This document shows positions 1 through 64,000 of a stretch of 64,000 nucleotides of DNA, one piece after another. Position 1 is the stretch's first letter. Each line of letters opens with the position of its first letter. A program made the translations under genes and the position numbers. The DNA comes from Bryobacterales bacterium (GTDB lineage Bacteria > Acidobacteriota > Terriglobia > Bryobacterales > Bryobacteraceae), in contig DAIDIH010000008.1 in NCBI GenBank assembly GCA_027459465.1, positions 1-64,000 of the forward strand, read 5' to 3'. The notes beneath the pieces are model-generated. The model was not told the origin of the DNA. It worked only from the letters and a program-made list of their open reading frames with translations, and searched no databases.

Positions 1-528
1 CTCATGTTCACGCACCGTTCGCTGGATACATTTGTTTGCTGAGAGGCTCCACTTGCTTCCCTTCTTGCGTGTCTTCCGCCACTCGAATTCCGAGCTCTCA
101 TGATGGACGTCGGGATTCCAGATGAAGTAAACGTGCAATCGCCGCCGCAAGTAGTGCCCTTCGTTCTGGCGTGTGTTCCATAGCTGTAGGCGTTCCCGAT
201 CCAGCGCCTGAAGCACGGCGTTTTCGATTCGCTGTTCCTTGACATAGCGCTCCGTCAGGTCGCCATGGCCATCCGTCACCTCATATCGAACCTGCATCCG
301 CATCGAGCGCTCGGGCAACGACCTCACCAACGCCTCCAGCGCTTCTTTGGTTCGATTGCGCGTGTCATCCGCGTGAAAGAATGTATTCAATCCGCTCGCT
401 TCATAGCCCGCTACGAAGCACCCGTTGGTGCGGATGATGCAGCCCTCGAGATAGTCTCGGACCGGCAGTAGTTCGCAGAGCGCGGGCTGGCGCAGCGAAT
501 CTTCCCATTGGCGGAGCGTTTGTGGCAT
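1..528 (-). CDS. virB4: VirB4-like T4SS ATPase, N-terminal part (cut by window edge)
   Basis: The reading frame starts with ATG at 528, one base after the stop of the VirB3-like gene, and stays open to the window edge (176 codons). It begins MPQTLRQWEDSLRQ and continues with the mixed alpha/beta N-terminal domain seen in VirB4/TraC/TrbE proteins (for example GCFVAGYEASGL near residue 36). The Walker motifs would lie outside the window. VirB4 proteins are inner-membrane-associated ATPases that power pilus assembly and substrate transfer. Position directly after a VirB3-like gene is the usual virB3-virB4 order and is the main support. It is distinct in sequence from the VirB4 at 47085-49517, so the two T4SS clusters are not recent copies. 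Confidence 0.72.
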   Translation of the reverse strand, partial: MPQTLRQWEDSLRQPALCELLPVRDYLEGCIIRTNGCFVAGYEASGLNTFFHADDTRNRTKEALEALVRSLPERSMRMQVRYEVTDGHGDLTERYVKEQRIENAVLQALDRERLQLWNTRQNEGHYLRRRLHVYFIWNPDVHHESSEFEWRKTRKKGSKWSLSANKCIQRTVREHE

Positions 529-864
529 TCAGGATCCCTCTTTCAGGTATTCCATGCGCTGTTCTGAGTCGGGCTCCAGCGCGCAGTACACGTGCGGCTT
601 CATGTGAAACATCAGCCAGTCCTGCAGGTAGCCGCGCGGTTTCCCGTACTTGAATAGGATGAGGGCCGGAATACTCAACACGGGAACCACGTATTGCAGG
701 AACACGTTCATCGGAATACCGAACATCTCTCGTTGCAAGAATCGGCCGAACATGTTCATCACGACGGCCAAGCCGAGGATGACGAACAAATCCTCGAATT
801 CCAAGTAAAGAAAAGTCACCTTCGTTGCCAGGTTCCTTGGAACCGGTGTCACTGTAAGTGCCAT
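529..864 (-). CDS. virB3: VirB3-like inner-membrane T4SS protein
   Basis: This 111-residue protein has two closely spaced hydrophobic segments (about residues 27-42 and 53-75). They are followed by a charged C-terminus containing YGKPRGYLQDWL, the layout of VirB3/TrbD proteins that sit in the inner membrane and work with VirB4. Its stop codon is immediately followed by the VirB4 start. It lies 46 bp after the tandem pilin-like gene in a same-strand operon. The name rests on size, topology and neighbour; the sequence alone is too short to be decisive. Confidence 0.6.
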   Translation of the reverse strand: MALTVTPVPRNLATKVTFLYLEFEDLFVILGLAVVMNMFGRFLQREMFGIPMNVFLQYVVPVLSIPALILFKYGKPRGYLQDWLMFHMKPHVYCALEPDSEQRMEYLKEGS

Positions 865-910
865 GGGCTTTTCCTGTCTCGCTCGTGAATGTGCATCGCC
901 GTAATTCCCC

Positions 911-1375
911 TTAACTAACGCCTGCCGTGCCTTTCGTCACGAAGAACTCGCCGAGCCGGAGTAGGCCCGAGGCCATGAGGCACAGGATGGCTCCCAGGAA
1001 ATGCCGGGTATGGTTGAACTGGTGGTGGACCTGCTGTTCGAACAGTCCGCCAAACTTCAGTGCGCCCACCGCCACGTGCATTCCGGCATAAACGGGCAGA
1101 ATGACATTCGCGAACCAATCCACCAGGTTCAACAACGAGTTCCAGTAGAGATCTGGGTTGTTCCATCCGAGTTGGCCGGTAAACTTCTCGAACATGCGCA
1201 AGAGGCCGGAAACCATTAGGCACATCAGCCCTCCGTAGGCCCACGTCGAATAAAGACTGTGATAGCCACGCGCGAACTGGATCACGGCAATAGCGATGAA
1301 CAATGCTCCGAGGGTGGGCATGATCACGTTGCCGGCCCAGTTCGTCAGGTTCAGGATTCCGTTATAGAAAGACAT
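911..1375 (-). CDS. Two-repeat VirB2-like pilin-domain membrane protein
   Basis: This 154-residue protein consists of two copies of one domain. LNLTNWAGNVIMP at residues 8-20 matches LNLVDWFANVILP at 82-94, and CLMVSGLLRMFEKF at 52-65 matches CLMASGLLRLGEFF at 132-145. The single-copy VirB2-like protein encoded at 2119-2478 has the same signature (LNLINWIGNVIAP, LMVSGVTRLLEFW) and a matching tail (QGTGGVT against KGTAGVS). Each copy has two membrane segments, as in major conjugative pilins. No clear signal peptide is visible, unlike the 119-residue relative. It could be a tandem pilin, a pilus adaptor or an inner-membrane scaffold; the sequence supports the duplication but not the role. Confidence 0.7.
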   Translation of the reverse strand: MSFYNGILNLTNWAGNVIMPTLGALFIAIAVIQFARGYHSLYSTWAYGGLMCLMVSGLLRMFEKFTGQLGWNNPDLYWNSLLNLVDWFANVILPVYAGMHVAVGALKFGGLFEQQVHHQFNHTRHFLGAILCLMASGLLRLGEFFVTKGTAGVS

Positions 1376-1390
1376 ATTTCCTGCCAGTCG

Positions 1391-2050
1391 CTACATCATC
1401 TTGGTGATCAGTTTCCACACTGCCGAGACCGTTAGTAGACCAACGGTTGCACCGACTATTGGCAAGACCGGTCTGCGTGAAACAAAGTTCCAAATGGCTC
1501 CGATGACTGCCAGTCCGGCGGCAATCGGGCAGATGGTGCCGGCCATATAATTCCACAAGCTATCGAGCACGTCCGCGGTGGCGAAGGACGTGCCGCTGTT
1601 ATAGCCCTTGATTAGAGTAAGTGTTGTTTGAATCGCGAGCAGAAACATTGCGGCGATAACCGAAGGGAGCGGATGGCCGCCTTGAATTGTGTCGAGAATC
1701 GCCCGCAGAACGAAGAATGCGGCAAAAGACGTCGCAAGCCTGGTCATCACGAAATTCTGTACGAAGTTTGAAAGGTCAGTCTGAAGGTTGGCCATCCAGC
1801 CCGTACCGATGCCGCCGTTCGGGAGAGGCGCAGGCACTCCGAACGAAGGGAACCAACTGATGAGCTGCGGTAGAGTGAGGAACACGATCGCCCAGAACAT
1901 CCATTTCGCAAAGTTTCCACCGACCAATGCGTCGGGAATGGATCCTTGCCGCAGGCTGAGTCCCGCCAGCACCAGGCAGATGATGGCTGCGGACGGCGCT
2001 AGCAGTAGCATCACTCTCATGAAGTCCGTGATTAGTTGAGGAGGGGCCAT
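1391..2050 (-). CDS. Polytopic T4SS membrane protein with pilin-like C-terminus
   Basis: The start was placed at ATG 2050 (MAPPQLITDF), because the frame upstream reads through the preceding gene without membrane-protein character. The 219-residue product has about six hydrophobic segments. Its last ~55 residues (LWNYMAGTICPIAAG at 165-179, then a loop and a second segment) follow the pattern of the VirB2-like domain in the neighbouring genes. The first half (FAKWMFWAIVFLTLPQLISW) weakly resembles the second helix of that domain. By position and topology it could fill the VirB6 (inner-membrane channel) role. No VirB6 signature is evident, so that is only a suggestion. Confidence 0.6.
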   Translation of the reverse strand: MAPPQLITDFMRVMLLLAPSAAIICLVLAGLSLRQGSIPDALVGGNFAKWMFWAIVFLTLPQLISWFPSFGVPAPLPNGGIGTGWMANLQTDLSNFVQNFVMTRLATSFAAFFVLRAILDTIQGGHPLPSVIAAMFLLAIQTTLTLIKGYNSGTSFATADVLDSLWNYMAGTICPIAAGLAVIGAIWNFVSRRPVLPIVGATVGLLTVSAVWKLITKMM

Positions 2051-2118
2051 AATCGTTGGTTCCAGAAGAAACTGGCAGGCGCCATGGGGCCTCCCCGTCG
2101 CGCCTGCCGAAAGTGGGT

Positions 2119-2478
2119 CTAAGTAACTCCACCAGTGCCTTGGGCAATCCAGAACTCCAGCAGTCGTGTGACGCCGGAGACCATGAGAAGTCCGATTGCC
2201 GTGAACACCCATTTGCCGAAGCCACGCCCCATGGCGAATGAGCCGATCGCCATGAGTGCTGCGCCGCCGGCGCCAACGGGTGCGATTACGTTGCCGATCC
2301 AGTTGATGAGATTTAGGAACGTGCCTTCGGGCTGTGTGCCCTGCTGACCCTGAACGGCCACGTTGACCTGGGGCGCCGTTCCGAGGTTTTGGGCCATCAA
2401 ACCGACCTGCATAACCAGAACGAACAGAGAAAGAACGACGGCGACCATGACTTTTTGCCGTCGAGAATTTTGCGTCAT
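2119..2478 (-). CDS. virB2: VirB2/TrbC-like pilin precursor
   Basis: This 119-residue protein has an N-terminal signal-like segment (KVMVAVVLSLFVLVMQVG, about residues 9-26) followed by a Gln/Gly-rich linker. The pilin-like core has two hydrophobic helices separated by a short basic turn (GRGFGK at residues 84-89). LNLINWIGNVIAP (55-67) is the motif shared with the two copies in the 911-1375 product. VirB2 proteins are processed in the inner membrane and polymerise into the conjugative pilus. It lies between the VirB10-side genes and the polytopic membrane gene of the same operon. Confidence 0.68.
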   Translation of the reverse strand: MTQNSRRQKVMVAVVLSLFVLVMQVGLMAQNLGTAPQVNVAVQGQQGTQPEGTFLNLINWIGNVIAPVGAGGAALMAIGSFAMGRGFGKWVFTAIGLLMVSGVTRLLEFWIAQGTGGVT

Positions 2479-2680
2479 CGGGATTTCTTGCTCCTTTCTT
2501 CCCCGTTTGGGGATGAGGAAAAAATAGCCTGATTGGAAAACTCGCGCAAACGAATCCGACTCTGCGCAGGCCCGCTGGAGGTTAGGGAGGAGATTGCAGT
2601 TGGTCAGAAGAGTACAGCAGTGGCGAATGCCAGGAGCTATCGCGCGCTTAGCTGGCTCACCGGACTCTGGACGGCCTAAG
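2479..2680. other. Short intergenic stretch inside T4SS operon
   Basis: About 200 bp separate the 137-residue membrane protein gene from the VirB2-like gene. I see no gene here. The stretch just upstream of the VirB2-like start is purine-rich on the coding strand (GGGGAAGAAAGGAGC near 2490-2505) and supplies its ribosome binding site. Confidence 0.6.
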
Positions 2681-3094
2681 TTACTTGCGGCTGAAGAAAT
2701 AGAAGAAGTAGTGGAAGATGGCTATATTCTTCAACGAAAGGCTGGATCGATTCGTTTCTTGGCGCGCCACGCGACTCTCTGGCCCAACGGAGCGAGCGCC
2801 GAGAGCGCGGAATCGGAGACCCGGAAAAGCGATACGAAATGTCGCAATAAGCCAAACGACCGTCGATACGAGGATCAGAAAGCCTTCGGCCTTGTTTCGG
2901 TTCTCGAATCCCGTTGACAGCATCCATTTCCAGAACGGGTTCCATTTCAACAAATACAGGAACCCGCAGTAAGCGAAGAACACAATGGCAATGCGGCAGA
3001 CTGTTTGGACGAAGAGCGACGTCTTCGCTGCCGGCCCCTTGAGGAGAAGCCACATCGCGATTGCTGCGGCAAAGAGAAAAGGCCAAGAAGACAT
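2681..3094 (-). CDS. Small T4SS-operon membrane protein of unknown function
   Basis: The start is ATG 3094, preceded by AGGAG at a good distance. The 137-residue product has three predicted hydrophobic segments (about residues 4-18, 28-52 and 73-90). A basic, Arg-rich stretch and an odd aromatic tail follow. I do not recognise a family. It sits between the VirB10-like and VirB2-like genes in a same-strand operon, so a role in the membrane part of the apparatus is likely but unproven. An alternative frame over the same bases is a shadow without membrane character. Confidence 0.5.
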   Translation of the reverse strand: MSSWPFLFAAAIAMWLLLKGPAAKTSLFVQTVCRIAIVFFAYCGFLYLLKWNPFWKWMLSTGFENRNKAEGFLILVSTVVWLIATFRIAFPGLRFRALGARSVGPESRVARQETNRSSLSLKNIAIFHYFFYFFSRK

Positions 3095-3196
3095 ACAGCT
3101 CTCCTTGGAATCAATTTACTCCGTTCAGAGAGCTTTGCCAAGCCACTCGGAATGGCGTCATGCTGACTTTCAGCATCCGTGCTATTCCTCACGTCT

Positions 3197-4657
3197 TTAC
3201 TGTTGTTCGGTCGCCGTCTGCGCGATCAGCGCTTTCTGTTGCTGCTGGTACATCTGGGTCAGTTCCCGCTTCAACTCCATCAGTTCCCGTAGTTCTTGTA
3301 CGCTGGGCGTGGCAGCCGTGGCGTAGCCCGAAGCGCCGCTGGGATTCCCTGCTGGCGCCGATCCAGCTGGCCCGGCGGCAGCGCCACTGCCAGTGGGTTT
3401 CGCCAACACGATGTAGAACCGCGTGTTGCCCGGTACCGTCACCACGATGTTTTCGTGATATGCCAAGTCGTTCAGCTGCTGTTCTCCCGCGTTCGCGACG
3501 TTGTTTGCAACTTGCTCGCGCAGCAGAACGTTATTGGAGAACGTGTCGGCGATTCCGGTACCGGCTTGAACACCAACAGTTGCGGCCAGAATGGCGCCCA
3601 CACCAGTCAGGCTGCGGACCAGAAACTTTTTACCGGTGTTCCGGCCTGTAACCTGACCTCGCAATGGCTGGTATTGCAGCCCCACGGCATGGCCTTCAAT
3701 CTTCTGCGTCGTTTCGTCCGGCATCTGGATTGTGTGGAACTGAATACCGACATAACCCTGATTATTAACCTGACTGAGTTCTCCAAATGCTTTCGAGCCC
3801 GCTGGGATGACAATCTCCCCATCCCGCTCATAGTTGTACTCAATGGCAGCTACAACGGGCGTCTTGACAGCCGAACTCACCGGTGTTTGCAGCCGGGCGA
3901 TCAGCCGAGTCCCGGTCGGCAGCGCCATAAATTCCGGATTCCGTTCGAGCACCACAGGTTGCACGCTGCTCGAAGTCTGCGCGGTCACCCGCGGTCCGGC
4001 TCCTGAACTCACGAACACCAGCGAGGCTTTTGTCAGTTTCTCGACCTTCGGAGCGGGAATGGGCGTCGTAGTTTGTGGCTGCTCTGGAGGGAACTGAATT
4101 CTGTTCAAAGCGTAGTCTTTGGGCTCAGGACGAGGGGCTGGAGGCGGTGGTACCGGGGCATCCCCGAAAGAGGGGCTTGCTTGCGCTAACATCCGTTGCT
4201 TCGCGGTATTGCGAATGTCCTGCGCACTGAGGTTCCCGGCGTTATCGTCCGGATTCCGCGTATCGGCATTGAGGAGTGGCGTCACCGAGTGGCTTGTATC
4301 CGTATTCTCTCCGCCTGACCCGCGGCCGAGGTTGGGCTGGTTGGTTCTGGCGATGTCCTTTCGGCCCGTGCTGGGCGTAGAGAACATCACAAAAAACGCA
4401 AGCGCCAGCACAACTGTGAGCCCAGCAAGCAGGAGAAAGCTTTTGGTGCGATCCTCTCTGAGTTGCTGACGCTTGATGTTGGTTCGGGCTTCACCCTGCG
4501 CCGAACCGTGCATGATTTGCCGCAATTGCGCAGCCCATCCCGTAGGTTGTGGCTCCGGTACCTCCACGGCGTCGGACTCGTGCTCGCGTTCGATATTCGG
4601 GCTCTCGTCGTGATCCTCTACAGGCTTGATCCGCTGAGTGTTTTCATCGGGCTTCAT
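3197..4657 (-). CDS. virB10: VirB10/TrbI-like T4SS core protein
   Basis: Start ATG 4657 (MKPDENTQRI) was chosen because GAGGAGG lies upstream at normal spacing and it overlaps the VirB9 stop by 14 bp. The 486-residue product has an acidic, Pro-rich cytoplasmic N-terminus and one membrane segment (about residues 71-90). A long Pro-rich periplasmic linker (PVPPPPAPRPEPKDY) leads to the conserved TrbI beta-barrel, including EIVIPAGSKAFGEL. VirB10 spans the envelope and couples inner-membrane ATPases to the outer-membrane pore made with VirB9, encoded just upstream. The tail is low-complexity and Gln-rich. Confidence 0.88.
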   Translation of the reverse strand: MKPDENTQRIKPVEDHDESPNIEREHESDAVEVPEPQPTGWAAQLRQIMHGSAQGEARTNIKRQQLREDRTKSFLLLAGLTVVLALAFFVMFSTPSTGRKDIARTNQPNLGRGSGGENTDTSHSVTPLLNADTRNPDDNAGNLSAQDIRNTAKQRMLAQASPSFGDAPVPPPPAPRPEPKDYALNRIQFPPEQPQTTTPIPAPKVEKLTKASLVFVSSGAGPRVTAQTSSSVQPVVLERNPEFMALPTGTRLIARLQTPVSSAVKTPVVAAIEYNYERDGEIVIPAGSKAFGELSQVNNQGYVGIQFHTIQMPDETTQKIEGHAVGLQYQPLRGQVTGRNTGKKFLVRSLTGVGAILAATVGVQAGTGIADTFSNNVLLREQVANNVANAGEQQLNDLAYHENIVVTVPGNTRFYIVLAKPTGSGAAAGPAGSAPAGNPSGASGYATAATPSVQELRELMELKRELTQMYQQQQKALIAQTATEQQ

Positions 4658-5741
4658 AGGCCGAACCTCCTCGAAAACTGCTAATTCCAAAACCAATCGG
4701 AGCAAGCGCCGGAAGATCCACCGCTCCCGAATCGGCGACCTGCAAGAATAACGTTTCGCTGGACTGTTTGAAGTTCGGCCGCTCGAAGATCACCACTCCA
4801 TCCGTGCGCTGCCCGGCGCCCAACCGCCGTGTGCTCAGTCGAAAGTCGATGACGCGTAGCTGCTCTGCGGTGGTCCACTTTTTCTTGACCTTGCCGCCGA
4901 GTTGAACCTGCGGTGGCAGAATCTCGATCGCATGGTTTGAGGGATTAACGGCGGAGAACAGAACGACGACCTCATTTCCCTCGTCCAGCACCTCGCTGAC
5001 GCCGGCTTTGACGCGCGGCCCAGCTTCAATCTCGCCTGGGTGCTGGCCATAAAGGACCGGAAGGGGTGCGCGTTTCTGACGATCGAGCAGTTTATCTAAG
5101 ACTTCGGTGGATTTGCCGTCTATGCTTTTGGGTGGATCAAAGCTCGCCGTCTTCAGCAGCCCCGCGAGTTGCGCTGTCGTCGGACTCACCGATGCCGCGT
5201 CCGGCCCTTTGGTTCGCGCATCAAGCTTTTGCGTTTCAGCGATGAACGAAGTGGAGAACGGGCTATCCTCTACAAGGAAACTTCCCGCCGTGGGTTTACC
5301 GTACTTCAAAAGCACGTCAACCGTTTGTGTTGCGCTGTTCTGCTCACCGGAGCTGATTAATAGGAGATTTACCTGATGACCTAACGTCGTCGTGATCAGC
5401 AGGTTGGTCTGCGCCGCCTGGGTGCCCACTGGCTTCACCGTCACCAGTTCCGGTTCATGCTCGGAATGCTCTGCCTGGAAGTTCTCAGGATCCCCAACGA
5501 CAACGGAATTCACGGGCTCAGGCATTCGAATCGATGTGGCTACCCGCGGAGCTAGCCGCAAAGTGATCACCTTTTCGTCAAGGCTGGCACGCGTCAATAT
5601 CACAGGTTCAAGCTGTGCTCGGGTGGTTGCCGGTGTCACCAATGCCGCTGGTGTTGTCCTTGTTGGACCCTGCTGCACTGTCTGGGCCGAGACAACTCCC
5701 ACCAACCACACCGCACAAATGCCTACTTTCGGATGGTCCAT
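4644..5741 (-). CDS. virB9: VirB9/TrbG-like T4SS outer-membrane core protein
   Basis: The start is ATG 5741 (MDHPKVGICA), with AAGGAGGGAG upstream; the longer open frame runs back through the VirB1-like gene. The 365-residue product begins with a short signal-like segment (ICAVWLVGVVSAQ). Its first half resembles VirB9/TrbG (RLAPRVATSIRMPEPVNSVV, then beta-rich segments), and a second beta-rich domain ends in a phenylalanine-rich strand region. VirB9 forms the outer-membrane ring with VirB10. It overlaps the VirB10 gene by 14 bp and follows the VirB1 stop by one base, which indicates translational coupling. Confidence 0.75.
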   Translation of the reverse strand: MDHPKVGICAVWLVGVVSAQTVQQGPTRTTPAALVTPATTRAQLEPVILTRASLDEKVITLRLAPRVATSIRMPEPVNSVVVGDPENFQAEHSEHEPELVTVKPVGTQAAQTNLLITTTLGHQVNLLLISSGEQNSATQTVDVLLKYGKPTAGSFLVEDSPFSTSFIAETQKLDARTKGPDAASVSPTTAQLAGLLKTASFDPPKSIDGKSTEVLDKLLDRQKRAPLPVLYGQHPGEIEAGPRVKAGVSEVLDEGNEVVVLFSAVNPSNHAIEILPPQVQLGGKVKKKWTTAEQLRVIDFRLSTRRLGAGQRTDGVVIFERPNFKQSSETLFLQVADSGAVDLPALAPIGFGISSFRGGSAYEAR

Positions 5742-5742
5742 G

Positions 5743-7169
<1,427 letters not shown>

Positions 7170-7299
7170 TCATGCTACGGCAGAATGATTCCGAGGGCTC
7201 TCAACTTCTCGGTCTCTCGCCAAGACTGCTCTGTTACCAGCTCTCCGGAAGACCTTCCAGTTCAGCGACGAACGATGTCCCCGATACGTTTTTCTGTAC

Positions 7300-7578
7300 G
7301 GAACCACTTTTCCTCATCCCCTCTGTTCAGACCGAGGTGCAGGAGTCAGGCCCCACCAGAGGCACATACTGTTTTCGAGGGAACCACTTTTCCTCGTTCC
7401 TTCCGGCTGAGATCGGTTTGCCCAGCATCGCCAGATCGGCTCGCCGAGAATCACCGCACGCTTTTTTGAGGGAACCACTTTTCCTCCTTCCTTCCGGCCG
7501 AGACTGGCGCAGCAGGAAGCAAGGACATTAGGCTGACAGGGGACCGCGGCTTTTTTTTCGCGGGAACCACTTTTCCTT
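7300..7578. repeat. Four spaced copies of GGAACCACTTTTCCTC upstream of the MoxR-T4SS operon
   Basis: A 16 bp core occurs at 7300-7315, 7380-7395, 7471-7486 and 7563-7578 (the last with T at the end). The spacing is 80, 91 and 92 bp. Each core is preceded by a run of T (for example CTTTTTTGAG) and, in two copies, followed by TTCCTTCCGGC. The core has a small inverted pair, GGAA...TTCC. The DNA between cores is not obviously conserved. The array fills most of the 490 bp between the MoxR start (7148) and the DUF362 stop (7637), so it could hold regulatory sites or be a decayed repeat family. No gene is visible between 7149 and 7636. Confidence 0.75.
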
Positions 7579-7636
7579 ATTCCGTTGGGTTCACGGGGAC
7601 GCCCGTTGGCCCCAGACTCTCTCCAGAGTTCTTTTT

Positions 7637-8623
7637 CTAGCTCTTCACTGCAAGGAGGTAGCGGAATTCCGGCAGTACCGAAAAGGGGCGCGTCGCTGCT
7701 CCCACTTCTTCCGCCAACATCCTGATACGGTCCTCGCGAAGGTTCCCAAGGAAATGGCCCCCCTCGGAGAGATGCCGAACCCGTAGCGGATCAAAGCCCA
7801 TCAGTCGTGCGCAGGTCGCGTCTGCCGCTACAGGATCATCGGCAAGTACAAGCTTGCCCACTTGGCGGGCACTTCCCTGAAGCGGTCCGTTGCCTTCCAT
7901 TGCGGTAATACCGTCTGCGATCACGAAGTGGAGCGGAACGGTCGCACAGATGTCGAGGATGCTTTCGTGAATTCCACTCCAGTGCAGTACATTCTTCGGC
8001 CAGCCGTACTTCATCCCCGGCACAACACCGAACATGTTTTTCAAGCTCAGCGTGACCCCAGCCCAATGATGGGTCTTCACTTTGGGCATTGACACAACGA
8101 AATCGGATTCGAGAACCGCACGCGGCAACCAGAGCTCGCCTAGACCGCTGTAATTGGCTTTCAGCTTCAATCTTTTGAGCTCGTCCCGGTTGAGATCCAC
8201 GAACTCGATCTGCCGTTCCGCGAGATGCGGCTTGAGACCTGCCGCCTGCACTACGAGTTCCGTGTCGCGTTGATGTCCAGGGCCCTCACCGATCACAACC
8301 CGTGTGGCTCCAAGTCGCAGGAAACATCGCGCCGCGGCGCCGATCAGAGTCGAATTCGTGTTCACGGGACCTGGCAGGTCTTCCACCAAATTTGGTTTAA
8401 GAAGAATCGACCGTCCCAGCACGTTTAGCGGGAACAGCCGCAAACCCTCCAGAAGCAGCGCCTCTATCCTCTCCGAGTACTCGGCCGCATTCAGCACCGC
8501 CACAGCCGAATGAGGTCGCCGGTACGAGACAGAGTGCTTCGGCCAAACCCATTCGGTCGTCACCGCTGCTGCCGCGGCCACACCTACTGACGAGCCAAGG
8601 AATCGTCGTCGATCGAGTTTCAT
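7637..8623 (-). CDS. Tat-exported DUF362 protein
   Basis: The 328-residue protein starts MKLDRRRFLGSSVGVAAAAA, a twin-arginine signal (RRRFLG) with a hydrophobic stretch, so it should be exported folded. The body matches DUF362: ILLKPNLVEDLPGPVNTN near the start, a central VVSMPKVKTHHWAGVTLSLK (the conserved PKxKTH element) and IADGITAMEGNGP. DUF362 proteins are often found with iron-sulfur or redox proteins and their reaction is unknown. The C-terminal ferredoxin domain seen in some members is absent. Its start overlaps the end of the upstream gene by four bases (ATGA), so the two are coupled. Confidence 0.85.
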   Translation of the reverse strand: MKLDRRRFLGSSVGVAAAAAVTTEWVWPKHSVSYRRPHSAVAVLNAAEYSERIEALLLEGLRLFPLNVLGRSILLKPNLVEDLPGPVNTNSTLIGAAARCFLRLGATRVVIGEGPGHQRDTELVVQAAGLKPHLAERQIEFVDLNRDELKRLKLKANYSGLGELWLPRAVLESDFVVSMPKVKTHHWAGVTLSLKNMFGVVPGMKYGWPKNVLHWSGIHESILDICATVPLHFVIADGITAMEGNGPLQGSARQVGKLVLADDPVAADATCARLMGFDPLRVRHLSEGGHFLGNLREDRIRMLAEEVGAATRPFSVLPEFRYLLAVKS

Positions 8624-9519
8624 CGCAGCACCTCAAAGGGATGAATCATTTCGCCGCACTTTAGCGCGAGAATCGCGGTGGCGAGAGTTGCATTATTCCG
8701 GATGTCGCTGCCGTCTCCGACGATGGTTGCCAACCTGTTCTTTAGCCCTCCGATAGGCTCTTGGTACACGAACAAGCTGAGAATGCACCAGGCAAGACTG
8801 GAAACAGAATCGACGCTGGCTGCTTTCTGTCGCAGCCATGACAAGCTCTTTTGAATCATTTCGGTTCGCTGTTCGTCCTGGAGAGCCAGCAGCGCGACCG
8901 CTGTCGCCTCAACATGCGGGCGCAGCGGTACTCCGTAAACAACGCTGTTTCCGGAGTTCCACCCTCCGCCAACACATGCGCGGTCCAGAAGCATCTCGAC
9001 GCCCGAATGGATGCGTTTTTCCGATTCCTCGGAGCGATTGCAGACCGTGAACTGCTTGATCGCGATGACGCTGAACGCTGTGGGGATGATCCAGCTTGCA
9101 GAGCCGGAAATCCAGGGCCAGCCATACTTGTCGGGATCGAAGCGAACGTTGCGATCAACTGTTTTGAATTTCCATCGCCACAACCAATGGCCCTCTTGGC
9201 CCTTAGTTCTCAGAAGCCAGGATTCACCTCGTTCTCGGGCTTTTGACGGATCGTTGACTGAATTCAATGCGCAGATGGCAAGGGCCGTTGTCCACGAAGA
9301 CTCCCGGTCACCAACGAAGGATGGCCAACTGCCGTCTGCGAGTTGCACGCCCGACAAAAGCTTGGTCAGCCGCAGAGCCTCAAAAGGCCTCTCCGCCAGC
9401 AGGCAGGGGGTTGCTAAAGACGTAGCTTCCAAACTGACCTGCCGTGAGCCGAAAAAACTCCACCCTCCGCCACGTAGCTCCCGACCGCGCAGTTCCTCAA
9501 GAAGATCAGAGTTGCTCAT
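8620..9519 (-). CDS. Alpha/alpha-toroid (squalene-hopene-cyclase-repeat) protein
   Basis: The 299-residue protein contains repeats of the prenyltransferase/squalene oxidase type: GVQLADGSWPSF, SSWTTALAICAL, GGGWNSGNSVVYG, VEATAVALLAL. Full cyclases are about twice as long and carry a DXDD catalytic motif that I do not see here. This is therefore a short toroid protein whose activity cannot be named. It is coupled by ATGA overlap to the DUF362 gene downstream. No signal peptide is visible, while its partner carries a Tat signal. Confidence 0.65.
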   Translation of the reverse strand: MSNSDLLEELRGRELRGGGWSFFGSRQVSLEATSLATPCLLAERPFEALRLTKLLSGVQLADGSWPSFVGDRESSWTTALAICALNSVNDPSKARERGESWLLRTKGQEGHWLWRWKFKTVDRNVRFDPDKYGWPWISGSASWIIPTAFSVIAIKQFTVCNRSEESEKRIHSGVEMLLDRACVGGGWNSGNSVVYGVPLRPHVEATAVALLALQDEQRTEMIQKSLSWLRQKAASVDSVSSLAWCILSLFVYQEPIGGLKNRLATIVGDGSDIRNNATLATAILALKCGEMIHPFEVLR

Positions 9520-9706
9520 GCCGCGATTCTGCCGGAAGGTTCTTTAACGATCAAGCAAACTCCCCTTCCGGGAGAGGTCCGAACGGCGCGGCCGTGAGGA
9601 TGATCGAGAACCCATTTGCGATTTACTGTCCATCCTTATTTGCGACGATCTTGTCCGTGCGGGGAACTGGAAAACGTCGTTACAATATTGCTATGGGCAA
9701 TCGAGG
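9520..9706. other. Intergenic region without a visible gene
   Basis: Some 190 bp separate the excisionase-like gene from the toroid protein gene. It should hold the promoter of the toroid-DUF362 pair (both read leftward). I see no convincing gene or strong repeat in it. Confidence 0.4.
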
Positions 9707-9952
9707 TCAGTTTGGATATCGCTTCCACCCGCCGGGTAAGGCGCGCCCACCGGACTCGATCCAGGAAGTTAATCGCCCTTCCTCAACACGAATCTGTCGA
9801 CCCATGCGCACTATCGGCAGCAGTCCAGTCCGGCCCATCTCATACGCTCGTTGGAGAGACACACCGAGGCGGTCCGCGACCTCCTGCATAGTGAGCATTT
9901 GGATTCGCGAGGGAGCGGCGCTTTGATTTGTTCTCATAGGGGAGGTGCTCAT
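9707..9952 (-). CDS. Excisionase-like helix-turn-helix protein
   Basis: The 81-residue protein contains a MerR/excisionase-type domain: MLTMQEVADRLGVSLQRAYE, then a wing with GLLPIVRMGRQIRVEEGRL and SWIESGG. Translation may start at the first ATG or at the MRTNQ or MLTM codons inside. Such proteins bind DNA near attachment sites and steer excision. It lies only 290 bp left of the tRNA-Thr fragment but on the opposite side from the integrase. It may therefore belong to the left-hand element whose own integrase is outside the window or lost. Confidence 0.7.
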   Translation of the reverse strand: MSTSPMRTNQSAAPSRIQMLTMQEVADRLGVSLQRAYEMGRTGLLPIVRMGRQIRVEEGRLTSWIESGGRALPGGWKRYPN

Positions 9953-10241
9953 GGGACATTTATACTCGCTTTCGAAATTTCAGCCAAATGTAGCGATCGA
10001 AGGGCCAAGCCGACGAAGGCGGCCAATACTCTGGGGGGGTCTCTTGGCGAGAAACGACGGTGTTCTACCTCACCCGACATCGGAGCTAAGGCGTGTGTGC
10101 CAAATGTGTGCCGGCTCGGCAAAACTCGGCCAAATGCATCAACGCTCAGCAGGAGCAAGGATCGTCGCAAGACGTTGATTCAAAGAATACTTAGCGAATA
10201 CAGCCGTCCTCGGACAACATCAGCCAAAGATGGCAAAAACG
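9953..10241. other. Intergenic region left of the attachment site
   Basis: About 290 bp hold no convincing gene. The segment should include the promoter for the leftward excisionase-like gene. Short AT-richer patches (GGACATTTATACTCGC near 9955-9970) could be promoter elements, but I cannot fix a -35/-10 pair. Confidence 0.4.
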
Positions 10242-10288
10242 GATTCGTAATCAGCAGGTCGCCGGTTCAAGCCCGGCGGGTGGCTCCA
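10242..10288 (+). other. 3' half of tRNA-Thr(CGU): integrase attachment site
   Basis: The sequence reads as the 3' half of a threonine tRNA. There is an anticodon loop ATTCGTAAT followed by the 3' stem strand CAG, a variable loop, then a perfect T-arm (GCCGG, loop TTCAAGC, CCGGC), an acceptor strand GGGTGGC, a T discriminator and CCA. The 5' half is missing: no matching GCCACCC lies at tRNA distance upstream. Integrases commonly use a tRNA 3' half as core site. The integrase stop lies 52 bp away, so this is probably one end (attL or attR) of the element. The intact tRNA should be at its other end or in the empty site. Confidence 0.75.
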
Positions 10289-10339
10289 TGGAATCAATCA
10301 CTTCCCGTCCCGGCTCCAAAAATCGTTGTTCAAAATTGT

Positions 10340-11536
10340 TCAATTGGCCGGCCGTTCTGTCTTAGGCGGCCGTTTTAGTAGCGAGTCGAGCGATTCAACC
10401 GCGGCACGGACGCTTTCGGGCACTTCCTTGATGTAGTGTTCAAGAGTCGTCTTTGCCGTCGTGTGCCGGAGGTGGGCCTGGACGTCCTTCACGGATGCAA
10501 ATTGCGCCATGTGGGTCGAGCAGGTCCGGCGGAGGACTTGGTGGTTAATACCGGCCAGCCCGATCCGTTTGCCAGCAGACTGTAGGACCCGCTTCAGGTA
10601 GTTGTTGGTGGAAATGGCCGTTCCCCTGTCTGAAGGAAACACGAAGGCCTCTGGATGGGTGCCTTCACTATTTGACCTCCACCAATCGAGCTCCGCGGCG
10701 AGGGATGAAGGCATCCACACGAACGACTTGCTGGCTTTGGTCTTCGTCGCACCTTCGTGCCCGTCGACGACGCTGGAGTCCACTCTGATCCGATGACATT
10801 CGACGTCGTTCCATCGCAGTGCGAACAGTTCGCCGGGTCGAAGCCCAAGGATCAGGAACATCCTGACGATCAGACGGTCGCGATTCGACAGAGCCGCTAA
10901 GAGAGATGGGACCTCGTCCTCGTCCAGATGGCGTTCGCTCTTCTCTTTCGAAGACGGAGGAACGATCAACCGCCGTGCAGGATTCTTCTCGATGTAATCG
11001 AGTTCGAGAGCTTCATTCAGTATTGACTGCAGGTAGACTCTCACCTTCGAGAGCACGCTGTGCGAATAGCTCGGCGCAAGCTCGTTCAGGTAGGTCTGAA
11101 ACACGAACTTGTTCAGGTCTTTCAGAGGAACATCTCCGAAGCGTTTGAGGATATAGTTCTCGATGAAACGCTTCGTCTTCGGCCGGCTCGCCTGCTTCCA
11201 AAGTTGCTCTTTCAGCGGCAGGAACCGCTCTTGATAGAACCACCGTAACGTGACTTCTGGGGACGCGGCGCCGGGAGTATGACAAACGCGTTCGATGATT
11301 CCGCGCAGCTTTTCCCTCGCCTGCTGCCTGGTCATCGCGGTCTTCAAACCAAGCGTCACGGACTTGTGTGCGCGCTTCTCGCCGTCTGGCAATTGCTGAT
11401 AAACGTAGTAGTACCCACGCCATTTCTTGACGTGTTTTCCTACTTCCTCGACTCGTCCTTTCTGGTACCTCTCCCGTCCCATACGCCGGCCGACCGATAG
11501 CAATAAGCTTACCTGATCCGGCGTCAGGCGTGTCAT
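10340..11536 (-). CDS. int: Tyrosine-recombinase integrase
   Basis: The 398-residue protein has an N-terminal SAM-like DNA-binding region and a catalytic domain. The catalytic residues visible are R in GLRPGELFALR, HxxR in HQVLRRTCSTHM, H in HLRHTTAKTT and the Y in LEHYIKE. It should integrate and excise the element at the neighbouring tRNA-Thr 3' end. It overlaps the upstream excisionase-like gene by four bases, so both are translated from one message. All active-site positions appear intact. Confidence 0.92.
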   Translation of the reverse strand: MTRLTPDQVSLLLSVGRRMGRERYQKGRVEEVGKHVKKWRGYYYVYQQLPDGEKRAHKSVTLGLKTAMTRQQAREKLRGIIERVCHTPGAASPEVTLRWFYQERFLPLKEQLWKQASRPKTKRFIENYILKRFGDVPLKDLNKFVFQTYLNELAPSYSHSVLSKVRVYLQSILNEALELDYIEKNPARRLIVPPSSKEKSERHLDEDEVPSLLAALSNRDRLIVRMFLILGLRPGELFALRWNDVECHRIRVDSSVVDGHEGATKTKASKSFVWMPSSLAAELDWWRSNSEGTHPEAFVFPSDRGTAISTNNYLKRVLQSAGKRIGLAGINHQVLRRTCSTHMAQFASVKDVQAHLRHTTAKTTLEHYIKEVPESVRAAVESLDSLLKRPPKTERPAN

Positions 11537-11799
11537 TTGGTAAGCGCCTGCTTGAGGTGTTTAAGAATAAACTGCTCGACATCCCCGGCACGGAAACGCG
11601 TGATGTCGCCGACGCGAACGCATGGAAGGAAAGGCCTTCTTCGAGTTACGTGGTCAGACACCCATCCCCTGCTTACGCCGAGCCACTGGGCCACTTCGTT
11701 CGCTGTCAGAAGTCGCTCTCTTCGCCCCGGTGTCCCACCCGTGACGAGTTCATGTCTTCCAATGCCAATTTCATGACTTAGAGAGCCTGGTGTCATCAA
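11533..11799 (-). CDS. Excisionase-like helix-turn-helix protein next to integrase
   Basis: The 88-residue protein has a helix-turn-helix of the excisionase type (LLTANEVAQWLGVSRGWVSD) followed by CVRVGDITRFRAGDVEQFI. It ends in an ATGA overlap with the integrase start. The usual role is to bend attachment-site DNA and favour excision, or to regulate the integrase. The true start may be one of the downstream codons near residue 30, because the first 25 residues are not part of the domain. Confidence 0.72.
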   Translation of the reverse strand: MMTPGSLSHEIGIGRHELVTGGTPGRRERLLTANEVAQWLGVSRGWVSDHVTRRRPFLPCVRVGDITRFRAGDVEQFILKHLKQALTK

Positions 11800-12128
11800 G
11801 TCGATACCCCTAACCTATCTTTTCCTGGTGCAAGATCCACCTACTGTCGAGGAGACTTCGTGCCGCCAGAATCTTACAGAGAAGCTGAACCTTCGCTATT
11901 TCGGTACGTTTGTAAGGAACTCGCTGCTTTGAGGCTCTCAGTTAGTGGGGGCAGTAGCTGGAGAAAGTCCGCGAAACGATTTCGGAGCTGAGTGCCCGGG
12001 GGAGCCTTCCACTCAGCATCACGAGGCGGGGACTCCGGCAAGTTGAGCGAATCCAGGCTGCTCGTGAGCAGCACTATTCGACCGCCCCCAGTCTTCTGTT
12101 CGGCGCGAGGCCGCTTATCGTCTGCGGG
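11800..12128. other. Divergent region with possible broken 5' end of repA
   Basis: This stretch separates the leftward excisionase gene from the rightward RepA-like gene and must hold both promoters. The repA frame is open upstream to a TAG near 11960. Its translation in that stretch (for example SITRRGLRQVERIQAAREQH) looks like coding sequence. In another frame a GTG at 11860 opens 44 codons (VPPESYREAEPSLFRYVCKE...). The two could be halves of a longer N-terminus broken by a frameshift. Confidence 0.4.
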
Positions 12129-12869
12129 ATGCCGGTGAAACGGCCTCCCGCCCGGCGTCTCGTTCACCGGCGCCACAACGGCCGTTTCTTCCTCGAAATT
12201 GCGGCGCATCCCGACTACGGATTGCCGTACGGTCAGGACCGGCTCGTTCTGATCTGGGTGGCGACTCTGGCCATCCGGCAGCAGAGCCGTGTTGTACGGT
12301 TCAACTCCGCCGCCCGGATCTTCGAAGAATTCGATCTCCCTCTCGATGGCCCGCACTACCGGAGAATGATGGAGGGCTTCCGGCGCATCTTCACCAGTAC
12401 GATCTTCTTCGGCGCCGCAGACGGACGGCCCGACACGATCGAAAGCGCCCGCGTCCATTTCTTCGACTCCCTCGACCTGTGGTTTTCACGGGTTGACCCT
12501 CGTGCGGAGCAGGAGAATGTCGTCACGCTGAGCGACGCATTCTGGTGCGAACTGCGACAGCACCCGATCCCCATTCAAAGGGACGCAGTTCGTGCCTTCG
12601 CCGCCTCGCCCGGTTGCCTGGACCTGTACCTCTGGCTTCGCTGGCGAACCTTTCGGCTGCACACTACCCACGTCGTCCCCCTCATTGGCCGACGAGGCCT
12701 AGCGGAACAGCTTGGCTTCGACGAGTATGGACGCGAGCGTGATCTCCGGCGGATGCTCGATCGCTGGCTGAGTCGGATTCGTCTGGTGTGGCCTGAATGC
12801 CCCTGCCGATTAAGTAGCATCGGCCTCGCGCTTGTCCCCTCCCGAATTCCACAGCGACCTGTGGATTAA
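12129..12869 (+). CDS. RepA-like replication initiator
   Basis: The 246-residue protein resembles RepA-type initiators of plasmids and integrative elements. It begins KRPPARRLVHRRHNGRFFLE and contains GLPYGQDRLVLIWVATLAIR, a winged-helix-like region with RRIFTSTIFFG, and LYLWLRWRTF. Such initiators bind iterons and open the origin; iterons lie 14 bp after the stop. The start is uncertain because the frame stays open about 160 bases upstream. A replication protein next to an integrase suggests the excised circle can replicate. Confidence 0.68.
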   Translation: MPVKRPPARRLVHRRHNGRFFLEIAAHPDYGLPYGQDRLVLIWVATLAIRQQSRVVRFNSAARIFEEFDLPLDGPHYRRMMEGFRRIFTSTIFFGAADGRPDTIESARVHFFDSLDLWFSRVDPRAEQENVVTLSDAFWCELRQHPIPIQRDAVRAFAASPGCLDLYLWLRWRTFRLHTTHVVPLIGRRGLAEQLGFDEYGRERDLRRMLDRWLSRIRLVWPECPCRLSSIGLALVPSRIPQRPVD

Positions 12870-12977
12870 TCTGGTTTTCCACGTTATTGTTGTCGCGCCC
12901 GGCCAACGCAGAATCAGCGTCTTGAGCCGCTCCGGTTCGTTATTCTTGTCGCGGGCAGTCGTTATTCTTGTCGCGGG
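12849..12977. repeat. Iterons and inverted repeat: likely replication origin
   Basis: GTTATTCTTGTCGCGGG occurs at 12939-12955 and again at 12961-12977, a 22 bp period. A diverged copy (GTTATTGTTGTCGCGCC) lies at 12883-12899. A perfect inverted pair, CCACAG-CGAC-CTGTGG, lies at 12849-12864 over the end of repA. Repeats of about 22 bp beside an initiator gene are the classic form of iteron-type origins. Only three copies are visible, which is few. The following ~200 bp to the CHAT gene hold no gene that I can support. Confidence 0.65.
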
Positions 12978-13184
12978 ATCTGGCTGCAGTGGATTGATAT
13001 GACAGAGTTTACATGGGGCACCAAGAAGTTCTTTCCCTGAAGAATACATCCCTGTAGTCGGGGTGTTCGCTCTGTGGAAAAGTGCCCGATGAAAAAAATC
13101 TCGAATCCGCGGTAAGGTTCCGCCTCGCCCAGGTCTCTTAATTCATGTACGGCAAATTGAATCGAGAAACTGAGCACCATCGCA

Positions 13185-15776
13185 ATGAAACCTGTCCTGA
13201 CACTGTGCTTCTGCCTTGTAGAAGTGAGCTTCGTTGCTGCGTTCGGCGCCCCGAAAGCCCCATCGAAGAACCCTGATGAGCTTTTGAAGGAAGCCGACCG
13301 GCTGGCCTGGATTAAGAACTGGACGCGAGCGGAACCTCTGTTCCGCGCGGCCGAAGCCGGCTACCACAAGCGCGGCGACCGCCGGAACGAACTCTACGCA
13401 CACATTGGGCGGTTGCGGGGTGAACTGCCGAGTCTTCCGCTGCTGGTGGTTTCAAACGAACTCGGAGATGACTTGGAGTCACCTCTGGTTCAGGGCGATC
13501 CGCGACTCCGGCTCCGTTGCCTGACCGTGAAAGGCGATGTCGACATGGACGTCGATACAGACATTGCCACCGACGATTGGGAGCAGGCCCGGACGGTTGC
13601 GGAGCAGCTTGGCGACCGGCAATGGGTCTCGCGAACGAACGGCGAACTCGGGATCCTCGCCTTCTTGCGTGGCGATCCGTCCCAAGCTCTCAGGCTCGTT
13701 TACGGCGCGCTGGTGTCAGCGAAGGCCTCGCGCGACCTCGGAGCCGAGATTCGCTACCTGACCGTCCTCGGTCGCGGAATGGCCGAAGTAGGTAACACTG
13801 AGCAGGGGCTGAAGCTCATCGACCAGGCGATAGCATTGGTGGCCGGCGAACCAGACCTGAAAGACCCGCTCCTCCAGTGGTCAAACAAGGCTGATGTACT
13901 CGAGATGATGGGCCGAACCAGCGATGCGGAGAAATTGATCCGCACGGCGATTGATGTGGCGCAGCGCGACGGAGCAGAGGGCTATGACGCCGCCTTGAGC
14001 GTCAGCCTCGCCAGGGTCTACATGGATAGGGGCGACTTCAAGAGCGCCGTGCCGATTCTTGCCGACGCGAAGCGCCGGGCCAAGCAGGTCGATGGCATGA
14101 GACTTGTGTCCGAGGCCGATTTGGCGCTGTCGAAATGTTACGAAAAGATTGGAAATCTGAATCGTGCCCGGGATGCGAGCGCCGAGGGTGTCCGAATCAG
14201 TCAGCGCCTGGGTGATAAGTCACAATTGCCGCCCTTACTCGGGCAACTCGCGAAAATGGAGGCAACCATGGGCCATGTGGCCAGCGCCGAACATATCTAC
14301 GAGCGAGGAGAAGACGTCATCGCTGGACTCCTTGTCAGCTCAAGCAGCCCCTCTGCCAAGGCTTCTCTCGCAGGGACTCTCAGCCAGGTCTATCTCGGGC
14401 ACTTCAGCCTAGAAGCGTATCAGCGGCACAATGCCGCACGAGCATATACCGTTATCGAGGAAGTGCGGGGAAGGTCGACCGCCGACACGCTAAGATCGAG
14501 GCACACCGCGACCGTGACGCCGGCGGAACGAAGAATCCAGAGCACCATTAGCCATCTGCAGTACCGCTTGATGCAGACTTCGAACCGGCAAGCCCGCCGC
14601 TCGCTTCTGGACCAGATCTTCACTCAGGAGGAGGCTCTCGGACCCGAGCAAACCAAGGCACACACGACTCAACCCTTCGGTCCACCGGCCAGTCTGCGGA
14701 CGGTACAACAGAGCTTAAACGGGGACGAAGCTATCATCGAGTACGTCCTGGACGAGCCGCGCTCCTCCGCTGTCGTTGTCACTCGCGAGACGATACAGGT
14801 AACAGGACTTGCCGCCCGCGCGAAGATCGAATCCCTCGCCAGTCAATTACTCGGAGGTGTTTCACACGGAGGGGACGCGAAAACCAGCCGGGCATTTCTC
14901 TTCGATGCGATTCTGGCGCCTCTACGTCTTCCTTCGACAGTTCGCGCCGTAATCGTGATGCCGGACGGAGCGCTGAACGATATTCCGTTTGAGATCCTTG
15001 GACACGGCGATGACATGTTGTTGAAGCACGTGTCCGTCTCTTACGCGCCTTCGAGCACCGTCCTGGCGCTTCTGCGAGGCCGGCCCCATTCGCCAGTTCG
15101 GTCGCTGCTAGCTGTTAGCGGCGGTTCCGAGAAGAAGGTACCGACGGAGCTTGCCGCGATCACGACCCGAGGGGTCTACGATGTCGATTTTCAAAAGCTG
15201 CCTCCGCTCACGGCGGCTAACGACGAGGTGGCCGATGTCGCAGACGCGCTCAACGAACGGGCTATCGTTCTGCGCGGTTCGCAGGCGAACGAAGCCAACT
15301 TCAAGAGTCTCCACTTGAGTGATTACCAAGTCATCCACTTCGCCGTCCATGGCGTCACTAGCGCAAGGTATCCGGACCGTTCCGCGCTTGTGCTTCGGCC
15401 AAGCCCCAACGGAACCGAGGACGGTCTTCTGCAAGTCCGGGAAATTCGTCAGTTGCGCTTGAACGCGGAATTGGTGACACTCTCGGCATGCAATTCCAGT
15501 TTGGGAAAAATCAAAGGCGAGGAAGGGGTCGACAATCTCGTCCAGGCCTTCCTCGTTGCGGGTGCGAAATCGGTCGTGGCAACCCTTTGGGCCGTAAATG
15601 ATGAGTTCACCCGGGGATTCATGGCTCACTTCTACAAAGAACTTGCCGGTGGACTCACCGTGGCTGATGCACTACGGCAGACCAAGCTGGGAGTCATCCA
15701 TGACTACGGTTCGAGACAAGCCAGTCTGTGGGCCGGATTTGTCGTCTACGGCGACGGATTGAGGAAAATTCAATGA
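13185..15776 (+). CDS. Secreted TPR-CHAT caspase-like protein (pair 1)
   Basis: The 863-residue protein begins with a signal peptide-like segment (MKPVLTLCFCLVEVSFVAAF). A long helical, TPR-like region covers roughly residues 30-420, followed by a linker and a C-terminal CHAT domain. The catalytic pair is visible: His722 in HFAVHG and Cys769 in LSACNSSLG. GEEGVDNLVQAFLVAGAKSV and the closing WAGFVVYGDG are also typical. CHAT proteins are caspase/separase-like cysteine proteases. TPRs usually bind the trigger or substrate, and the signal places this one outside the cytoplasm. It is coupled by ATGA to the S41 protease gene. A paralogue of nearly the same length lies at 40005-42617. Confidence 0.88.
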   Translation: MKPVLTLCFCLVEVSFVAAFGAPKAPSKNPDELLKEADRLAWIKNWTRAEPLFRAAEAGYHKRGDRRNELYAHIGRLRGELPSLPLLVVSNELGDDLESPLVQGDPRLRLRCLTVKGDVDMDVDTDIATDDWEQARTVAEQLGDRQWVSRTNGELGILAFLRGDPSQALRLVYGALVSAKASRDLGAEIRYLTVLGRGMAEVGNTEQGLKLIDQAIALVAGEPDLKDPLLQWSNKADVLEMMGRTSDAEKLIRTAIDVAQRDGAEGYDAALSVSLARVYMDRGDFKSAVPILADAKRRAKQVDGMRLVSEADLALSKCYEKIGNLNRARDASAEGVRISQRLGDKSQLPPLLGQLAKMEATMGHVASAEHIYERGEDVIAGLLVSSSSPSAKASLAGTLSQVYLGHFSLEAYQRHNAARAYTVIEEVRGRSTADTLRSRHTATVTPAERRIQSTISHLQYRLMQTSNRQARRSLLDQIFTQEEALGPEQTKAHTTQPFGPPASLRTVQQSLNGDEAIIEYVLDEPRSSAVVVTRETIQVTGLAARAKIESLASQLLGGVSHGGDAKTSRAFLFDAILAPLRLPSTVRAVIVMPDGALNDIPFEILGHGDDMLLKHVSVSYAPSSTVLALLRGRPHSPVRSLLAVSGGSEKKVPTELAAITTRGVYDVDFQKLPPLTAANDEVADVADALNERAIVLRGSQANEANFKSLHLSDYQVIHFAVHGVTSARYPDRSALVLRPSPNGTEDGLLQVREIRQLRLNAELVTLSACNSSLGKIKGEEGVDNLVQAFLVAGAKSVVATLWAVNDEFTRGFMAHFYKELAGGLTVADALRQTKLGVIHDYGSRQASLWAGFVVYGDGLRKIQ

Positions 15777-17047
15777 CGCCGAATGATCGACGACTCACCA
15801 AGGAGGATCGGTTATCGATACTCCACCGGGTGGCGCAGCTCGTATCCGACAAATTGTACGACGAGCGCCTCAATGGTGTCGATTGGCAAGTCGCCGTTGC
15901 CGACGTCCGCGATCGCGTCGCCGCCGCGGACGACCCTACGGAATTCGAGCAGCGGATCAACGACCTTCTGCGCAGGCTAAATGTCAGCCACCTGGGTTTC
16001 TTTCGGAGTTCGGGCCAGCATGCTACCGGGAAGCAAACCATCGGTGTGACTTTCATGGAAGACCGGGAGCTGAATCCTGCTCGCTGGGTCTTCCAGGACG
16101 TACACGAACATAGCCCGGCGGCGGGAGCCGGTATTGAGCGCGGGTGGACACTGATCGCTGTGAACGGTCAGGAGGCGATCCCACCCACGCAACCGGCCTT
16201 CAATTTTCAATCTGCGAATCGGCTCGAAGTCCTCGACCGTGAGATGCGCTCTGTGTGCGTGACCATCGAGGTTCCGAAGTCGAAAAAACGCGCGAAACCC
16301 TTCGCGGAATTTCCGCCGGTCAGCGCCCGCGATCTCGGCGATGGCGTAATGCTGCTCAAAGTTAGCCACTTCCCTGGAGTCGTCGGCATTGAAGTGGCGC
16401 AGGCGATCTCGCGCGAACTCGATGCTCTGAATCCTCGGAAGTTGGTCATTGACCTTCGCGGCAACACCGGCGGAGGACTTGGTTGCCTCCGGCTAATGAG
16501 CCTGCTAGTGCCTGGCCGGAGGCCGGTCGGATACACTGTAACGAGAAGATCGTTCAGTCGTGGCGTAGACGTAGACCGGCTTATTCGATTCAATCGGATT
16601 CCGAAGAACCGTCTCGAATGCCTTCCTTTATTTCCACGCTTCGCGTTCCGCGACAAGTCGGTGGTGATCGAGACCGAGGGTCTTGGCGATAAGTTGTTTC
16701 ACGGGTCCGTTGCGATACTCCTCAATGAACACTCGGCAAGCGCCACAGAGATGGTCGCCGCTTTTGCAGCGGAGACGAAGTCCGCCGTCCTCATAGGTAA
16801 GAAGACACCCGGCCGGGTTACTGGCGCCAAGTCGTTTCCGGTTTCGCACGGTTACCGATGTGCGATCCCGGTGGCGCGATACGTAACCTGGGGCGGGACT
16901 GCATTGGAAGGAATCGGCGTCGCTCCCGATGTCTCGGTCGACGAGACAGTGGCAGGGCTTAGATCCGGACGAGATCAGGCGCTGCTGGTCGCAGAGGAGA
17001 TGCTTGCCCAACTTGACCCTACGAATCATCTTGCCCAAGGCTTGTAA
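15773..17047 (+). CDS. S41-family protease with PDZ domain (pair 1)
   Basis: The start is ATG 15773, overlapping the CHAT stop as ATGA. The 424-residue protein has a helical N-terminal region and a PDZ-like domain (HSPAAGAGIERGWTLIAVNG). The S41 catalytic domain contains LVIDLRGNTGGG and ILLNEHSASATEM, with the likely nucleophile Ser323. The Lys of CtpA-type enzymes (in GKG) is replaced: the text here reads TPGRV. The enzyme may therefore use another base, as tricorn-like S41 members do. No signal peptide is evident, unlike its CHAT partner. Its paralogue is 38764-40002. Confidence 0.85.
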   Translation: MTPNDRRLTKEDRLSILHRVAQLVSDKLYDERLNGVDWQVAVADVRDRVAAADDPTEFEQRINDLLRRLNVSHLGFFRSSGQHATGKQTIGVTFMEDRELNPARWVFQDVHEHSPAAGAGIERGWTLIAVNGQEAIPPTQPAFNFQSANRLEVLDREMRSVCVTIEVPKSKKRAKPFAEFPPVSARDLGDGVMLLKVSHFPGVVGIEVAQAISRELDALNPRKLVIDLRGNTGGGLGCLRLMSLLVPGRRPVGYTVTRRSFSRGVDVDRLIRFNRIPKNRLECLPLFPRFAFRDKSVVIETEGLGDKLFHGSVAILLNEHSASATEMVAAFAAETKSAVLIGKKTPGRVTGAKSFPVSHGYRCAIPVARYVTWGGTALEGIGVAPDVSVDETVAGLRSGRDQALLVAEEMLAQLDPTNHLAQGL

Positions 17048-17552
17048 TTCAGCCGTCGTTTTAGACTCCGAAGCACGTCAAACATCATTCCGCCTTTCCC
17101 GCTCGCGTGATCGTCTCAGGACGACCCTCGCCGTCAAGGGTCCGCATGGCCGCGAGCTCGCGCCCTTGACTGCTTCGTCCCGTCCCCGATCGGAGCCTCG
17201 TCAAGCGGGAAAGGTCGGCTGCGAAACGATTTGGTGGGTAACAGCGCCCCAGTGCCGAGGATTACATGACACAAGCCGACATCCGGGGAGTAATGCGGAA
17301 CGGTTGTCCGCGTACTTCACGGAGTGAAGACTGAACCCCGATCAGCCGTTATACGTCTAAATTCAGCCAGAACAGCTCGATAGCTATCTTTCGTGTGCCA
17401 CTCGCGTGCCGCAGCCGCGGAAGTTTTTCTATGGCACGATAAGTCGGCCAGATCGTACGGCGCGGTGCCCGTAAGCTATCGACAAGACAGTTGTTGGGCC
17501 GATCAGAGAAAGGCGGCGTGTGACTGGACAGTATCAGAAACCGGGCTAAAAT
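17048..17552. other. Intergenic region with nested inverted repeats
   Basis: The 500 bp after the S41 stop contain stacked inverted repeats. CCTTTCCCGCT at 17093-17103 pairs with AGCGGGAAAGG at 17204-17214. Inside these arms, GTCAAGGG at 17133-17140 pairs with CCCTTGAC at 17163-17170, around a 12 bp palindrome CGCGAGCTCGCG. TCGTC-TCAG-GACGA forms a further small hairpin near 17112. It could act as a transcription end or encode a structured RNA, or be a small repeat element. I see no protein gene. Confidence 0.5.
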
Positions 17553-17876
17553 GTGATTTCGAGCTTGATCAAAACGGCGGTTTGGCTCGGCGTGGTGGCT
17601 AGCTTGGTTGGGTGCATGAAGGCCTCTCCTGAAGCAGTGAAGGTCAACGGCGGAATCAACGTTCATCTTGAGGCTGACCTGGATGTCGGCTTCGGCAAAG
17701 CGAAAGCAACACCGAAGAAGGCGACAAAGGCAGCGAAGTCCAAGAAGACGGCGGTAACAACGAGGGCAAGAACCGTGAAAGGAAAAGGAGCAATGAACAC
17801 TTTAATCAATGCAGTAACGAAAAACGGTGGGCAGGGCATGATCGGTGCAGGAGAGATGCGCCCAACCGAGAGCTAG
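17553..17876 (+). CDS. Small putative lipoprotein with Lys-rich tail
   Basis: The 107-residue frame starts with GTG and has a lipoprotein signal: a hydrophobic run (AVWLGVVASLVGC) ending in a Cys lipobox. A short beta-like stretch (VKVNGGINVHLEADLDVGF) follows, then a Lys/Ala-rich tail. It faintly recalls small YnbE-like lipoproteins, but I would not name it. The last nine codons overlap the tRNA-like sequence at 17849, so the present C-terminus may be the result of an insertion. Codon use is plausible; expression is unknown. Confidence 0.45.
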   Translation: MISSLIKTAVWLGVVASLVGCMKASPEAVKVNGGINVHLEADLDVGFGKAKATPKKATKAAKSKKTAVTTRARTVKGKGAMNTLINAVTKNGGQGMIGAGEMRPTES

Positions 17877-17947
17877 CATTCAACGTCACAGCAAGACCGC
17901 TGGATCAAGAGCACGACCAGTGGGTTCAAATCCCTCCTCTCCTGCCA
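17849..17947 (+). tRNA. tRNA-like sequence (Ser/Leu-type ends), probably degenerate
   Basis: A 7 bp acceptor stem is visible (AGGAGAG at 17849-17855 with CTCTCCT at 17937-17943), followed by G and CCA. A T-arm has loop TTCAAAT and stem GTGGG/CCCTC with one mismatch. The 99 base length suits class II tRNAs. The D-arm and anticodon arm do not fold into the standard shape, so I cannot name an anticodon. It could be a decayed tRNA-Ser, or an attachment-site copy. It lies directly before the IS3-type element. Confidence 0.35.
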
Positions 17948-17964
17948 GAATGTCGCAGAGGAGA

Positions 17965-18269
17965 GTGTCGCGGAACGCCGACACGGGAGCGCAGAAGAAG
18001 AGACCGGGCTGCTGCGCCGACATCTGATTGAACGAGTGCCGATCTCGAAGATCTGCGAGGAAGCGGGACTGGCCCCCAGCCTGTTCCACCGCTGGCAGGA
18101 GCAGTTGTTCGGCAACGCCGCACTGGCTTGGGAAGCACGGCGGCCGGAACGCCGGCAGGACCAGCAGCGGATCGAGAAGCTGGAAGCGAAGATCCGCCAG
18201 AAGGACGAAGTTCTGGCTGAGCTGATGGCGGAGCACGTTGCCCTAAAAAAAGAGTTTGGGGAACTCTGA
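17965..18269 (+). pseudogene. IS3-type transposase OrfA (5' frameshift)
   Basis: From 18036 the frame encodes an IS3-family OrfA: PISKICEEAGLAPSLFHRWQ (helix-turn-helix) and then a coiled coil (IEKLEAKIRQKDEVLAELMA). The preceding codons read VAERRHGSAEEETGLLRRHL in the same frame but lack a start. A GTG at 17965 with GAGGAG before it is one base out of phase, suggesting a single-base loss near 17968. OrfA binds the insertion-sequence ends, so this copy is probably disabled unless translation starts at the internal GTG at 18036. Confidence 0.6.
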
Positions 18270-18280
18270 ACGGTTGCTGG

Positions 18281-19324
18281 GTGGAGCCGGACGTCCGCGA
18301 CGCAGTGGTGGACTTCATGCGCAAGTGGTCGGAGAGAACCGGACTGCCCGTCGATCGTTTGTTGCACTGGCTGGGGCTGAGCGTGGGCAAATATTATGAC
18401 TGGCGCCAGCGCTACGGCAAAACCAACCAGCACAACGGCTGGGTTCCCCGCGATTTCTGGCTGGTCGACTGGGAGAAGCAGGCCATCCTCGATTTTCAGC
18501 AGCGGTATCGGCTGGAGGGCTACCGGCGCCTGACTTACATGATGATCGATGGCGACATCGTGGCGGTCAGTCCTTCCAGCGTGTTCCGCGTGCTGCGTGA
18601 TGCCGATCGGCTGACTCGCTTCCCGCGCCAGCCTTCGCGCAAGGGCACGGGCTTCGAGCAGCCGCTGCAGCCGCACGAGCACTGGCATATCGACATCGCG
18701 CACATCAACATTCACGGCACCTTTTATTACCTGTGCGCGGTGCTGGACGGGGCCAGCCGCTACATCGTGGACTGGAGCCTGCGCGAATCCATGCGCGAGC
18801 CGGAAGTGGAGATGCTGCTGCAGCGGGCGCGCGAGCGCTTTCCTGACGCTCACCCGCGGGTCATCTCCGACAACGGGCCGCAGTTTATCGCCAAAGACTT
18901 TAAGGAATTCATCCGCATTTCCGGCATGACTCATGTGCGCACCGCGCCGTATTATCCGCAGTCGAACGGGAAGATGGAGCGCTGGAATCAGTCCATCAAG
19001 AGCGAATGCATCCGGCCGGGCGTGCCCCTGTCGCTGGAGGATGCCCAGCGCCTGATCGCGCAGTACATTCATGTGTACAACGAGCAGCGGCTGCACAGCG
19101 CGCTCGGCTACGTGACGCCGAAGGACGTGCTGGAAGGACGGCGCACGCAGATCCATGCCGATCGCGATCGCAAGCTGGAAGCGGCTCGCCGGCAGCGCGA
19201 GCAAGCTGCTCGCGAAAAGGCTGCAGCTTGTCTGCAGGAAGAAGTTGCGTCGCCGATAAGCTGTGTATCAGGTGAAACGGAAGCAGGCTCTGCGGGGACG
19301 CAACCATACCGAGGGATAGCCTGA
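18281..19324 (+). CDS. IS3-type transposase OrfB (DDE integrase core)
   Basis: The 347-residue protein has an integrase core. The three acidic residues are visible in HWHIDIAHINI, VISDNGPQFIA and YPQSNGKMERWN, with the usual 35-residue spacing between the last two. It begins MEPDVRDAVVDFMRKWSERT and ends in a basic tail. It starts 12 bp after OrfA. Inverted terminal repeats were not identified with confidence, so the limits of the element are open. Confidence 0.85.
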   Translation: MEPDVRDAVVDFMRKWSERTGLPVDRLLHWLGLSVGKYYDWRQRYGKTNQHNGWVPRDFWLVDWEKQAILDFQQRYRLEGYRRLTYMMIDGDIVAVSPSSVFRVLRDADRLTRFPRQPSRKGTGFEQPLQPHEHWHIDIAHINIHGTFYYLCAVLDGASRYIVDWSLRESMREPEVEMLLQRARERFPDAHPRVISDNGPQFIAKDFKEFIRISGMTHVRTAPYYPQSNGKMERWNQSIKSECIRPGVPLSLEDAQRLIAQYIHVYNEQRLHSALGYVTPKDVLEGRRTQIHADRDRKLEAARRQREQAAREKAAACLQEEVASPISCVSGETEAGSAGTQPYRGIA

Positions 19325-19822
19325 TGAACTCATCGAGACGATGATCACGGGCGGACGTTCCAAGGACGCCGCCCACTTACTAACATCGGATCGAAAGATT
19401 CTTATGCCTTGAAAATCCCCGCCCGAAGGGCGGAATCTCTCCCCTTCGGTCAGGCTTCGGCCTCGGTTTCACGCTGAACCAAAACAGAAGCTGTTGAACC
19501 GTCGTTGCCAACGCCGCAACCTCGTTGAACTCGCCGTAGCACGAACACGTCGAAATGAACAATGTCCTCTGACGGTCTAGTCGCGCCCTGGTTTTGCACG
19601 ATATCGCATGGACGCCCTCGAAGAGACTGTTGGACGCGTCCGCAATATCGTCAAGCGCCGCGATGCCGGCGGGATGTGCTGCTGCAAACTGACGAATCCG
19701 TTCTCATTAGGACCTTGTACTGTGGGCACGATTCTAGCGCCTCACGATGACTTGACTAGCTTCTCTCCGTGAACAAGAACGGGCGCAGAGCCGATCTGTA
19801 ATAATGCGAATCGAGCTAGCCT
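19325..19822. other. Intergenic region with a GC hairpin
   Basis: About 500 bp hold no gene that I can support; one 62-codon frame lacks any recognisable feature. CCGCCC-GAA-GGGCGG at 19419-19433 is a compact hairpin that may end transcription of the IS3 genes. It lacks a T run. The last 80 bp should contain the promoter of the HNH-like gene. Confidence 0.45.
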
Positions 19823-20503
19823 ATGAGTGATACTTGTTATGCCTGCGGGCAGACGGCGACGTCGGATGAACACGTCCCACCCAAATGCATCTTCCCGGAG
19901 TTCAAGGACGCTCACGTAGACTACCGCAAGAACCTCATCACGGTCCGTTCTTGCGACGCACACAATACGGCGAAATCCCACGACGACGAGTTCCTGTGGT
20001 TCGCACTCGTCATTTACATCAACAACAATAAGGCTGGGAACGATCACTTCTTCTCCAAAACCATGCGTGCCGTGACGCGCACGCCAACAACGTTCCAGAA
20101 GATGGTCGAGGACGCATTTCCTGTCGCCGGCACGCCAGGAGCCGGCGCGGCACTGCAGTTCGATCGGTCACGCTTCGACCATGAGATCGAGATGATCGCG
20201 CGGGCATTGTACTACTACCACACCGGGAATATCCTGACTGAGAACCTGCGCGTCGAGTCCCCGGCATTTCACATTGGCGAAGGCCACCTCTTGTCACCCG
20301 ATCCCCAAGCGCAGATGATTGCTGATGGTGTTCGCGGGTTCGTTGGCCCCAACACCGCGTTCGAGGGCCAAAACCCGGACATCTTCAAGTACCGGTTCCG
20401 CAACGAGTCGGTCTTCGCCGCTGAAATGCTTTTCTACGAAAACTTCCAAGTAGTAGCCACAACAATCCCACAAGCCCCAGAGCCCACGACCGCCAGTACG
20501 TAA
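19823..20503 (+). CDS. HNH-like zinc-finger nuclease
   Basis: The 226-residue protein starts MSDTCYACGQTATSDEHVPP. Its metal and active-site pattern is CxxC, then DEHVPPKCIF, a second Cys in VRSCDAHN and a final SHDDEFLW. This is the spacing of HNH endonucleases (His in EHV, Asn in HN, His in SH). The rest is helical and not recognised. It stands beside a helicase-nuclease and the TcmP pair, so it may be part of a defence island or a homing-type passenger. Confidence 0.65.
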   Translation: MSDTCYACGQTATSDEHVPPKCIFPEFKDAHVDYRKNLITVRSCDAHNTAKSHDDEFLWFALVIYINNNKAGNDHFFSKTMRAVTRTPTTFQKMVEDAFPVAGTPGAGAALQFDRSRFDHEIEMIARALYYYHTGNILTENLRVESPAFHIGEGHLLSPDPQAQMIADGVRGFVGPNTAFEGQNPDIFKYRFRNESVFAAEMLFYENFQVVATTIPQAPEPTTAST

Positions 20504-20575
20504 CGGGATCGGCGCAGCGTCCGCGCAGTCTGGCGCAAGTTCGTTTACAAGCGCAAGTCTTCAAGCGTCGATGAA

Positions 20576-23086
20576 CTAGTCGGTCTCGACGACCTCGAAG
20601 TCGACGAGGTAGTGCTGCACGAACCGGTCCGGCGTCAGGTTCGTGTTCTTGAGAAGATCCTCGCAGTACCCGGCGAGCTGCTTATCCGGGTGACCGGACT
20701 CGCTCAACGCCGTGATGATCTTCCGAGCCTCACCGATCAACTGGTCAAGCTTCGCGAGCGTAAGCGCCTTCGTCCCCGTCGGCACAGATTTCTTCGTGGC
20801 CGTCACGTTCGGGTGAATCGAGACGCGCACACCCGTCATCTTCGGGTACGTCTCCTTGAACCAGTTCTCGGACACGAGAAGCTGGCCGTGCTGACTCTTG
20901 GTCATCGCGTTCGCCGCCATCTTCCGGCTCTTCGCCTCCATAATGAGACCGACCTCAGTCGAGATGAGCCAGAGCAAGTCCGGACCCTTCCCGTACGTCT
21001 TCTCGGGCCGGCTCGTCTCGAACCCAAGCATGGTCCCGAGATCAGCCATCGCCTGCTCGAACTGGTTACTACTCGAATTTGGGACGAGCAAGGCGACCGT
21101 CTCCTCGAATTGCGCGAGGTACCCACGCTTGTACCGGAAGGGCTTGAGCTGCTTTACCATGCCCTGCGCTTGCGGCCCCGGCAAGACGACCTCGACCTTC
21201 GGTGCGCCGACAGGCGGGCGGCACAGGTTCTTGTTCTCCGCGAACGCTCGCTGTTGGAGTTCGAGCGCGTGGTCTTTCTGACCCCAGTCCAGGGCGATGC
21301 GCGCCGCGAACTGGAGGAGCCACCCGCGCTCGGGACTCTCGATGGACTGACTATCGCACTGCTTTGTGAGCTTCGCGATGGCCTGCTCGTGGTACCCGTC
21401 ACGCCAGAGATGGAGTGCTTGGCGTTCTGCTGCGGCACGGTCGATCTGTTCCTTCTGGATCGCGATGTTGAACGTGAGGTCCGCGAGGGTCTCGGCGTGA
21501 TACTTCACCCAGTCCTTCTCCCGGCTGAAGCAACGATTGATCGTGTCCATGAAGTCTTTGGACTCGACGATGCTTTTGCTGATCTCGATGCCCATTTCGA
21601 GTTGGGAGTACGTGCTCGTCGTCAGGAACTTCAGGTTCGCGTCCTTGCCGAGCCACGACACGAGGTCCTTTCCTAGGACGATGATGACGCAGTAGTCGCC
21701 GGGGCCTCGCGCGGCACGACCCATGCCTTGCTCAATCTTCTGGGCGATGGCGCGACTGAGGGCTGCTGCGCCGGCGAAGACGTTCGCGCGGTGCAACTCG
21801 TACTCGCCGACGGCCTTCGGGAGGCCGCTCATCACGAGGAGACGGCAGGCGCTGTTGGGCAGGTCGATCCCGTCGTACCGGTTCGCGAGGGCGAGCGGCC
21901 CGTACGACTTCCCATCCACGAGGTCCTGGACCTTCGCTTCGACGGCATCAGCGTTCTCCGGGACTTCCGCGACGGCGCTCCACGCCTCCGCCGCCTTGCC
22001 GGAGGGCACGAGAATGACGGTGCTCAGCTTCTTCTTCGCGGAGTTCTCGCAGAGCTTCCGGATCGTCGCGTACACGTCCGTGACCTTGAACCCGAGGAGT
22101 TCGGGGACGATGATCATGCGTTCGCTCACGCCTGCGAGGGACTTTGAGGAGAGCGGCGCGAGGAGTGCGTCGGGCGTCGCATCGAACGTCCGGATGATCT
22201 CGCTATCGTCCGGTATGGTTGCTGACATGAAGACGCGGCGCTTGCATGTCGCGAAAGACGGTATCAGGTCCACGAGGGGAAGGATGGGCGTGACGACGAC
22301 CGCCTTCCGGTCGATGAAGCAGTGACAACAGTTGAGGCTATCGCGGAGCAACGGCCACTGGTACTCGTACAGCTTCGCGTTCGCCTTCAGGACGCCCTGC
22401 GCCTCGTCGAGTTTCTGCAGCCAGTTCCAGTAGGGGACTTCGAGCACGCTGTAGTCCGTGCCGCCGACAACGTCATCGAACGTGCCGAGCTGCCCGACCT
22501 CCTTGAACGCGACACGGAACATGCCCGTGAGGGTCGCGTACGCCTCGCCGGGTGCCTCGCGGGCCGCCTTGATCGAGAACTGGTCCCGCAAAATGCCCGA
22601 GCCGACGTGGGCGTCATCCACGATGATCCCACCGAGCTTGAGCACCCCCTTGCCTTGGACGCCGAACTTGCTGTACCCGTGAAAGAGCGCCGCGTATGTC
22701 GCTACCATCACGCTCTTCCCGTTCACAAAGTCATCAGGAAAGGTCTTCTCGTACGGGACGGCAGGGATGCTGTACTCCGCAGCCTTCCGGAGCGTCTGCG
22801 CGACGAGATGGTTGTTCGGGCAGAGGAACACGACGGGCTCCGCCGTCTCGTTGAGGATGGACTGCGCGATCAACAGGCCTACGAGGGTCTTCCCACCGCC
22901 CGTGTGGAGTTTGACGACGTGATCCGGCTTCGCGCGGTCAGCGAACCACGCGTTCAGTACCTCGGTCTGGCTACCGTACAGGTCTTTGATCTCCGCCTTT
23001 TTGGGCAAGCGGCGAAAGATCTCCACCGGGTCAACGACGGGCGGTTGTTTCTTCGCATCTCGGAGTTTGTTGAAATCCAATGGCAT
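20576..23086 (-). CDS. SF2 DEAD/DEAH-like helicase with C-terminal nuclease-like domain
   Basis: Start ATG 23086 (MPLDFNKLRD) was chosen because AGAGG lies upstream and the frame beyond it is not helicase-like; the product is 836 residues. Helicase motifs are Walker A HTGGGKT (61-67), motif II VDDAH (156-160), motif III FMSATIP and motif VI QGMGRAARG. Near residue ~715 a second domain reads GKGPDLLW, then GLIMEAKSRK. This D...ExK pattern fits PD-(D/E)xK nucleases. It would be a helicase-nuclease like those of restriction and other defence systems. It is divergently transcribed from TcmP with about 150 bp between them. Confidence 0.82.
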   Translation of the reverse strand: MPLDFNKLRDAKKQPPVVDPVEIFRRLPKKAEIKDLYGSQTEVLNAWFADRAKPDHVVKLHTGGGKTLVGLLIAQSILNETAEPVVFLCPNNHLVAQTLRKAAEYSIPAVPYEKTFPDDFVNGKSVMVATYAALFHGYSKFGVQGKGVLKLGGIIVDDAHVGSGILRDQFSIKAAREAPGEAYATLTGMFRVAFKEVGQLGTFDDVVGGTDYSVLEVPYWNWLQKLDEAQGVLKANAKLYEYQWPLLRDSLNCCHCFIDRKAVVVTPILPLVDLIPSFATCKRRVFMSATIPDDSEIIRTFDATPDALLAPLSSKSLAGVSERMIIVPELLGFKVTDVYATIRKLCENSAKKKLSTVILVPSGKAAEAWSAVAEVPENADAVEAKVQDLVDGKSYGPLALANRYDGIDLPNSACRLLVMSGLPKAVGEYELHRANVFAGAAALSRAIAQKIEQGMGRAARGPGDYCVIIVLGKDLVSWLGKDANLKFLTTSTYSQLEMGIEISKSIVESKDFMDTINRCFSREKDWVKYHAETLADLTFNIAIQKEQIDRAAAERQALHLWRDGYHEQAIAKLTKQCDSQSIESPERGWLLQFAARIALDWGQKDHALELQQRAFAENKNLCRPPVGAPKVEVVLPGPQAQGMVKQLKPFRYKRGYLAQFEETVALLVPNSSSNQFEQAMADLGTMLGFETSRPEKTYGKGPDLLWLISTEVGLIMEAKSRKMAANAMTKSQHGQLLVSENWFKETYPKMTGVRVSIHPNVTATKKSVPTGTKALTLAKLDQLIGEARKIITALSESGHPDKQLAGYCEDLLKNTNLTPDRFVQHYLVDFEVVETD

Positions 23087-23236
23087 TCGTAACCTCTGCG
23101 CGAACGGTTCAAAAGAACGATCAGGAAATTGGAGTTGGTTCGGAAAGGGACATTTTATCGTCTTCTCGCGCAATAAACAGGAATCACAGCCTGTGCTTCG
23201 GGCGTTTGTCGAAACATTCTGGTACAGTCTTGCTTG
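23087..23236. promoter_or_regulatory. Divergent promoter region, helicase / TcmP
   Basis: The 150 bp between the leftward helicase start and the rightward TcmP start are AT-richer than the flanks (for example CATTTTATCGTCTTCTCGCG near 23153). They must carry the promoters for both. TACAGTCTTGCTTGATGG immediately precedes TcmP. Exact promoter boxes cannot be fixed by eye. Confidence 0.45.
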
Positions 23237-24073
23237 ATGGCTGTCGAGTATGACGAGATCGGAATCTGGTCAGAAGTCAAGCTGGCCATCGTGCGCGAGT
23301 ACGCCGCCGCGTACTCGAAAATCATGGAAGGAACCCGTCGAGAACGCTTTGGCCGGATGCGTTGGATCTACATCGACGCGTACGCCGGTCCCGGCTACCA
23401 CCTCAGCAAGACAACGGGCGCGACGGTCGAGGGGAGCCCGCTCATCGCGCTCAACACGGAACCGCCGTTTCACGAGTACCATTTCATCGACACCGAACCT
23501 GCCAGAGCGCAGCAGCTACGCGCGCTCGCGAGCGATCGGCAGGACGTGTATACGTACACGCAAGACTGCAACACCGTCCTCGTTCGTGACGTCTTCCCGC
23601 GCGCGAAGTACAGCGACTACCGCCGAGCCCTCTGCCTGCTCGATCCGTACAACATCAACCTGACCTGGGAGGTGATCGAGGCTGCCGGCCAGTCGAAGTC
23701 CATCGAGATCTTCGTGAACTTCATGATCATGGACATCAACCGCAACGCACTCCGGCGGAATCCGTCAAAATCAGTAAAGAGCAAGGTTGAGCAGATGACG
23801 CGGTTATGGGGCGACGATTCCTGGCTGGACGCAGGATATGACCAAGTCCCGACGCTTTTTGACGAGGAGGTGCCGGTCAAGGTGTCCAACGAGCGGTTCG
23901 CCGAAGCGTTCCGTCAGCGGCTGATCAAGAAGGCAGGATTCAAGCACGTGCCCAAACCCATGCCGATGCGGACCAAGAACAACGCCGTGATCTACTACCT
24001 CTACTTCGCGTCACAGAACGACGCGGCACTGAACATCGTCACGGACATTTTCAAGAAGTACGGGCAACGCTGA
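23237..24073 (+). CDS. tcmP: Three-Cys-motif partner protein TcmP
   Basis: The start is ATG 23237; a TTG directly before it is less likely. The 278-residue protein matches the TcmP family: GIWSEVKLAIVREYAAAYSK at the front, WIYIDAYAGPG, EYHFIDTEPARAQQL, and LCLLDPYNINLTWEVIEA in the centre. The fold around DAYAGPG looks like a Rossmann-type methyltransferase-like core. TcmP genes are known for sitting next to proteins with a three-cysteine motif, and that partner follows two bases later. The biochemical role is unknown; defence or RNA modification has been considered for such neighbourhoods. Confidence 0.88.
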   Translation: MAVEYDEIGIWSEVKLAIVREYAAAYSKIMEGTRRERFGRMRWIYIDAYAGPGYHLSKTTGATVEGSPLIALNTEPPFHEYHFIDTEPARAQQLRALASDRQDVYTYTQDCNTVLVRDVFPRAKYSDYRRALCLLDPYNINLTWEVIEAAGQSKSIEIFVNFMIMDINRNALRRNPSKSVKSKVEQMTRLWGDDSWLDAGYDQVPTLFDEEVPVKVSNERFAEAFRQRLIKKAGFKHVPKPMPMRTKNNAVIYYLYFASQNDAALNIVTDIFKKYGQR

Positions 24074-24075
24074 CA

Positions 24076-24798
24076 ATGGCTGAACACACGACAATCGAGT
24101 GGACGGACGCAACATGGAACCCCGTGCGCGGGTGCACGAAGATCAGCCCCGGCTGCAAGAACTGCTACGCGGAACGCTTCGCCGAGCGGTTCCGCGGCGT
24201 CAAAGGACACCCGTTCGAACAAGGATTCGACCACCGACTCGTGCCGGGCAAGATCGGCGAACCACTGCGGTGGAAGACGCCACAGCGGATCTTCGTGAAC
24301 AGCATGAGCGACCTCTTCCACGAAAAGGTGCCCCTGGAGTACATCAAGGACGTGTTCGACGTGATGAACCGCGCCGACTGGCACCAGTACCAAGTCCTCA
24401 CGAAGCGAGCGGAACGACTCGAAGAGCTCAGCCGCGAGTTGCCGTGGGCTCCGAATATTTGGATGGGAGTCAGCGTCGAGAACAAAGACTACCTCTGGCG
24501 AATCGATCATCTTAGACGCACGAAGGCGCACATCAAATTCCTCTCGATCGAACCATTGATCGGGCCGCTCGGCAAGATCAACCTACGCGGCATCGACTGG
24601 GTCATCGCTGGCGGAGAATCAGGACCCCGCGCACGACCAATGGACGCGTCATGGGTCCGGAACGTTCGGGACCAATGCGTGCGGGCCGGCGTCTCGTTCT
24701 TCTTCAAGCAATGGGGCGGCGTGCAGAAAAAACGGCACGGTCGCGAGCTAGAAGGACGCACATGGGACGAGATGCCCGAACTCGTCACGATCTCCTAA
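24076..24798 (+). CDS. DUF5131 / phage Gp37-Gp68-like three-Cys protein
   Basis: The 240-residue protein has the family opening TIEWTDATWNPVRGC and the three cysteines in GCTKISPGCKNCYAERFA. This arrangement resembles radical-SAM-type iron-sulfur ligation. Later motifs are FVNSMSDLFHE, QVLTKRAERL, WMGVSVEN, FLSIEPLIGPL and VIAGGESGPRARPM. It is the usual partner of TcmP, and the genes are two bases apart, so they form one operon. Phage-encoded relatives are common. Function is unknown. Confidence 0.9.
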   Translation: MAEHTTIEWTDATWNPVRGCTKISPGCKNCYAERFAERFRGVKGHPFEQGFDHRLVPGKIGEPLRWKTPQRIFVNSMSDLFHEKVPLEYIKDVFDVMNRADWHQYQVLTKRAERLEELSRELPWAPNIWMGVSVENKDYLWRIDHLRRTKAHIKFLSIEPLIGPLGKINLRGIDWVIAGGESGPRARPMDASWVRNVRDQCVRAGVSFFFKQWGGVQKKRHGRELEGRTWDEMPELVTIS

Positions 24799-25477
24799 AA
24801 GTTTGATGTTTAGTGCTCGGTAGCGTCGTCATGCTGTGAGCACTATTTGAGGACTATTAAGGTTTGCGGGAGTCCAGCTTGTGAAAACTCCTTGTGTTTT
24901 GATCGCCAGATCAAGGCCACAAAAACGCTATCATCTGTACTTTCAAATGATTGCGAGCTTTCCAGGCTGGACGTCACCGTTGGTGCAGGAAAGTGGACTG
25001 ACTGCTGGTCAGCCGCCTATCTTCAAATTTCAGTTCTCCAACGATTCCGGCGTGTGCCACCCATGTGCGAGGCAAAAGGCGAGTTGCTTCGAAACCTGCC
25101 ATATCCACCCAATCTGCTGAATTAAATGGTGTCACCTTTCTTATGCCCATAGGGACCGAGAAACGCGTTTGTGGAACGTGCGCCAATGGAGCGTTCCCTA
25201 GGGACCGACACCATGATGTCCCAGACCTCGATCCGGTCCTCTCACTATCAAAAAGAATCGGCCGGCCCAGACGCGGAGAATCGAGCTTCAACTTCGGTGG
25301 CCGGTGGCGGGCATGCGGAAGATTGTCGTTTAGCCGTGCCACCATGAGAAGACTCAATTCGCTTCGTCAAGGTGGAGAAACGGTGCACCGGCCAACTTCC
25401 CGTCGCCTATCAGGTAGCTGGCAAGTATAGGGTTGGCTCAACGGTTACCACCGACCCACCTCTCGTGGCCGAACGCC
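24799..25477. other. Intergenic region left of the IS21-type element
   Basis: Nearly 700 bp with no gene that I can defend. Three short frames (24847-25125, 24974-25357 and 25065-25430) overlap one another on both strands and show no domain. This could be a decayed gene or the right edge of the island that carries HNH, helicase and TcmP. Confidence 0.4.
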
Positions 25478-25483
25478 ACTGGG
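25478..25483 (+). repeat. Target-site duplication ACTGGG, left copy (right copy 38652-38657)
   Basis: ACTGGG lies immediately outside both ends of the IS21-type element. IS21-family insertions make direct repeats of a few bases, so this marks the original insertion. It also shows that the 13.2 kb block still has its two original ends together. Confidence 0.75.
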
Positions 25484-25648
25484 TGTGGAATCCGGGCGAA
25501 GGCGAACAGGATTCCGGGGTGAAGGCGAACAGCGTTCCGGGGTGATTCCGAACATGATTCCGGGATGAAGGCGAACAGGATTCCTGGCGGAAGCCGACCA
25601 GTTTTTGGCGCACCCCGGAATGGTGTTCGGCTTGGCCCGGAATGATTT
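25484..25648 (+). repeat. IS21-type multiple terminal repeats, left end
   Basis: About five imperfect copies of ATTCCGGGGTGAAGGCGAAC occur here, the first starting at 25484 (TGTGGAATCCGGGCGAAGGC) and the last ones inverted (GTTCGGCTTGGCCCGGAAT near 25625). IS21 transposases bind such repeats at both ends. The same unit recurs at the right end, 38570-38651. Confidence 0.75.
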
Positions 25649-25732
25649 TCCCAGGTAGCGGCGCTGGACATCAACGCCGGTTAGCGACCATTCCAGAGGG
25701 AGGGCCCATTGCCGGCCAGGAGAATGTCTATG

Positions 25733-25814
25733 TAATGTGCCCGCCGGCGTTATGTGGCCGACCGCGTGGTGAATCCCAGAAGCCGTGGGCCACCCTCCGG
25801 GCGAGGGAACATAA
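25733..25814 (+). repeat. RIT A left terminal inverted repeat with recombinase arm motifs
   Basis: TAATGTG (25733-25739) and TTATGTG (25750-25756) are direct copies 17 bp apart. An inverted copy AACATAA follows at 25808-25814. The same set, inverted, is found at the right end (CACATTA ending 29216, CACATAA 29193-29199, TTATGTT 29133-29139). The first ~45 bp are almost identical between the two ends. RIT B has equivalent motifs at equivalent spacing, so they are probably recombinase binding arms. Confidence 0.75.
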
Positions 25815-25870
25815 CAAGCGGCCCCGCGTGCGATGATCTCCTGAACCTCCCCCATAGAGAGGAGATTTTC

Positions 25871-27130
25871 GTGCTTGACCGCTACTTCATCCGCCCGACG
25901 ACCGTCGATCGGATTCACTCGTCCTGGATCGGTGACGCTATCGAACGGTACGTCAGTTGGCTCGCCGAACAAAACTACGCCGCCCGCAGCATCTTCATCC
26001 GCGTACCGCTGCTGATCCGATTCGGGGAGTCTGCTCAGCGCGCCGGAGCTAAGACGCTGGCGGATCTCCCGGCTTATGTCGAGCCGTTCGTGCATACCTG
26101 GCTGGGGCAGTACGGAAAGCAGCACTCGGAGGTGCAACGCCAGGCTGCAGTGCGGAGCCTCCGTGGTCCTATCCAACAGATGCTTCGCCTCACCGTGCCG
26201 CAGTCGTGCGATTCCGATGCCGGAGTGCCGGACGCATTCGCAAGCATGGTCCCAGGATTCTTCGAGTTGTTACGGCGGGAACGAGGGCTGCGCGAAACGA
26301 CCATTGTCCAGTACCGTCACTATCTTCGGCGCTTCGAGGATTACCTGGGAAGAGTCGATCGGCCATTGCTTCCGGACCTGCCCCCTTCCGTGGTCGCCGA
26401 CTTCATCACGGAAAGTGGTGAAAGCATCGACGCTCGCTCCGTTCAGAGCCTCTGTAGCATTCTCAAGGTCTTTTTCCGCTATCTGTACCGCGCTTCTCTG
26501 CTGCCCCGGGATCTCAGTAAGGCAATCGAGTCACCACGCCGATATCGATTCGCGAACCTGCCGCGCTCGATCTCCTGGGCCGAAGTCGAACGCATGTTGC
26601 AGAGTGTGGACCGGCGGAATGCGGTTGGCCGCCGTGACTACGCGGTCCTCTTGCTCTTGACGACCTATGGGCTGCGCGGGCGGGAGGTCGCAGCCCTGAC
26701 CCTTGACGACATCGATTGGAAACACAATCGACTGCACGTCGGCGGACGCAAGGCGGATCACTCGACAGCATACCCTCTGGCCGCGACGGTAGGCGAGGCG
26801 ATCCTCGATTATTTGAGAAACGGCCGCCCCGAGACGGATCAGCGGGCGGTCTTTTTTGAAGCGTATGCGCCACACGAAGCTCTTACGCGTGTGGCAATCA
26901 CGATGCGCGCCAAACATTACCTACGCAAGGCTGGTATCCGTGTTTTCCGACCCGGCTCGTACACTCTACGGCACGCATGCGTTCAACGCCTTGTCGATGC
27001 GGGACTGTCATTCAAGACGATAGGAGACTTCGTCGGCCACCGGACGCCTGACGCCACCAAGATCTACGCCAAGGTCAATCTGAAGGCGTTGCGCGAGGTC
27101 GCCCTGGGCGACGGCGAGGAGGTTCTGTGA
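25871..27130 (+). CDS. RIT A tyrosine recombinase 1
   Basis: Start GTG 25871 (LDRYFIRPTTVDRIH) was chosen because GAGGAG stands just upstream; the frame extends back into the terminal repeat. The 419-residue protein has a full catalytic domain: R in TTYGLRGREVAAL, HxxR in YTLRHACVQRLVD, GHRTPDATK and the Tyr in IYAKVN. It overlaps the second recombinase gene by four bases (GTGA). In RIT elements the three enzymes are thought to act together in integration. Its counterpart in RIT B is 31611-32834. Confidence 0.85.
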   Translation: MLDRYFIRPTTVDRIHSSWIGDAIERYVSWLAEQNYAARSIFIRVPLLIRFGESAQRAGAKTLADLPAYVEPFVHTWLGQYGKQHSEVQRQAAVRSLRGPIQQMLRLTVPQSCDSDAGVPDAFASMVPGFFELLRRERGLRETTIVQYRHYLRRFEDYLGRVDRPLLPDLPPSVVADFITESGESIDARSVQSLCSILKVFFRYLYRASLLPRDLSKAIESPRRYRFANLPRSISWAEVERMLQSVDRRNAVGRRDYAVLLLLTTYGLRGREVAALTLDDIDWKHNRLHVGGRKADHSTAYPLAATVGEAILDYLRNGRPETDQRAVFFEAYAPHEALTRVAITMRAKHYLRKAGIRVFRPGSYTLRHACVQRLVDAGLSFKTIGDFVGHRTPDATKIYAKVNLKALREVALGDGEEVL

Positions 27131-28113
27131 AAGGCTCACCGAAAGGTCCATTGGCCGATAGCATCGAACGGTACCTGGCGCACAAGCACTCGTTGGGAAA
27201 ACAACTGACGAAAGTGGGCGCCATGCTTCAGTTGCTGGACAGCTACTTGCTTGGCCGTGGCGTTCCGAACGAACGGCAGATTACATCTGCCGACCTCGAA
27301 GCTTTCATCGCCTCACGGCCCCGTCCATCGCCTCGCAGCTACAACGGCTTCGTCGGCGCGATCCGAGGGCTTCTGGATTGGATGGTCGTCCACGAGATCC
27401 TGACAGAGTCGCCCCTGCATTGCGAGAGTCGGCGCGTGACTCCGCTCGCCAAACCGTTTCTTTTTAGCCCGGCTGACGCCCGTCGCCTGCTGGAAGCTGC
27501 CAGCGAACTGCCAAGCAATCCCCGCGCGCAACACCGCGGAGAAGTCTACAGGATAATCTTCGCCGTGTTGTATGGCCTCGGACTTCGTGTCGGAGAAGTG
27601 TCCCGGCTGTGCCGGAAGGACGTCGATTTCGACCGCCAGGTGCTGATCATTCGACAGACGAAGTTCGGGAAGGATCGACTGGTCCCATTCGGACCGAAAA
27701 TGGGATGCGCCCTCAAGGCGTACGCGGAAGGTGAGGAATCGCGGTTTGGACTGATGCCGCCGGACGGAGCCTTTTTCTCGTTCGATCGGCGAAAGCGAAG
27801 GCCGATCGGCACCAACACCATCAGTTGGACGTTCCACAAGCTGCTTCCCGCACTTGAACTGAAAGTCCCGACGGGCGTCAAGCCACCGCATTTGCATTGC
27901 CTTCGGCACTCGTTCGCGGTCGGCACGCTGCTGCGCTGGTACCGCACAGGCGTCGACCCAATGTCGCGGCTTTTTGACCTGTCCACTTTTATGGGTCATG
28001 TCAGCCCCTCTTCCACGGCCGTTTACTTGACCATCACAACCGAACTGCTCGAGTGCGCGGGCATGCGCTTTGCAGCGTTCGCAGAAAGCAGCCGCAAGGA
28101 GTGCAGGCGATGA
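27127..28113 (+). CDS. RIT A tyrosine recombinase 2
   Basis: The 328-residue protein starts with GTG inside a GTGA overlap and ends in an ATGA overlap with the third gene. Catalytic residues are R in GLGLRVGEVSRLC, a Lys in TKFGKDRLVPFG, HxxR in LHCLRHSFAVGTLL, GHVSPSSTA and Tyr in VYLTITT. It is equivalent to the RIT B gene at 30676-31614. The active site looks complete. Confidence 0.85.
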   Translation: MKGSPKGPLADSIERYLAHKHSLGKQLTKVGAMLQLLDSYLLGRGVPNERQITSADLEAFIASRPRPSPRSYNGFVGAIRGLLDWMVVHEILTESPLHCESRRVTPLAKPFLFSPADARRLLEAASELPSNPRAQHRGEVYRIIFAVLYGLGLRVGEVSRLCRKDVDFDRQVLIIRQTKFGKDRLVPFGPKMGCALKAYAEGEESRFGLMPPDGAFFSFDRRKRRPIGTNTISWTFHKLLPALELKVPTGVKPPHLHCLRHSFAVGTLLRWYRTGVDPMSRLFDLSTFMGHVSPSSTAVYLTITTELLECAGMRFAAFAESSRKECRR

Positions 28114-29129
28114 AATCAGACACTCCTCCGCTCGGAGCGATCCTGGAGTCATTCTTTACTGATTACCTCAAGCTTCAGAGGGGACTGCGTCCGAACTCGA
28201 TCAAGAGCTATGCGGACGCATGGCGATTATTCTTGCAGTTTGCGGCTGAGGCCAGCGGGGAGAAAGTGACGCAACTCGGCCTGGATGATCTTCATGCCGG
28301 CGCCGTCGCGGACTTCTTGACCTCCCTGGAAGATCGCCGCCACAACGCGCCGCAATCCCGTAATCAGCGGTTAGCCGCGATTCGGACTTTTTTCACCTAT
28401 GTGGGCCACCGATTCCCGGAGCGACTCGGGCAGGCTCAAAAGGTGACCACAATTCCAAGAAAGCGGGCGCAGTCTCCGGAAACCGTTTTTCTGGAGCGCG
28501 ATGAGATTGACCGCACACTGGCTCGGCTACCGGCACCATCCGGGCTGCGCGATCGTACTCTGTTGCTGTTTCTCTACAACACCGGAGCGCGTGTCCAGGA
28601 GGCAGCCGGTCTCCGCGCCAACGACGTTCACTTCGATCCGAATCCGCGTGTACATCTTCATGGAAAGGGCGATAAGTGGCGCGTGTGTCCTCTATGGACG
28701 GAAACAGCCGCGCTGCTGCAGCAACTGCTCTCTGACCACCCGGCCGGTGCGGCGCCGGATCGGCCGGTCTTCACGAGCCCGCGTCGTACCGCCCTGACCC
28801 GGTTTGGAATCTACAAGATTGTGCGGCGCTACACCGCGGACATTGTCAAAAGAGGATCGGATGGTCGAGCACGTCGTGTGTCGCCGCATACGTGGCGTCA
28901 CTCAACCGCCGTGCACCTGCTCGAAGCCGGCGTCGAGGTCAATGTGATCCGTGCATGGCTGGGGCACGCGAGTCTGGAGACCACGAACCGTTACGCCGAA
29001 ATCACCCTCCGTATGAAGCAAGCCGCCCTCGAAAAGTGCAGCGTGCCCGAGGTCGGAGAAAAGAGAATTCCGCGAACACCTAAATGGCAGAGCGACACAG
29101 CCCTGCTGCACTGGCTCCAATCGCTGTGA
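28110..29129 (+). CDS. RIT A tyrosine recombinase 3
   Basis: Start ATG 28110 (MKSDTPPLGAI) lies in an ATGA overlap with the second gene; an upstream frame exists but is not needed. The 339-residue protein has a SAM-like N-terminal domain (FFTDYLKLQRGLRPNSIKSY). Its catalytic set is R in YNTGARVQEAAGL, HxxR in SPHTWRHSTAVHLLE, GHASLETTNR and Tyr in RYAEIT. It is the most XerC/D-like of the three. Its counterpart in RIT B is 29681-30679. Confidence 0.87.
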   Translation: MKSDTPPLGAILESFFTDYLKLQRGLRPNSIKSYADAWRLFLQFAAEASGEKVTQLGLDDLHAGAVADFLTSLEDRRHNAPQSRNQRLAAIRTFFTYVGHRFPERLGQAQKVTTIPRKRAQSPETVFLERDEIDRTLARLPAPSGLRDRTLLLFLYNTGARVQEAAGLRANDVHFDPNPRVHLHGKGDKWRVCPLWTETAALLQQLLSDHPAGAAPDRPVFTSPRRTALTRFGIYKIVRRYTADIVKRGSDGRARRVSPHTWRHSTAVHLLEAGVEVNVIRAWLGHASLETTNRYAEITLRMKQAALEKCSVPEVGEKRIPRTPKWQSDTALLHWLQSL

Positions 29130-29222
29130 GCGTTATGTTGCCGGCGGGGCGCCAGGCCGCACGCACTTGTCGGGATCCACCACGCGGTCGGCCACATAAC
29201 GCCGGCGGGCACATTACATAGA

Positions 29223-29242
29223 TTATGTTCCCGGGAACATAA
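29223..29242. repeat. 20 bp perfect palindrome at the RIT A right junction
   Basis: TTATGTTCCCGGGAACATAA is its own complement. It extends through the flanking 6 bp on each side (CATAGA and TCTATG) to give a 32 bp palindrome from 29217 to 29248. Each half starts with the TTATGTT arm seen inside the element. The 3' half plus TCTATG forms the junction with istA. The matching site in RIT B is 32971-32990. Confidence 0.8.
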
Positions 29243-29580
29243 TCTATGCGCAAGATCAAGGAAGTCCTACGACTCCGATATGAACTGAAACTCGACCAGC
29301 GGCAGATCGCACGCAGTTGCTCGGTATCGGTCAGCACGGTGCACGAGTGCCTGAAGCGAGCCGAACGATCCAACATCCACTGGCCTCTGCCGGATGGCTG
29401 GGATGAGGCCCGCCTGGAAGCGGCCCTGTATCCGCCGCCGGAGACAAAGCCGAAGCCGGAAAAATCGGTTCCGGACTTTGCCGCAGTCCACGAACAACTC
29501 CGCACGCACCGTCATCTGACGCTGCAGTTGCTCTGGGAGGAGTACCGCGAAGCCAACCCCGACGGCTATCGCTACAGCCG
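29243..29580 (+). pseudogene. istA: istA fragment 1 (N-terminal, helix-turn-helix)
   Basis: From 29246 the frame reads MRKIKEVLRLRYELKLDQRQ, a typical IstA N-terminus with helix-turn-helix (IARSCSVSVSTVHECLKRA). It continues to GYRYSR, where RIT B is inserted after CTA CAGCCG at 29575-29580. The original start codon is now separated at 25724, left of RIT A. IstA is the DDE transposase of IS21 elements; this copy cannot make it. Confidence 0.85.
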
Positions 29581-29662
29581 TTATGTGGCGGCCGCGTTTA
29601 TGTTTTCCTCGAATGCAGGCTCCCGGCGTATTCTGTTTTCGCCTGCGCCCACCGCAACATAA
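29581..29662 (+). repeat. RIT B left terminal inverted repeat with arm motifs
   Basis: TTATGTG (29581-29587) and TTATGTT (29598-29604) are 17 bp apart, as in RIT A. An inverted AACATAA lies at 29656-29662, 75 bp from the end, also as in RIT A. The right end carries the mirror set: CACATAA ending at 32964, AACATAA at 32941-32947 and TTATGTT at 32883-32889. Confidence 0.75.
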
Positions 29663-29680
29663 ATAGGTCGACTGCTGGAC

Positions 29681-30679
29681 CTATAGGCCTTTAAGGAACG
29701 CCATCAACGAAGGCAGACGCGTGCGTCGGGGTTCAGCCCCAGGAAGGCCCTTGATATCAACGCTTGCCAACGCTGTTGCCTTCATCTCCAGATCGACCTC
29801 CGCGTACACGTGAGTTGTGTCGAGCGAAACATGGCCCAGCCACGCACGGATGGTGTTGATGTCCACGCCGGACCGGAGCAGATGGACCGCCGTAGTGTGG
29901 CGAACCGAATGTGGGCTGACGCGCTTGGCGGCCAATGACGGTGCGGACTTCGATGCCAACCTCGCGTAATGAGTGACGAGTCTGTATATGCCGAAGCGGG
30001 TCATGCGTTCGTGCCGTCGTCCAAGGAATACTGGCTCTGTTTCAACGCGACCAGCAACCAACCGCGACAACGCTGAGACTGTCACAGGCCACAGGGGGCA
30101 GAGTCGGTGCTTGTTGCCCTTGCCCAGGATGCGAACGGCCGGCGCTGCTCGCAGGTGCAGATCCCTGATAAGCAATCCTGCGGCTTCGTCGGCTCGCGCG
30201 CCGCTGTTGTAGAGGAACAACAGGATCGCGTAATCGCGATCGCCCAGCTCCGTGCGCCGGTCGGGTGATTTCAGCAATGCCTCCATCTCAGCTCGTTCGA
30301 GGTAGCCGATCAGGTTCTTCGCAGTCTTCTTGAAGGGAATCGCGCGTATCTCCGTCGCCCAGGCGATATGGAGCGGAGAGCGCATCCCAATGAATTTCGC
30401 GAGCGAATGGACGGCTGCAAGCCTGTTATTCCGTGTCACACCACTACATCCACGAACGGACTCCACATGTTCCAGGAATTTGCGTACGATGCCTGGCGTC
30501 AGGTCCTCTACAGTCATCCGATCAATAGCGCAGCCGCTGTGCTTACCGGCAAAGGGCAGCAGCAGCGTAAGCGTGTCACGGTAACTGGCTTGCGTATTGT
30601 GGGAAAGATTGCGCTCGCTGACCAGGTGTTCGAGCAGAAAGCGTCGGACCCACGGCCCCATCAAGGTCTTCTCGCTCAT
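29681..30679 (-). CDS. RIT B tyrosine recombinase 3
   Basis: The 332-residue protein is the last of the minus-strand trio and corresponds to RIT A gene 3. R in YNSGARADEAAGLL, HxxR in SPHSVRHTTAVHLL, GHVSLDTTH and Tyr in VYAEVD are all present. It starts inside the end of gene 2 (ATGA overlap). Similarity to its RIT A counterpart is clear but moderate, so the two RIT elements are different lineages rather than a duplication. Confidence 0.86.
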   Translation of the reverse strand: MSEKTLMGPWVRRFLLEHLVSERNLSHNTQASYRDTLTLLLPFAGKHSGCAIDRMTVEDLTPGIVRKFLEHVESVRGCSGVTRNNRLAAVHSLAKFIGMRSPLHIAWATEIRAIPFKKTAKNLIGYLERAEMEALLKSPDRRTELGDRDYAILLFLYNSGARADEAAGLLIRDLHLRAAPAVRILGKGNKHRLCPLWPVTVSALSRLVAGRVETEPVFLGRRHERMTRFGIYRLVTHYARLASKSAPSLAAKRVSPHSVRHTTAVHLLRSGVDINTIRAWLGHVSLDTTHVYAEVDLEMKATALASVDIKGLPGAEPRRTRLPSLMAFLKGL

Positions 30680-31614
30680 TGACCGCCCTCCGGTTGCGCA
30701 TAGCTGGCGAAGCGTCGGCTGGCTTCTTGCAGAAGATCGGTTGTCATGTGGAGGTAGCGCTGCGTGGACTTAATGTCGATGTGGCCAAGGTACGTCGCTA
30801 GCCGTGGCAACAACCGCTGGACGTCGCGGCCAGCACGGTACCACGCAACAACTCGATGGACCGCAGCCGTGTGGCGAATGTCGTGGATGCGTGGTGGACG
30901 ACAGTCGGCGGCGCAAATGATACCGGCTGCTCGTCGGACATTGTGAAACGACGTGTTCACATGCGGGTAAGGCCAGCCTCGGCCCGTCTTCGTTGTAAAG
31001 AGACGAGAATCGTCGCCCAACGGCAAGGGAAGGTCGCGCCGGCGCTGAATGTAGGCAGCCAGTTGCTGCGTCAGCTTTGGACCGATCGGCACCAGCCGTG
31101 TTTTGAAGAATTTTGTGTGACGAACGGTGACGATCTTGTCGATGAAGTCGATATCGCGCAGGGTCAGGTGAAGGGCCTCGCCGACGCGCAAACCGCTGCC
31201 GTATAGAAGAATCAGCAGCATGCGGAACATGGGCGCTTGAAGAGGGGTGTTGTTAATGTGGAGAACCGATGTGGCATCGAGCAGCCGCCGCAACTCATCG
31301 ACCGAATAGACGTACGGTGATCGCTGGGGTGGCAGCTTCGGCGCGTTGTCAGGCAAGGGTGAACTCTGTGCATAGCCGCGACTGATCGCGAATCTGTAAA
31401 GGCCGGAGAGTATTCTGTATTTCAGCGCCCACGTGGCGCTTAGAGCGCCGCGTCCGCGAAGGAAAGCAGTGACGGCTTCAGCCTGGACATCTTCCATGGG
31501 CGGGTTCCCGATTTCCCGCGAGAACTGCTCAAGCACTCGCCTGGGAGATTCGAAGCTCATCCCCAAAGATGTTTTCAGCGCGACATATGCGTCGATCACC
31601 TCACCGACCCTCAT
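30676..31614 (-). CDS. RIT B tyrosine recombinase 2
   Basis: The 312-residue protein corresponds to RIT A gene 2. Catalytic positions are R in GSGLRVGEALHL, Lys in HTKFFKTRLVPIG, HxxR in IHDIRHTAAVHRV, GHIDIKSTQ and Tyr in RYLHMTT. It overlaps both neighbours by four bases. Confidence 0.85.
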   Translation of the reverse strand: MRVGEVIDAYVALKTSLGMSFESPRRVLEQFSREIGNPPMEDVQAEAVTAFLRGRGALSATWALKYRILSGLYRFAISRGYAQSSPLPDNAPKLPPQRSPYVYSVDELRRLLDATSVLHINNTPLQAPMFRMLLILLYGSGLRVGEALHLTLRDIDFIDKIVTVRHTKFFKTRLVPIGPKLTQQLAAYIQRRRDLPLPLGDDSRLFTTKTGRGWPYPHVNTSFHNVRRAAGIICAADCRPPRIHDIRHTAAVHRVVAWYRAGRDVQRLLPRLATYLGHIDIKSTQRYLHMTTDLLQEASRRFASYAQPEGGQ

Positions 31615-32834
31615 TCCAGGTCCCCCAAATCGAAGTCGGCCACCTCGCGTAGAGCGGAGAGGTCGATCTTGGCGTAGATCCCCGTCGCCCGGGTTGTGCG
31701 GTGACCCAGGTGGTCGCCGATCTCTTTGATACTCAGGCCCTCAGCAAGGAGCCGTGCTGCACAAGCGTGTCGCAACGCGTGTGGTCCGCGGTGCGGCGCC
31801 TGGATGTCTAGGGCCCGGAATCTGTTTCTTACCAGAGCGGACATTGCCCCGGAGGACAACGGACTGTGTGGCGCCAGCAGTCCCAGAAAGACCTCTGGAT
31901 GATCCGCCTTGGGGCGCGCGGAATCGATGTAGCGTGCGACGGCTTCAGCCACCGAGTGCAAAAGCGGATACACCTGAGGTTGCCGGCGCTTCAATCGAAA
32001 TACCCCGACCACGCGCTCGCGCCAGTCGATCTGGTCGAGGCGCAACGATCTCACCTCGCCGCTACGCATACCGTAAACGGCAAGGAGCATCAGGATCGCG
32101 CGATCACGGACGTCCGCCGGCGAATCTCCTCCGGTATGGGCCAGAAGTCGGTGGACGTCCGTCCACGATGGACCTGAGGGCAATGATTCCTGTGCATAAA
32201 GACGTGGTCCCCGGAGTCCTTCAGCAACGCGAGGATGGCACTCGCCGCAGCTCGCCATATATCGCAAGAACACGCGGAGCGCGGCTGCGATGCCCGAGGT
32301 CGAGACGCGAGACCAACGCCGGGCGCCCTCCGTCACGAAGTAGACGTCAAGATCACTTGGATCGAGTGCGGACAATGGTCGATCAGTGTGCTCGAACCAC
32401 TGCAGGAAGTCGCGAATCTTGGACCGCCATTGAACGACAGTTGATGAGCTGAATCCACGTTCATCGCGCATCCAGGCCACATAGCGGTCGAGCTGACCCT
32501 GAAATCGCAATTCAGCCGTCGGCACCCGCCACCATCCCAAGTAGCGAAGCCATGGTCGAGCAACATCAATCAATCGTTGCTCCGTCGTGGCTCCTTTATA
32601 AACCGATCGCCGCTCCCGAGCCAACTCCCGAAGGGCCGAAATATCGATGCCTCGAGATGGGTCCCCTCGAAGATGGGTACAGATCCAGAGCAGTTCGTTG
32701 GCTTTCAGGCGCAACGCGGTATGCGTCGCGCCGTGTTCGGCGCAGTGCTGTAGGTAGCGCTCTCGTTCCTGGGTAAACGGGCCGCCCCGATGTCGGGCAA
32801 GAGCCGACGCGTCGCGAAAGAGTTGTTCAAGCAT
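31611..32834 (-). CDS. RIT B tyrosine recombinase 1
   Basis: The 407-residue protein is the first gene of the trio, corresponding to RIT A gene 1. R in VYGMRSGEVRSL, HxxR in PHALRHACAARLL, GHRTTRATG and Tyr in IYAKID form a complete active site. The ~120-residue N-terminal extension is longer than in many XerC/D proteins, as in RIT A gene 1. Translation starts about 130 bp inside the right terminal repeat. Confidence 0.85.
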   Translation of the reverse strand: MLEQLFRDASALARHRGGPFTQERERYLQHCAEHGATHTALRLKANELLWICTHLRGDPSRGIDISALRELARERRSVYKGATTEQRLIDVARPWLRYLGWWRVPTAELRFQGQLDRYVAWMRDERGFSSSTVVQWRSKIRDFLQWFEHTDRPLSALDPSDLDVYFVTEGARRWSRVSTSGIAAALRVFLRYMASCGECHPRVAEGLRGPRLYAQESLPSGPSWTDVHRLLAHTGGDSPADVRDRAILMLLAVYGMRSGEVRSLRLDQIDWRERVVGVFRLKRRQPQVYPLLHSVAEAVARYIDSARPKADHPEVFLGLLAPHSPLSSGAMSALVRNRFRALDIQAPHRGPHALRHACAARLLAEGLSIKEIGDHLGHRTTRATGIYAKIDLSALREVADFDLGDLE

Positions 32835-32970
32835 AGCGGACTACTCTATTGGGGCATGCCGTCCGCGAAATCCGAATGACTATTATGTTGCGTCTACGTC
32901 ACCGCTGCGCGCGTCAGCCATGGCATTGAAATGATTGCGCAACATAAACGCGGCCGCCACATAACGGCTG

Positions 32971-32990
32971 TCATGTGTTGCAGCACATGA
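32971..32990. repeat. 20 bp palindrome at the RIT B right junction
   Basis: TCATGTGTTGCAGCACATGA is palindromic except for one base pair at the sides of the central TGCA. It is flanked by CGGCTG (32965-32970) and CTCGCG (32991-32996). It holds exactly the position of the 20 bp palindrome in RIT A, although the recombinase genes point the other way. Confidence 0.78.
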
Positions 32991-32996
32991 CTCGCG

Positions 32997-33410
32997 GTTC
33001 TGCGAGTTATACCAGCGCTGGCGCAGGAAACTCGACGTGGTGATGCGGCAGGAGCACAAGGCCGGCGAGAAAGCCTTCATCGACTGGGCCGGCTCGACGA
33101 TCCCCATTCACGATCGCGCCAGCGGTGCGGTAAGACAGGCGTCTCTGTTCGTGGCCGCGCTCGGGGCCAGTTCCTACACCTGGGCCGAGGCTACGGCGGA
33201 CCAACAGATGGAATCGTGGCTGCGCGCGCACATGCACGCCTTCGAGTTCTGGGGCGGGGTTCCGGCGCTGACGGTGCCCGATAACACCAAGACCGGAGTG
33301 AGCAAAGCGCATCGCTACGATCCGGACTTGAACCCGACTTACTACAACTTCGCCGTGCATTACGGCTTCGGTGTGGTGCCGGCGCGGCCGTATAAACCTC
33401 GGGATAAGGC
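32997..33410 (+). pseudogene. istA: istA fragment 2 (DDE core, first part)
   Basis: The frame continues from RIT B with [20 protein letters not shown], then [17 protein letters not shown] (first catalytic Asp) and [19 protein letters not shown] (second Asp). It ends at KPRDKA, where the serine-recombinase element enters within AAGGC at 33406-33410. After that the frame runs into unrelated sequence and stops at 33435. Confidence 0.86.
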
Positions 33411-33417
33411 TTTGAAC

Positions 33418-35505
33418 TCATACTGCACCTCGTGAAGAATGTACTAATGAACTTGCAGGCTCGGCCTGGTATTCACCCTTATGAGCGTACTTCGCGGGCA
33501 GGTCTTCCGGCGGGATTTCGTAGAGATAGTTGCCGCGGTCGTCGGTGGGATGCGCGCGAAGCAGACCGCGCCGGCGCCAGAGGTGGACGGTGGACAGCAC
33601 GACGCCATACCGGTCGGCCACATCTTGCGGTGGCAGAAGCCCCTGGGCGAGCAGGCGTGTACGCCGATCGGTGAGGTGATAGATCGTTCGCAGCCCGCCG
33701 ATACGCGCGCCCGTCCACGGCGTTGTGACGACGGTGCGCACGCCGCGCTCATTGAGTACATCCGCGATTTCTCCGTCCGTATACGTATCGATGAGCCGGT
33801 CGATTTCCTTGACTACTTCGGCATCGGTAGTGCGCAGCTCCACACATGATTTCGGCAGAGGTAAATCGAGCGACCGCGTCGCGCCGCCGGCAAAGCGAAT
33901 ATCAACATGGAGTGCATCGCCTTTTGTGAGCGTGACATCTTCGATCAATAGCCGAAGCATTCGCTTCTTTTCCTTCATCTGCGTTCGCGGATCGCGCCAG
34001 AGACGTGGGAAATCGGTGGCGAGCGCCATCAGTTCTCCACGTTCGGCGTCGCTCACAATGTTCGCATCGGCGGCCTTTGCTTTCTCGTACGCTTCCTGTG
34101 CCGCGGCGAGGGAGCGCAATTTTTCGTTCCAATCCGCCTCCAACGCGTCGGCCACCAGGCGATTGTCGGGATCGACCTTGAGGAACCGACGCTGCGCAAG
34201 GTCGGCTTCATAGCGCGCACGCTCCACGTGTTGGTGTCGCAACCGATCGGCTTCCTCATGGCGGGTCGCCAGTTCTTGCTGCACCGTCAGCGCGACCTCG
34301 ATGGCCAGAGGCGTCATCGCCTCGATGACGATCTCGCCGATAGCTCGATCGAGGACGCCACCATGCACGGTTTGACACATGCCACTTTCGCCCCGCTGTA
34401 ATGGGCGTCGTCCGCACCAGTAGGTAGGTACGCTTTGATTGCGGTGCGAGTGGTAGCGGACCGACATCCTTTCACCGCAGGTTCCGCAGATCACAAGTCC
34501 CTGCAGTAGCGCCGTACCTTCGCGTGCTGGCCCACGGCGCCGCTCGGGGCTCCAAGAGACCGCATTGTGCTTCACGCGCTGGCGGTTCGATTGGTACTCC
34601 TCCCAGGTAATATAGGCGGGATGCATGTCGCGCAGCAGAATCCATTCCTCGCTTGGCACCAGCCGCGAGCACACCTTACCATTAGGCAGACGGCGCTGTT
34701 TGGTGCGACCGAAGACGAAGGCGCCGGCATAACGCGGGTTGTGGATGATCTGGCGCGCACGGCAGTGCAGCAACTCGGCCCAGACCAGTTCGCCCTTGTG
34801 TACACCGCTGCGCAACCGGCGAGGGAACAGGAGCCCCTTCGCGTGGAACTCCTTGACCACTGCCAGGCAGGACCCGGTCCGCTGGAAGATCTCGAAAAAC
34901 AGACGCACGGAGGCCTGCACCTGGGCGTCCGGATCGAGGATGACACGATCCTGCGCATCGTGCACGAAGCCGACGGGCACCATCTGTTTGAGCTCCCCGC
35001 GGCGGGCACGGCTCAGGATGCCGCCGCGCAGTCGTGCCTTGAGCACATGGAGTTCCGCTTCACTCATGGTGCCCTTCAGCCCCAACAACAAACGATCGTT
35101 AAAGTGCGCGGGATCGTATAGACCGTCTTCATCGAGGATGAGCGTGTCGGCGAGCGCGCACAGTTCCAGCAGCCGATGCCAATCCGTGGAGTTGCGCGCC
35201 AAGCGCGATACTTCCAGGCCGAGTACGATTCCGACGCGACCCAGACCGACTTCGGTCACCAGACGCTGGAAGCCTTCTCGATCGGCCGCGCTGGCGCCGG
35301 ACTGTCCAAGATCGCTGTCGATCACGATGATCCGATCCAGCGGCCAGCCCAGCGCCACAGCGCGCTCCCTCAGCGCATACTGGCGGTGCGTGCTCTCGGT
35401 GTTCTCGAAGACCTGGCGCAGCGTTGACTGGCGGACATATAGGTATGCCAGCCGCGATAGATGCGCGGTCGTGACCTTCTGATGAGCCTCGCTATCCATT
35501 ACCAT
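33418..35505 (-). CDS. Large serine recombinase
   Basis: The chosen start is ATG 35505 ([11 protein letters not shown]), 10 bases after GGAGG. ATG codons at 35514 and 35499 are alternatives, the last in a TAATG overlap with the upstream stop. The ~695-residue protein has a resolvase domain with the catalytic Ser in YVRQSTLRQ. It also has [30 protein letters not shown], a recombinase domain ([13 protein letters not shown]) and a zinc-ribbon domain (ICGTCGERM, and a later WCGRRP). A C-terminal helix-turn-helix ([20 protein letters not shown]) is unusual and might recognise the ends. Confidence 0.9.
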
Positions 35506-35891
35506 GAGCGACATCCCTCCTTTAACGGTTGGTGCGCGACGGGTCGAGTAGAAAGAACCAGGCTCGCCAAAAGCGTGGTGGCCTCGTGCCGCTGTCCGCT
35601 TGTCAACCAAACGGGCGCAGCGCTCGAATGCGGAGAATTTTCTTGCGGCGCAGGCTCGCGGGAGTCGATCGCGCGCGGAACCAGCGCCGCGCGAAGCACC
35701 GTTTCCACAGTCTTGAGCCATCCGGGAATGCCCTCGCTCAGGAGCAGGGCGAGACCCACGCCCCGCGGTTGGTCTGCAACAGCAGTATCCCCCTGAGTCG
35801 GGTGCCCGGCCGGGCCCATCACCTGGTGGCGAAGCAACTCGTACTGAACGGCGTACCGCGTGGCGTCGAGCTTTGCGGCTTCGACGATCAC
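35499..35891 (-). CDS. Small protein of the serine-recombinase operon
   Basis: A GTG start at 35891 overlaps the stop of the helix-turn-helix gene as GTGA. The 130-residue frame ends in a TAATG overlap with a possible start of the serine recombinase. The sequence reads VEAAKLDATRYAVQYELLRH, then a Pro/Arg-rich middle and LTSGQRHEATTLLASLV near the end. I do not recognise a fold. The double stop/start overlap on both sides is strong evidence that it is translated. It may be an accessory factor for recombination. Confidence 0.6.
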   Translation of the reverse strand: MIVEAAKLDATRYAVQYELLRHQVMGPAGHPTQGDTAVADQPRGVGLALLLSEGIPGWLKTVETVLRAALVPRAIDSREPAPQENSPHSSAAPVWLTSGQRHEATTLLASLVLSTRPVAHQPLKEGCRSW

Positions 35892-36364
35892 CGGCGTTTT
35901 TTTTCCGCCTGCATGTAGGGACGCAGCCGCCGCAGGATGCTCCGCGGATGCGCCTCGATGCCACAGCGCTGTTCCAGCAGCGCCGTCAACTCCTCGCCCT
36001 TCAGCATCCGCCCAGCCTCTTGCACAGCCTGCGCCAGGATGGCCAACGCTTCGTCGTTGAGTTTGTGCGGGCGCTTCGGCCCACGCTTGCGCGGCAGCAG
36101 CCCCGGCAGGCCCTCGCGCCGGAACAGTTCCTGAGCGACGTAGAAGACCGGGCGCGACAAACCGAAGGACTGGGCCGCCTCCACCACCGGACGACCTTCT
36201 TTCTGAACACTGCGCAGCATCTCGTACTTGACCTGCACCAAATCGTCCGGATCGAAGAACGCGCTGTCGCGAAAGAGAGGATCGGTAACAGCCTCCGGAT
36301 GAGGATGGCGGGCGCCCTGTGCGCTCAGGGCCTGCCGACGACGCGTACGCTGGCGTGAATCCAT
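35888..36364 (-). CDS. Helix-turn-helix transposase-like regulator
   Basis: The 158-residue protein has a helix-turn-helix (YEMLRSVQKEGRPVVEAAQS, then FGLSRPVFYVAQELFRREGL) like the N-terminal domain of IS630-type transposases. A second helical part with LNDEALAILAQAVQ and a basic tail follows. No catalytic DDE residues are present. It is second in the operon with the serine recombinase and overlaps the small gene by GTGA. Regulation or end recognition are plausible roles. Confidence 0.65.
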   Translation of the reverse strand: MDSRQRTRRRQALSAQGARHPHPEAVTDPLFRDSAFFDPDDLVQVKYEMLRSVQKEGRPVVEAAQSFGLSRPVFYVAQELFRREGLPGLLPRKRGPKRPHKLNDEALAILAQAVQEAGRMLKGEELTALLEQRCGIEAHPRSILRRLRPYMQAEKKRR

Positions 36365-36541
36365 GACCTTGAATGTCTTTATAATTATGTGCTACTACTC
36401 CTGATAAAGCAACAGAAACATAACGATTCCGCACGTACATCACGCCATTTATTAGCAATTCTGGCCCATTCCGGCTTCGACCCAATTTAGGCAGAAATAC
36501 CAATCGCACATAATCCCCAAGACGAACCGTACATAATTTCC

Positions 36542-36802
36542 CTAACATGGCACGGCCACCCTCCTGGCCCTCTGTTCGTCGATCAGCCTGCGCAGTTGGC
36601 GCAACAGGTCGGCACGGAAAAAGGCGCGCCCCGCGCCGACCGTGATCGCCGGGTCCGGCGCGTGGATGTCAGTCCATTCGACCGGCACCGTCCGCAGTCG
36701 CCCTCTTTCGTCCTGATACGATACCCGGTCCCCGCCCCAGTTGTTGCGCACGGCAAGGACTTCGAAGGTCTGGCCCCCTAACGGATGGAAAGGGTGCGTG
36801 AC
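36542..36802 (-). CDS. DUF5372-like protein, start lost or non-standard
   Basis: The frame encodes VTHPFHPLGGQTFEVLAV, then RNNWGGDRVSYQDERGRL, VPVEWTDIHAPDP and GAGRAFFRADLLRQL, which I recognise as the DUF5372 pattern found with serine recombinases. Relatives normally begin with Met-Thr-Val-Thr-His. Here the codons before VTH are Val-Phe-Thr with no ATG, GTG or TTG close by, so the start is missing or unusual. A GTG at 36751 could start a shortened product. Confidence 0.55.
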   Translation of the reverse strand, partial: VTHPFHPLGGQTFEVLAVRNNWGGDRVSYQDERGRLRTVPVEWTDIHAPDPAITVGAGRAFFRADLLRQLRRLIDEQRARRVAVPC

Positions 36803-36855
36803 TGTAAAAACTTGCGCGCCATCACTGCCACTGCGTGCAATGCGCGCTTTTTGCC

Positions 36856-37638
36856 AAGGCCGTGGTGGAAAATGCCGTGCAGGTGGCTCAACGCTGGATC
36901 ATCGCGGCGCTGCGCCACCGTAAGTTCTTCTCGCTGGAGGAAGCCAACCGGGCGATTCGGGAACTGCTCGACCGTCTCAACCGTCGGCCGTTCCGGAAGC
37001 GCGATGGCAGCCGGGCGAGCGTGTTCGAATCCCTCGACAAGCCGGCTCTCCGGCCGCTGCCGGGCGAAAGCTTTGACATGAGCCAGTGGTCGCGGGCGAG
37101 AGTGAACATCGACTATCACATAGCCTTTGACGGCAACTTATACAGCGTTCCTTACAACCTGGTGCATGAGGCCGTGGAGATCCGTTCCACCGCCTTGACG
37201 GTGGAGATCCTGCACAAAGGCACTCGTGTGGCTTCGCACGTGCGCGCCCGGGGCCGCGGACAGGCCGTTACCAATGCCGAGCATCGGCCGAAGAGCCATC
37301 AGGCGCATCTGGAATGGCCGCCCTCGCGGATGGTGGAGTGGGCGCAGAAAATCGGGCCGTACACGGCGCAACTGTTCGAGCGGATGTTGGCCGAGAAGCC
37401 GCATCCGGAGATGGGCTACCGCGGCTGCCTCGGTGTAATCCGTCTGGCCGAGCAATACTCGCCCGCTCGCATGGAAGCCGCCGCGGAACGGGCCATCCGC
37501 ACCGGCGCCTGCCGCTACCGCAGCATCGAGTCGATCCTGAAGAACTCGCTCGACCGGCAGGCGCCGCCGAGTCCCCCGGAGCCGCCGGCGGCCACGCCGC
37601 CTCACGATAACATCCGCGGGGCGGAGTACTTCGACTAA
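36856..37638 (+). pseudogene. istA: istA fragment 3 (C-terminal part)
   Basis: After the AAGGC core the frame resumes with [12 protein letters not shown] (the catalytic Glu of the DDE triad is in this segment). It continues [17 protein letters not shown] and a Mu-transposase-like C-terminal domain ([20 protein letters not shown]), and ends EYFD. With fragments 1 and 2 it gives about 510 residues, the normal IstA length. An ATG at 36835 precedes it, but there is no reason to think this piece alone is functional. Confidence 0.87.
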
Positions 37639-37649
37639 GGAGCCAGAAC

Positions 37650-38396
37650 ATGCTTGAAGAACCGATGAGGCAGAAACTGCTGGCCATGCGCTTACACGGC
37701 ATGGCGGACGGGTTGAAGGCGCAGGAGCAGGATCCCGGCGCCCGGGAACTCAGCTTCCTGGAGCGGCTGGCCCTGCTGGTCGATCACCAGTGGAACTGGC
37801 GTCAGAACCAGGCGCTGGCGCGGCGGCTGCACGTAGCCAAGCTACGCGGCAATGCCTGTGTGGAAGACATCGATTTCCGCGCGTCGCGAGGCCTGGACAA
37901 GAGCGTGATCCGGGCGCTGGCACAGGAGTCGGCCTGGGTGCGCCAGCACGAGCATGTCTTCGTGCTCGGCCCGACGGGCGTGGGCAAGAGCTACGTTGCC
38001 TGCGCGCTGGCCCAGAAAGCCTGCCGCGACGGCTACTCCGCGCTGTACCTGCGGGCGGCCGCCCTGTTCCGCGATCTGGCGATCGCCCGCGCCGACGGCA
38101 GCCTCCGCCTCCTGCTCGCCAAACTAAGCCGCATTGACGTGCTCGTCATCGATGACTGGGCCATGGCGCCGTTGAGCGAACCGGAACGCCGCGACTTCTG
38201 GGAGATCTGCGAAGACCGCTATCAAACCCGATCCATGATCCTAACTTCGCAACTGCCCGTAAGTCGCTGGCATGAACAGATCGGGGATCCAACCGTAGCC
38301 GACGGCATCCTCGACCGGCTGGTCCATCATGCCCATCGCATCGAAATGCGCGGGGACTCCATGAGGAAGAAGCGTGTCTCGCAGCCCGCGAGCTGA
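37650..38396 (+). CDS. istB: IstB, ATPase of the IS21-type element
   Basis: The 248-residue protein is a typical IstB/DnaA-like AAA+ ATPase: Walker A GPTGVGKSY, Walker B DVLVIDDWAM, and LTSQLPVSRWHEQIGD near the end. IstB multimers select the target and activate IstA. It starts 12 bp after istA with AAGGAG upstream. It looks intact, so it could serve IS21 relatives elsewhere even though this IstA is broken. Confidence 0.93.
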   Translation: MLEEPMRQKLLAMRLHGMADGLKAQEQDPGARELSFLERLALLVDHQWNWRQNQALARRLHVAKLRGNACVEDIDFRASRGLDKSVIRALAQESAWVRQHEHVFVLGPTGVGKSYVACALAQKACRDGYSALYLRAAALFRDLAIARADGSLRLLLAKLSRIDVLVIDDWAMAPLSEPERRDFWEICEDRYQTRSMILTSQLPVSRWHEQIGDPTVADGILDRLVHHAHRIEMRGDSMRKKRVSQPAS

Positions 38397-38424
38397 CCGC
38401 TGCCGCGTCTCTGCATTGCTGAGC

Positions 38425-38452
38425 GGGGAAAGGAACTGCCGTCCCTTTCCCC
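38425..38452 (+). terminator. Possible terminator hairpin after istB
   Basis: GGGGAAAGG at 38425-38433 pairs with CCTTTCCCC at 38444-38452 around a short loop, 29 bp after the istB stop. The T run expected of an intrinsic terminator is short and interrupted, so this is tentative. Confidence 0.4.
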
Positions 38453-38565
38453 GAGCCCCTTTCTCTGCCAGCGGCGCTCTTACCTCCGCTTCGCTCCGGA
38501 TCGTTCCTCCGGATGATTTCTCTTGACGAAGCCGAACACTTCTCCGAAAATCAGAAGGCCAGCGT

Positions 38566-38651
38566 CGCTACGCTCCGATGGCGTTCGGCTTCGCCCGGAA
38601 TGCTGTTCGGCTTCCCTCCGGAATAACCGTTCGCCTTCGCCGGAATCCGCA
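38566..38651 (-). repeat. IS21-type multiple terminal repeats, right end
   Basis: Three to four copies of the terminal repeat (GGATTCCGGCGAAGGCGAAC on the minus strand) mirror those of the left end. The outermost ends in CCGCA at 38651, directly before the ACTGGG target repeat at 38652-38657. Confidence 0.75.
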
Positions 38652-38763
38652 ACTGGGCTGCCCAACTGATAGATACTCGATCGGACCGCGAGGTCCCTCG
38701 GGCCACAAGCAGGCACCGACGCCACTCGAGATCACCTGCCGTCCACGTAGCGCACACGAATTG

Positions 38764-40002
38764 CTACAACCCGCTCGCAATCTCGGTCGCCCTTGTGCAC
38801 TGGTTGTCGCTTCCCGCCAGCAACGCCTCGGGCGCGACGTCCACGCTGACATCAGGAGCAACCCCAACCCCTTCTAAGCTCCTCCCCTCGGGCGTGTTCC
38901 ATCCGAAGACAGGCAGGCGCAGCCAGTAGCCACCGCCGACGCGAAAATTCGACGCCCCCAATACGTTGCCGCGGGTAGCCTGTCCGACGACAACTGCCCT
39001 TCCGCGTTCACCCGCGAAACTCGTCAGCATTTCTGCCGCACTGTTCGTCCACTCATTGATTAGGACCACGATTCTGCCGTGAAAGGGCTGAGGCCCCAGA
39101 CCCTGAGTAAGGAGCATGACCGCTTTGTCCCGCACCGCAAACCGAGCGAGCGCTCTGAACAACTCACCACGTGACCGAGGCATTACAACTCTTGGGAGCG
39201 CTCCCCTCTCGTAATTGGTTCGTAGAAGGCGCGGAGTGATGCTATGTCCAATTGGTTCTTGACTGGCACACATATAACTTGCAACGCGAGCGAATCCCAG
39301 GCTTCCTCCAATACTTCCCCGCAGATCCAGGATGAGGCGCGAGCAGCCGTCCTGCTTCAGCTCGCGAATTGCACGATCGACATCTTGGGCGAACCGCATC
39401 CCGAACACCCCGGGGAAGTACGGCAACTTAACCAATCCGATTCCGTCCGCGAGTCGGCTATAAATGGGACTTCGCGGTTCAACAATCGGCGGTCGCAGTT
39501 TCGTTCCGCGCCGAGCCGGAATCGAGATTTCGACCTTTCTTGTTTGAACTAAACCGGAATTGAAAACGCTGAGCGAGACAGCACGGCCCAGCGTAAAAGT
39601 CGGCAGCACGTCAGACGAGCAGTCCGAACCACCGATTTCAATCACCACTTCGCCGGGCTTGATACCCGCGAGGTCAGCCGGGCCGCCGTCATACACGTCC
39701 AGGAACATCCAGCCTTCGCACCCATTTCCCCGCGCCCGCCGGAGCGTCGCCCCTATCGTGAGTTGCGGCGGCAAGCCGTCCGGCACTGAATGGTAAAACG
39801 CCGTGTGACTAGTCTTCAACTCAGCTAGCAGCTCTCGCACGCCGTCTTCAAAAGCGGCGACGCCCACTGAAAGCAGTGCCGGTGATCGATCGTCGAATCG
39901 AGAACACCACTGGGTATAATCGATGCCGCCGACGTTGATGTGGTGCGCAAGCACCCGCTTGCGGATCGACTTCAAGACAGAAACACGTTGACCTTCGGTC
40001 AC
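38764..40002 (-). CDS. S41-family protease with PDZ domain (pair 2)
   Basis: The start is GTG 40002, two bases after the CHAT stop. The 412-residue protein parallels the pair 1 enzyme: a helical N-terminus and a PDZ-like segment (DGGPADLAGIKPGEVVIEIG). The catalytic part has LILDLRGSIGGSLGFARV and NEWTNSAAEML (likely Ser321). The ending GRSLEGVGVAPDVSVDV aligns with GTALEGIGVAPDVSVDE in pair 1. The CtpA-type Lys is absent here too (TRGNV). It is the last gene of the sigma-led operon; the IS21-type element lies about 110 bp downstream. Confidence 0.85.
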   Translation of the reverse strand: MTEGQRVSVLKSIRKRVLAHHINVGGIDYTQWCSRFDDRSPALLSVGVAAFEDGVRELLAELKTSHTAFYHSVPDGLPPQLTIGATLRRARGNGCEGWMFLDVYDGGPADLAGIKPGEVVIEIGGSDCSSDVLPTFTLGRAVSLSVFNSGLVQTRKVEISIPARRGTKLRPPIVEPRSPIYSRLADGIGLVKLPYFPGVFGMRFAQDVDRAIRELKQDGCSRLILDLRGSIGGSLGFARVASYMCASQEPIGHSITPRLLRTNYERGALPRVVMPRSRGELFRALARFAVRDKAVMLLTQGLGPQPFHGRIVVLINEWTNSAAEMLTSFAGERGRAVVVGQATRGNVLGASNFRVGGGYWLRLPVFGWNTPEGRSLEGVGVAPDVSVDVAPEALLAGSDNQCTRATEIASGL

Positions 40003-40004
40003 GT

Positions 40005-42617
40005 TTAATTGCGGTCCTTCCTTTGGGACACCTCGATACGCTCGCTGCCGTCGCCTTCAACAATGTAGCCAGCCCAGTCGCGTGGAAGAGCGTGGGCGCC
40101 AAACATTCGCAGCATCTCTCGTTTAGCCGTAGCCAGTGCGCCTGCCGTAGAGTAGCCCTCGACCAGATGCGCGTAAAAGCGCTTCATCAAAAATAACGAC
40201 GCACTGTCCTCGATCTGCCACAACGTCGAAACGACTGATCGAGCACCCGCAAGGAGAAAGGCACTGGAGAGATTCTCGACACCCTCCTGACCCTGAAGCG
40301 GCCCGACCGCGGTATCACAGGCCGACAGGACTACGAGTTCTGCGTTGAGTCGGAGCCGAACGATCTCCGGCGGCTGCAACAGGCCATCCTCTCCGGATTT
40401 GCTGTCGCTCAGAAAAATCAGCGCAGCGCGATCCGGTAACGCGGGATCAGCGACGGCGTGGACGGCGAGATGAATGACGCGAAAGCGCGCCAAATCGACT
40501 GACTTGAAAGCGGCTTCGGTCGCTGCCGAGCCGAGCAGGACGGTGCTCTTCTTCGGGCCAACTGCGGTCCGAGCAATCTCCACTTCATCACGTGATGCCG
40601 GCAGATCCTCGAGCGTGATAGCATGGCCAGCCCCGAAAAGTCGACGAAGGTTGATGTTGGACTGTCCGTATGGAACGCCCCCGACAGCCAGGAGCCCCCG
40701 CCCTGTCGTGTCATCCCAAGCAGCACCGTCTTCCAACAGGTAATAGGCCGTTGCAGATGGCTCATAGTAGACAGTGCGTCGTTGAACGACATAGCGTCCA
40801 GACGAGTCTCTCAGGGCGTCAAATGGAACCCGGTAGAGAAGTCCATCCCGGACAATAATGAGTGTCCGCTTCCTGAGGTTCGCCACCGGACCGATCAGCT
40901 GATCGTAAAGTGCCCTTTCCTCGTCCCCGGCAGAAAGCCCTTGTTGTATGGCGTGCAAGTAAGTGCGAACGAGAGCGTCGATTCTGGACTTGGAATCCAA
41001 ACGAACAAGCTTCAGGTCGTTGTGCGTAATCGCAAGACAATAGGAGTGTGGGTTCGCCAACACGTACTCAAGAATTGTCGAGGATTGGGGCAAGGTTTGC
41101 TGCACGTGCTCCACATTGACCGGGTCAAGGACATTTGGCTTACTCGTATAAAGGTCAGGGGTGACCCACCGAGCTTCTTCAGCCACCACAATCTGATTGC
41201 GCAGGGATTTCACTTCCGACGTTGATCGCGCGGTCATGAGATCGAGCCGGAGTTGCGCGATGCGCGCCTCAGTCCTCTCGGCTTTGGCGTTCGGTACAGC
41301 ACCGGCGGCAAGAATGTCGGCGGCCGCCCGGCCGCGGACTTGTTCAATGATCGCGAATGCTTTGCGTGGGTCATTCAGCCGATCGGCAACCAGCGTAAAG
41401 TGTTCAGCGTAAATTTCGCTGGCAGCCGTGGTGATGGCCGTCTTATCCAATACGCTCGAGACCTTGCCAATCATTGCCTCGACGAAAGCCTCCGCTCGTT
41501 CGTATGTTCGGTCTGCCTCCGGGTAGCGTCCTCGTGCAGTCTGGAGCCTGGCCAACGTTGCTAGCCGCGCCGGAACTCCCCATAGGTCGCCGCTCTCCTG
41601 CGCGGCCTCGGCTGCCAGTTCCGCGCACTGCTCCGCCTTGGCGAGTTCTCCCCGGTCCCGATAGATCGTGCCTTTCTGGGCGTACGCCACCTCAAGCAAT
41701 CGAGGAAGGCCAGCCGATTTCGAGAGGGCGATGGCTTGATTAAGGCTTGCCAAGGCCTCCCCATCCGATTTCTCGGCGACCGAGATCTCCGCAGCGAGCA
41801 TTAGCCCACTAGCCTCATGGGATGTTTCCGAACTCGCGCGGGCACGCTGCAGCAGGTCGTCGGTTACATCCCGCGCGGCGACGATTCGGTGCAAGCCCAG
41901 TAGGACGTCAACTTGGATCTCTCGAGCGCTGAAGGGATACCCGACGTCCCGAGTGGCATTCGCAAGCTGGACTGCGCTCTCCGCATACTGAAGGGATTGC
42001 TCAAGTTGTCTGGACTGGAGCATTCCATTTGCCAGAACCGTCAGAAACTTGATCACGGCAGCCGAATCCTTTGCCTTCGTCGCCAGTTCCAATGCTTCTG
42101 CCACTTCCTTACGGGCAGTTTCAACGTCGGCTTCGTAGAATGCGGCGATACCCAACTGGCCCAGCGCCCGGTACTGCCATTTGGCATCGCCCAGATCCGT
42201 GGCAAGTGTGCGCACTGCCAACCAGTCCTGGCGCATCGATGCGGTGTTCGTCTCAGTGTCGATATCGCCCTTCACGATCAGGCAAAACATCCGAAGGGTT
42301 TTGTCGTTCAACAGACGAGGATCGCTATCGAGCGCCTCTGCGAGTTCCATTGCTACAGCAGGGAGCGTTTGTTGATTATGATCGATGTTGGATCTTAGAC
42401 GGCCAAGTTTTGCATACAGTTCGCCGCGGCGATTACCCGCTGCGGTGAACAAGCGCTCGGCTTCCTCGAAGCTCGGCCTTGCGGCCTCCCAGTTGTACAG
42501 ATCAGCGTAGTAAAGACCACGTTTTAGCGCTGCATCTGCGCGTGTTTCCTGACCCCATGAGAGCGCAATTCCAAAAAGTGCGAACGCACAAGTGTGAGCT
42601 AGAGTCGTGAATCGCAT
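40005..42617 (-). CDS. Secreted TPR-CHAT caspase-like protein (pair 2)
   Basis: The 870-residue protein has a signal peptide (TCAFALFGIALSWGQ), a long TPR-like helical region (about residues 30-420) and a C-terminal CHAT domain. His720 is in HLAVHAV and Cys767 in LSACDTAVG. The arrangement, length and many segments match the pair 1 protein (LNAELVVLSAC against LNAELVTLSAC; GQEGVENLSSAFLLAGARSV). It lies 50 bp after the anti-sigma-like gene and two bases before the S41 gene. It may cut the extracytoplasmic part of the anti-sigma-like protein or activate the S41 enzyme; both are inferences. Confidence 0.88.
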   Translation of the reverse strand: MRFTTLAHTCAFALFGIALSWGQETRADAALKRGLYYADLYNWEAARPSFEEAERLFTAAGNRRGELYAKLGRLRSNIDHNQQTLPAVAMELAEALDSDPRLLNDKTLRMFCLIVKGDIDTETNTASMRQDWLAVRTLATDLGDAKWQYRALGQLGIAAFYEADVETARKEVAEALELATKAKDSAAVIKFLTVLANGMLQSRQLEQSLQYAESAVQLANATRDVGYPFSAREIQVDVLLGLHRIVAARDVTDDLLQRARASSETSHEASGLMLAAEISVAEKSDGEALASLNQAIALSKSAGLPRLLEVAYAQKGTIYRDRGELAKAEQCAELAAEAAQESGDLWGVPARLATLARLQTARGRYPEADRTYERAEAFVEAMIGKVSSVLDKTAITTAASEIYAEHFTLVADRLNDPRKAFAIIEQVRGRAAADILAAGAVPNAKAERTEARIAQLRLDLMTARSTSEVKSLRNQIVVAEEARWVTPDLYTSKPNVLDPVNVEHVQQTLPQSSTILEYVLANPHSYCLAITHNDLKLVRLDSKSRIDALVRTYLHAIQQGLSAGDEERALYDQLIGPVANLRKRTLIIVRDGLLYRVPFDALRDSSGRYVVQRRTVYYEPSATAYYLLEDGAAWDDTTGRGLLAVGGVPYGQSNINLRRLFGAGHAITLEDLPASRDEVEIARTAVGPKKSTVLLGSAATEAAFKSVDLARFRVIHLAVHAVADPALPDRAALIFLSDSKSGEDGLLQPPEIVRLRLNAELVVLSACDTAVGPLQGQEGVENLSSAFLLAGARSVVSTLWQIEDSASLFLMKRFYAHLVEGYSTAGALATAKREMLRMFGAHALPRDWAGYIVEGDGSERIEVSQRKDRN

Positions 42618-42667
42618 GAAAAGTAACTTAATCGCTGAGAATGGGAATGAAAACCTATGGCGTTAGA

Positions 42668-43414
42668 TTACTCGACTAAGACCGGTATGCTACGCCACCG
42701 CAGACCCGGTGGGCGGATCATCATCGTAAAGGGCCCTGGAGACTGCGACCTGAGATCCAGGTCAAGAAGGAGCGAAGTTACTCCACCTCGAAGTGTGGCT
42801 GATGCCTCCCTATCGATGACGATGTGTCTCGCGCGGTCGAGAAGTCGGAATGCGTAGTTACCTGGCTCGAGTCCGACGGGCAGGAGAAATGTGATCCGCA
42901 GGTGCTTTCTCGGCAGGTCGAGGGGCTTCTTCGAGATCGCTGCTTCGTCGCCACGTGTCGGGGAGAACGACGAAAGGTCGATGTTCATCGCCAATAGGTC
43001 CTCTCCATCGTTCGATGGACGGACCGACCCTTTGGCATCGGATGTGGCGGAACCGCGGACCACCGCAAGGGAACGTTGAGCGGTTGTCGAATGCTGGCGA
43101 AGATGGTTAAGAAGACCAAGCAGGACAGCCGCAATGACCGCCGCGACTGCTGCCAGCCGAGCGACTTGTCCCAGGCGTACACGATGCCGCAGTCGTACAT
43201 ATTCCTGAAAGCAAGGGGAGCAGTGTGTGAGGTGCGAAAGCGGAAGACCTTCAGCGGTAAGGCGGACATCGCGAAGCGCCAGTCTGCGCAAGAGTTCTTG
43301 GTCCGGACAGCCCATGCGACCTGGATTCGGATAGCCGCTTTTGGCTCTTTGTCTGGCAGCGAGAACCGCAGACTCTAAATCGATTGATGCGTGGGTATAA
43401 TCCTTCGGCCTCAT
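42668..43414 (-). CDS. Zinc-finger anti-sigma-like membrane protein
   Basis: The 248-residue protein has an N-terminal cytoplasmic part with HLTHCSPCFQEY, the HxxxCxxC signature of zinc-binding anti-sigma domains. One membrane segment follows (LAAVAAVIAAVLLGLLN, about residues 87-103), then an extracytoplasmic beta-rich domain (RITFLLPVGLEPGNYAFRLL). The sigma gene directly upstream overlaps it by four bases. It probably holds the sigma factor until a signal, possibly proteolysis, releases it. Confidence 0.75.
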   Translation of the reverse strand: MRPKDYTHASIDLESAVLAARQRAKSGYPNPGRMGCPDQELLRRLALRDVRLTAEGLPLSHLTHCSPCFQEYVRLRHRVRLGQVARLAAVAAVIAAVLLGLLNHLRQHSTTAQRSLAVVRGSATSDAKGSVRPSNDGEDLLAMNIDLSSFSPTRGDEAAISKKPLDLPRKHLRITFLLPVGLEPGNYAFRLLDRARHIVIDREASATLRGGVTSLLLDLDLRSQSPGPFTMMIRPPGLRWRSIPVLVE

Positions 43415-44058
43415 AGCTTTCCCTGATTCTGATTCTTGTCGTGGCTGCTCTTAGCCGAACCGTGGTGAGCATTGTACCGCGCGAGTGCTCGCTTCGCCTT
43501 CTTGTTGAATTGCACCTGCGCGCTCGTCGCATTCGCGTACCCAAGGACCTGAGCGATGTAGGGCCAGTCGACGTCGAGGACTCTGAGGTCGTACATCAGC
43601 CTGCCTCGCTCATCGAAACAAGCCCGGAGAAGTTCAGCTTGGCGCGCCCGATCGATGGGACGATCCACGTCCGGGCTAGTCGCGCCCGCCAACCGCTCAA
43701 GTTCCTCATCGTCAACTCGAACGAGCCGGCGATCCCGGCGATAACGACGAATCGATTCCCTCGCCACAGATCTGAGGAGATACGGTTCCAGGAATTCAAT
43801 GGAGCTGCCGTTGGCCATGGCCCGCGACGCGCAGTCGACGGCCGTTTCGAGGATCTCGCCCGCTTCAGCATCGTCATCGAGATACCGAAGTACCGTCAAT
43901 CGGGCTCGGTCCCACACCCTATGGGCCGCCTCCACGAGCTTTCCGTCTACCGGGTTACCCAGGCTATCTGGGTTTCGAATCCACACATTTGCAAGGGCTT
44001 GACCCCGCTGATTCATACAAGCCGCCGCCAGCTCAAGAGAGTCCTCCCAAAAGAACAA
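43411..44058 (-). CDS. Sigma-70-like (ECF-type) factor
   Basis: The protein of up to 215 residues has a region-2-like segment (YLRSVARESIRRYRRDRRL) and a C-terminal region-4-like part (DVDWPYIAQVLGYANATSAQ). Both are diverged from housekeeping factors. The start is uncertain: TTG 44058 opens the frame, while ATG 44016 (MNQRGQAL) lacks a clear ribosome site. It overlaps the anti-sigma-like gene by four bases and heads the operon with CHAT and S41. The role is inferred mainly from the pairing. Confidence 0.62.
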   Translation of the reverse strand: MFFWEDSLELAAACMNQRGQALANVWIRNPDSLGNPVDGKLVEAAHRVWDRARLTVLRYLDDDAEAGEILETAVDCASRAMANGSSIEFLEPYLLRSVARESIRRYRRDRRLVRVDDEELERLAGATSPDVDRPIDRARQAELLRACFDERGRLMYDLRVLDVDWPYIAQVLGYANATSAQVQFNKKAKRALARYNAHHGSAKSSHDKNQNQGKL

Positions 44059-44880
44059 GAGTAATGGCGACAGGAAAACTTACCCTGATTTGAGACATTT
44101 TCGGGGAATTCGGTGTTTCTCGCTGCGGGCCTTATGGAACGGCGGCGGACTAATTGCTACAGTCCATTCTCTATCGTAACGAATAACGTGTAATCCTGCT
44201 CACCCGCATGGAGTTTCGATGGGGGTAACCTCCTAAGCCGTTGAGGCCAAACGGCTGGACAAGAAAATGAGGTTCCGCTCGCCACTCCTCTGGGCCAGAA
44301 TAAACCGGCGCCGCTATCGACACGATCTACCGGAAGATGCCATGTTCGTCACAGAAGGCTTTCCAATGCGCTGACTTCTCGGAATTCGCTGGCCTTTAGA
44401 CACGGAAGATACCTAACCACACTCCACGTGCGGTGAGTCGATCCGAAGCTCAGGCCGCGTCTCGTGCGGTTGCTTGGGCTATCCGCACTTGATCCCAGTG
44501 GCGTTCCAAGGTGCTTTCGGCAGCCGCAAGTTTGCGATTATAACCGCTTCTTTCACTCGCTTGGGCGTTTGGTCGATCAAGTTTGCACGTAGCGGCGTAC
44601 CTATTCCGCCATCGGCTGTCCTCGCGAGCGAGCCTTCGACGGACTGGACACGCGTTCATAAGGCCCCTTTCTTCTGCCCCTCCGTCTCTCGGGCACCGCT
44701 GCGGCGCTGAAGCTGCGCCCGGCGGACGGCGGGCTTCTGCTTTTTCCAGACTCCTTCCCCAAGGCGAGCTTGGGTCCCCTTCCGGAAAATGCAGCCCTTG
44801 CCTTGGGAGCAGCGCGCCTTGCGCCCTCCGGGATGTGTGCCCCGAGAGACTTCGGGAGCAGAAAAAGGAGACCATAAACA
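44059..44880. other. Divergent leader region before the transfer operon
   Basis: About 820 bp lie between the leftward sigma gene and the rightward SSB gene. Several short frames overlap on both strands without any domain, so I call no gene. A long GC-rich leader (about 44650-44875) rich in short inverted segments precedes SSB and may be an untranslated leader. The SSB start has AAAAAGGAGACC upstream. Confidence 0.45.
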
Positions 44881-45263
44881 TGTACGCGAATCGAGTATCC
44901 CTCACCGGCTTTCTAGGCAAGGACGCCGAAGTCAAGACCACCCGCAACAACGCATCTTTCACCGTTCTTTCGCTGGCCACCAAGCGAAGCTGGAAGAAGC
45001 GGGACACCGGCGAGCGGCTCTCGCAAACCACCTGGCACCGCGTAATCGTCTGGGGGCGGCTGGGAGAATACGCCGCCACATTGACCAAGGGCGCGCACTT
45101 GCAGATCGAGGGTGAAATCCGCACCCGCGAGTACGTGCAGAAGGCCAACGGCGACCAGTCGGCCGAGGCTGTGAAGACCATCACCGAGATCCGTGCGACC
45201 GCGATCGCCAAACTGGACCGGCCGAAGAAGGACGAAGCCGAATCCGAGGGGGCTGCCGCCTGA
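44881..45263 (+). CDS. ssb: Single-stranded DNA-binding protein
   Basis: Start ATG 44881 follows AAGGAG; the open frame upstream is not SSB-like. The 127-residue protein has the OB fold of SSB: NRVSLTGFLGKDAEVKTTRN, FTVLSLATKRSWKK, TTWHRVIVWG and LQIEGEIRTREYV. It lacks the acidic tip of chromosomal SSBs. Element-encoded SSBs protect transferred single strands. It heads the plus-strand transfer region. Confidence 0.92.
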
Positions 45264-45302
45264 CGGCGGCTCTCTCCGCAGGAAGGCACAGGACGTGATG
45301 GC

Positions 45303-46172
45303 ATGAATACCGAACAAGCCAAACAGCTCAGCCAAGCCGCTCTCGATCGTCTTATGGCCGCCCTCGAACAGGGCCACAGCGCCGCCCTGAAACAGTATCT
45401 CGCCGTGATGTCCCGTTTCCGCCGGTACTCGTGGGGGAACGTTCTGTTAATCTACAGCCAACTTCCACACGCCACTCATGTTGGCGGCTTCCACTTTTGG
45501 CTCAAACTCGGCAGGCACGTCCGAAAGGGAGAGAAGGGCATCGTGATCCTCGCCCCGATAGTAGGCAGGAAGCGGCGCGTCGACGAAGTGGAACCAAGTG
45601 AGGATGGCCGGAGGCAGGTATACGGTTTCCGGGCATGTCACGTGTTTGACGTGTCGCAGACCGAAGGAGCCGACCTGCCGGAGTTCGCCACCGTTCAGGG
45701 CGACCCGGGTGATTACCTGGAGCGTCTGATCCGTTTCGTAGCGAGCCGGAATATCGATCTCGAATATGACTTCCGGATCGCTCCGGCGCGAGGGATGTCG
45801 AGCGGCGGCAAGATCACGCTTTTGCCAGGACTTTCCCCTGCCGAGACGCTGGCCACCCTCGCTCATGAGGTCGGCCATGAGCTTCTCCATCGCGGTGATC
45901 GCCGTGGGGATACTACGCACACGATCCGCGAAACCGAGGCCGAAGCCGTTGCCTTTGTGGTTTGTGCCGCGATCGGTCTGGACACGAACACCAGTAGCGC
46001 GGACTACGTGCAACTGCACGGTGGAGACAAAGCCACGCTGGCTGAGTCCCTCGCTCTGATTCAACAGACGGCTGCCACGATCCTCGCGGCCATCGAGACG
46101 CCTGAGAAGGGGACCGATGATTTCGAATCAGAAGGAGTATGCCAGTCGAGCGAACCCGCTCGATTTGACTAG
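45303..46172 (+). CDS. ArdC-like anti-restriction protein with metalloprotease motif
   Basis: The 289-residue protein has the ArdC N-terminal domain (RYSWGNVLLIYSQLPHATHV, HFWLKLGRHVRKGEKGIVIL), a single-stranded DNA binding region. A zinc-metallopeptidase motif (TLAHEVGHELLH, with the third ligand likely in ETEAEAVAF) follows. ArdC proteins enter with conjugating DNA and protect it from restriction. It lies 39 bp after SSB, in keeping with early expression in a recipient. Confidence 0.88.
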   Translation: MNTEQAKQLSQAALDRLMAALEQGHSAALKQYLAVMSRFRRYSWGNVLLIYSQLPHATHVGGFHFWLKLGRHVRKGEKGIVILAPIVGRKRRVDEVEPSEDGRRQVYGFRACHVFDVSQTEGADLPEFATVQGDPGDYLERLIRFVASRNIDLEYDFRIAPARGMSSGGKITLLPGLSPAETLATLAHEVGHELLHRGDRRGDTTHTIRETEAEAVAFVVCAAIGLDTNTSSADYVQLHGGDKATLAESLALIQQTAATILAAIETPEKGTDDFESEGVCQSSEPARFD

Positions 46173-46398
46173 CGCAAGTCTGCCGCGGCGCCGGAGCCTC
46201 ATCCATTCGGCGCCGCTCAGTCAACTGGGGGGTGCTACCGGGCACTTCACCCGATCCGCCAGCGGCATCATAAGCGCGCGACAAAACATTGGACAGGTTT
46301 CCGGTTCCCAGTTACGCTCGAGTTCGCAAGTGGATTCACATCGCGAAATTCATTCGAGTTCGCGGCTGAGTCCGAATCACAAAAGGAGACTACGAACG
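46173..46398. other. Short leader before the VirB2 gene
   Basis: About 225 bp hold no gene that I can support. GAGTTCGC is repeated (46319-46326 and again near 46356). The VirB2 start is preceded by AAAGGAGAC. Confidence 0.4.
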
Positions 46399-46749
46399 AT
46401 GAGAACCGCTATTCGTGTGCCTGCACATTTGCAGTCAGTTTTGTTTTGGAAACGCAAGTCGGCCGGCGCTGTTCGCGCCCGGATCGTGACTGGCGTGTCG
46501 TTGTTGGCTGGCTTGCTCGCGGCCACGCCGCTGCGCGCGCAGCAAGATCCCTGGGACCAGGCGGTGCAGGTGCTGCAAACTGCTTTCACCGGACCGATCG
46601 CCAAGGGACTTAGCTTGGTTGCCATCGTCGTGGGCGGGCTCATGTTCGCCTTCGGAGAAGGGCACTCCAAGAAAGCACTCGCCGGCATTATCTTCGGCGT
46701 CGGGATGGCCATCGGGGCGGTCAATTTCATGGCTTGGCTATTCCCGTAG
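46399..46749 (+). CDS. virB2: VirB2/TrbC pilin precursor (right T4SS)
   Basis: Start ATG 46399 (MRTAIRVPAHL) follows AAAGGAGAC; the longer frame is not used. The 116-residue protein has a basic N-terminus, a signal-like segment ending in PLRAQQ, and two hydrophobic helices (GLSLVAIVVGGLMFAFG and ALAGIIFGVGMAIGAVNFMA), the standard conjugative pilin form. It is single-copy and unlike the repeated pilin-like proteins of the left cluster. Confidence 0.85.
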   Translation: MRTAIRVPAHLQSVLFWKRKSAGAVRARIVTGVSLLAGLLAATPLRAQQDPWDQAVQVLQTAFTGPIAKGLSLVAIVVGGLMFAFGEGHSKKALAGIIFGVGMAIGAVNFMAWLFP

Positions 46750-46785
46750 AAGCAACCGAGATCCAGAGGAGAGAGGACTCAGAAC

Positions 46786-47088
46786 ATGCCGAACGAACCA
46801 CGGTTTCATCCGGTCTACAAATCCATCAACAAGCCGCTGACGATCTGGGGCGTGGAACGCCGGCTGTTCTTCCTGGCCCTCATCTTGGGCGGGGCGGCAT
46901 TCAACCTGTTCGGAAGCCTAGTCAGCGGACTGGCTCTGTTCGCCGCCCTGTATCTTTTCGCCCGATGGTCGACCGGAACCGATCCGCAACTTCTGCGGAT
47001 TCTCCTCAACTCCGCACGCTTTCACGCCAACTACGATCCCGGCAAGCGCGACGGCATCCATATCCTCGTTGCGCGGAGGCGGTCATGA
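46786..47088 (+). CDS. virB3: VirB3/TrbD-like inner-membrane protein
   Basis: The 100-residue protein begins PRFHPVYKSINKPLTIWGVE, the typical VirB3 opening. It has two membrane segments (FFLALILGGAAFNLF, GLALFAALYLFA) and a C-terminal basic part. It overlaps the VirB4 start by ATGA. Confidence 0.85.
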   Translation: MPNEPRFHPVYKSINKPLTIWGVERRLFFLALILGGAAFNLFGSLVSGLALFAALYLFARWSTGTDPQLLRILLNSARFHANYDPGKRDGIHILVARRRS

Positions 47089-49517
47089 TTCGCGTGGGCG
47101 AAATTCTTCGCGATTACCTGGATGCCGGCGCGATGAGTTCGCTGATCGGGCTGTTCGGCTTTGTCGACGAACACACATTTCTGACCAAGAGCGGTGACCT
47201 GGGCGTTGTGTTTCGCCTGGCTGGCACCGACGCGGAGTGTCTCGACCACTCCGAGCGCGACCAGATCGCGCGCCGGTTCGAATCCGTCATTCGCTCACTC
47301 GATGAGCGGTTCCGGGTCTATCAGTACCTCCTCAAGCGGAATCATGCCGCGATCCCGCACCGGCATTGCGAGAACTCTATTGTCGCCCGGGCAATCTCCA
47401 ACCGCATCGCGTACCTGGCCTCCAAAAGCGACTCGCTCTACGCATTTGAGACTTACGCCGTGGTCATGCTTGAGAATTGGCGCCGCGGCGGCGCATGGTC
47501 TGGCCGGCTCCGAAGTCTTCTATCGAGGCCGCATTCCGTTATCCCGGCTCTATTGGCAGGCCGAAACGCCGTTACGATCCTCGAACAGGATCTTGATCGT
47601 GCGCGGGAGCTTCTCAGCCATAAGGCGACGAGCCTGCTCATTCAACTACGCGACACGCTCGGACTGGAACTGCTCTCAAAAGATGCCGCCTTCGGCTTCT
47701 TTCGGCGCTTGGCGAACCTCGCGCCGCACAAGCTCGACGCCAATCTCAAATACGATATGCATCTCGACTTTTTTGCCTGCGACTCGGCGCTCGAGTGCTA
47801 CCGGGACCATCTCCGAATGGATGGCTACTTCGTCCAGGTGCTCACCCTGAAAGAGCCGCCGTCGCAGACCTTCGCCCACTTGCTCCGTTCGCTGGACCAG
47901 ATCCCGTGCAACTTCCTCATCGCCAACGAGTGGAGTCGAGAACCGAATCTTTTCGCCCGGCGCGAGATTCAGTCCAAGCGCCGTCACTTTCACAATGCCA
48001 AAGCATCGTTTGTGAACTATCTCGGCGATCAGCCGCTTTCGCCCGGCGAGATGCTGATCGACGACGGCGCAGCCGGTCTCGTCGCCGACCTTGGTAGCTG
48101 TTTACGCGAGATCGAGATTGCCGGACACTACTTCGGCCGGTTCTCGCTCACCATTGTGCTCTACGAAAAGGACCGAACGCGGCTACGGCGGGCCGTCGCG
48201 GAATGTTTCAAAGTCTTCAGTTCGCACGACGCCGCGCTCATCGAGGAACGCTTCAACCAGCTCAACGCCTTCCTGGCCACGATCCCCGGAAACCGGGCAT
48301 TCAACCTACGCCGGCTCTGGTTGCTCAATACAAACTACGCCGACCTCTCGTTCCTGTTCACGCCTCGAATCGGCGACACGCGAAACAATCACTTGAACGA
48401 CGAGTACCTGGCGGTTCTTGAAACCAACTCTTCCACCCCGTACTTCTTGAACCTCCACCACCAGGACGTCGCGCACACGATGATTCTGGGCGCGACCGGC
48501 GCCGGTAAGAGTTTCCTGCTCAACTTCCTTATTACTCACCTGCAGAAATACCAGCCGCTCACCTATGTGTTCGACCTGGGAGGGTCCTACGGGCCGCTTA
48601 CGGAGCTTTTCGGTGGCAGCTACTTCCACTTGGGCATCGATAAACGACCCTTCACCATCAATCCGTTTCGGCTCGCGCCCACACCCGAGAATCTTCAGTT
48701 TCTGTTTTCCTTCGTCAAGGTTCTGGTTGAATCCGGCGGTTACACGATCAATGGCCGGGAAGAACGTGACTTGTACGACCAGATCAGCAACGTCTACGAG
48801 GTGGATTATGGGCAGCGGCGGCTGTTCACCCTGGCGAACATCGTAAGCCGCAACGTGGCCGATCAGCTTCGCAAATGGGTCGAAGGGGGACAGTACGCGG
48901 CGCTGTTCGACAACCTCGAAGACAATCTGAGCCTGGCGCCGTTTCAAACCTTCGATTTCGAAGGCATGGCGAAGTATCCGCAAATATTGGAACCGCTCTT
49001 GTTCTACGTTCTGCACAGCGCCAACGCATCGATCGACGATCCGGAGCTTGCCACCCGCCTGAAAGTCTTTGTCATGGACGAAGCGTGGCGGTTCCTGAAC
49101 AACCCCATCACACGCCACTACATCGTCGAAGCCTTAAAGACGTGGCGCAAGCGCAACGCCGCTATGATTCTGGCAACGCAATCCAGCGACGACCTGGAGC
49201 GATCCGAGATGCTGCGTGTCATTGTCGAGAGCTGTCCGAGCAAGTTGTTTCTCGCCAATCCCGGCATGGACCGCCAGGCTTATCGCGAGCTGTTTCATCT
49301 CAACGAGACCGAAGCGGCAACTATCTCCGGGCTCGTGCCCAAGCAGCAGATTCTTATCAAACGGCCGGACTTCAGCAAAGTGGTGCACCTTAACGTTGAC
49401 CCGGCCAGCTATTGGCTTTACACCTCTAACCCATATGACAACCAGCGCCGCCGCGAGGCGTTCGAGCAGCACGGCTTCGTGGACGGTCTGGAATTCCTTG
49501 CAAGGAGCTCGCAATGA
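47085..49517 (+). CDS. virB4: VirB4/TrbE T4SS ATPase
   Basis: Start ATG 47085 lies in an ATGA overlap with virB3. The 810-residue protein has the VirB4 N-terminal domain and an ATPase domain with Walker A LGATGAGKSF, Walker B VFVMDEAWRFL and AAMILATQSSDDL. VirB4 energises pilus assembly and interacts with VirB3, VirB10 and VirB11. It overlaps the VirB9-like gene by four bases. Confidence 0.95.
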   Translation: MIRVGEILRDYLDAGAMSSLIGLFGFVDEHTFLTKSGDLGVVFRLAGTDAECLDHSERDQIARRFESVIRSLDERFRVYQYLLKRNHAAIPHRHCENSIVARAISNRIAYLASKSDSLYAFETYAVVMLENWRRGGAWSGRLRSLLSRPHSVIPALLAGRNAVTILEQDLDRARELLSHKATSLLIQLRDTLGLELLSKDAAFGFFRRLANLAPHKLDANLKYDMHLDFFACDSALECYRDHLRMDGYFVQVLTLKEPPSQTFAHLLRSLDQIPCNFLIANEWSREPNLFARREIQSKRRHFHNAKASFVNYLGDQPLSPGEMLIDDGAAGLVADLGSCLREIEIAGHYFGRFSLTIVLYEKDRTRLRRAVAECFKVFSSHDAALIEERFNQLNAFLATIPGNRAFNLRRLWLLNTNYADLSFLFTPRIGDTRNNHLNDEYLAVLETNSSTPYFLNLHHQDVAHTMILGATGAGKSFLLNFLITHLQKYQPLTYVFDLGGSYGPLTELFGGSYFHLGIDKRPFTINPFRLAPTPENLQFLFSFVKVLVESGGYTINGREERDLYDQISNVYEVDYGQRRLFTLANIVSRNVADQLRKWVEGGQYAALFDNLEDNLSLAPFQTFDFEGMAKYPQILEPLLFYVLHSANASIDDPELATRLKVFVMDEAWRFLNNPITRHYIVEALKTWRKRNAAMILATQSSDDLERSEMLRVIVESCPSKLFLANPGMDRQAYRELFHLNETEAATISGLVPKQQILIKRPDFSKVVHLNVDPASYWLYTSNPYDNQRRREAFEQHGFVDGLEFLARSSQ

Positions 49518-50335
49518 AACTGAATACACTGGCCCGGACTGGGGTCTTTCTTCTCGCCTCGCTGGCGCCCGCGGCATCCGTAACGGAGACGCCGCGAACG
49601 GCTCGAGTGGTCCCGTACGGCGAACGCGATGTTATCGCCGTGAAAGCGAAGGTCCGCTTCACAACGGTGATCATTCTTCCCAAGCGGGAGCAGATTCTCG
49701 ATTACACATGCGGCGATAAGGAGTTCTGGATCGTCAACGGAAGCCAGAACCTCGCCTATGTCAAACCGGCCAAGGAGGGGGCGCGCACCGACCTGAATCT
49801 GATAACCGCCAGTGGCAACGTCTATTCCTTTGTTCTTTCCGAGATCTCAGACGTGACTGGCACCGAGCCAGACATGAAGATCTTTGTTGAACCGAAGGAC
49901 GAGTCGATGCTTTCGGCCATCAATGGCGCGCCCCGGTTCGTCGCGGCGTCTCAGGTGGAAGAGGTCCGCCGGCAAGTGGAACAGGCGACAGCCGAGGCGC
50001 AGCACGCCAGACAATCGGCCGCAAAGGTAGTCGAGCGCGAGCAGGAGAAGTTCCGAGCTGAGTACCCGCTCAGCCTCCGGTTTCCCTACCGCTTCGATGC
50101 CGCCAAGCCGCCGTTCAACGTCACCGCGATCTACACCGATGGAAAGTTTACCTACATTCAGGCTCACCCCGACGAGCCGCCCGCTCTGTACCAGTTAAAA
50201 GACGGAAAACCGGATCTGGTCCAGTACGAGTTTCATGACGGGACCTATGTCGCCACGGGAATTCTAGACAGCGGTTACTTGGCCGTTGGCAAACAAAAAC
50301 TGAGCTTTATCCGGCAGGAACCAGGCAACAAGTGA
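49514..50335 (+). CDS. virB9: VirB9/TrbG outer-membrane core protein
   Basis: The 273-residue protein has a signal peptide (VFLLASLAPAASVTETPR). An N-terminal beta domain (VKAKVRFTTVIILPKREQIL, FWIVNGSQNLAYVKP, LNLITASGNVYSFVLSE) and a C-terminal VirB9 domain (FPYRFDAAKPPFNVTAIYTD) are separated by a helical, Gln/Ala-rich linker. With VirB10 it forms the envelope pore. Confidence 0.9.
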   Translation: MKLNTLARTGVFLLASLAPAASVTETPRTARVVPYGERDVIAVKAKVRFTTVIILPKREQILDYTCGDKEFWIVNGSQNLAYVKPAKEGARTDLNLITASGNVYSFVLSEISDVTGTEPDMKIFVEPKDESMLSAINGAPRFVAASQVEEVRRQVEQATAEAQHARQSAAKVVEREQEKFRAEYPLSLRFPYRFDAAKPPFNVTAIYTDGKFTYIQAHPDEPPALYQLKDGKPDLVQYEFHDGTYVATGILDSGYLAVGKQKLSFIRQEPGNK

Positions 50336-50345
50336 GGCTCCGACG

Positions 50346-51617
50346 ATGCAAAACCCGACTCCAGACTCCGAGAACACAAGGCGCGAAGAGCTCCCGGCGC
50401 AGGCTTTAACGGCGAAGCCGCCGGGCATTCTGCCAAAGAATACTCAGGCGCGGGTCTTCGCTGTACTGGCGGCGGTGATCGTGGCCGCTATCGCTCTGTC
50501 GGGCGGCGGATCGAAGACCAAGACGTCGGCCCAAGTCTCTCGGGGCGTGAATGTCATCGACCCGAGCGCCGACCGCATCGCTGAGTATCGCCGCCGACTC
50601 GATGAAGAGACGCGAAAACTTGCCGCCGAGCAGGCCGCCTTGAACGAGGCCAAGCAGGCTGCTGCAAGTGCTGCACCTCGCGTCAAGGTTGCCAGCCAAC
50701 CGGCGGGGACGCCCGCAAGTAACTACGAGACAGTGCATCCGACAACCAAGTCGGATCGCGACGAACCGAAGCGGGAAATCCAGTCGGAGAAGGCTCGTCG
50801 GGACTACGACTCCCTATTCGCCTCGAACGTTGCCTTGAGCTACCGCAACCACGAGTCGCGGTCCCCCGCTGATACCGAAATAGCTCGTTCGCCGCTTCTT
50901 GCCGATTCAGGATTGTATCGAGTTCCGCCAATAGCCCCCGGCACTTCGGGGGCGACCCAGGGAGCTGCGCCCGTGGCCTCAAGGCCTCCGGAGCGCACTC
51001 CCCCGGCGGAAGAACCCAGCCGCGCCGACGGCCCGCTCTACCGCCTACTCGAAGGTACGCTACTCGACACCATACTCACCAACCGGCTGGACGGGGCCCT
51101 CGCCGGTCCTGTGAATACCATGTTGACCACCGATGTCTACTCCCACGATCGCCAGCATCTGCTGCTTCCCCAGGGCAGCCGGATACTGGGCGAGGTTAAG
51201 CCTGTCGCGAGCTTCGGCCAGCAGCGTCTCGCCGTCGTCTTCCACAGGATTCTCATGCCCGATGGATACTCTGTATCGCTTGATCGCTTCGAGGGCATGA
51301 ACCAGATCGGGGAAACGGGTCTCCGGGACCGGGTCAATCACCACTACCTGGAGATCTTCGGCGCCTCGATCGCCATCGGCGCCATTGCGGGTCTGGCTCA
51401 GGCCAATACCCAGTATGGCTTCACCGAGTCGCCCTCCGATCTCTATCGCCAAGGCGTCGCATCCAGTCTGTCGCAAAGCTCGCTTGGCATTCTCGACCGC
51501 TTTCTTAATATCCTGCCGGCATTCACGATCCGCGAGGGGCACCGGATCAAAATCTATCTTGCCGGCGATCTGCTCCTGCCGGACTACGCCCGGCACACTA
51601 TTCCAACCAGTTTTTGA
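50346..51617 (+). CDS. virB10: VirB10/TrbI core protein
   Basis: The 423-residue protein has a short cytoplasmic N-terminus, one membrane segment (VFAVLAAVIVAAIALSGG), a long coiled, Pro-rich periplasmic part and the TrbI barrel domain. LLLPQGSRILGEVKPV and FHRILMPDGYSVSLD are typical. It ends IKIYLAGDLLLPDY. The gene follows virB9 by 10 bp. Confidence 0.93.
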   Translation: MQNPTPDSENTRREELPAQALTAKPPGILPKNTQARVFAVLAAVIVAAIALSGGGSKTKTSAQVSRGVNVIDPSADRIAEYRRRLDEETRKLAAEQAALNEAKQAAASAAPRVKVASQPAGTPASNYETVHPTTKSDRDEPKREIQSEKARRDYDSLFASNVALSYRNHESRSPADTEIARSPLLADSGLYRVPPIAPGTSGATQGAAPVASRPPERTPPAEEPSRADGPLYRLLEGTLLDTILTNRLDGALAGPVNTMLTTDVYSHDRQHLLLPQGSRILGEVKPVASFGQQRLAVVFHRILMPDGYSVSLDRFEGMNQIGETGLRDRVNHHYLEIFGASIAIGAIAGLAQANTQYGFTESPSDLYRQGVASSLSQSSLGILDRFLNILPAFTIREGHRIKIYLAGDLLLPDYARHTIPTSF

Positions 51618-51630
51618 AGGAGAACTATCC

Positions 51631-51783
51631 ATGAAATTTCTCAAGTTTCTGTTCACTGCCCGCATGAGCTTCCTGCTCTTCGCGCTTCTCGCCTTTGCCA
51701 TCACGCTGCTTTATCTGGGCTGGGCCAGCCACAGACAGACGCCGGGCGCGGCCCGTCCGGCCAGTACGTCGGAGGCCCGCTGA
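51631..51783 (+). CDS. Small membrane protein in VirB7 position
   Basis: A 50-residue frame starts at ATG 51631 with GAAGGAG at ideal distance. It has a basic N-terminus, one membrane segment (MSFLLFALLAFAITLLYLGW) and a polar tail. No lipobox Cys is present, so it is not a classical VirB7 lipoprotein, although it sits between VirB10 and VirB5 genes. Confidence 0.62.
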   Translation: MKFLKFLFTARMSFLLFALLAFAITLLYLGWASHRQTPGAARPASTSEAR

Positions 51784-51823
51784 TTCCGCCCCCTGCAGCC
51801 TCGATCCTGACTAGGAGCCATTT

Positions 51824-52645
51824 ATGAAAACACGCCTCACGGCCGCCGTTCTCTTTCTCGGACTGTTGTTCGGCGCGACCATCGCGCGAGCGCAGTTCGG
51901 CTTTGGACTCACGGTTTTCGATCCTTCGGTCTATGCCGAAGCCGTCGCCGAGGTATCGAAGCTGGTCGAACAGTACAACCAGCTTGTCCAGACTTACCAG
52001 ATGATCACGAACCAATACCACCAGATGCTTTGGATGTCTAAAGAGCTGCCGGGTGATTTCGCAAGGTTCCGCGCGACACCCACGCCATGGTTCTTGACCT
52101 TGGCAGCGAACACGTACGGCACTACCGGCGGCTGGATCGCGGCCATCAACACAGGAATCAACGTCCCGATTGGTTACCAGGGAGCCACGGTTCCGCTCCT
52201 GCCGTATGGCCCGGCGATCTCTAACGTTCCCCCCGCCCAGCGCACGACCCTCGAAAAGCAGTACGCCACGGTCGAGCTAGCCGACGGCGCCAATCAGGAT
52301 GGGCTGGAGACTCTCGGAACCTTGCGAGCGAACGCGCCGCAGGTTGAAGCCGCTATACAGAATATCGAGGACGCCTCCCTCGACCAGGCCTCCGATTACA
52401 ACACAGAGATCGCGGTTCTCAACAAGATAAATGCGGCTTCGGTCATCGCTCTCCGGAACACTCAGGACTCGAACAAACTGCTGGCGACACTCGCCGAGCA
52501 GCAACTGATCGAGGCCAAGCGCCGGCGAGATTCCGAGGCCGAGTCGGTCAACAACCACGTCGCGTTCATGGCGCGCGAGCAGAGCTATCTCTCGAGTCAA
52601 AAGGCCGGCGCAAGCGACGCCATGATGGCGTTCCGGATGCCCTGA
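51824..52645 (+). CDS. virB5: VirB5/TrbJ-like pilus-tip protein
   Basis: The 273-residue protein has a signal peptide (LFLGLLFGATIARAQFGFGL). It continues VFDPSVYAEAVAEVSKLVEQ and YNQLVQTYQMITNQYHQML, the characteristic opening of TrbJ/VirB5. The C-terminal half is coiled. Such proteins sit at the pilus tip and help contact recipients. Confidence 0.85.
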   Translation: MKTRLTAAVLFLGLLFGATIARAQFGFGLTVFDPSVYAEAVAEVSKLVEQYNQLVQTYQMITNQYHQMLWMSKELPGDFARFRATPTPWFLTLAANTYGTTGGWIAAINTGINVPIGYQGATVPLLPYGPAISNVPPAQRTTLEKQYATVELADGANQDGLETLGTLRANAPQVEAAIQNIEDASLDQASDYNTEIAVLNKINAASVIALRNTQDSNKLLATLAEQQLIEAKRRRDSEAESVNNHVAFMAREQSYLSSQKAGASDAMMAFRMP

Positions 52646-52678
52646 ACCCCTGAAAATCCGCAGAAGTGAGACCAAGTT

Positions 52679-53503
52679 ATGTTGCCAAGTTCAATGAACG
52701 ATCTGTTCCAGTTCCTCAGCGACCTGCTGACCTCGCATGCCGCCGTGTTCGAGACCCTCGGCATCGATTTGTTCCGCGGCTTTGCCGTGATCCTGATCGT
52801 CTGGTTTGGCGTGAAGTCGGCCCTCTCCTCAGCCGGTGGCGGACCCGGATTCCGGTTCGACCACTTCGCCGAGCTTCTTCTCTCAATTGCTTTCGGCTTC
52901 GCAATGATCACCTATTACAGCCAACCGATCCCCGGCTTCGGAGTGAGCTTTCACGGGCTGATCACGAACCAGGGCTTGGCCCTCGCCAACCAGTTGAACC
53001 ACGGGATGGTCTCGGAGGTCTTCTCCCGGTTGGACGGCATCTACTTTTCGCTGGAGGTGCCCGTGGTGGCCTATGACATCGCCGCCGTCATCCACTTCAT
53101 CCTGATTGTCGCCATGATTGTCGTCCTCGAAGCGGCGGTGTTTTTCGTTATCGCTTTCGGCTACATCGCCGCCGCCATCGCTGTACTCCTCGGTCCAGTG
53201 TTCATCCCTTTCTTCATCGTCCCGAAGCTCGAGTGGCTGTTCTGGGGGTGGTTCAAGGCGTTCCTGCAGTACTCGTTCTACCCGGTCGTCGCCAACGCCT
53301 ACCTCTACGTGTTCGGAAACATGCTCGTGCACCTGGTGGACTCGCAGCCGCCGCCGTACGACAGCGCCGCGATCGCACTGCTGTTCGCGCCGCTGCTGTT
53401 TCTCTTAATTGCCTTTGCTTGGGGCGTCGTGAAGATTCCATCGCTTGTCAGTTCGCTGTTCAGCGGTAGCGCGGGCGAGTCCGTCGTACCACGGTTTCTC
53501 TGA
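52679..53503 (+). CDS. virB6: VirB6/TrbL inner-membrane channel protein
   Basis: The 274-residue protein has six or so membrane segments, among them FRGFAVILIVWFGVKSAL, FIAVVL-like regions, LLGPVFIPFFIVPKLEWLFW and ALLFAPLLFLLIAFAWGV. WFKAFLQYSFYPVVANAYLY is typical of TrbL/VirB6. It lines the inner-membrane passage for DNA. A possible second start is MNDLFQF, five codons in. Confidence 0.85.
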   Translation: MLPSSMNDLFQFLSDLLTSHAAVFETLGIDLFRGFAVILIVWFGVKSALSSAGGGPGFRFDHFAELLLSIAFGFAMITYYSQPIPGFGVSFHGLITNQGLALANQLNHGMVSEVFSRLDGIYFSLEVPVVAYDIAAVIHFILIVAMIVVLEAAVFFVIAFGYIAAAIAVLLGPVFIPFFIVPKLEWLFWGWFKAFLQYSFYPVVANAYLYVFGNMLVHLVDSQPPPYDSAAIALLFAPLLFLLIAFAWGVVKIPSLVSSLFSGSAGESVVPRFL

Positions 53504-53512
53504 GGAGATCTT

Positions 53513-54205
53513 ATGTCGGAACTTACCAACCAGATGCCGTCTCCCGATGCGGATCTAACCTCCGCCCGGCGCCAATTCGTCGAGCTCTACGCAACGCCGC
53601 TTATCGCCGGCAACTACCTCCGCATCGCCTTGGCCTGTGTCTCCTGTGTTTGCCTGGCGCTGGTTTTCTTGAACGTCCGCACCTCCCAGGCCTTTCACAA
53701 TCTCAAACCGCTGGTGATTCGGATCAACGATGTCGGCCGAGCCGCAGCCGTTAATTACGAATCGCTCACTTACCAACCGCGCGCCGCCGAGGTCCGCTAT
53801 TTTCTGATCGAGTTCGTGACTGAACATTTTGGCCGGATGCGAGCGACCGTCCGCGAGAACTTCGCCCGCTCGCTCTACTTCCTGGATGGCCGCCTGGCCG
53901 AGGCGGCGATGGCGGACAGCCGCAAGAACCGCACCATTGAGAATGTGCTCGCCGGCCAGGGACCGCAGATCGACATCGTCGTCGACAACGTCGCGATCGA
54001 GGATCTTCGGAAGCCTCCCTACAAGGCGACCGTCGACTTCGAACGTGTCTACTACAACGATGGTGACGGCTCGGAACTGAGGCGGGAGAAATACACGGCG
54101 CATTTCGTGTTCGTATTCCGCGACAACGTTCCCAACGCAATGATCCCGGTGAACCCGCTCGGTATGACCATCACCTATTTCCGGCAGGACCAGGCATTCC
54201 GCTAG
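53513..54205 (+). CDS. virB8: VirB8-like assembly protein
   Basis: The 230-residue protein has a short cytoplasmic part and one membrane segment (YLRIALACVSCVCLALVFLN). A periplasmic NTF2-like domain follows with KPLVIRINDVGRAAAVNYES and VNPLGMTITYFRQDQAF at the end. VirB8 nucleates assembly by linking VirB4, VirB5 and VirB10. AGGAGATC precedes the start. Confidence 0.85.
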   Translation: MSELTNQMPSPDADLTSARRQFVELYATPLIAGNYLRIALACVSCVCLALVFLNVRTSQAFHNLKPLVIRINDVGRAAAVNYESLTYQPRAAEVRYFLIEFVTEHFGRMRATVRENFARSLYFLDGRLAEAAMADSRKNRTIENVLAGQGPQIDIVVDNVAIEDLRKPPYKATVDFERVYYNDGDGSELRREKYTAHFVFVFRDNVPNAMIPVNPLGMTITYFRQDQAFR

Positions 54206-54214
54206 GAGTGGCTC

Positions 54215-54514
54215 ATGATCACAAACGTCTTCTTCGCGACCACAATTCTGTTCCTGGCAGCGGGCTTTTACCTCATGGACCAATGCCGGTTCCTGATCCC
54301 ATACCGGACGCTGCTGATCCAGCGGTATGAGACAACGATTCTGCTCGCTGCAGCGGTTCTATTCCTCAACATCTATGCCGCCGTGTACTTCGGTGTCCGA
54401 AAACTCCTACTGAAGGAAACGGGCCGGAAGCTGGCGCATGTGGAGAAACAGCTCCGTACCGGGCAAAGCATTTCCGGTGAGCTTACGCGCCGTCTGGAGG
54501 AGGAGTCCCGATGA
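54215..54514 (+). CDS. Small two-helix membrane protein with coiled-coil tail
   Basis: The 99-residue protein has two membrane segments (VFFATTILFLAAGFYLMD and TILLAAAVLFLNIYAAVYF), then a helical, charged tail (VEKQLRTGQSISGELTRRLE). I do not recognise a family. It follows VirB8 by 9 bp and overlaps the mobilisation gene by ATGA, so it is part of the transfer operon. Confidence 0.6.
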   Translation: MITNVFFATTILFLAAGFYLMDQCRFLIPYRTLLIQRYETTILLAAAVLFLNIYAAVYFGVRKLLLKETGRKLAHVEKQLRTGQSISGELTRRLEEESR

Positions 54515-55452
54515 GCCGCGGATACGAACTCGATGAACGGGATGACCAGGGAGGACAAGCTCCCGAAGCTTCGCAACCCACCGGTGGACCGCGCCAGATC
54601 GAAGGCCGGGTGAGTGGCGGTGGCGGGTCCCCACGGAATCGCCAGCGGCAACGATCCACAGACTCCGACGACCGGTTTCCAGACACCCGTGCTACCGGAC
54701 GGAGAGAAGTTCGCGCTCTTGGCCGGCGGTACGAACTCAGTGTCCGGGAGCGCGACGCGCTCCGAGACATTGGCCGCTTCCGGACCATCGCAACCGACGA
54801 TTTACTCAAACATCGCTACGGTGGCATGGCCTCCTCGATGCGCCAGGAGCTGACGCGCCTGCAACAGCTCGGATTGCTGAAACGGCGCTCAATCTCGGTG
54901 GGAAAACATCGCGACACGCTCACGGTTGTGGCGTTGACTGAGCAAGGCGCCGGGCTGGTCCGACAGGACGAGCAGTTACCGGAAGACCAAGCGGTTTACG
55001 CCGGATTCGTCAAGCCAGCCGAGGTCCCGCACGACGCCGCGATCTACGCCATGTACCGCGCTGAAGCCGCGCAGATCGAGGGGCGTGGGGCAAAGGTCCG
55101 GCGCGTGGTGCTGGACTACGAGCTTAAGAAGGATATCTACTCGCGACTTGGCCGGAATAGGGATGCGGGAGCCCTTGAACATGCGCGCCGCCAGAAGGAG
55201 CTGGCAGCAGAACATCATCTGCCGATCGTGGACGGAAAGATCGCGCTGCCCGATCTCCGGATCGAGTATGAAACGCCGGAAGGCGACCTGGAACGCGTCG
55301 ATCTGGAACTCGCAACCGAGCACTATCATCGCGGCCACATGGAGTCGAAGGCCCGCGCCGGCTTCAAGCTGTACGGCTTTGTTTCGACCTCGCGAGGAAG
55401 GCGGGCGCAGTGGGAGGGCAGGGAGTTGACCGCATCTGTTCTGTCTCTTTAG
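54511..55452 (+). CDS. Replication-relaxation (Replic_Relax) family protein
   Basis: The 313-residue protein has an unstructured Gly/Arg-rich N-terminus and then a winged-helix region (LSVRERDALRDIGRFRTIAT, LTRLQQLGLLKRRSISVGKH). A C-terminal domain carries DLELATEHYHRGHMESKARA, typical of the Replic_Relax family found in conjugative elements. Such proteins are thought to act at the origin of transfer. Its end overlaps an open frame of the next gene, whose true start is at 55467. Confidence 0.75.
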   Translation: MSRGYELDERDDQGGQAPEASQPTGGPRQIEGRVSGGGGSPRNRQRQRSTDSDDRFPDTRATGRREVRALGRRYELSVRERDALRDIGRFRTIATDDLLKHRYGGMASSMRQELTRLQQLGLLKRRSISVGKHRDTLTVVALTEQGAGLVRQDEQLPEDQAVYAGFVKPAEVPHDAAIYAMYRAEAAQIEGRGAKVRRVVLDYELKKDIYSRLGRNRDAGALEHARRQKELAAEHHLPIVDGKIALPDLRIEYETPEGDLERVDLELATEHYHRGHMESKARAGFKLYGFVSTSRGRRAQWEGRELTASVLSL

Positions 55453-55466
55453 GAGGACGACTTCGA

Positions 55467-56474
55467 ATGACTCTGGAACAACAACATCGGGCGATTGAGA
55501 CTTTTGGATATACGGAAGCCGAGGCGCGGTTCCTGCGTCTGGTGGCGCTTCACGGCGGCTACTTTGTCCGCCGCCAGTTCCTGCTGTCGGCTCAGTGCGA
55601 CCCCGGAAAGCGGGCGCAGGACTTCCTTGAACGGCTCCTGGCAAGAAAGCACGCTTGCCGGGAGATATTCCGGGAAGACCGGCATTTGTTCCGGCTGCAC
55701 TTCAAGCCGATTTATGCGGCCATCGGCGAGGACGACAATCGCAATCGCCGCGAGCACCAGCCCAATACAATACGGCTTCGTCTGATGGGGCTCGATTTCG
55801 TTCTCGAGCATCCCGAGCACGAGTACCTGGCCACCGGATCCGACAAGCTCAGCTACTTTGTGGGGTCTCGAGGCATCGATGCAGGCTTGCTGCCGGCCCG
55901 CGCCTTCTACGTCAGGGGCGTGCTGATCAGGCGGCAGTTCATAGATGGCTTTCCGCTATTCCTGCGCCGGGATACTACTCCCAATATCTGCTTCTGCTAC
56001 GTGGACGACGGACAACTCAGCACGGCCGCGTTCCGCTCGTATCTGCGACAGCACCAGCGTCTGTTTCAAGCTCTGGGAACGGTCAACCTCTACTTTCTGA
56101 CGCAGGAAAGCCGTCGGTTCGACGCTGCCCTGCGCGTGCTTCGCCGGTTCACGAACCGGGTGGCTGACTCGACGGGCACGACAATAGACGTGACGCGTTT
56201 ACTCGCTCATTTCCCTCACCGGCTCCTATGGGAGCGCCGCCAGACCGGGACGTTGAGCAAAGACCAGATGGACCGGTTAGCCGAGGATCTCCACACGTTC
56301 AACCAGGATCGTCATGAGCGCTTGTTTGAACTCTGGCGCGAGCGTGGAGATGAAGCCGTTCGCGGCGAACTGGCGACGGAAACCGTCCGTCAAACGGCTC
56401 TCGACGTCGACCTCACCGCCTGCCTTTTGGAGCACGACTATGACCTCTTTGGTGATCTGCGCGCGGCGTCCTAG
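55467..56474 (+). CDS. Transfer-region protein of unknown function
   Basis: Start ATG 55467 follows AGGAGGAC. The 335-residue protein has a helix-turn-helix-like front (TEAEARFLRLVALHGGYFVR) and a mixed centre with FCYVDDGQLSTAAFRSYLRQ and LYFLTQESRRFDAALRVLRR. A helical end follows. I cannot assign a family. It lies between the Replic_Relax gene and the inverted-repeat region, the place where a relaxase would be expected, but no HUH or triple-His motif is visible. Confidence 0.6.
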   Translation: MTLEQQHRAIETFGYTEAEARFLRLVALHGGYFVRRQFLLSAQCDPGKRAQDFLERLLARKHACREIFREDRHLFRLHFKPIYAAIGEDDNRNRREHQPNTIRLRLMGLDFVLEHPEHEYLATGSDKLSYFVGSRGIDAGLLPARAFYVRGVLIRRQFIDGFPLFLRRDTTPNICFCYVDDGQLSTAAFRSYLRQHQRLFQALGTVNLYFLTQESRRFDAALRVLRRFTNRVADSTGTTIDVTRLLAHFPHRLLWERRQTGTLSKDQMDRLAEDLHTFNQDRHERLFELWRERGDEAVRGELATETVRQTALDVDLTACLLEHDYDLFGDLRAAS

Positions 56475-56515
56475 TCCAGGGGTTCGGTGTCTGTTGCTTA
56501 TAGATCGTGGCGGGA

Positions 56516-56754
56516 GCCGGGTGACCGTGCTGGACGGTCAGCCCGGTCACCCGCCCAGTCCGGACGCGGAGTCACCCGAATCGCCGCGCAACATCCTGCT
56601 CTTCCAACGTCATCCGGCGGTGGCGCCGGCCCACATGACGGCCCGGCGCTTCGGACCAGGTGCGGGAGCGACCCCCGAATTGGCGGCGGAGATCCGCCAC
56701 CATCCCCGCTTCGCTCGCCAAGGCTCGCTCGGGGGTCGCTCCCGCACCTGGTCC
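56516..56754. other. Two strong inverted repeats: candidate origin of transfer
   Basis: A perfect 26 bp inverted repeat, arms at 56653-56678 (GGACCAGGTGCGGGAGCGAC onward) and 56729-56754, encloses a 50 base loop. The loop itself contains TGGCGG/CCGCCA. A smaller pair, CGGGTGACC/GGTCACCCG, lies just upstream (about 56517-56553). No gene is convincing between 56475 and 56823. The location between a Replic_Relax gene and a ribbon-helix-helix gene plus VirD4 is where oriT is expected. Confidence 0.55.
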
Positions 56755-56823
56755 TCCAAACTCCATCGCGATTCTCATCGCAATGGTGAGGCTTTCTGAA
56801 CTCATTGGGAAGGAGTCCATCTC

Positions 56824-57132
56824 ATGTCAACGGTCATCCCCAAACAGACCAAGAAGGAACGCGACCAGATCACGATCCGGCTCGATCGCGATATTCTGCA
56901 GACGCTAGAGCAGTATTGCCGGTATCTGGAATCGGGCCGCGATTACGTCGTCGGCCAGTGCCTGAGCTTCATCTTCCGCAAGGACCGCTCATTCAACGAA
57001 TGGCTCGCGGCGCAAACGCCGGACGCATCATCACCATCTGCTCTTCCCGCGACGGCCAATGGCGCGAGTAAGCAGAGCACAGGGCCGGGGAAACCGGCAG
57101 CCATCCAGAGGCGGCTTTCCGTCACCGAATGA
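56824..57132 (+). CDS. Ribbon-helix-helix-type DNA-binding protein
   Basis: The 102-residue protein has a ribbon-helix-helix signature: ERDQITIRLDRDILQTLEQY, then a second helix with GRDYVVGQCLSFIFRK. A disordered, Ser/Ala-rich tail follows. Small proteins of this type bind oriT and control mobilisation genes. It starts right after the inverted repeats and ends 11 bp before VirD4. Confidence 0.68.
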   Translation: MSTVIPKQTKKERDQITIRLDRDILQTLEQYCRYLESGRDYVVGQCLSFIFRKDRSFNEWLAAQTPDASSPSALPATANGASKQSTGPGKPAAIQRRLSVTE

Positions 57133-57142
57133 GGGAGAAGTC

Positions 57143-59152
57143 ATGATCCGCTATCTAGTCGCGGGCCGCGCCCCGCTCAGCCTCGTCCTGACCTTCGGCA
57201 TCGGCGTTGCCCTGAGCCACCGCTTTCCATTCCCAGAGAGCAACGCGATCTTGTGCCTGATCGCTGCAGAAAAGCCGGTGCTCTTCCTCGCCCTTCGTTA
57301 CACCTACCAGGCGATGCTGTTCACCACGCCGTTCATCGGCCTCTCTGTCGGCTTCTCCCTGCTCTACATCTTCCTCGTCCGGCCGCAGGAGTCGATCGCT
57401 CCTGCTCCCCTACCGCCCTACCCGAACGTGAGGCAACGCGAGCGGCTCTTTCTCGTGGTCGGTGAGTTGCACCAGGCGAGGCGCCCGGAGCCGTCCGCTC
57501 ATCCCCGATGGCTCGTCATTCCCGATCGCGGGCTCTATACCGGCATCGCCATCTTTGGCGCGATTGGAACAGGCAAGACCACCTGCTGCATGTATCCGTT
57601 CGCCGAGCAGATCTTAACCTGTCGCGCCGGCGATGCCGAACGCCGCGCTGCCGGGCTCGTGCTCGAAGTGAAAGGCGACTTCTGCCACAAGGCGCGAGCA
57701 ATCCTCGAACATGCGGGCCGATTGGAGGACTACGTGGAGATCGGCCTGGATGGCCCGTACCGCTACAACCCGCTGCACAACGACCTGGAAGCTTACGCTC
57801 TGGCTTATGGCATAGCCAGCCTCTTGAACAACCTCTACGGACGGGGTAAAGAGCCGTTCTGGCAGCAGGCCTACACCAACCTGGTGAAGTTCATCATCCT
57901 GCTGCACAAGGTCAACTACGACTACGTCACGCTATTCGATGTCTATGAGTGCGCGATCGACCCTGACAAACTGGAAGGCAAAATCAAGGAAGGCGAGCGG
58001 ATCTTCCATACCCAGGAGTACGTCCTGGTGCCGGACGCCGAATACATCGCCCGGCGCGAACTGGCCCGCTTCGGTTTCGACCGCGACCCCTCCACCAACG
58101 AGATGAAGGCCGGGATCTCGGTCGAACTGCTCGGCCATCTTGACCAGAATCACGTCCCCTACTCTCTGGTAACCGAGACTGGCAGCGAACCATCATCGGC
58201 GACGCCGGAATTGAGGCGGAAACGGGAGCAACTGGAAGCCGTTAAGCGCTGGTACTACCACGATTGGCGCCGGATCGAGCCGAAACTGCGGACTTCGATC
58301 GTGGAAGGCATCTCGGTTTTCCTCTCCCTGTTTGACGACAATCCGTCCGTGAAGGCGACGTTTTGTCCCCCCAAAGAATGCTACGACCTGGAACAGAACC
58401 ACGATGGCCGCTTCGGCAGGCCGATGCCGCCGTTCGGTGAGCTTCTCGAGCAGGGAAAAGTCTGCGCGTTGAACTTCCCGGTGGCGATGAATCCAGGACT
58501 CGCCCGCGCCGTCGGAACACTCATGAAACAGGACTTCCAGCGGGCGGTGCTCAATCGGATTCCCCGGATGGACTTGGAACCGGCCCGTCCTTGGCGGGAG
58601 ATCCTCTTCCTTTGCGATGAGTATCAGAGCTTTGCCACGGTTGGAGAAAGCGATCCGGCAGGCGACGAGAAGTTCTTCGCGCTCTCGCGCCAGGCCAAGT
58701 GCATCCCGATTGTAGCCACGCAGTCGATAAGTTCCTTGCGCTCGACTCTGCCCGGCGAGTCCTGGCGTACGTTGTTGCAGACGTTCCGGACCAAGATCTT
58801 CCTCGCACTCAGCGACGACTTCAGCGCCCGGACGGCCTCCGAGCTTTGCGGCAAGGAAGAGCAGCTCAAGCTTAGCTACAGCCTGTCGGAAAGTGACCAG
58901 GACGCGCGGGTAAGTGTGCTCACCGGTCGAGCGACGGCACACAAGGCCAGTCTGAGTACCTCGAAGTCCTATAACCTGCAGCGAGACTGGGTGTTCGAGC
59001 CGAAGGTGTTTTCCGAATTGAAAAACGCGCAATCGATCGTGCTCGCCTACGATGGATTTAACCCACTTCCGGCGACCTACTGCTACCTGAAACCGCATTA
59101 CCTCGATCCGAACAAGTCCTACTTCCTGCAGTCGGCCGATGGTGAGATATGA
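57143..59152 (+). CDS. virD4: VirD4/TraG coupling protein
   Basis: Start ATG 57143 follows GAGGGAGAAG; the frame extends back in another context. The 669-residue protein has N-terminal membrane segments (VLTFGIGVALSHRFPF and LFTTPFIGLSVGFSLLYIF), Walker A AIFGAIGTGKTTC, Walker B REILFLCDEYQSF and PIVATQSISSLRS. VirD4 ATPases bring the relaxosome to the channel. It overlaps VirB11 by ATGA. Confidence 0.92.
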   Translation: MIRYLVAGRAPLSLVLTFGIGVALSHRFPFPESNAILCLIAAEKPVLFLALRYTYQAMLFTTPFIGLSVGFSLLYIFLVRPQESIAPAPLPPYPNVRQRERLFLVVGELHQARRPEPSAHPRWLVIPDRGLYTGIAIFGAIGTGKTTCCMYPFAEQILTCRAGDAERRAAGLVLEVKGDFCHKARAILEHAGRLEDYVEIGLDGPYRYNPLHNDLEAYALAYGIASLLNNLYGRGKEPFWQQAYTNLVKFIILLHKVNYDYVTLFDVYECAIDPDKLEGKIKEGERIFHTQEYVLVPDAEYIARRELARFGFDRDPSTNEMKAGISVELLGHLDQNHVPYSLVTETGSEPSSATPELRRKREQLEAVKRWYYHDWRRIEPKLRTSIVEGISVFLSLFDDNPSVKATFCPPKECYDLEQNHDGRFGRPMPPFGELLEQGKVCALNFPVAMNPGLARAVGTLMKQDFQRAVLNRIPRMDLEPARPWREILFLCDEYQSFATVGESDPAGDEKFFALSRQAKCIPIVATQSISSLRSTLPGESWRTLLQTFRTKIFLALSDDFSARTASELCGKEEQLKLSYSLSESDQDARVSVLTGRATAHKASLSTSKSYNLQRDWVFEPKVFSELKNAQSIVLAYDGFNPLPATYCYLKPHYLDPNKSYFLQSADGEI

Positions 59153-60102
59153 GCTTCGAGGTAATCCTGCCGTTTCTTCGGCCCATCGAAGGCCTCATCC
59201 GGGATCCGGAAATCACCGAGATCATGATCAACGGCCCGGCGTGTGTTTTCATCGAGCGGGAAGGTCAGATCGAGCCGGTTCCCGGCGTCTCAATCCCGGA
59301 GAAGTCGCTACAAGTAGCGGTGAAGAACATCGCGCGCGCGCTCGGCGACGAGATCAGCGAGGAAAAACCTCTACTTGACTCCAGGCTTCCGGACGGCTCT
59401 CGGGTGGCGGCGGTGATTCCGCCATGTTCGATCGGCGGCACGACGCTAACCATCCGGAAGTTTCAGACGCGGATGTTCACCGCCGCGGAACTTGTGCGGA
59501 CGGGCACAATGTCCGAGCGAATTGTCGAGTCTCTTCGCGATGCCGTCGAGCGCCGCCGTAACGTCCTGATCAGCGGCGGAACCGGCAGCGGAAAGACGAC
59601 GCTGCTGGCAGCTCTGGCCGCATTCATCTCGGCGCGTGACCGGATCGTACTGATCGAGGACACTTCGGAAGTACAGATCGCCAAGCCGAACGTGGTGCGG
59701 TTCGAGGCGCGGCGCGAACAGCCCGGCTTACCTCCGGTGACGATCCGCGAGCTACTGCGGGCGACGCTGCGCCATCGGCCGGACCGGATCCTCCTGGGTG
59801 AAGTTCGCGGAGAGGAAGCCTTCGATCTGCTCCAGGCATTGAACACCGGTCACGGCGGGACACTGTCGACGATTCATGCAAACTCGGCGCGCCAGGCGCT
59901 GTCGCGGTTCACAAGTTGCGTGCTGCAGTCGGGAATCGAGTTGCCGTACCAAGCGATTCGCGCTCAAATCGGCGACGCCGTGCAGGTGCTGATCCACCTG
60001 GAACGGCGTCAAGGAAAACGCGTCGTCGCCGAGGCGCTGCGCGTCGACCGTTTCGATGCAATGGCCGACGGCTATGTGACCGAGCCACTTGCTGCGGACT
60101 GA
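59149..60102 (+). CDS. virB11: VirB11/TrbB traffic ATPase
   Basis: The 317-residue protein has the VirB11 N-terminal domain (DPEITEIMINGPACVFIERE), Walker A LISGGTGSGKTTLLAAL, the Asp box LIEDTSEVQI, Walker B RILLGEVRGEEAFDLL and the His box HGGTLSTIHANSARQAL. It forms hexamers at the cytoplasmic face and acts with VirB4 and VirD4. Confidence 0.95.
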   Translation: MSFEVILPFLRPIEGLIRDPEITEIMINGPACVFIEREGQIEPVPGVSIPEKSLQVAVKNIARALGDEISEEKPLLDSRLPDGSRVAAVIPPCSIGGTTLTIRKFQTRMFTAAELVRTGTMSERIVESLRDAVERRRNVLISGGTGSGKTTLLAALAAFISARDRIVLIEDTSEVQIAKPNVVRFEARREQPGLPPVTIRELLRATLRHRPDRILLGEVRGEEAFDLLQALNTGHGGTLSTIHANSARQALSRFTSCVLQSGIELPYQAIRAQIGDAVQVLIHLERRQGKRVVAEALRVDRFDAMADGYVTEPLAAD

Positions 60103-60115
60103 GTGAGGATCACCC

Positions 60116-60976
60116 ATGCGCAAGGACCCGGCTGTTACGTTTCTTGAAGACAACTTCGAGCCCGAAGACCGATTGGCCGTTGTGCTCATCGACCGTGGAT
60201 CGGGAGCCGTCACGCAGCGCATCGCGTCAGTGAGGCGCATCGCATCGAAGGAATTCCAGCACTGGCTGCGCGAGCGAAACCGGGCCGGCGCCGATGTATT
60301 CGTCTCGATGAATGCATTATCGCCAGATGCTCGCGGCAGGACTCGCGGAGACGTCTCGAAAATCCGGCACCTGTATCTGGACTTGGATGATAACGGCGAT
60401 GAAGCGCTTGAGCGTCTCCGCAGCAACAAGGACCTGCCCGAACCGAACTACGTCGTCAGCAGCTCTCCAGGACGCTGGCAGGTGTCGTGGAAAGTTCAGG
60501 GTTTTGACAAAGAACAAGCCGAAAAAACGATGCGCGGACTAGTCCGGGCGTTCGGAGCCGACCCAGCGGCGACCGACTGCGCCCGCGTGATGCGAGTACC
60601 GGGGTTTTCGAATCACAAACGGCACCCGGCGCATTTGGTGCGTTCCGAGCGATTATCGGATACGATTTCGACTCCAGAGATGTTCCCTCGTCTCGACCTG
60701 GATGGCCGGCACATGATGGTGGGCGAAGGTTCTCAACAGAGTACAGTGCGCAAACGGACACCGGACCGTGTGTCTCAGTCCGAATTCGATTGGGCATATG
60801 CCCGGCGGGCTCTCGCCCGCGGCGAATTTCCTGAGTCAATCATCGCAGCCATCGCGGACTACCGGCGTAGCGACAAACCGAACCCTGAATACTACGCTCG
60901 ACTCACGGTGGAGAAGGCACGCCGCGGTCTGTCTCACTCCGACGAATCTCGCGAAGATCCGGGCCCCGATCGCTGA
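60116..60976 (+). CDS. RepB-type primase-like protein
   Basis: The 286-residue protein contains RHLYLDLDDNGDEALERL, PNYVVSSSPGRWQVSWKV, a helical stretch and ARVMRVPGFSNHKR. This is the RepB/archaeo-eukaryotic primase-type pattern used by mobile elements to prime transferred strands. A C-terminal helical part (SEFDWAYARRALARGEFPES) recalls the PriCT domain. It is the last gene of the transfer operon, 14 bp after VirB11. Confidence 0.75.
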   Translation: MRKDPAVTFLEDNFEPEDRLAVVLIDRGSGAVTQRIASVRRIASKEFQHWLRERNRAGADVFVSMNALSPDARGRTRGDVSKIRHLYLDLDDNGDEALERLRSNKDLPEPNYVVSSSPGRWQVSWKVQGFDKEQAEKTMRGLVRAFGADPAATDCARVMRVPGFSNHKRHPAHLVRSERLSDTISTPEMFPRLDLDGRHMMVGEGSQQSTVRKRTPDRVSQSEFDWAYARRALARGEFPESIIAAIADYRRSDKPNPEYYARLTVEKARRGLSHSDESREDPGPDR

Positions 60977-61195
60977 TGAATATTCCAGTGTGTACGCGCG
61001 ATCACCGCCGCTGAGTAGAACGGCTACTTCGTGTTCGTGACCGCCAAATCTGCTCCCGGGTTGAATCTCTCAACCGATATCATCCGAAACCTGCCCGACA
61101 CCGATCAGTCACCTGACGGGCACATCATCAGCAGATGGCCACGAGATGGACTGACACTTACGAGCATTGCGCAGCACTGAAAAAAGGGAGGTGCC
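60977..61195. other. Region between transfer operon and IS701
   Basis: About 220 bp without a supported gene. A short in-phase stretch (FVTAKSAPGLNLSTDIIRNL, from about 61030) looks like the start of a small protein but stops before the IS701 boundary, so a gene may have been cut by that insertion. Confidence 0.35.
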
Positions 61196-61267
61196 CTAGT
61201 ATTACTGTGTTATAAAGTGTCTGCGCTCAACCACTTGGCGAAGTGACGCTATCCTGAATGGAGATGG

Positions 61268-61654
61268 GTGCTCCGGCGTCGGGTGGCGGACAATCTCCGG
61301 AAGGAAGTTCACCTCCTTGTGACTGCCGCAGCGGTTCAACACCGGCCAATCGGGGCGCGATATGACGGCACCCGCAGGCTCTTGTGTCCGCATGGGGTGG
61401 GTTACAACGAGCCGAGCGAGTGGCGCGTGTTCTGTTATCAGTGCGGAGGAGAAGCCAAGAGCGGACCACTGCCGACTGGAAGTGAGGGAATCGGGCGGTG
61501 TCTATCGCTGGAGAAGCCCTCTGGCGTGGAGTTACTGGACGGTCCTTGGCGAAGCGAACCTCACGCTCGTCAGCGTTGCGTAGAGAACGTTGAAGTAAAC
61601 GCCGAGGGCTATCCTGGGGGCGATCCGCAGAACGGGCAATGCGGTAGTTGCTGA
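61268..61654 (+). CDS. Possible passenger ORF inside IS701
   Basis: The 128-residue frame contains IGARYDGTRRLLCPHGVGYN and EWRVFCYQCGGEAKSG, with four Cys/His positions that could hold a metal. LEKPSGVELLDGPW follows. The pattern recalls small conserved proteins with a WYL-like beta fold, but I would not assign it. It lies inside the IS701 ends on the strand opposite the transposase. Confidence 0.4.
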   Translation: MLRRRVADNLRKEVHLLVTAAAVQHRPIGARYDGTRRLLCPHGVGYNEPSEWRVFCYQCGGEAKSGPLPTGSEGIGRCLSLEKPSGVELLDGPWRSEPHARQRCVENVEVNAEGYPGGDPQNGQCGSC

Positions 61655-61702
61655 AGCAACTGGCGCGCGATCCCGATGTGGAGCGTGGCGACCGAGTGGG
61701 GG

Positions 61703-63025
61703 TTATGCCGTTCGGGGCGGACGCGGCGACCCTCGCGGGCGGAAGTCCGGCGGCGGCTCCGGGGCTGATAGTCCAACATGGCCGGCGCGGACTGAGGGGG
61801 GAAAACGGGTCCGCTCGCTGATCAGGAACCCATAGGCCGCGATGCACAACGTGGCGTGATGATGAAATCCGCGCCAACTCCGTCCTTCATAATGGCCTAA
61901 TCCAAGTTCCTGTTTGAGCTCCTCATAGTCGCGTTCAATAATCCAGCCGTGTTTGGCCATCTTCACCAGAGCTTTCAGCGAGGTCATAACCGGCAACGAG
62001 GAAAGCCAGTACTTGGTGGGCTCCGATTCTTTCTTGGGCCATTCGATCAAGAGCCATTCTTCCGGGTGTGGTTCGGTCCGCTTTTCATCGCGGTGAGCCG
62101 GACGCACCCGGACAGCGGCGAAACGAGAGCGCAAAGTTTCTTGACTGCCTAGCCGCCAAGCGACATCCTTCCAAGCCGAAGACGGCAAACCAAGAGCCAA
62201 CTGCTTTACCGAAACAGGCTGGTGCTCAGCGTTGCGTTGCAGGCGCTTGGGTGTTGCCCCACGGCCGGGCTTTCGCGGCGGGGCCGGCAAGGGTTGTTGT
62301 CCAGGCGCCCAGGCCGTCGTCGAAGACTCGACGCCTACGACATAGCTCAGCCCGAGTTGGGTGAGGGCGGTGCGGAATGGCGTGCCGTTTCCATAACCTG
62401 CGTCTGCCAGCACCACTCCTTCGGCAACCTTCTGTTCCACCGCCTTCCGGATCTGTTGTAAAGCAATCTCTGGCTTGGTTTGAAACTCAGTCCCTTCGGG
62501 AACCCCGGCCTGCTGACAGCGTTCGGCGTCCTGGCACCACACCTCCGGCAGATACAGCCGCCACGCGATGGGCAGACTCCAATTCCAAGTGCTCACCGAC
62601 AAACTCACCGCCGCCTGACAATTGTCCTGTTTGCCCACTTGACCGCAGTACTGACGAGCCACTCCTACAGAATGCTTTCCCTGCTTCGGAAACCCCGTGT
62701 CATCGACGATCCACGCCACCACGGGACCGTGTTTCTGCATGGTCGGCAGCACCGCCCGTCGCACCTGCGCCAGCATCTCTTCGTCGTCCCATGGCGCGTC
62801 CGCCACCAAGTGGTGCAGCGACTGGTGGGTTCGACGAACATTGTCTGGGGCCAAGCGCGCCGCCATCGGCTCGACGCTCTTGCGCTCCCCGGGCAACAAC
62901 AATCCCGTGCAGTAGTTCTTCAAGGGCGTGTGCCGGTCGGCGTGCCCCGCGGCGTTAGCCAGGCCCTCGATATATGCCGCGAAGCGCCTCTGTTGTGGGC
63001 CTGGCGAAGAGAGGCGTGATCCCAC
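61703..63025 (-). CDS. IS701-family DDE transposase
   Basis: The 440-residue protein matches IS701 transposases: RRFAAYIEGLANAAGHADRH, VVAWIVDDTGFPKQGKHSVG (first catalytic Asp), VVLADAGYGNGTPFRTAL (second) and IERDYEELKQELGLGHYEGR (Glu). It appears complete. The terminal part is Pro-rich. Confidence 0.93.
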   Translation of the reverse strand: MGSRLSSPGPQQRRFAAYIEGLANAAGHADRHTPLKNYCTGLLLPGERKSVEPMAARLAPDNVRRTHQSLHHLVADAPWDDEEMLAQVRRAVLPTMQKHGPVVAWIVDDTGFPKQGKHSVGVARQYCGQVGKQDNCQAAVSLSVSTWNWSLPIAWRLYLPEVWCQDAERCQQAGVPEGTEFQTKPEIALQQIRKAVEQKVAEGVVLADAGYGNGTPFRTALTQLGLSYVVGVESSTTAWAPGQQPLPAPPRKPGRGATPKRLQRNAEHQPVSVKQLALGLPSSAWKDVAWRLGSQETLRSRFAAVRVRPAHRDEKRTEPHPEEWLLIEWPKKESEPTKYWLSSLPVMTSLKALVKMAKHGWIIERDYEELKQELGLGHYEGRSWRGFHHHATLCIAAYGFLISERTRFPPSVRAGHVGLSAPEPPPDFRPRGSPRPPRTA

Positions 63026-63085
63026 GAAAACAATTCTACAACAAAATGTTCCTTTTTAACACAGTAATACTAGTGCATCGTCCTA

Positions 63086-63915
63086 TTAGTTCTTTATAGA
63101 ATCATCTTTCGTTCGCTTGGCTCTTCGACGGCGCGGCTTTCGAGGATGAGTTGCCTGGTAGTCCTTGGTGGTCTCGATAATGTGTTGGAGTTTTTCGGGT
63201 CCCTTGGTCCAGGTGAACGGCTGGCAGGTGTTGTTGTAGCTGTGAAGAAAGTGCGTGAGGAGATCTTTGAGATCCTGCTTGGAGTGTTGCACGCTGTGCG
63301 CAAGCCCCTGCTTGCTCAGGATACTGAAGAAGCACTCGATCAAATTGACCCAGGATGCGTGCGTGGGAGTGTAGTGAAAGCTCACCCCGGGATGGCGGCC
63401 GACCCAGCGTCGCAGAGCTTCGTTTTTGTGGATGTTCAGATTATCCGCCACGATGTGCAGTTCGCGATCAGGATAGGCCCGCACGACTTCATTCATGAAG
63501 CGGAGGAAATTCACCGAAGTGCGCCGATTCCGAATGTGAGCGAGCACTTTTCCGGTGGCAATTTCCAGGGCGGCAATCAGCGTCTGCGTTCCGTGTCGCA
63601 CGTACTCGTTGGTCCAGCTACGAGGCTTGTTGGCGCAAAGCGGCAGCAGTGGTTGCGTGCGATCCAAAGCTTGAATTCCAGGCTTGTCGTCCACGCAGAT
63701 GACCAGCGCATTCTCGGGAGGATTCAGATACAGGCCGACGATGTCCAACAGCTTGGCCAAGAAATCGGGGTCCGGACTGAAGGTGAACGTGCGAATCCGG
63801 TGCGGCTGCAATTCCGAAGCCTGTAAAATCGCGTGAACCGTGCTGTGCGGTAGACCCACGGCGCGAGCCAGCGTGCGGACGCTCCAACCTCGCCTAAAAA
63901 ATCTCTTGCCAACTT
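63086..63915 (-). pseudogene. IS630-family transposase, 5' truncated
   Basis: The frame carries WSVRTLARAVGLPHSTVHAI, then VICVDDKPGIQALDRTQPLL (first Asp), LHIVADNLNIHKNEAL (second Asp) and THASWVNLIECFFSIL (Glu). The N-terminal helix-turn-helix half is missing: a TAA stands just upstream of KRFFRRGWSV. The first in-frame ATG is at 63859. The adjoining IS701 lies only about 15 bp beyond its 3' end. Confidence 0.78.
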
Positions 63916-63958
63916 ACACCTAAGTCGGGTAAAAAGGATCTGTCCTGAGTGTCTCCGT

Positions 63959-63997
63959 TGGCCGGTTTTGAACTAACCAACTATGGCCGGTTTTGAA
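63959..63997 (-). repeat. Tandem TGGCCGGTTTTGAA repeats at the window edge
   Basis: TGGCCGGTTTTGAA is at 63959-63972 and 63984-63997, 25 bp apart. Spaced direct repeats of this kind mark the ends of another IS21-type element. The element itself would lie beyond the window, so this is tentative. Confidence 0.45.
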
Positions 63998-64000
63998 GTG

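Follow-up and report, generated by a model that had tools for sequence, protein, structure and literature searches.

A circle carrying two inverted dif-like cores that share one palindrome, combined with a target polarity and the carry-over of 6-mers, is with high probability the best explanation for the insertion sites of RIT elements. This reading is based on comparison of anatomy, target polarity, empty sites, carried 6-mers, palindrome inversion and bare palindrome scars; the circle itself, the three Rit proteins as agents and the assignment of proteins to arms we infer. We lean, if slightly, towards regarding the site as an undescribed attachment-site architecture, in which a palindromic module between two inverted cores allows two-way insertion with target-fixed polarity, the palindrome can be inverted or left as a scar joining two targets, and the 6-mers record past targets, most of these being codons within conserved or catalytic motifs of enzymes that other mobile elements encode.

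Targets are written here as X-6-Y, with P for the 20-bp palindrome, s for a 6-mer of the element and t for that of the target. The mobile form would be a circle with a joint consisting of TIR_C, the 6-mer s_C, the 20-bp P, the 6-mer s_A and TIR_A, in which P would be common to two inverted dif-like cores, TIR_C-s_C-P and P-s_A-TIR_A. A target X-t-Y (t being 6 bp) could pair with either core, and in a single polarity, X replacing the TIR half and Y the P half; as the outcome, P would always adjoin X and TIR would always adjoin Y, and the core used would set the gene orientation. The 6 bp would represent the crossover overlap, for which a match to the target would be unnecessary, and mismatched 6-mers could resolve either way, with s staying with P and t lying beside TIR, or the reverse. 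An unmatched overlap with two-way resolution would imply that elements acquire and carry the 6-mers of earlier targets. The inner core would still be active after insertion, permitting inversion of P and recombination with a second target, which would leave X1-s-P-s-X2 as a bare scar and, presumably, a Y1-RIT-Y2 that lacks the palindrome. One scan of viral contigs found no circle-junction pattern.

Two RIT elements in an istA gene

RIT (recombinase in trio) elements (Van Houdt 2009/2012, Ricker 2013), known since 2009 from many phyla, contain three overlapping tyrosine-recombinase genes ritA-ritB-ritC and inverted repeats, are about 3.4-3.9 kb long and have radC and transposase genes among their insertion targets. 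The window, a 64,000-nucleotide stretch of a Bryobacterales contig, contains two of them, both targeting an IS21-family istA gene, the 5' part of which (29246..29580, +) gives an open frame when joined with the 3' part beyond RIT B (32997..33417, +). The tyrosine recombinases ritA (25871..27130), ritB (27127..28113) and ritC (28110..29129) of RIT A are encoded on the plus strand, and ritC (29681..30679), ritB (30676..31614) and ritA (31611..32834) of RIT B on the minus strand. Each trio is ordered A-B-C on one strand, with neighbouring genes overlapping by 4 bp, and is enclosed by terminal inverted repeats (TIRs). Neither element has any gene between its ends other than the three rit genes, and the accessory srap/ginD gene of SE and GInt elements is absent. 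The best NCBIfam models for the Rit proteins are XerC/XerD, with scores below the cut-offs, and the proteins are mutually homologous, in fixed order, with more than 100 RIT-like trios.

At the left end of RIT A lies the TIR-side 6-mer TCTATG (25727..25732, +), the inverse of the inner 6-mer and equal to the outer one, followed by a TIR (25733..25756, +) with the direct arms TAATGTG (25733) and TTATGTG (25750) at a spacing of 17 bp, and by a third, inverted arm AACATAA (25808..25814, -) 75 bp inside the tip. At the right end, a third arm TTATGTT (AACATAA inverted; 29133..29139, +) lies 77 bp inside the tip, and the TIR (29193..29216, -), with arms CACATAA and CACATTA again spaced by 17 bp, is followed by the inner 6-mer CATAGA (29217..29222, +), the perfect 20-bp palindrome TTATGTTCCCGGGAACATAA (29223..29242, unstranded) and the outer 6-mer TCTATG (29243..29248, +), which includes the istA start codon.

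At the left end of RIT B lie the TIR-side 6-mer CAGCCG (29575..29580, +) and a ritC-side TIR (29581..29604, +) with arms TTATGTG (29581) and TTATGTT (29598), also 17 bp apart. A third arm AACATAA is located 75 bp inside the tip at both ends (left copy 29656..29662, -). The right, ritA-side TIR (32941..32964, -) is followed by the inner 6-mer CGGCTG (32965..32970, +), the 20-bp palindrome TCATGTGTTGCAGCACATGA with 9/10 pairs (32971..32990, unstranded) and the outer 6-mer CTCGCG (32991..32996, +), which reads Y-S-R in frame, as does CAGCCG. Once RIT B and the 26 bp are taken out, the istA frame is open again. The arms, 6-mers and 20-bp palindromes that the initial annotation had listed for both elements are thus read directly in the sequence, and its statement that the palindrome lies after gene 3 in RIT A and before gene 1 in RIT B is confirmed by the gene strands, which place it on the ritC side in RIT A (genes +) and on the ritA side in RIT B (genes -).

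Site layout across RIT elements

This site observation is correct and general. In a blind set of 88 RITs (176 ends), with TIRs chosen without reference to the palindrome, we scored 20-bp stretches with at least 8/10 pairs as palindromes and compared the offsets at which they start outside the tip. The alignment of many RIT ends that had been proposed to evaluate the 17-bp arms and the palindrome bears both out: a palindrome begins at an offset of exactly 26 bp in 62 of the 176 ends, while every other offset between 20 and 74 accounts for at most three, and 8-bp arm identity at the 17-bp spacing stands out with 6.57/8, other spacings giving about 1.2-3.2. Furthermore, an inverted third arm is found 75-79 bp in for 49/72 elements. 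Each core has two inverted arms flanking a 6-bp centre, and the palindrome arms have the same sequence as the TIR arms. Ends could not be located from inverted repeats alone where an element has long cargo or sits at the end of a contig; the E. coli elements are examples and were annotated by motif.

Among 72 one-sided, non-redundant elements, 41 have a ritA-side palindrome and 31 a ritC-side one. The palindrome might represent a fixed part of one element end, a long asymmetric terminus whose side follows gene orientation, as any single copy has it on one side only and it moves with the element; this is very improbable given the split between the two sides, and is refuted by near-identical copies within one genome that differ in side (L042/L043, the copies of E. 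coli WP4-S18-ESBL-07, and L174/L176).

About 30% of the RITs in the blind set lack a palindrome at offset 26. The initial annotation had named RITs without the palindrome as evidence against the layout; such elements do exist, but their identifiable flanks are two Y-type halves, so they look like reciprocal products. Flanks of these RITs were typed by eye. In some elements P is out of register and some have two Y-type flanks; a few, for example L052, L054, L057 and L154, fit neither class.

Target polarity and gene orientation

The side of the palindrome is set by the target, independently of gene orientation. We identified 138 pairs of elements in homologous targets, 125 of which are junction-aligned; P lies on the same side of the target in 125/125 of these, including 63 pairs of elements in opposite orientation. 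Two flipped pairs both include the poorly annotated L105 and have an offset of at least 17 codons. The comparison of palindrome side with gene orientation therefore agrees with the earlier proposal that either crossover point is used, but the side is not free. L042 and L043 share a common target in opposite orientation and have an identical P when read in the frame of the circle, and the same pattern of one circle and two cores is seen in L089/L090, L142/L143, L149/L214 and the four copies of WP4-S18-ESBL-07. In addition, P is inverted between L108 and L110. The suggestion of two crossover points, either of which is used, is supported by identical targets that hold copies in opposite orientation, by how the 6-mers behave and by bare-palindrome remnants.

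The 32-bp inverted repeat at the element border could also be viewed as mainly a terminator or regulatory hairpin against outside transcription. We regard this as highly unlikely for a palindrome that is one-sided, has its side fixed by target polarity, matches the TIR arms and keeps a register of exactly 26 bp.

Empty sites and scars in E. coli

E. coli WP4-S18-ESBL-07 carries a near-identical RIT in DNA-methyltransferase genes on its chromosome and three plasmids, in both orientations. The target supplies neither P nor the second 6-mer: in L168 the methyltransferase site is empty and contiguous, and the yhdJ site is matched in 5,341/5,426 E. coli genomes. A constant P side relative to the target would also be expected if the palindrome belonged to the target and RITs inserted next to pre-existing palindromes. 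There is hardly any chance that this is the case: it is refuted by the P-less empty targets, namely the methyltransferase site of L168 and yhdJ in thousands of genomes, and the sequence of P tracks the element rather than the target. No empty copies of the G041 target were found, and for the empty site of the Salmonella plasmid RIT L160 there was no close empty relative.

Carry-over of a 6-mer is supported by strain 550, whose yhdJ copy L163 has GACCTG as its outer 6-mer. Its empty site is matched perfectly by 400 genomes with GACCCG and by 0 with GACCTG. The plasmid copy L159 has GACCTG as its inner 6-mer, and IS911 naturally carries this 6-mer at a site of the same kind (GTTGTTCTC-GACCTG-TTC).

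P is inverted between the WP4 copies and L169/L170. Furthermore, a bare scar was read in four plasmids (L249, L250, L252 and L253; five hits) in the order IS911 half-GACCCG-P-CGGGTC-methyltransferase half, and in L249, the single scar measured, 480 bp of IS911 are identical right up to the junction. Recombination at the inner core as well would be expected to leave such a bare palindrome scar; a single event may account for all five scar plasmids. In E. coli, no Y1-RIT-Y2 partner of these scars was found, and Y-RIT-Y arrangements could also be obtained by homologous recombination between inverted copies.

Identity and resolution of the 6-mers

Within one element, the three 6-mers match each other pairwise far above chance: all three are equal in 25/71 elements, chance equality between elements being 0.6%. 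The 6-mers flanking the TIRs are exact inverse copies in 32/71 elements (about 45%) and mismatched in more than half; of the fully symmetrical site proposed initially, the double dif-like site stands, but exact inverse 6-mers are limited to these 32 elements. Folded single-strand recombination, similar to integron attC sites or CTX phage, would have the joint fold into a long hairpin, with one core re-formed in its stem, in line with TIR-s-P-s-TIR being one long inverted repeat and with both s being exact complements in that share of elements. We consider it improbable, however, since the s pair is otherwise mismatched, P has no unpaired loop, and double-stranded cores would naturally give rise to P inversion and X1-P-X2 scars.

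In 12 elements the outer 6-mer equals the inner but not the TIR-side 6-mer, and in 7 the inner equals the TIR-side but not the outer one. L174, L175 and L176 are compatible with one circle (s_C GGAGGG, s_A CACGTC), and seven readable empty homologues have GAGAGG, GGGAGG or AAGAGG, never GGAGGG. As GGAGGG is missing from the empty homologues, L174 received the target 6-mer on its TIR side and L175 on its palindrome side. A strand-biased copy-out as in SE or Tn554, in which one end's 6-mer is copied into the circle by single-strand exchange and that end always receives the 6-mer of the target (for SE, PMC10214605), agrees with L163, L174 and the 12 elements with equal outer and inner 6-mers. It is nevertheless unlikely, because L175 and, read simply, the 7 elements with equal inner and TIR-side 6-mers fit the opposite resolution, which makes strand bias at most partial; on its own it also leaves the two cores unexplained. 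Both resolutions are seen in RITs, with the evidence coming mainly from one genome and one E. coli strain. A strict rule that the TIR keeps its own 6-mer fitted L039-L041 and L089/L090 and was ruled out by L163, and a strict opposite rule is weakened by L175. With coupling-sequence recombination of the Tn916/CTnDOT type, RITs share a crossover of about 6 bp that needs no full homology, and flank 6-mers that travel with the element.

Relation to known recombination systems

Like Xer/dif, RIT sites have short inverted arms around a 6-bp overlap, and the Rit proteins score best, below cut-off, with XerC/XerD models. RIT differs in having two cores with a common palindrome, 6-mers that are free to mismatch and three recombinases, and its genes are element-borne, as opposed to housekeeping XerC/XerD and chromosomal dif. 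Tn916/Tn1549 and CTnDOT also form a circle, as inferred for RIT, and use a 5-7 bp crossover from flanks with little or no homology needed (PMC5871717), but they have a single joint crossover, one integrase and no central palindrome, and no second core is linked to their insertion orientation. Several tyrosine recombinases and a 6-bp footprint moved from old to new site are shared with SE, GInt and Tn554 (PMC10214605, PMC5385486), which differ in their single 6-mer at the joint, their strand bias, the lack of a palindrome module and their genes.

A 28-9 bp inverted repeat with an overlapping palindromic sequence has already been mentioned for RIT (Van Houdt 2012, PMC3414803), where no binding-site layout was judged convincing and mobility was undemonstrated (PMC3414803); target specificity, empty site and movement are listed as not tested (PMC10214605). 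Leaving Ricker 2013 aside, no description of the register, the two cores, the target polarity, the 6-mer carry-over or the bare-P scars was found in the texts consulted. The need for three recombinases has been called hard to understand (PMC3414803), and a palindrome common to both cores suggests a reason for several recombinases, with different proteins on TIR and palindrome arms. The reaction scheme is now concrete and testable: it specifies two cores, their four arms, three 6-bp spacers and one target polarity, and E. coli offers natural systems in which the empty sites (yhdJ) are known. A tolerant 6-bp crossover with target polarity could interest recombinase engineers. If the reading is true, the six-base end tags record the genes in which a RIT sat earlier.

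Arms and palindrome at the RIT ends

Both recombinase-in-trio (RIT) elements of the window, RIT A and RIT B, carry an arm at the tip of the terminal inverted repeat (TIR), a further direct arm precisely 17 bp inward of the first and an inverted AACATAA 75-77 bp in. In each, the 6-mers outside the two tips are mutual inverses, and at one side a 20-bp palindrome (P) is followed by an extra 6-mer abutting istA. All arms, 6-mers and palindromes described in the initial annotation were located by direct reading. As RIT A is encoded on the plus and RIT B on the minus strand, the palindrome lies on the ritC side of RIT A and the ritA side of RIT B, confirming its placement after the third and before the first gene, respectively. 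A single IS21-family istA (window 29243-33435) is the target of both elements, interrupted at its start codon by RIT A and at the Y-S-R codons of a Y-S-R-F motif by RIT B. Removal of RIT B and its 26 bp restores the istA frame, in which both flanking 6-mers, CAGCCG and CTCGCG, encode Y-S-R. The 3' end of this istA is itself cut near 33417, and immediately left of RIT A, at 25490-25650, lie imperfect direct repeats around GGCGAACAGG/ATTCCGGGGTGA, possibly the repeated terminus of the IS21 element.

The survey comprised about 173 RIT trios, taken from genomes related to that of the window, 80 named-genome loci, plasmids and additional searches by phylum and family. In 88 elements whose ends were picked blind, from inverted repeat and arms only, a 20-bp palindrome started exactly 26 bp outside the tip at 62 of 176 ends, compared with 0-3 ends at each other offset. 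Arm identity was 6.57 of 8 at 17-bp spacing versus about 2 at other spacings, so that the proposed arm spacing and palindrome register held across many elements. A third arm was present 75-79 bp in (49 of 72 elements), and a single consensus, TTATGTnGCG, describes the arms of the TIRs as well as both arms of the palindrome. The palindrome was one-sided in 72 non-redundant elements (ritA side 41, ritC side 31). In five RITs (L205, L200, L049, L066 and L094) it lies 1-2 bp or more out of the 6-bp register, which suggests other spacer lengths in some subfamilies. A pair of core-binding domains has been reported for RitA, and an additional helix at the C-terminus for RitC (PMC8138268); RitA may bind the tandem 17-bp arms. 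Since Van Houdt 2012 mentions an inverted repeat with overlapping palindromic sequence (PMC3414803), the existence of the palindrome was already known, while the texts consulted (Ricker 2013 not among them) gave no earlier description of its register, the polarity rule, 6-mer dynamics or scars.

Palindrome side and target choice

The flanks of each element were joined, palindrome-side half (X) to TIR-side half (Y), and targets were compared by six-frame translation. Among 138 homologous target pairs, 125 had junctions that coincided to within one codon, and the palindrome was on the same target side in all 125, 63 of which have opposite gene orientation; the pairs are not mutually independent, unlike the target groups. 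Two flipped pairs, offset by at least 17 codons, both include L105, whose ends are poorly defined. Both orientations occur within eight target groups, including istA Y-S-R-F, the istA D-N motif, IS66 D-G-x-x-G-Y, the tyrosine-recombinase GK motif and DNA methyltransferases at D-P-F. The suggested comparison with gene orientation thus shows that the target and not gene direction sets the palindrome side.

Many RIT targets, named from sequence by eye, are codons of conserved or catalytic motifs in enzymes of other mobile elements, a choice shared with inteins and homing elements. They include RadC HNHPSG, IstA D-N, tyrosine recombinase GKxxKDR, serine recombinase, ISL3-like Y-D-K and methyltransferase D-P-F (loci L224, L178, L143, L117, L145 and L159). 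Some RITs are inserted within other RITs or stacked against them (L044, L062, L064), one of them within a RitB-like GK-R motif.

The E. coli RIT (3.9 kb, copies 99-100% identical) occupies plasmid-borne DNA-methyltransferase genes and chromosomal yhdJ: in WP4-S18-ESBL-07 (WP4) on the chromosome and three plasmids, in strain 550 on chromosome and plasmid, and in AR_0017 on the chromosome. Its orientation varies, with the palindrome always upstream of D-P-F. An empty plasmid methyltransferase gene (L168) is contiguous across the site; the 73-bp yhdJ site was matched in 5,341 of 5,426 genomes and a full RIT copy in 3. Its one cargo ORF, between ritC and the end (576 bp, hypothetical protein; L159 8209-8784 and sister copies), is absent from the window RITs.

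A putative circle with two cores

These data are best modelled by a putative double-core circle, TIR_C–6–P–6–TIR_A (TIR_A and TIR_C being the TIRs at the ritA and ritC ends), which would integrate through either dif-like core (arm, 6-mer, arm), in a single polarity relative to the target and across an overlap of 6 bp. Slightly asymmetric palindromes point the same way, relative to the circle, in oppositely oriented sister copies (L042/L043, L089/L090, L142/L143, L149/L214, L174-L176 and the four WP4 copies). This argues for one circle integrated via either core, supporting the suggested use of either crossover point, and indicates that the palindrome belongs to the element rather than the target. 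In a minority it is inverted (L108/L110, L126/L127, and L169/L170 against WP4), consistent with recombination between the two cores. L169, L170 and relatives are RIT copies partly replaced by IS903B that retain TIR and palindrome.

The yhdJ copy of strain 550 reads X-GACCTG-P-CGGGTC-TIR_C...TIR_A-GACCCG-Y. The exact empty site was perfect with GACCCG in 400 genomes and with GACCTG in 0, and GACCTG is the inner 6-mer (between P and TIR) of the plasmid copy in strain 550; here, the element 6-mer was therefore kept with the palindrome and the target 6-mer placed beside the TIR. As GACCTG is also the natural 6-mer of IS911 at the equivalent V-L-D-L-F site (GTTGTTCTC, GACCTG, TTC), it was probably picked up there. 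Three copies in genome G387 fit a single circle with GGAGGG beside TIR_C and CACGTC beside TIR_A. Seven readable empty homologues in relatives have GAGAGG, GGGAGG or AAGAGG; the target 6-mer therefore lies beside the TIR in L174 and next to the palindrome in L175. Each of the two outcomes occurs, as expected of a mismatched 6-bp overlap sorted out after strand exchange. In 71 elements, all three 6-mers (outer, inner and TIR-side) were equal in 25 and all differed in 16; only outer and inner matched in 12, only inner and TIR-side in 7, and only outer and TIR-side in 11. Recombination without homology is documented for Tn916-type elements, a precedent for the 6-bp overlap (PMC5871717), as is SE/Tn554 for 6-mer carry-over (PMC10214605).

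Probable activity of the inner core

Recombination of the inner core (P, 6-mer s, TIR) with a second target would yield two products, a RIT-free X1–s–P–s–X2 and a palindrome-less Y1–RIT–Y2. Of 13 E. coli records returned by a 32-bp search, five are listed beside an IS3-family gene; the four of these whose sequence was inspected all consist of IS911 half, GACCCG, P, CGGGTC, methyltransferase half, with the RIT absent. In L249, the IS911 part is identical to an intact copy over 480 bp, to the exact X edge. These apparent scars indicate that the inner core is also active. Palindromes occur at both sides in L061, L121, L152, L179 and L129; on short contigs these may be assembly artefacts, and homologous recombination between inverted copies could yield both two-palindrome and palindrome-less RITs. 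The latter, which the initial annotation had regarded as evidence against its layout, do exist; their identifiable flanks, typed by eye, are two Y-type halves (L046, L062, L064, L093, L107, L113 and L134), as predicted by inner-core recombination.
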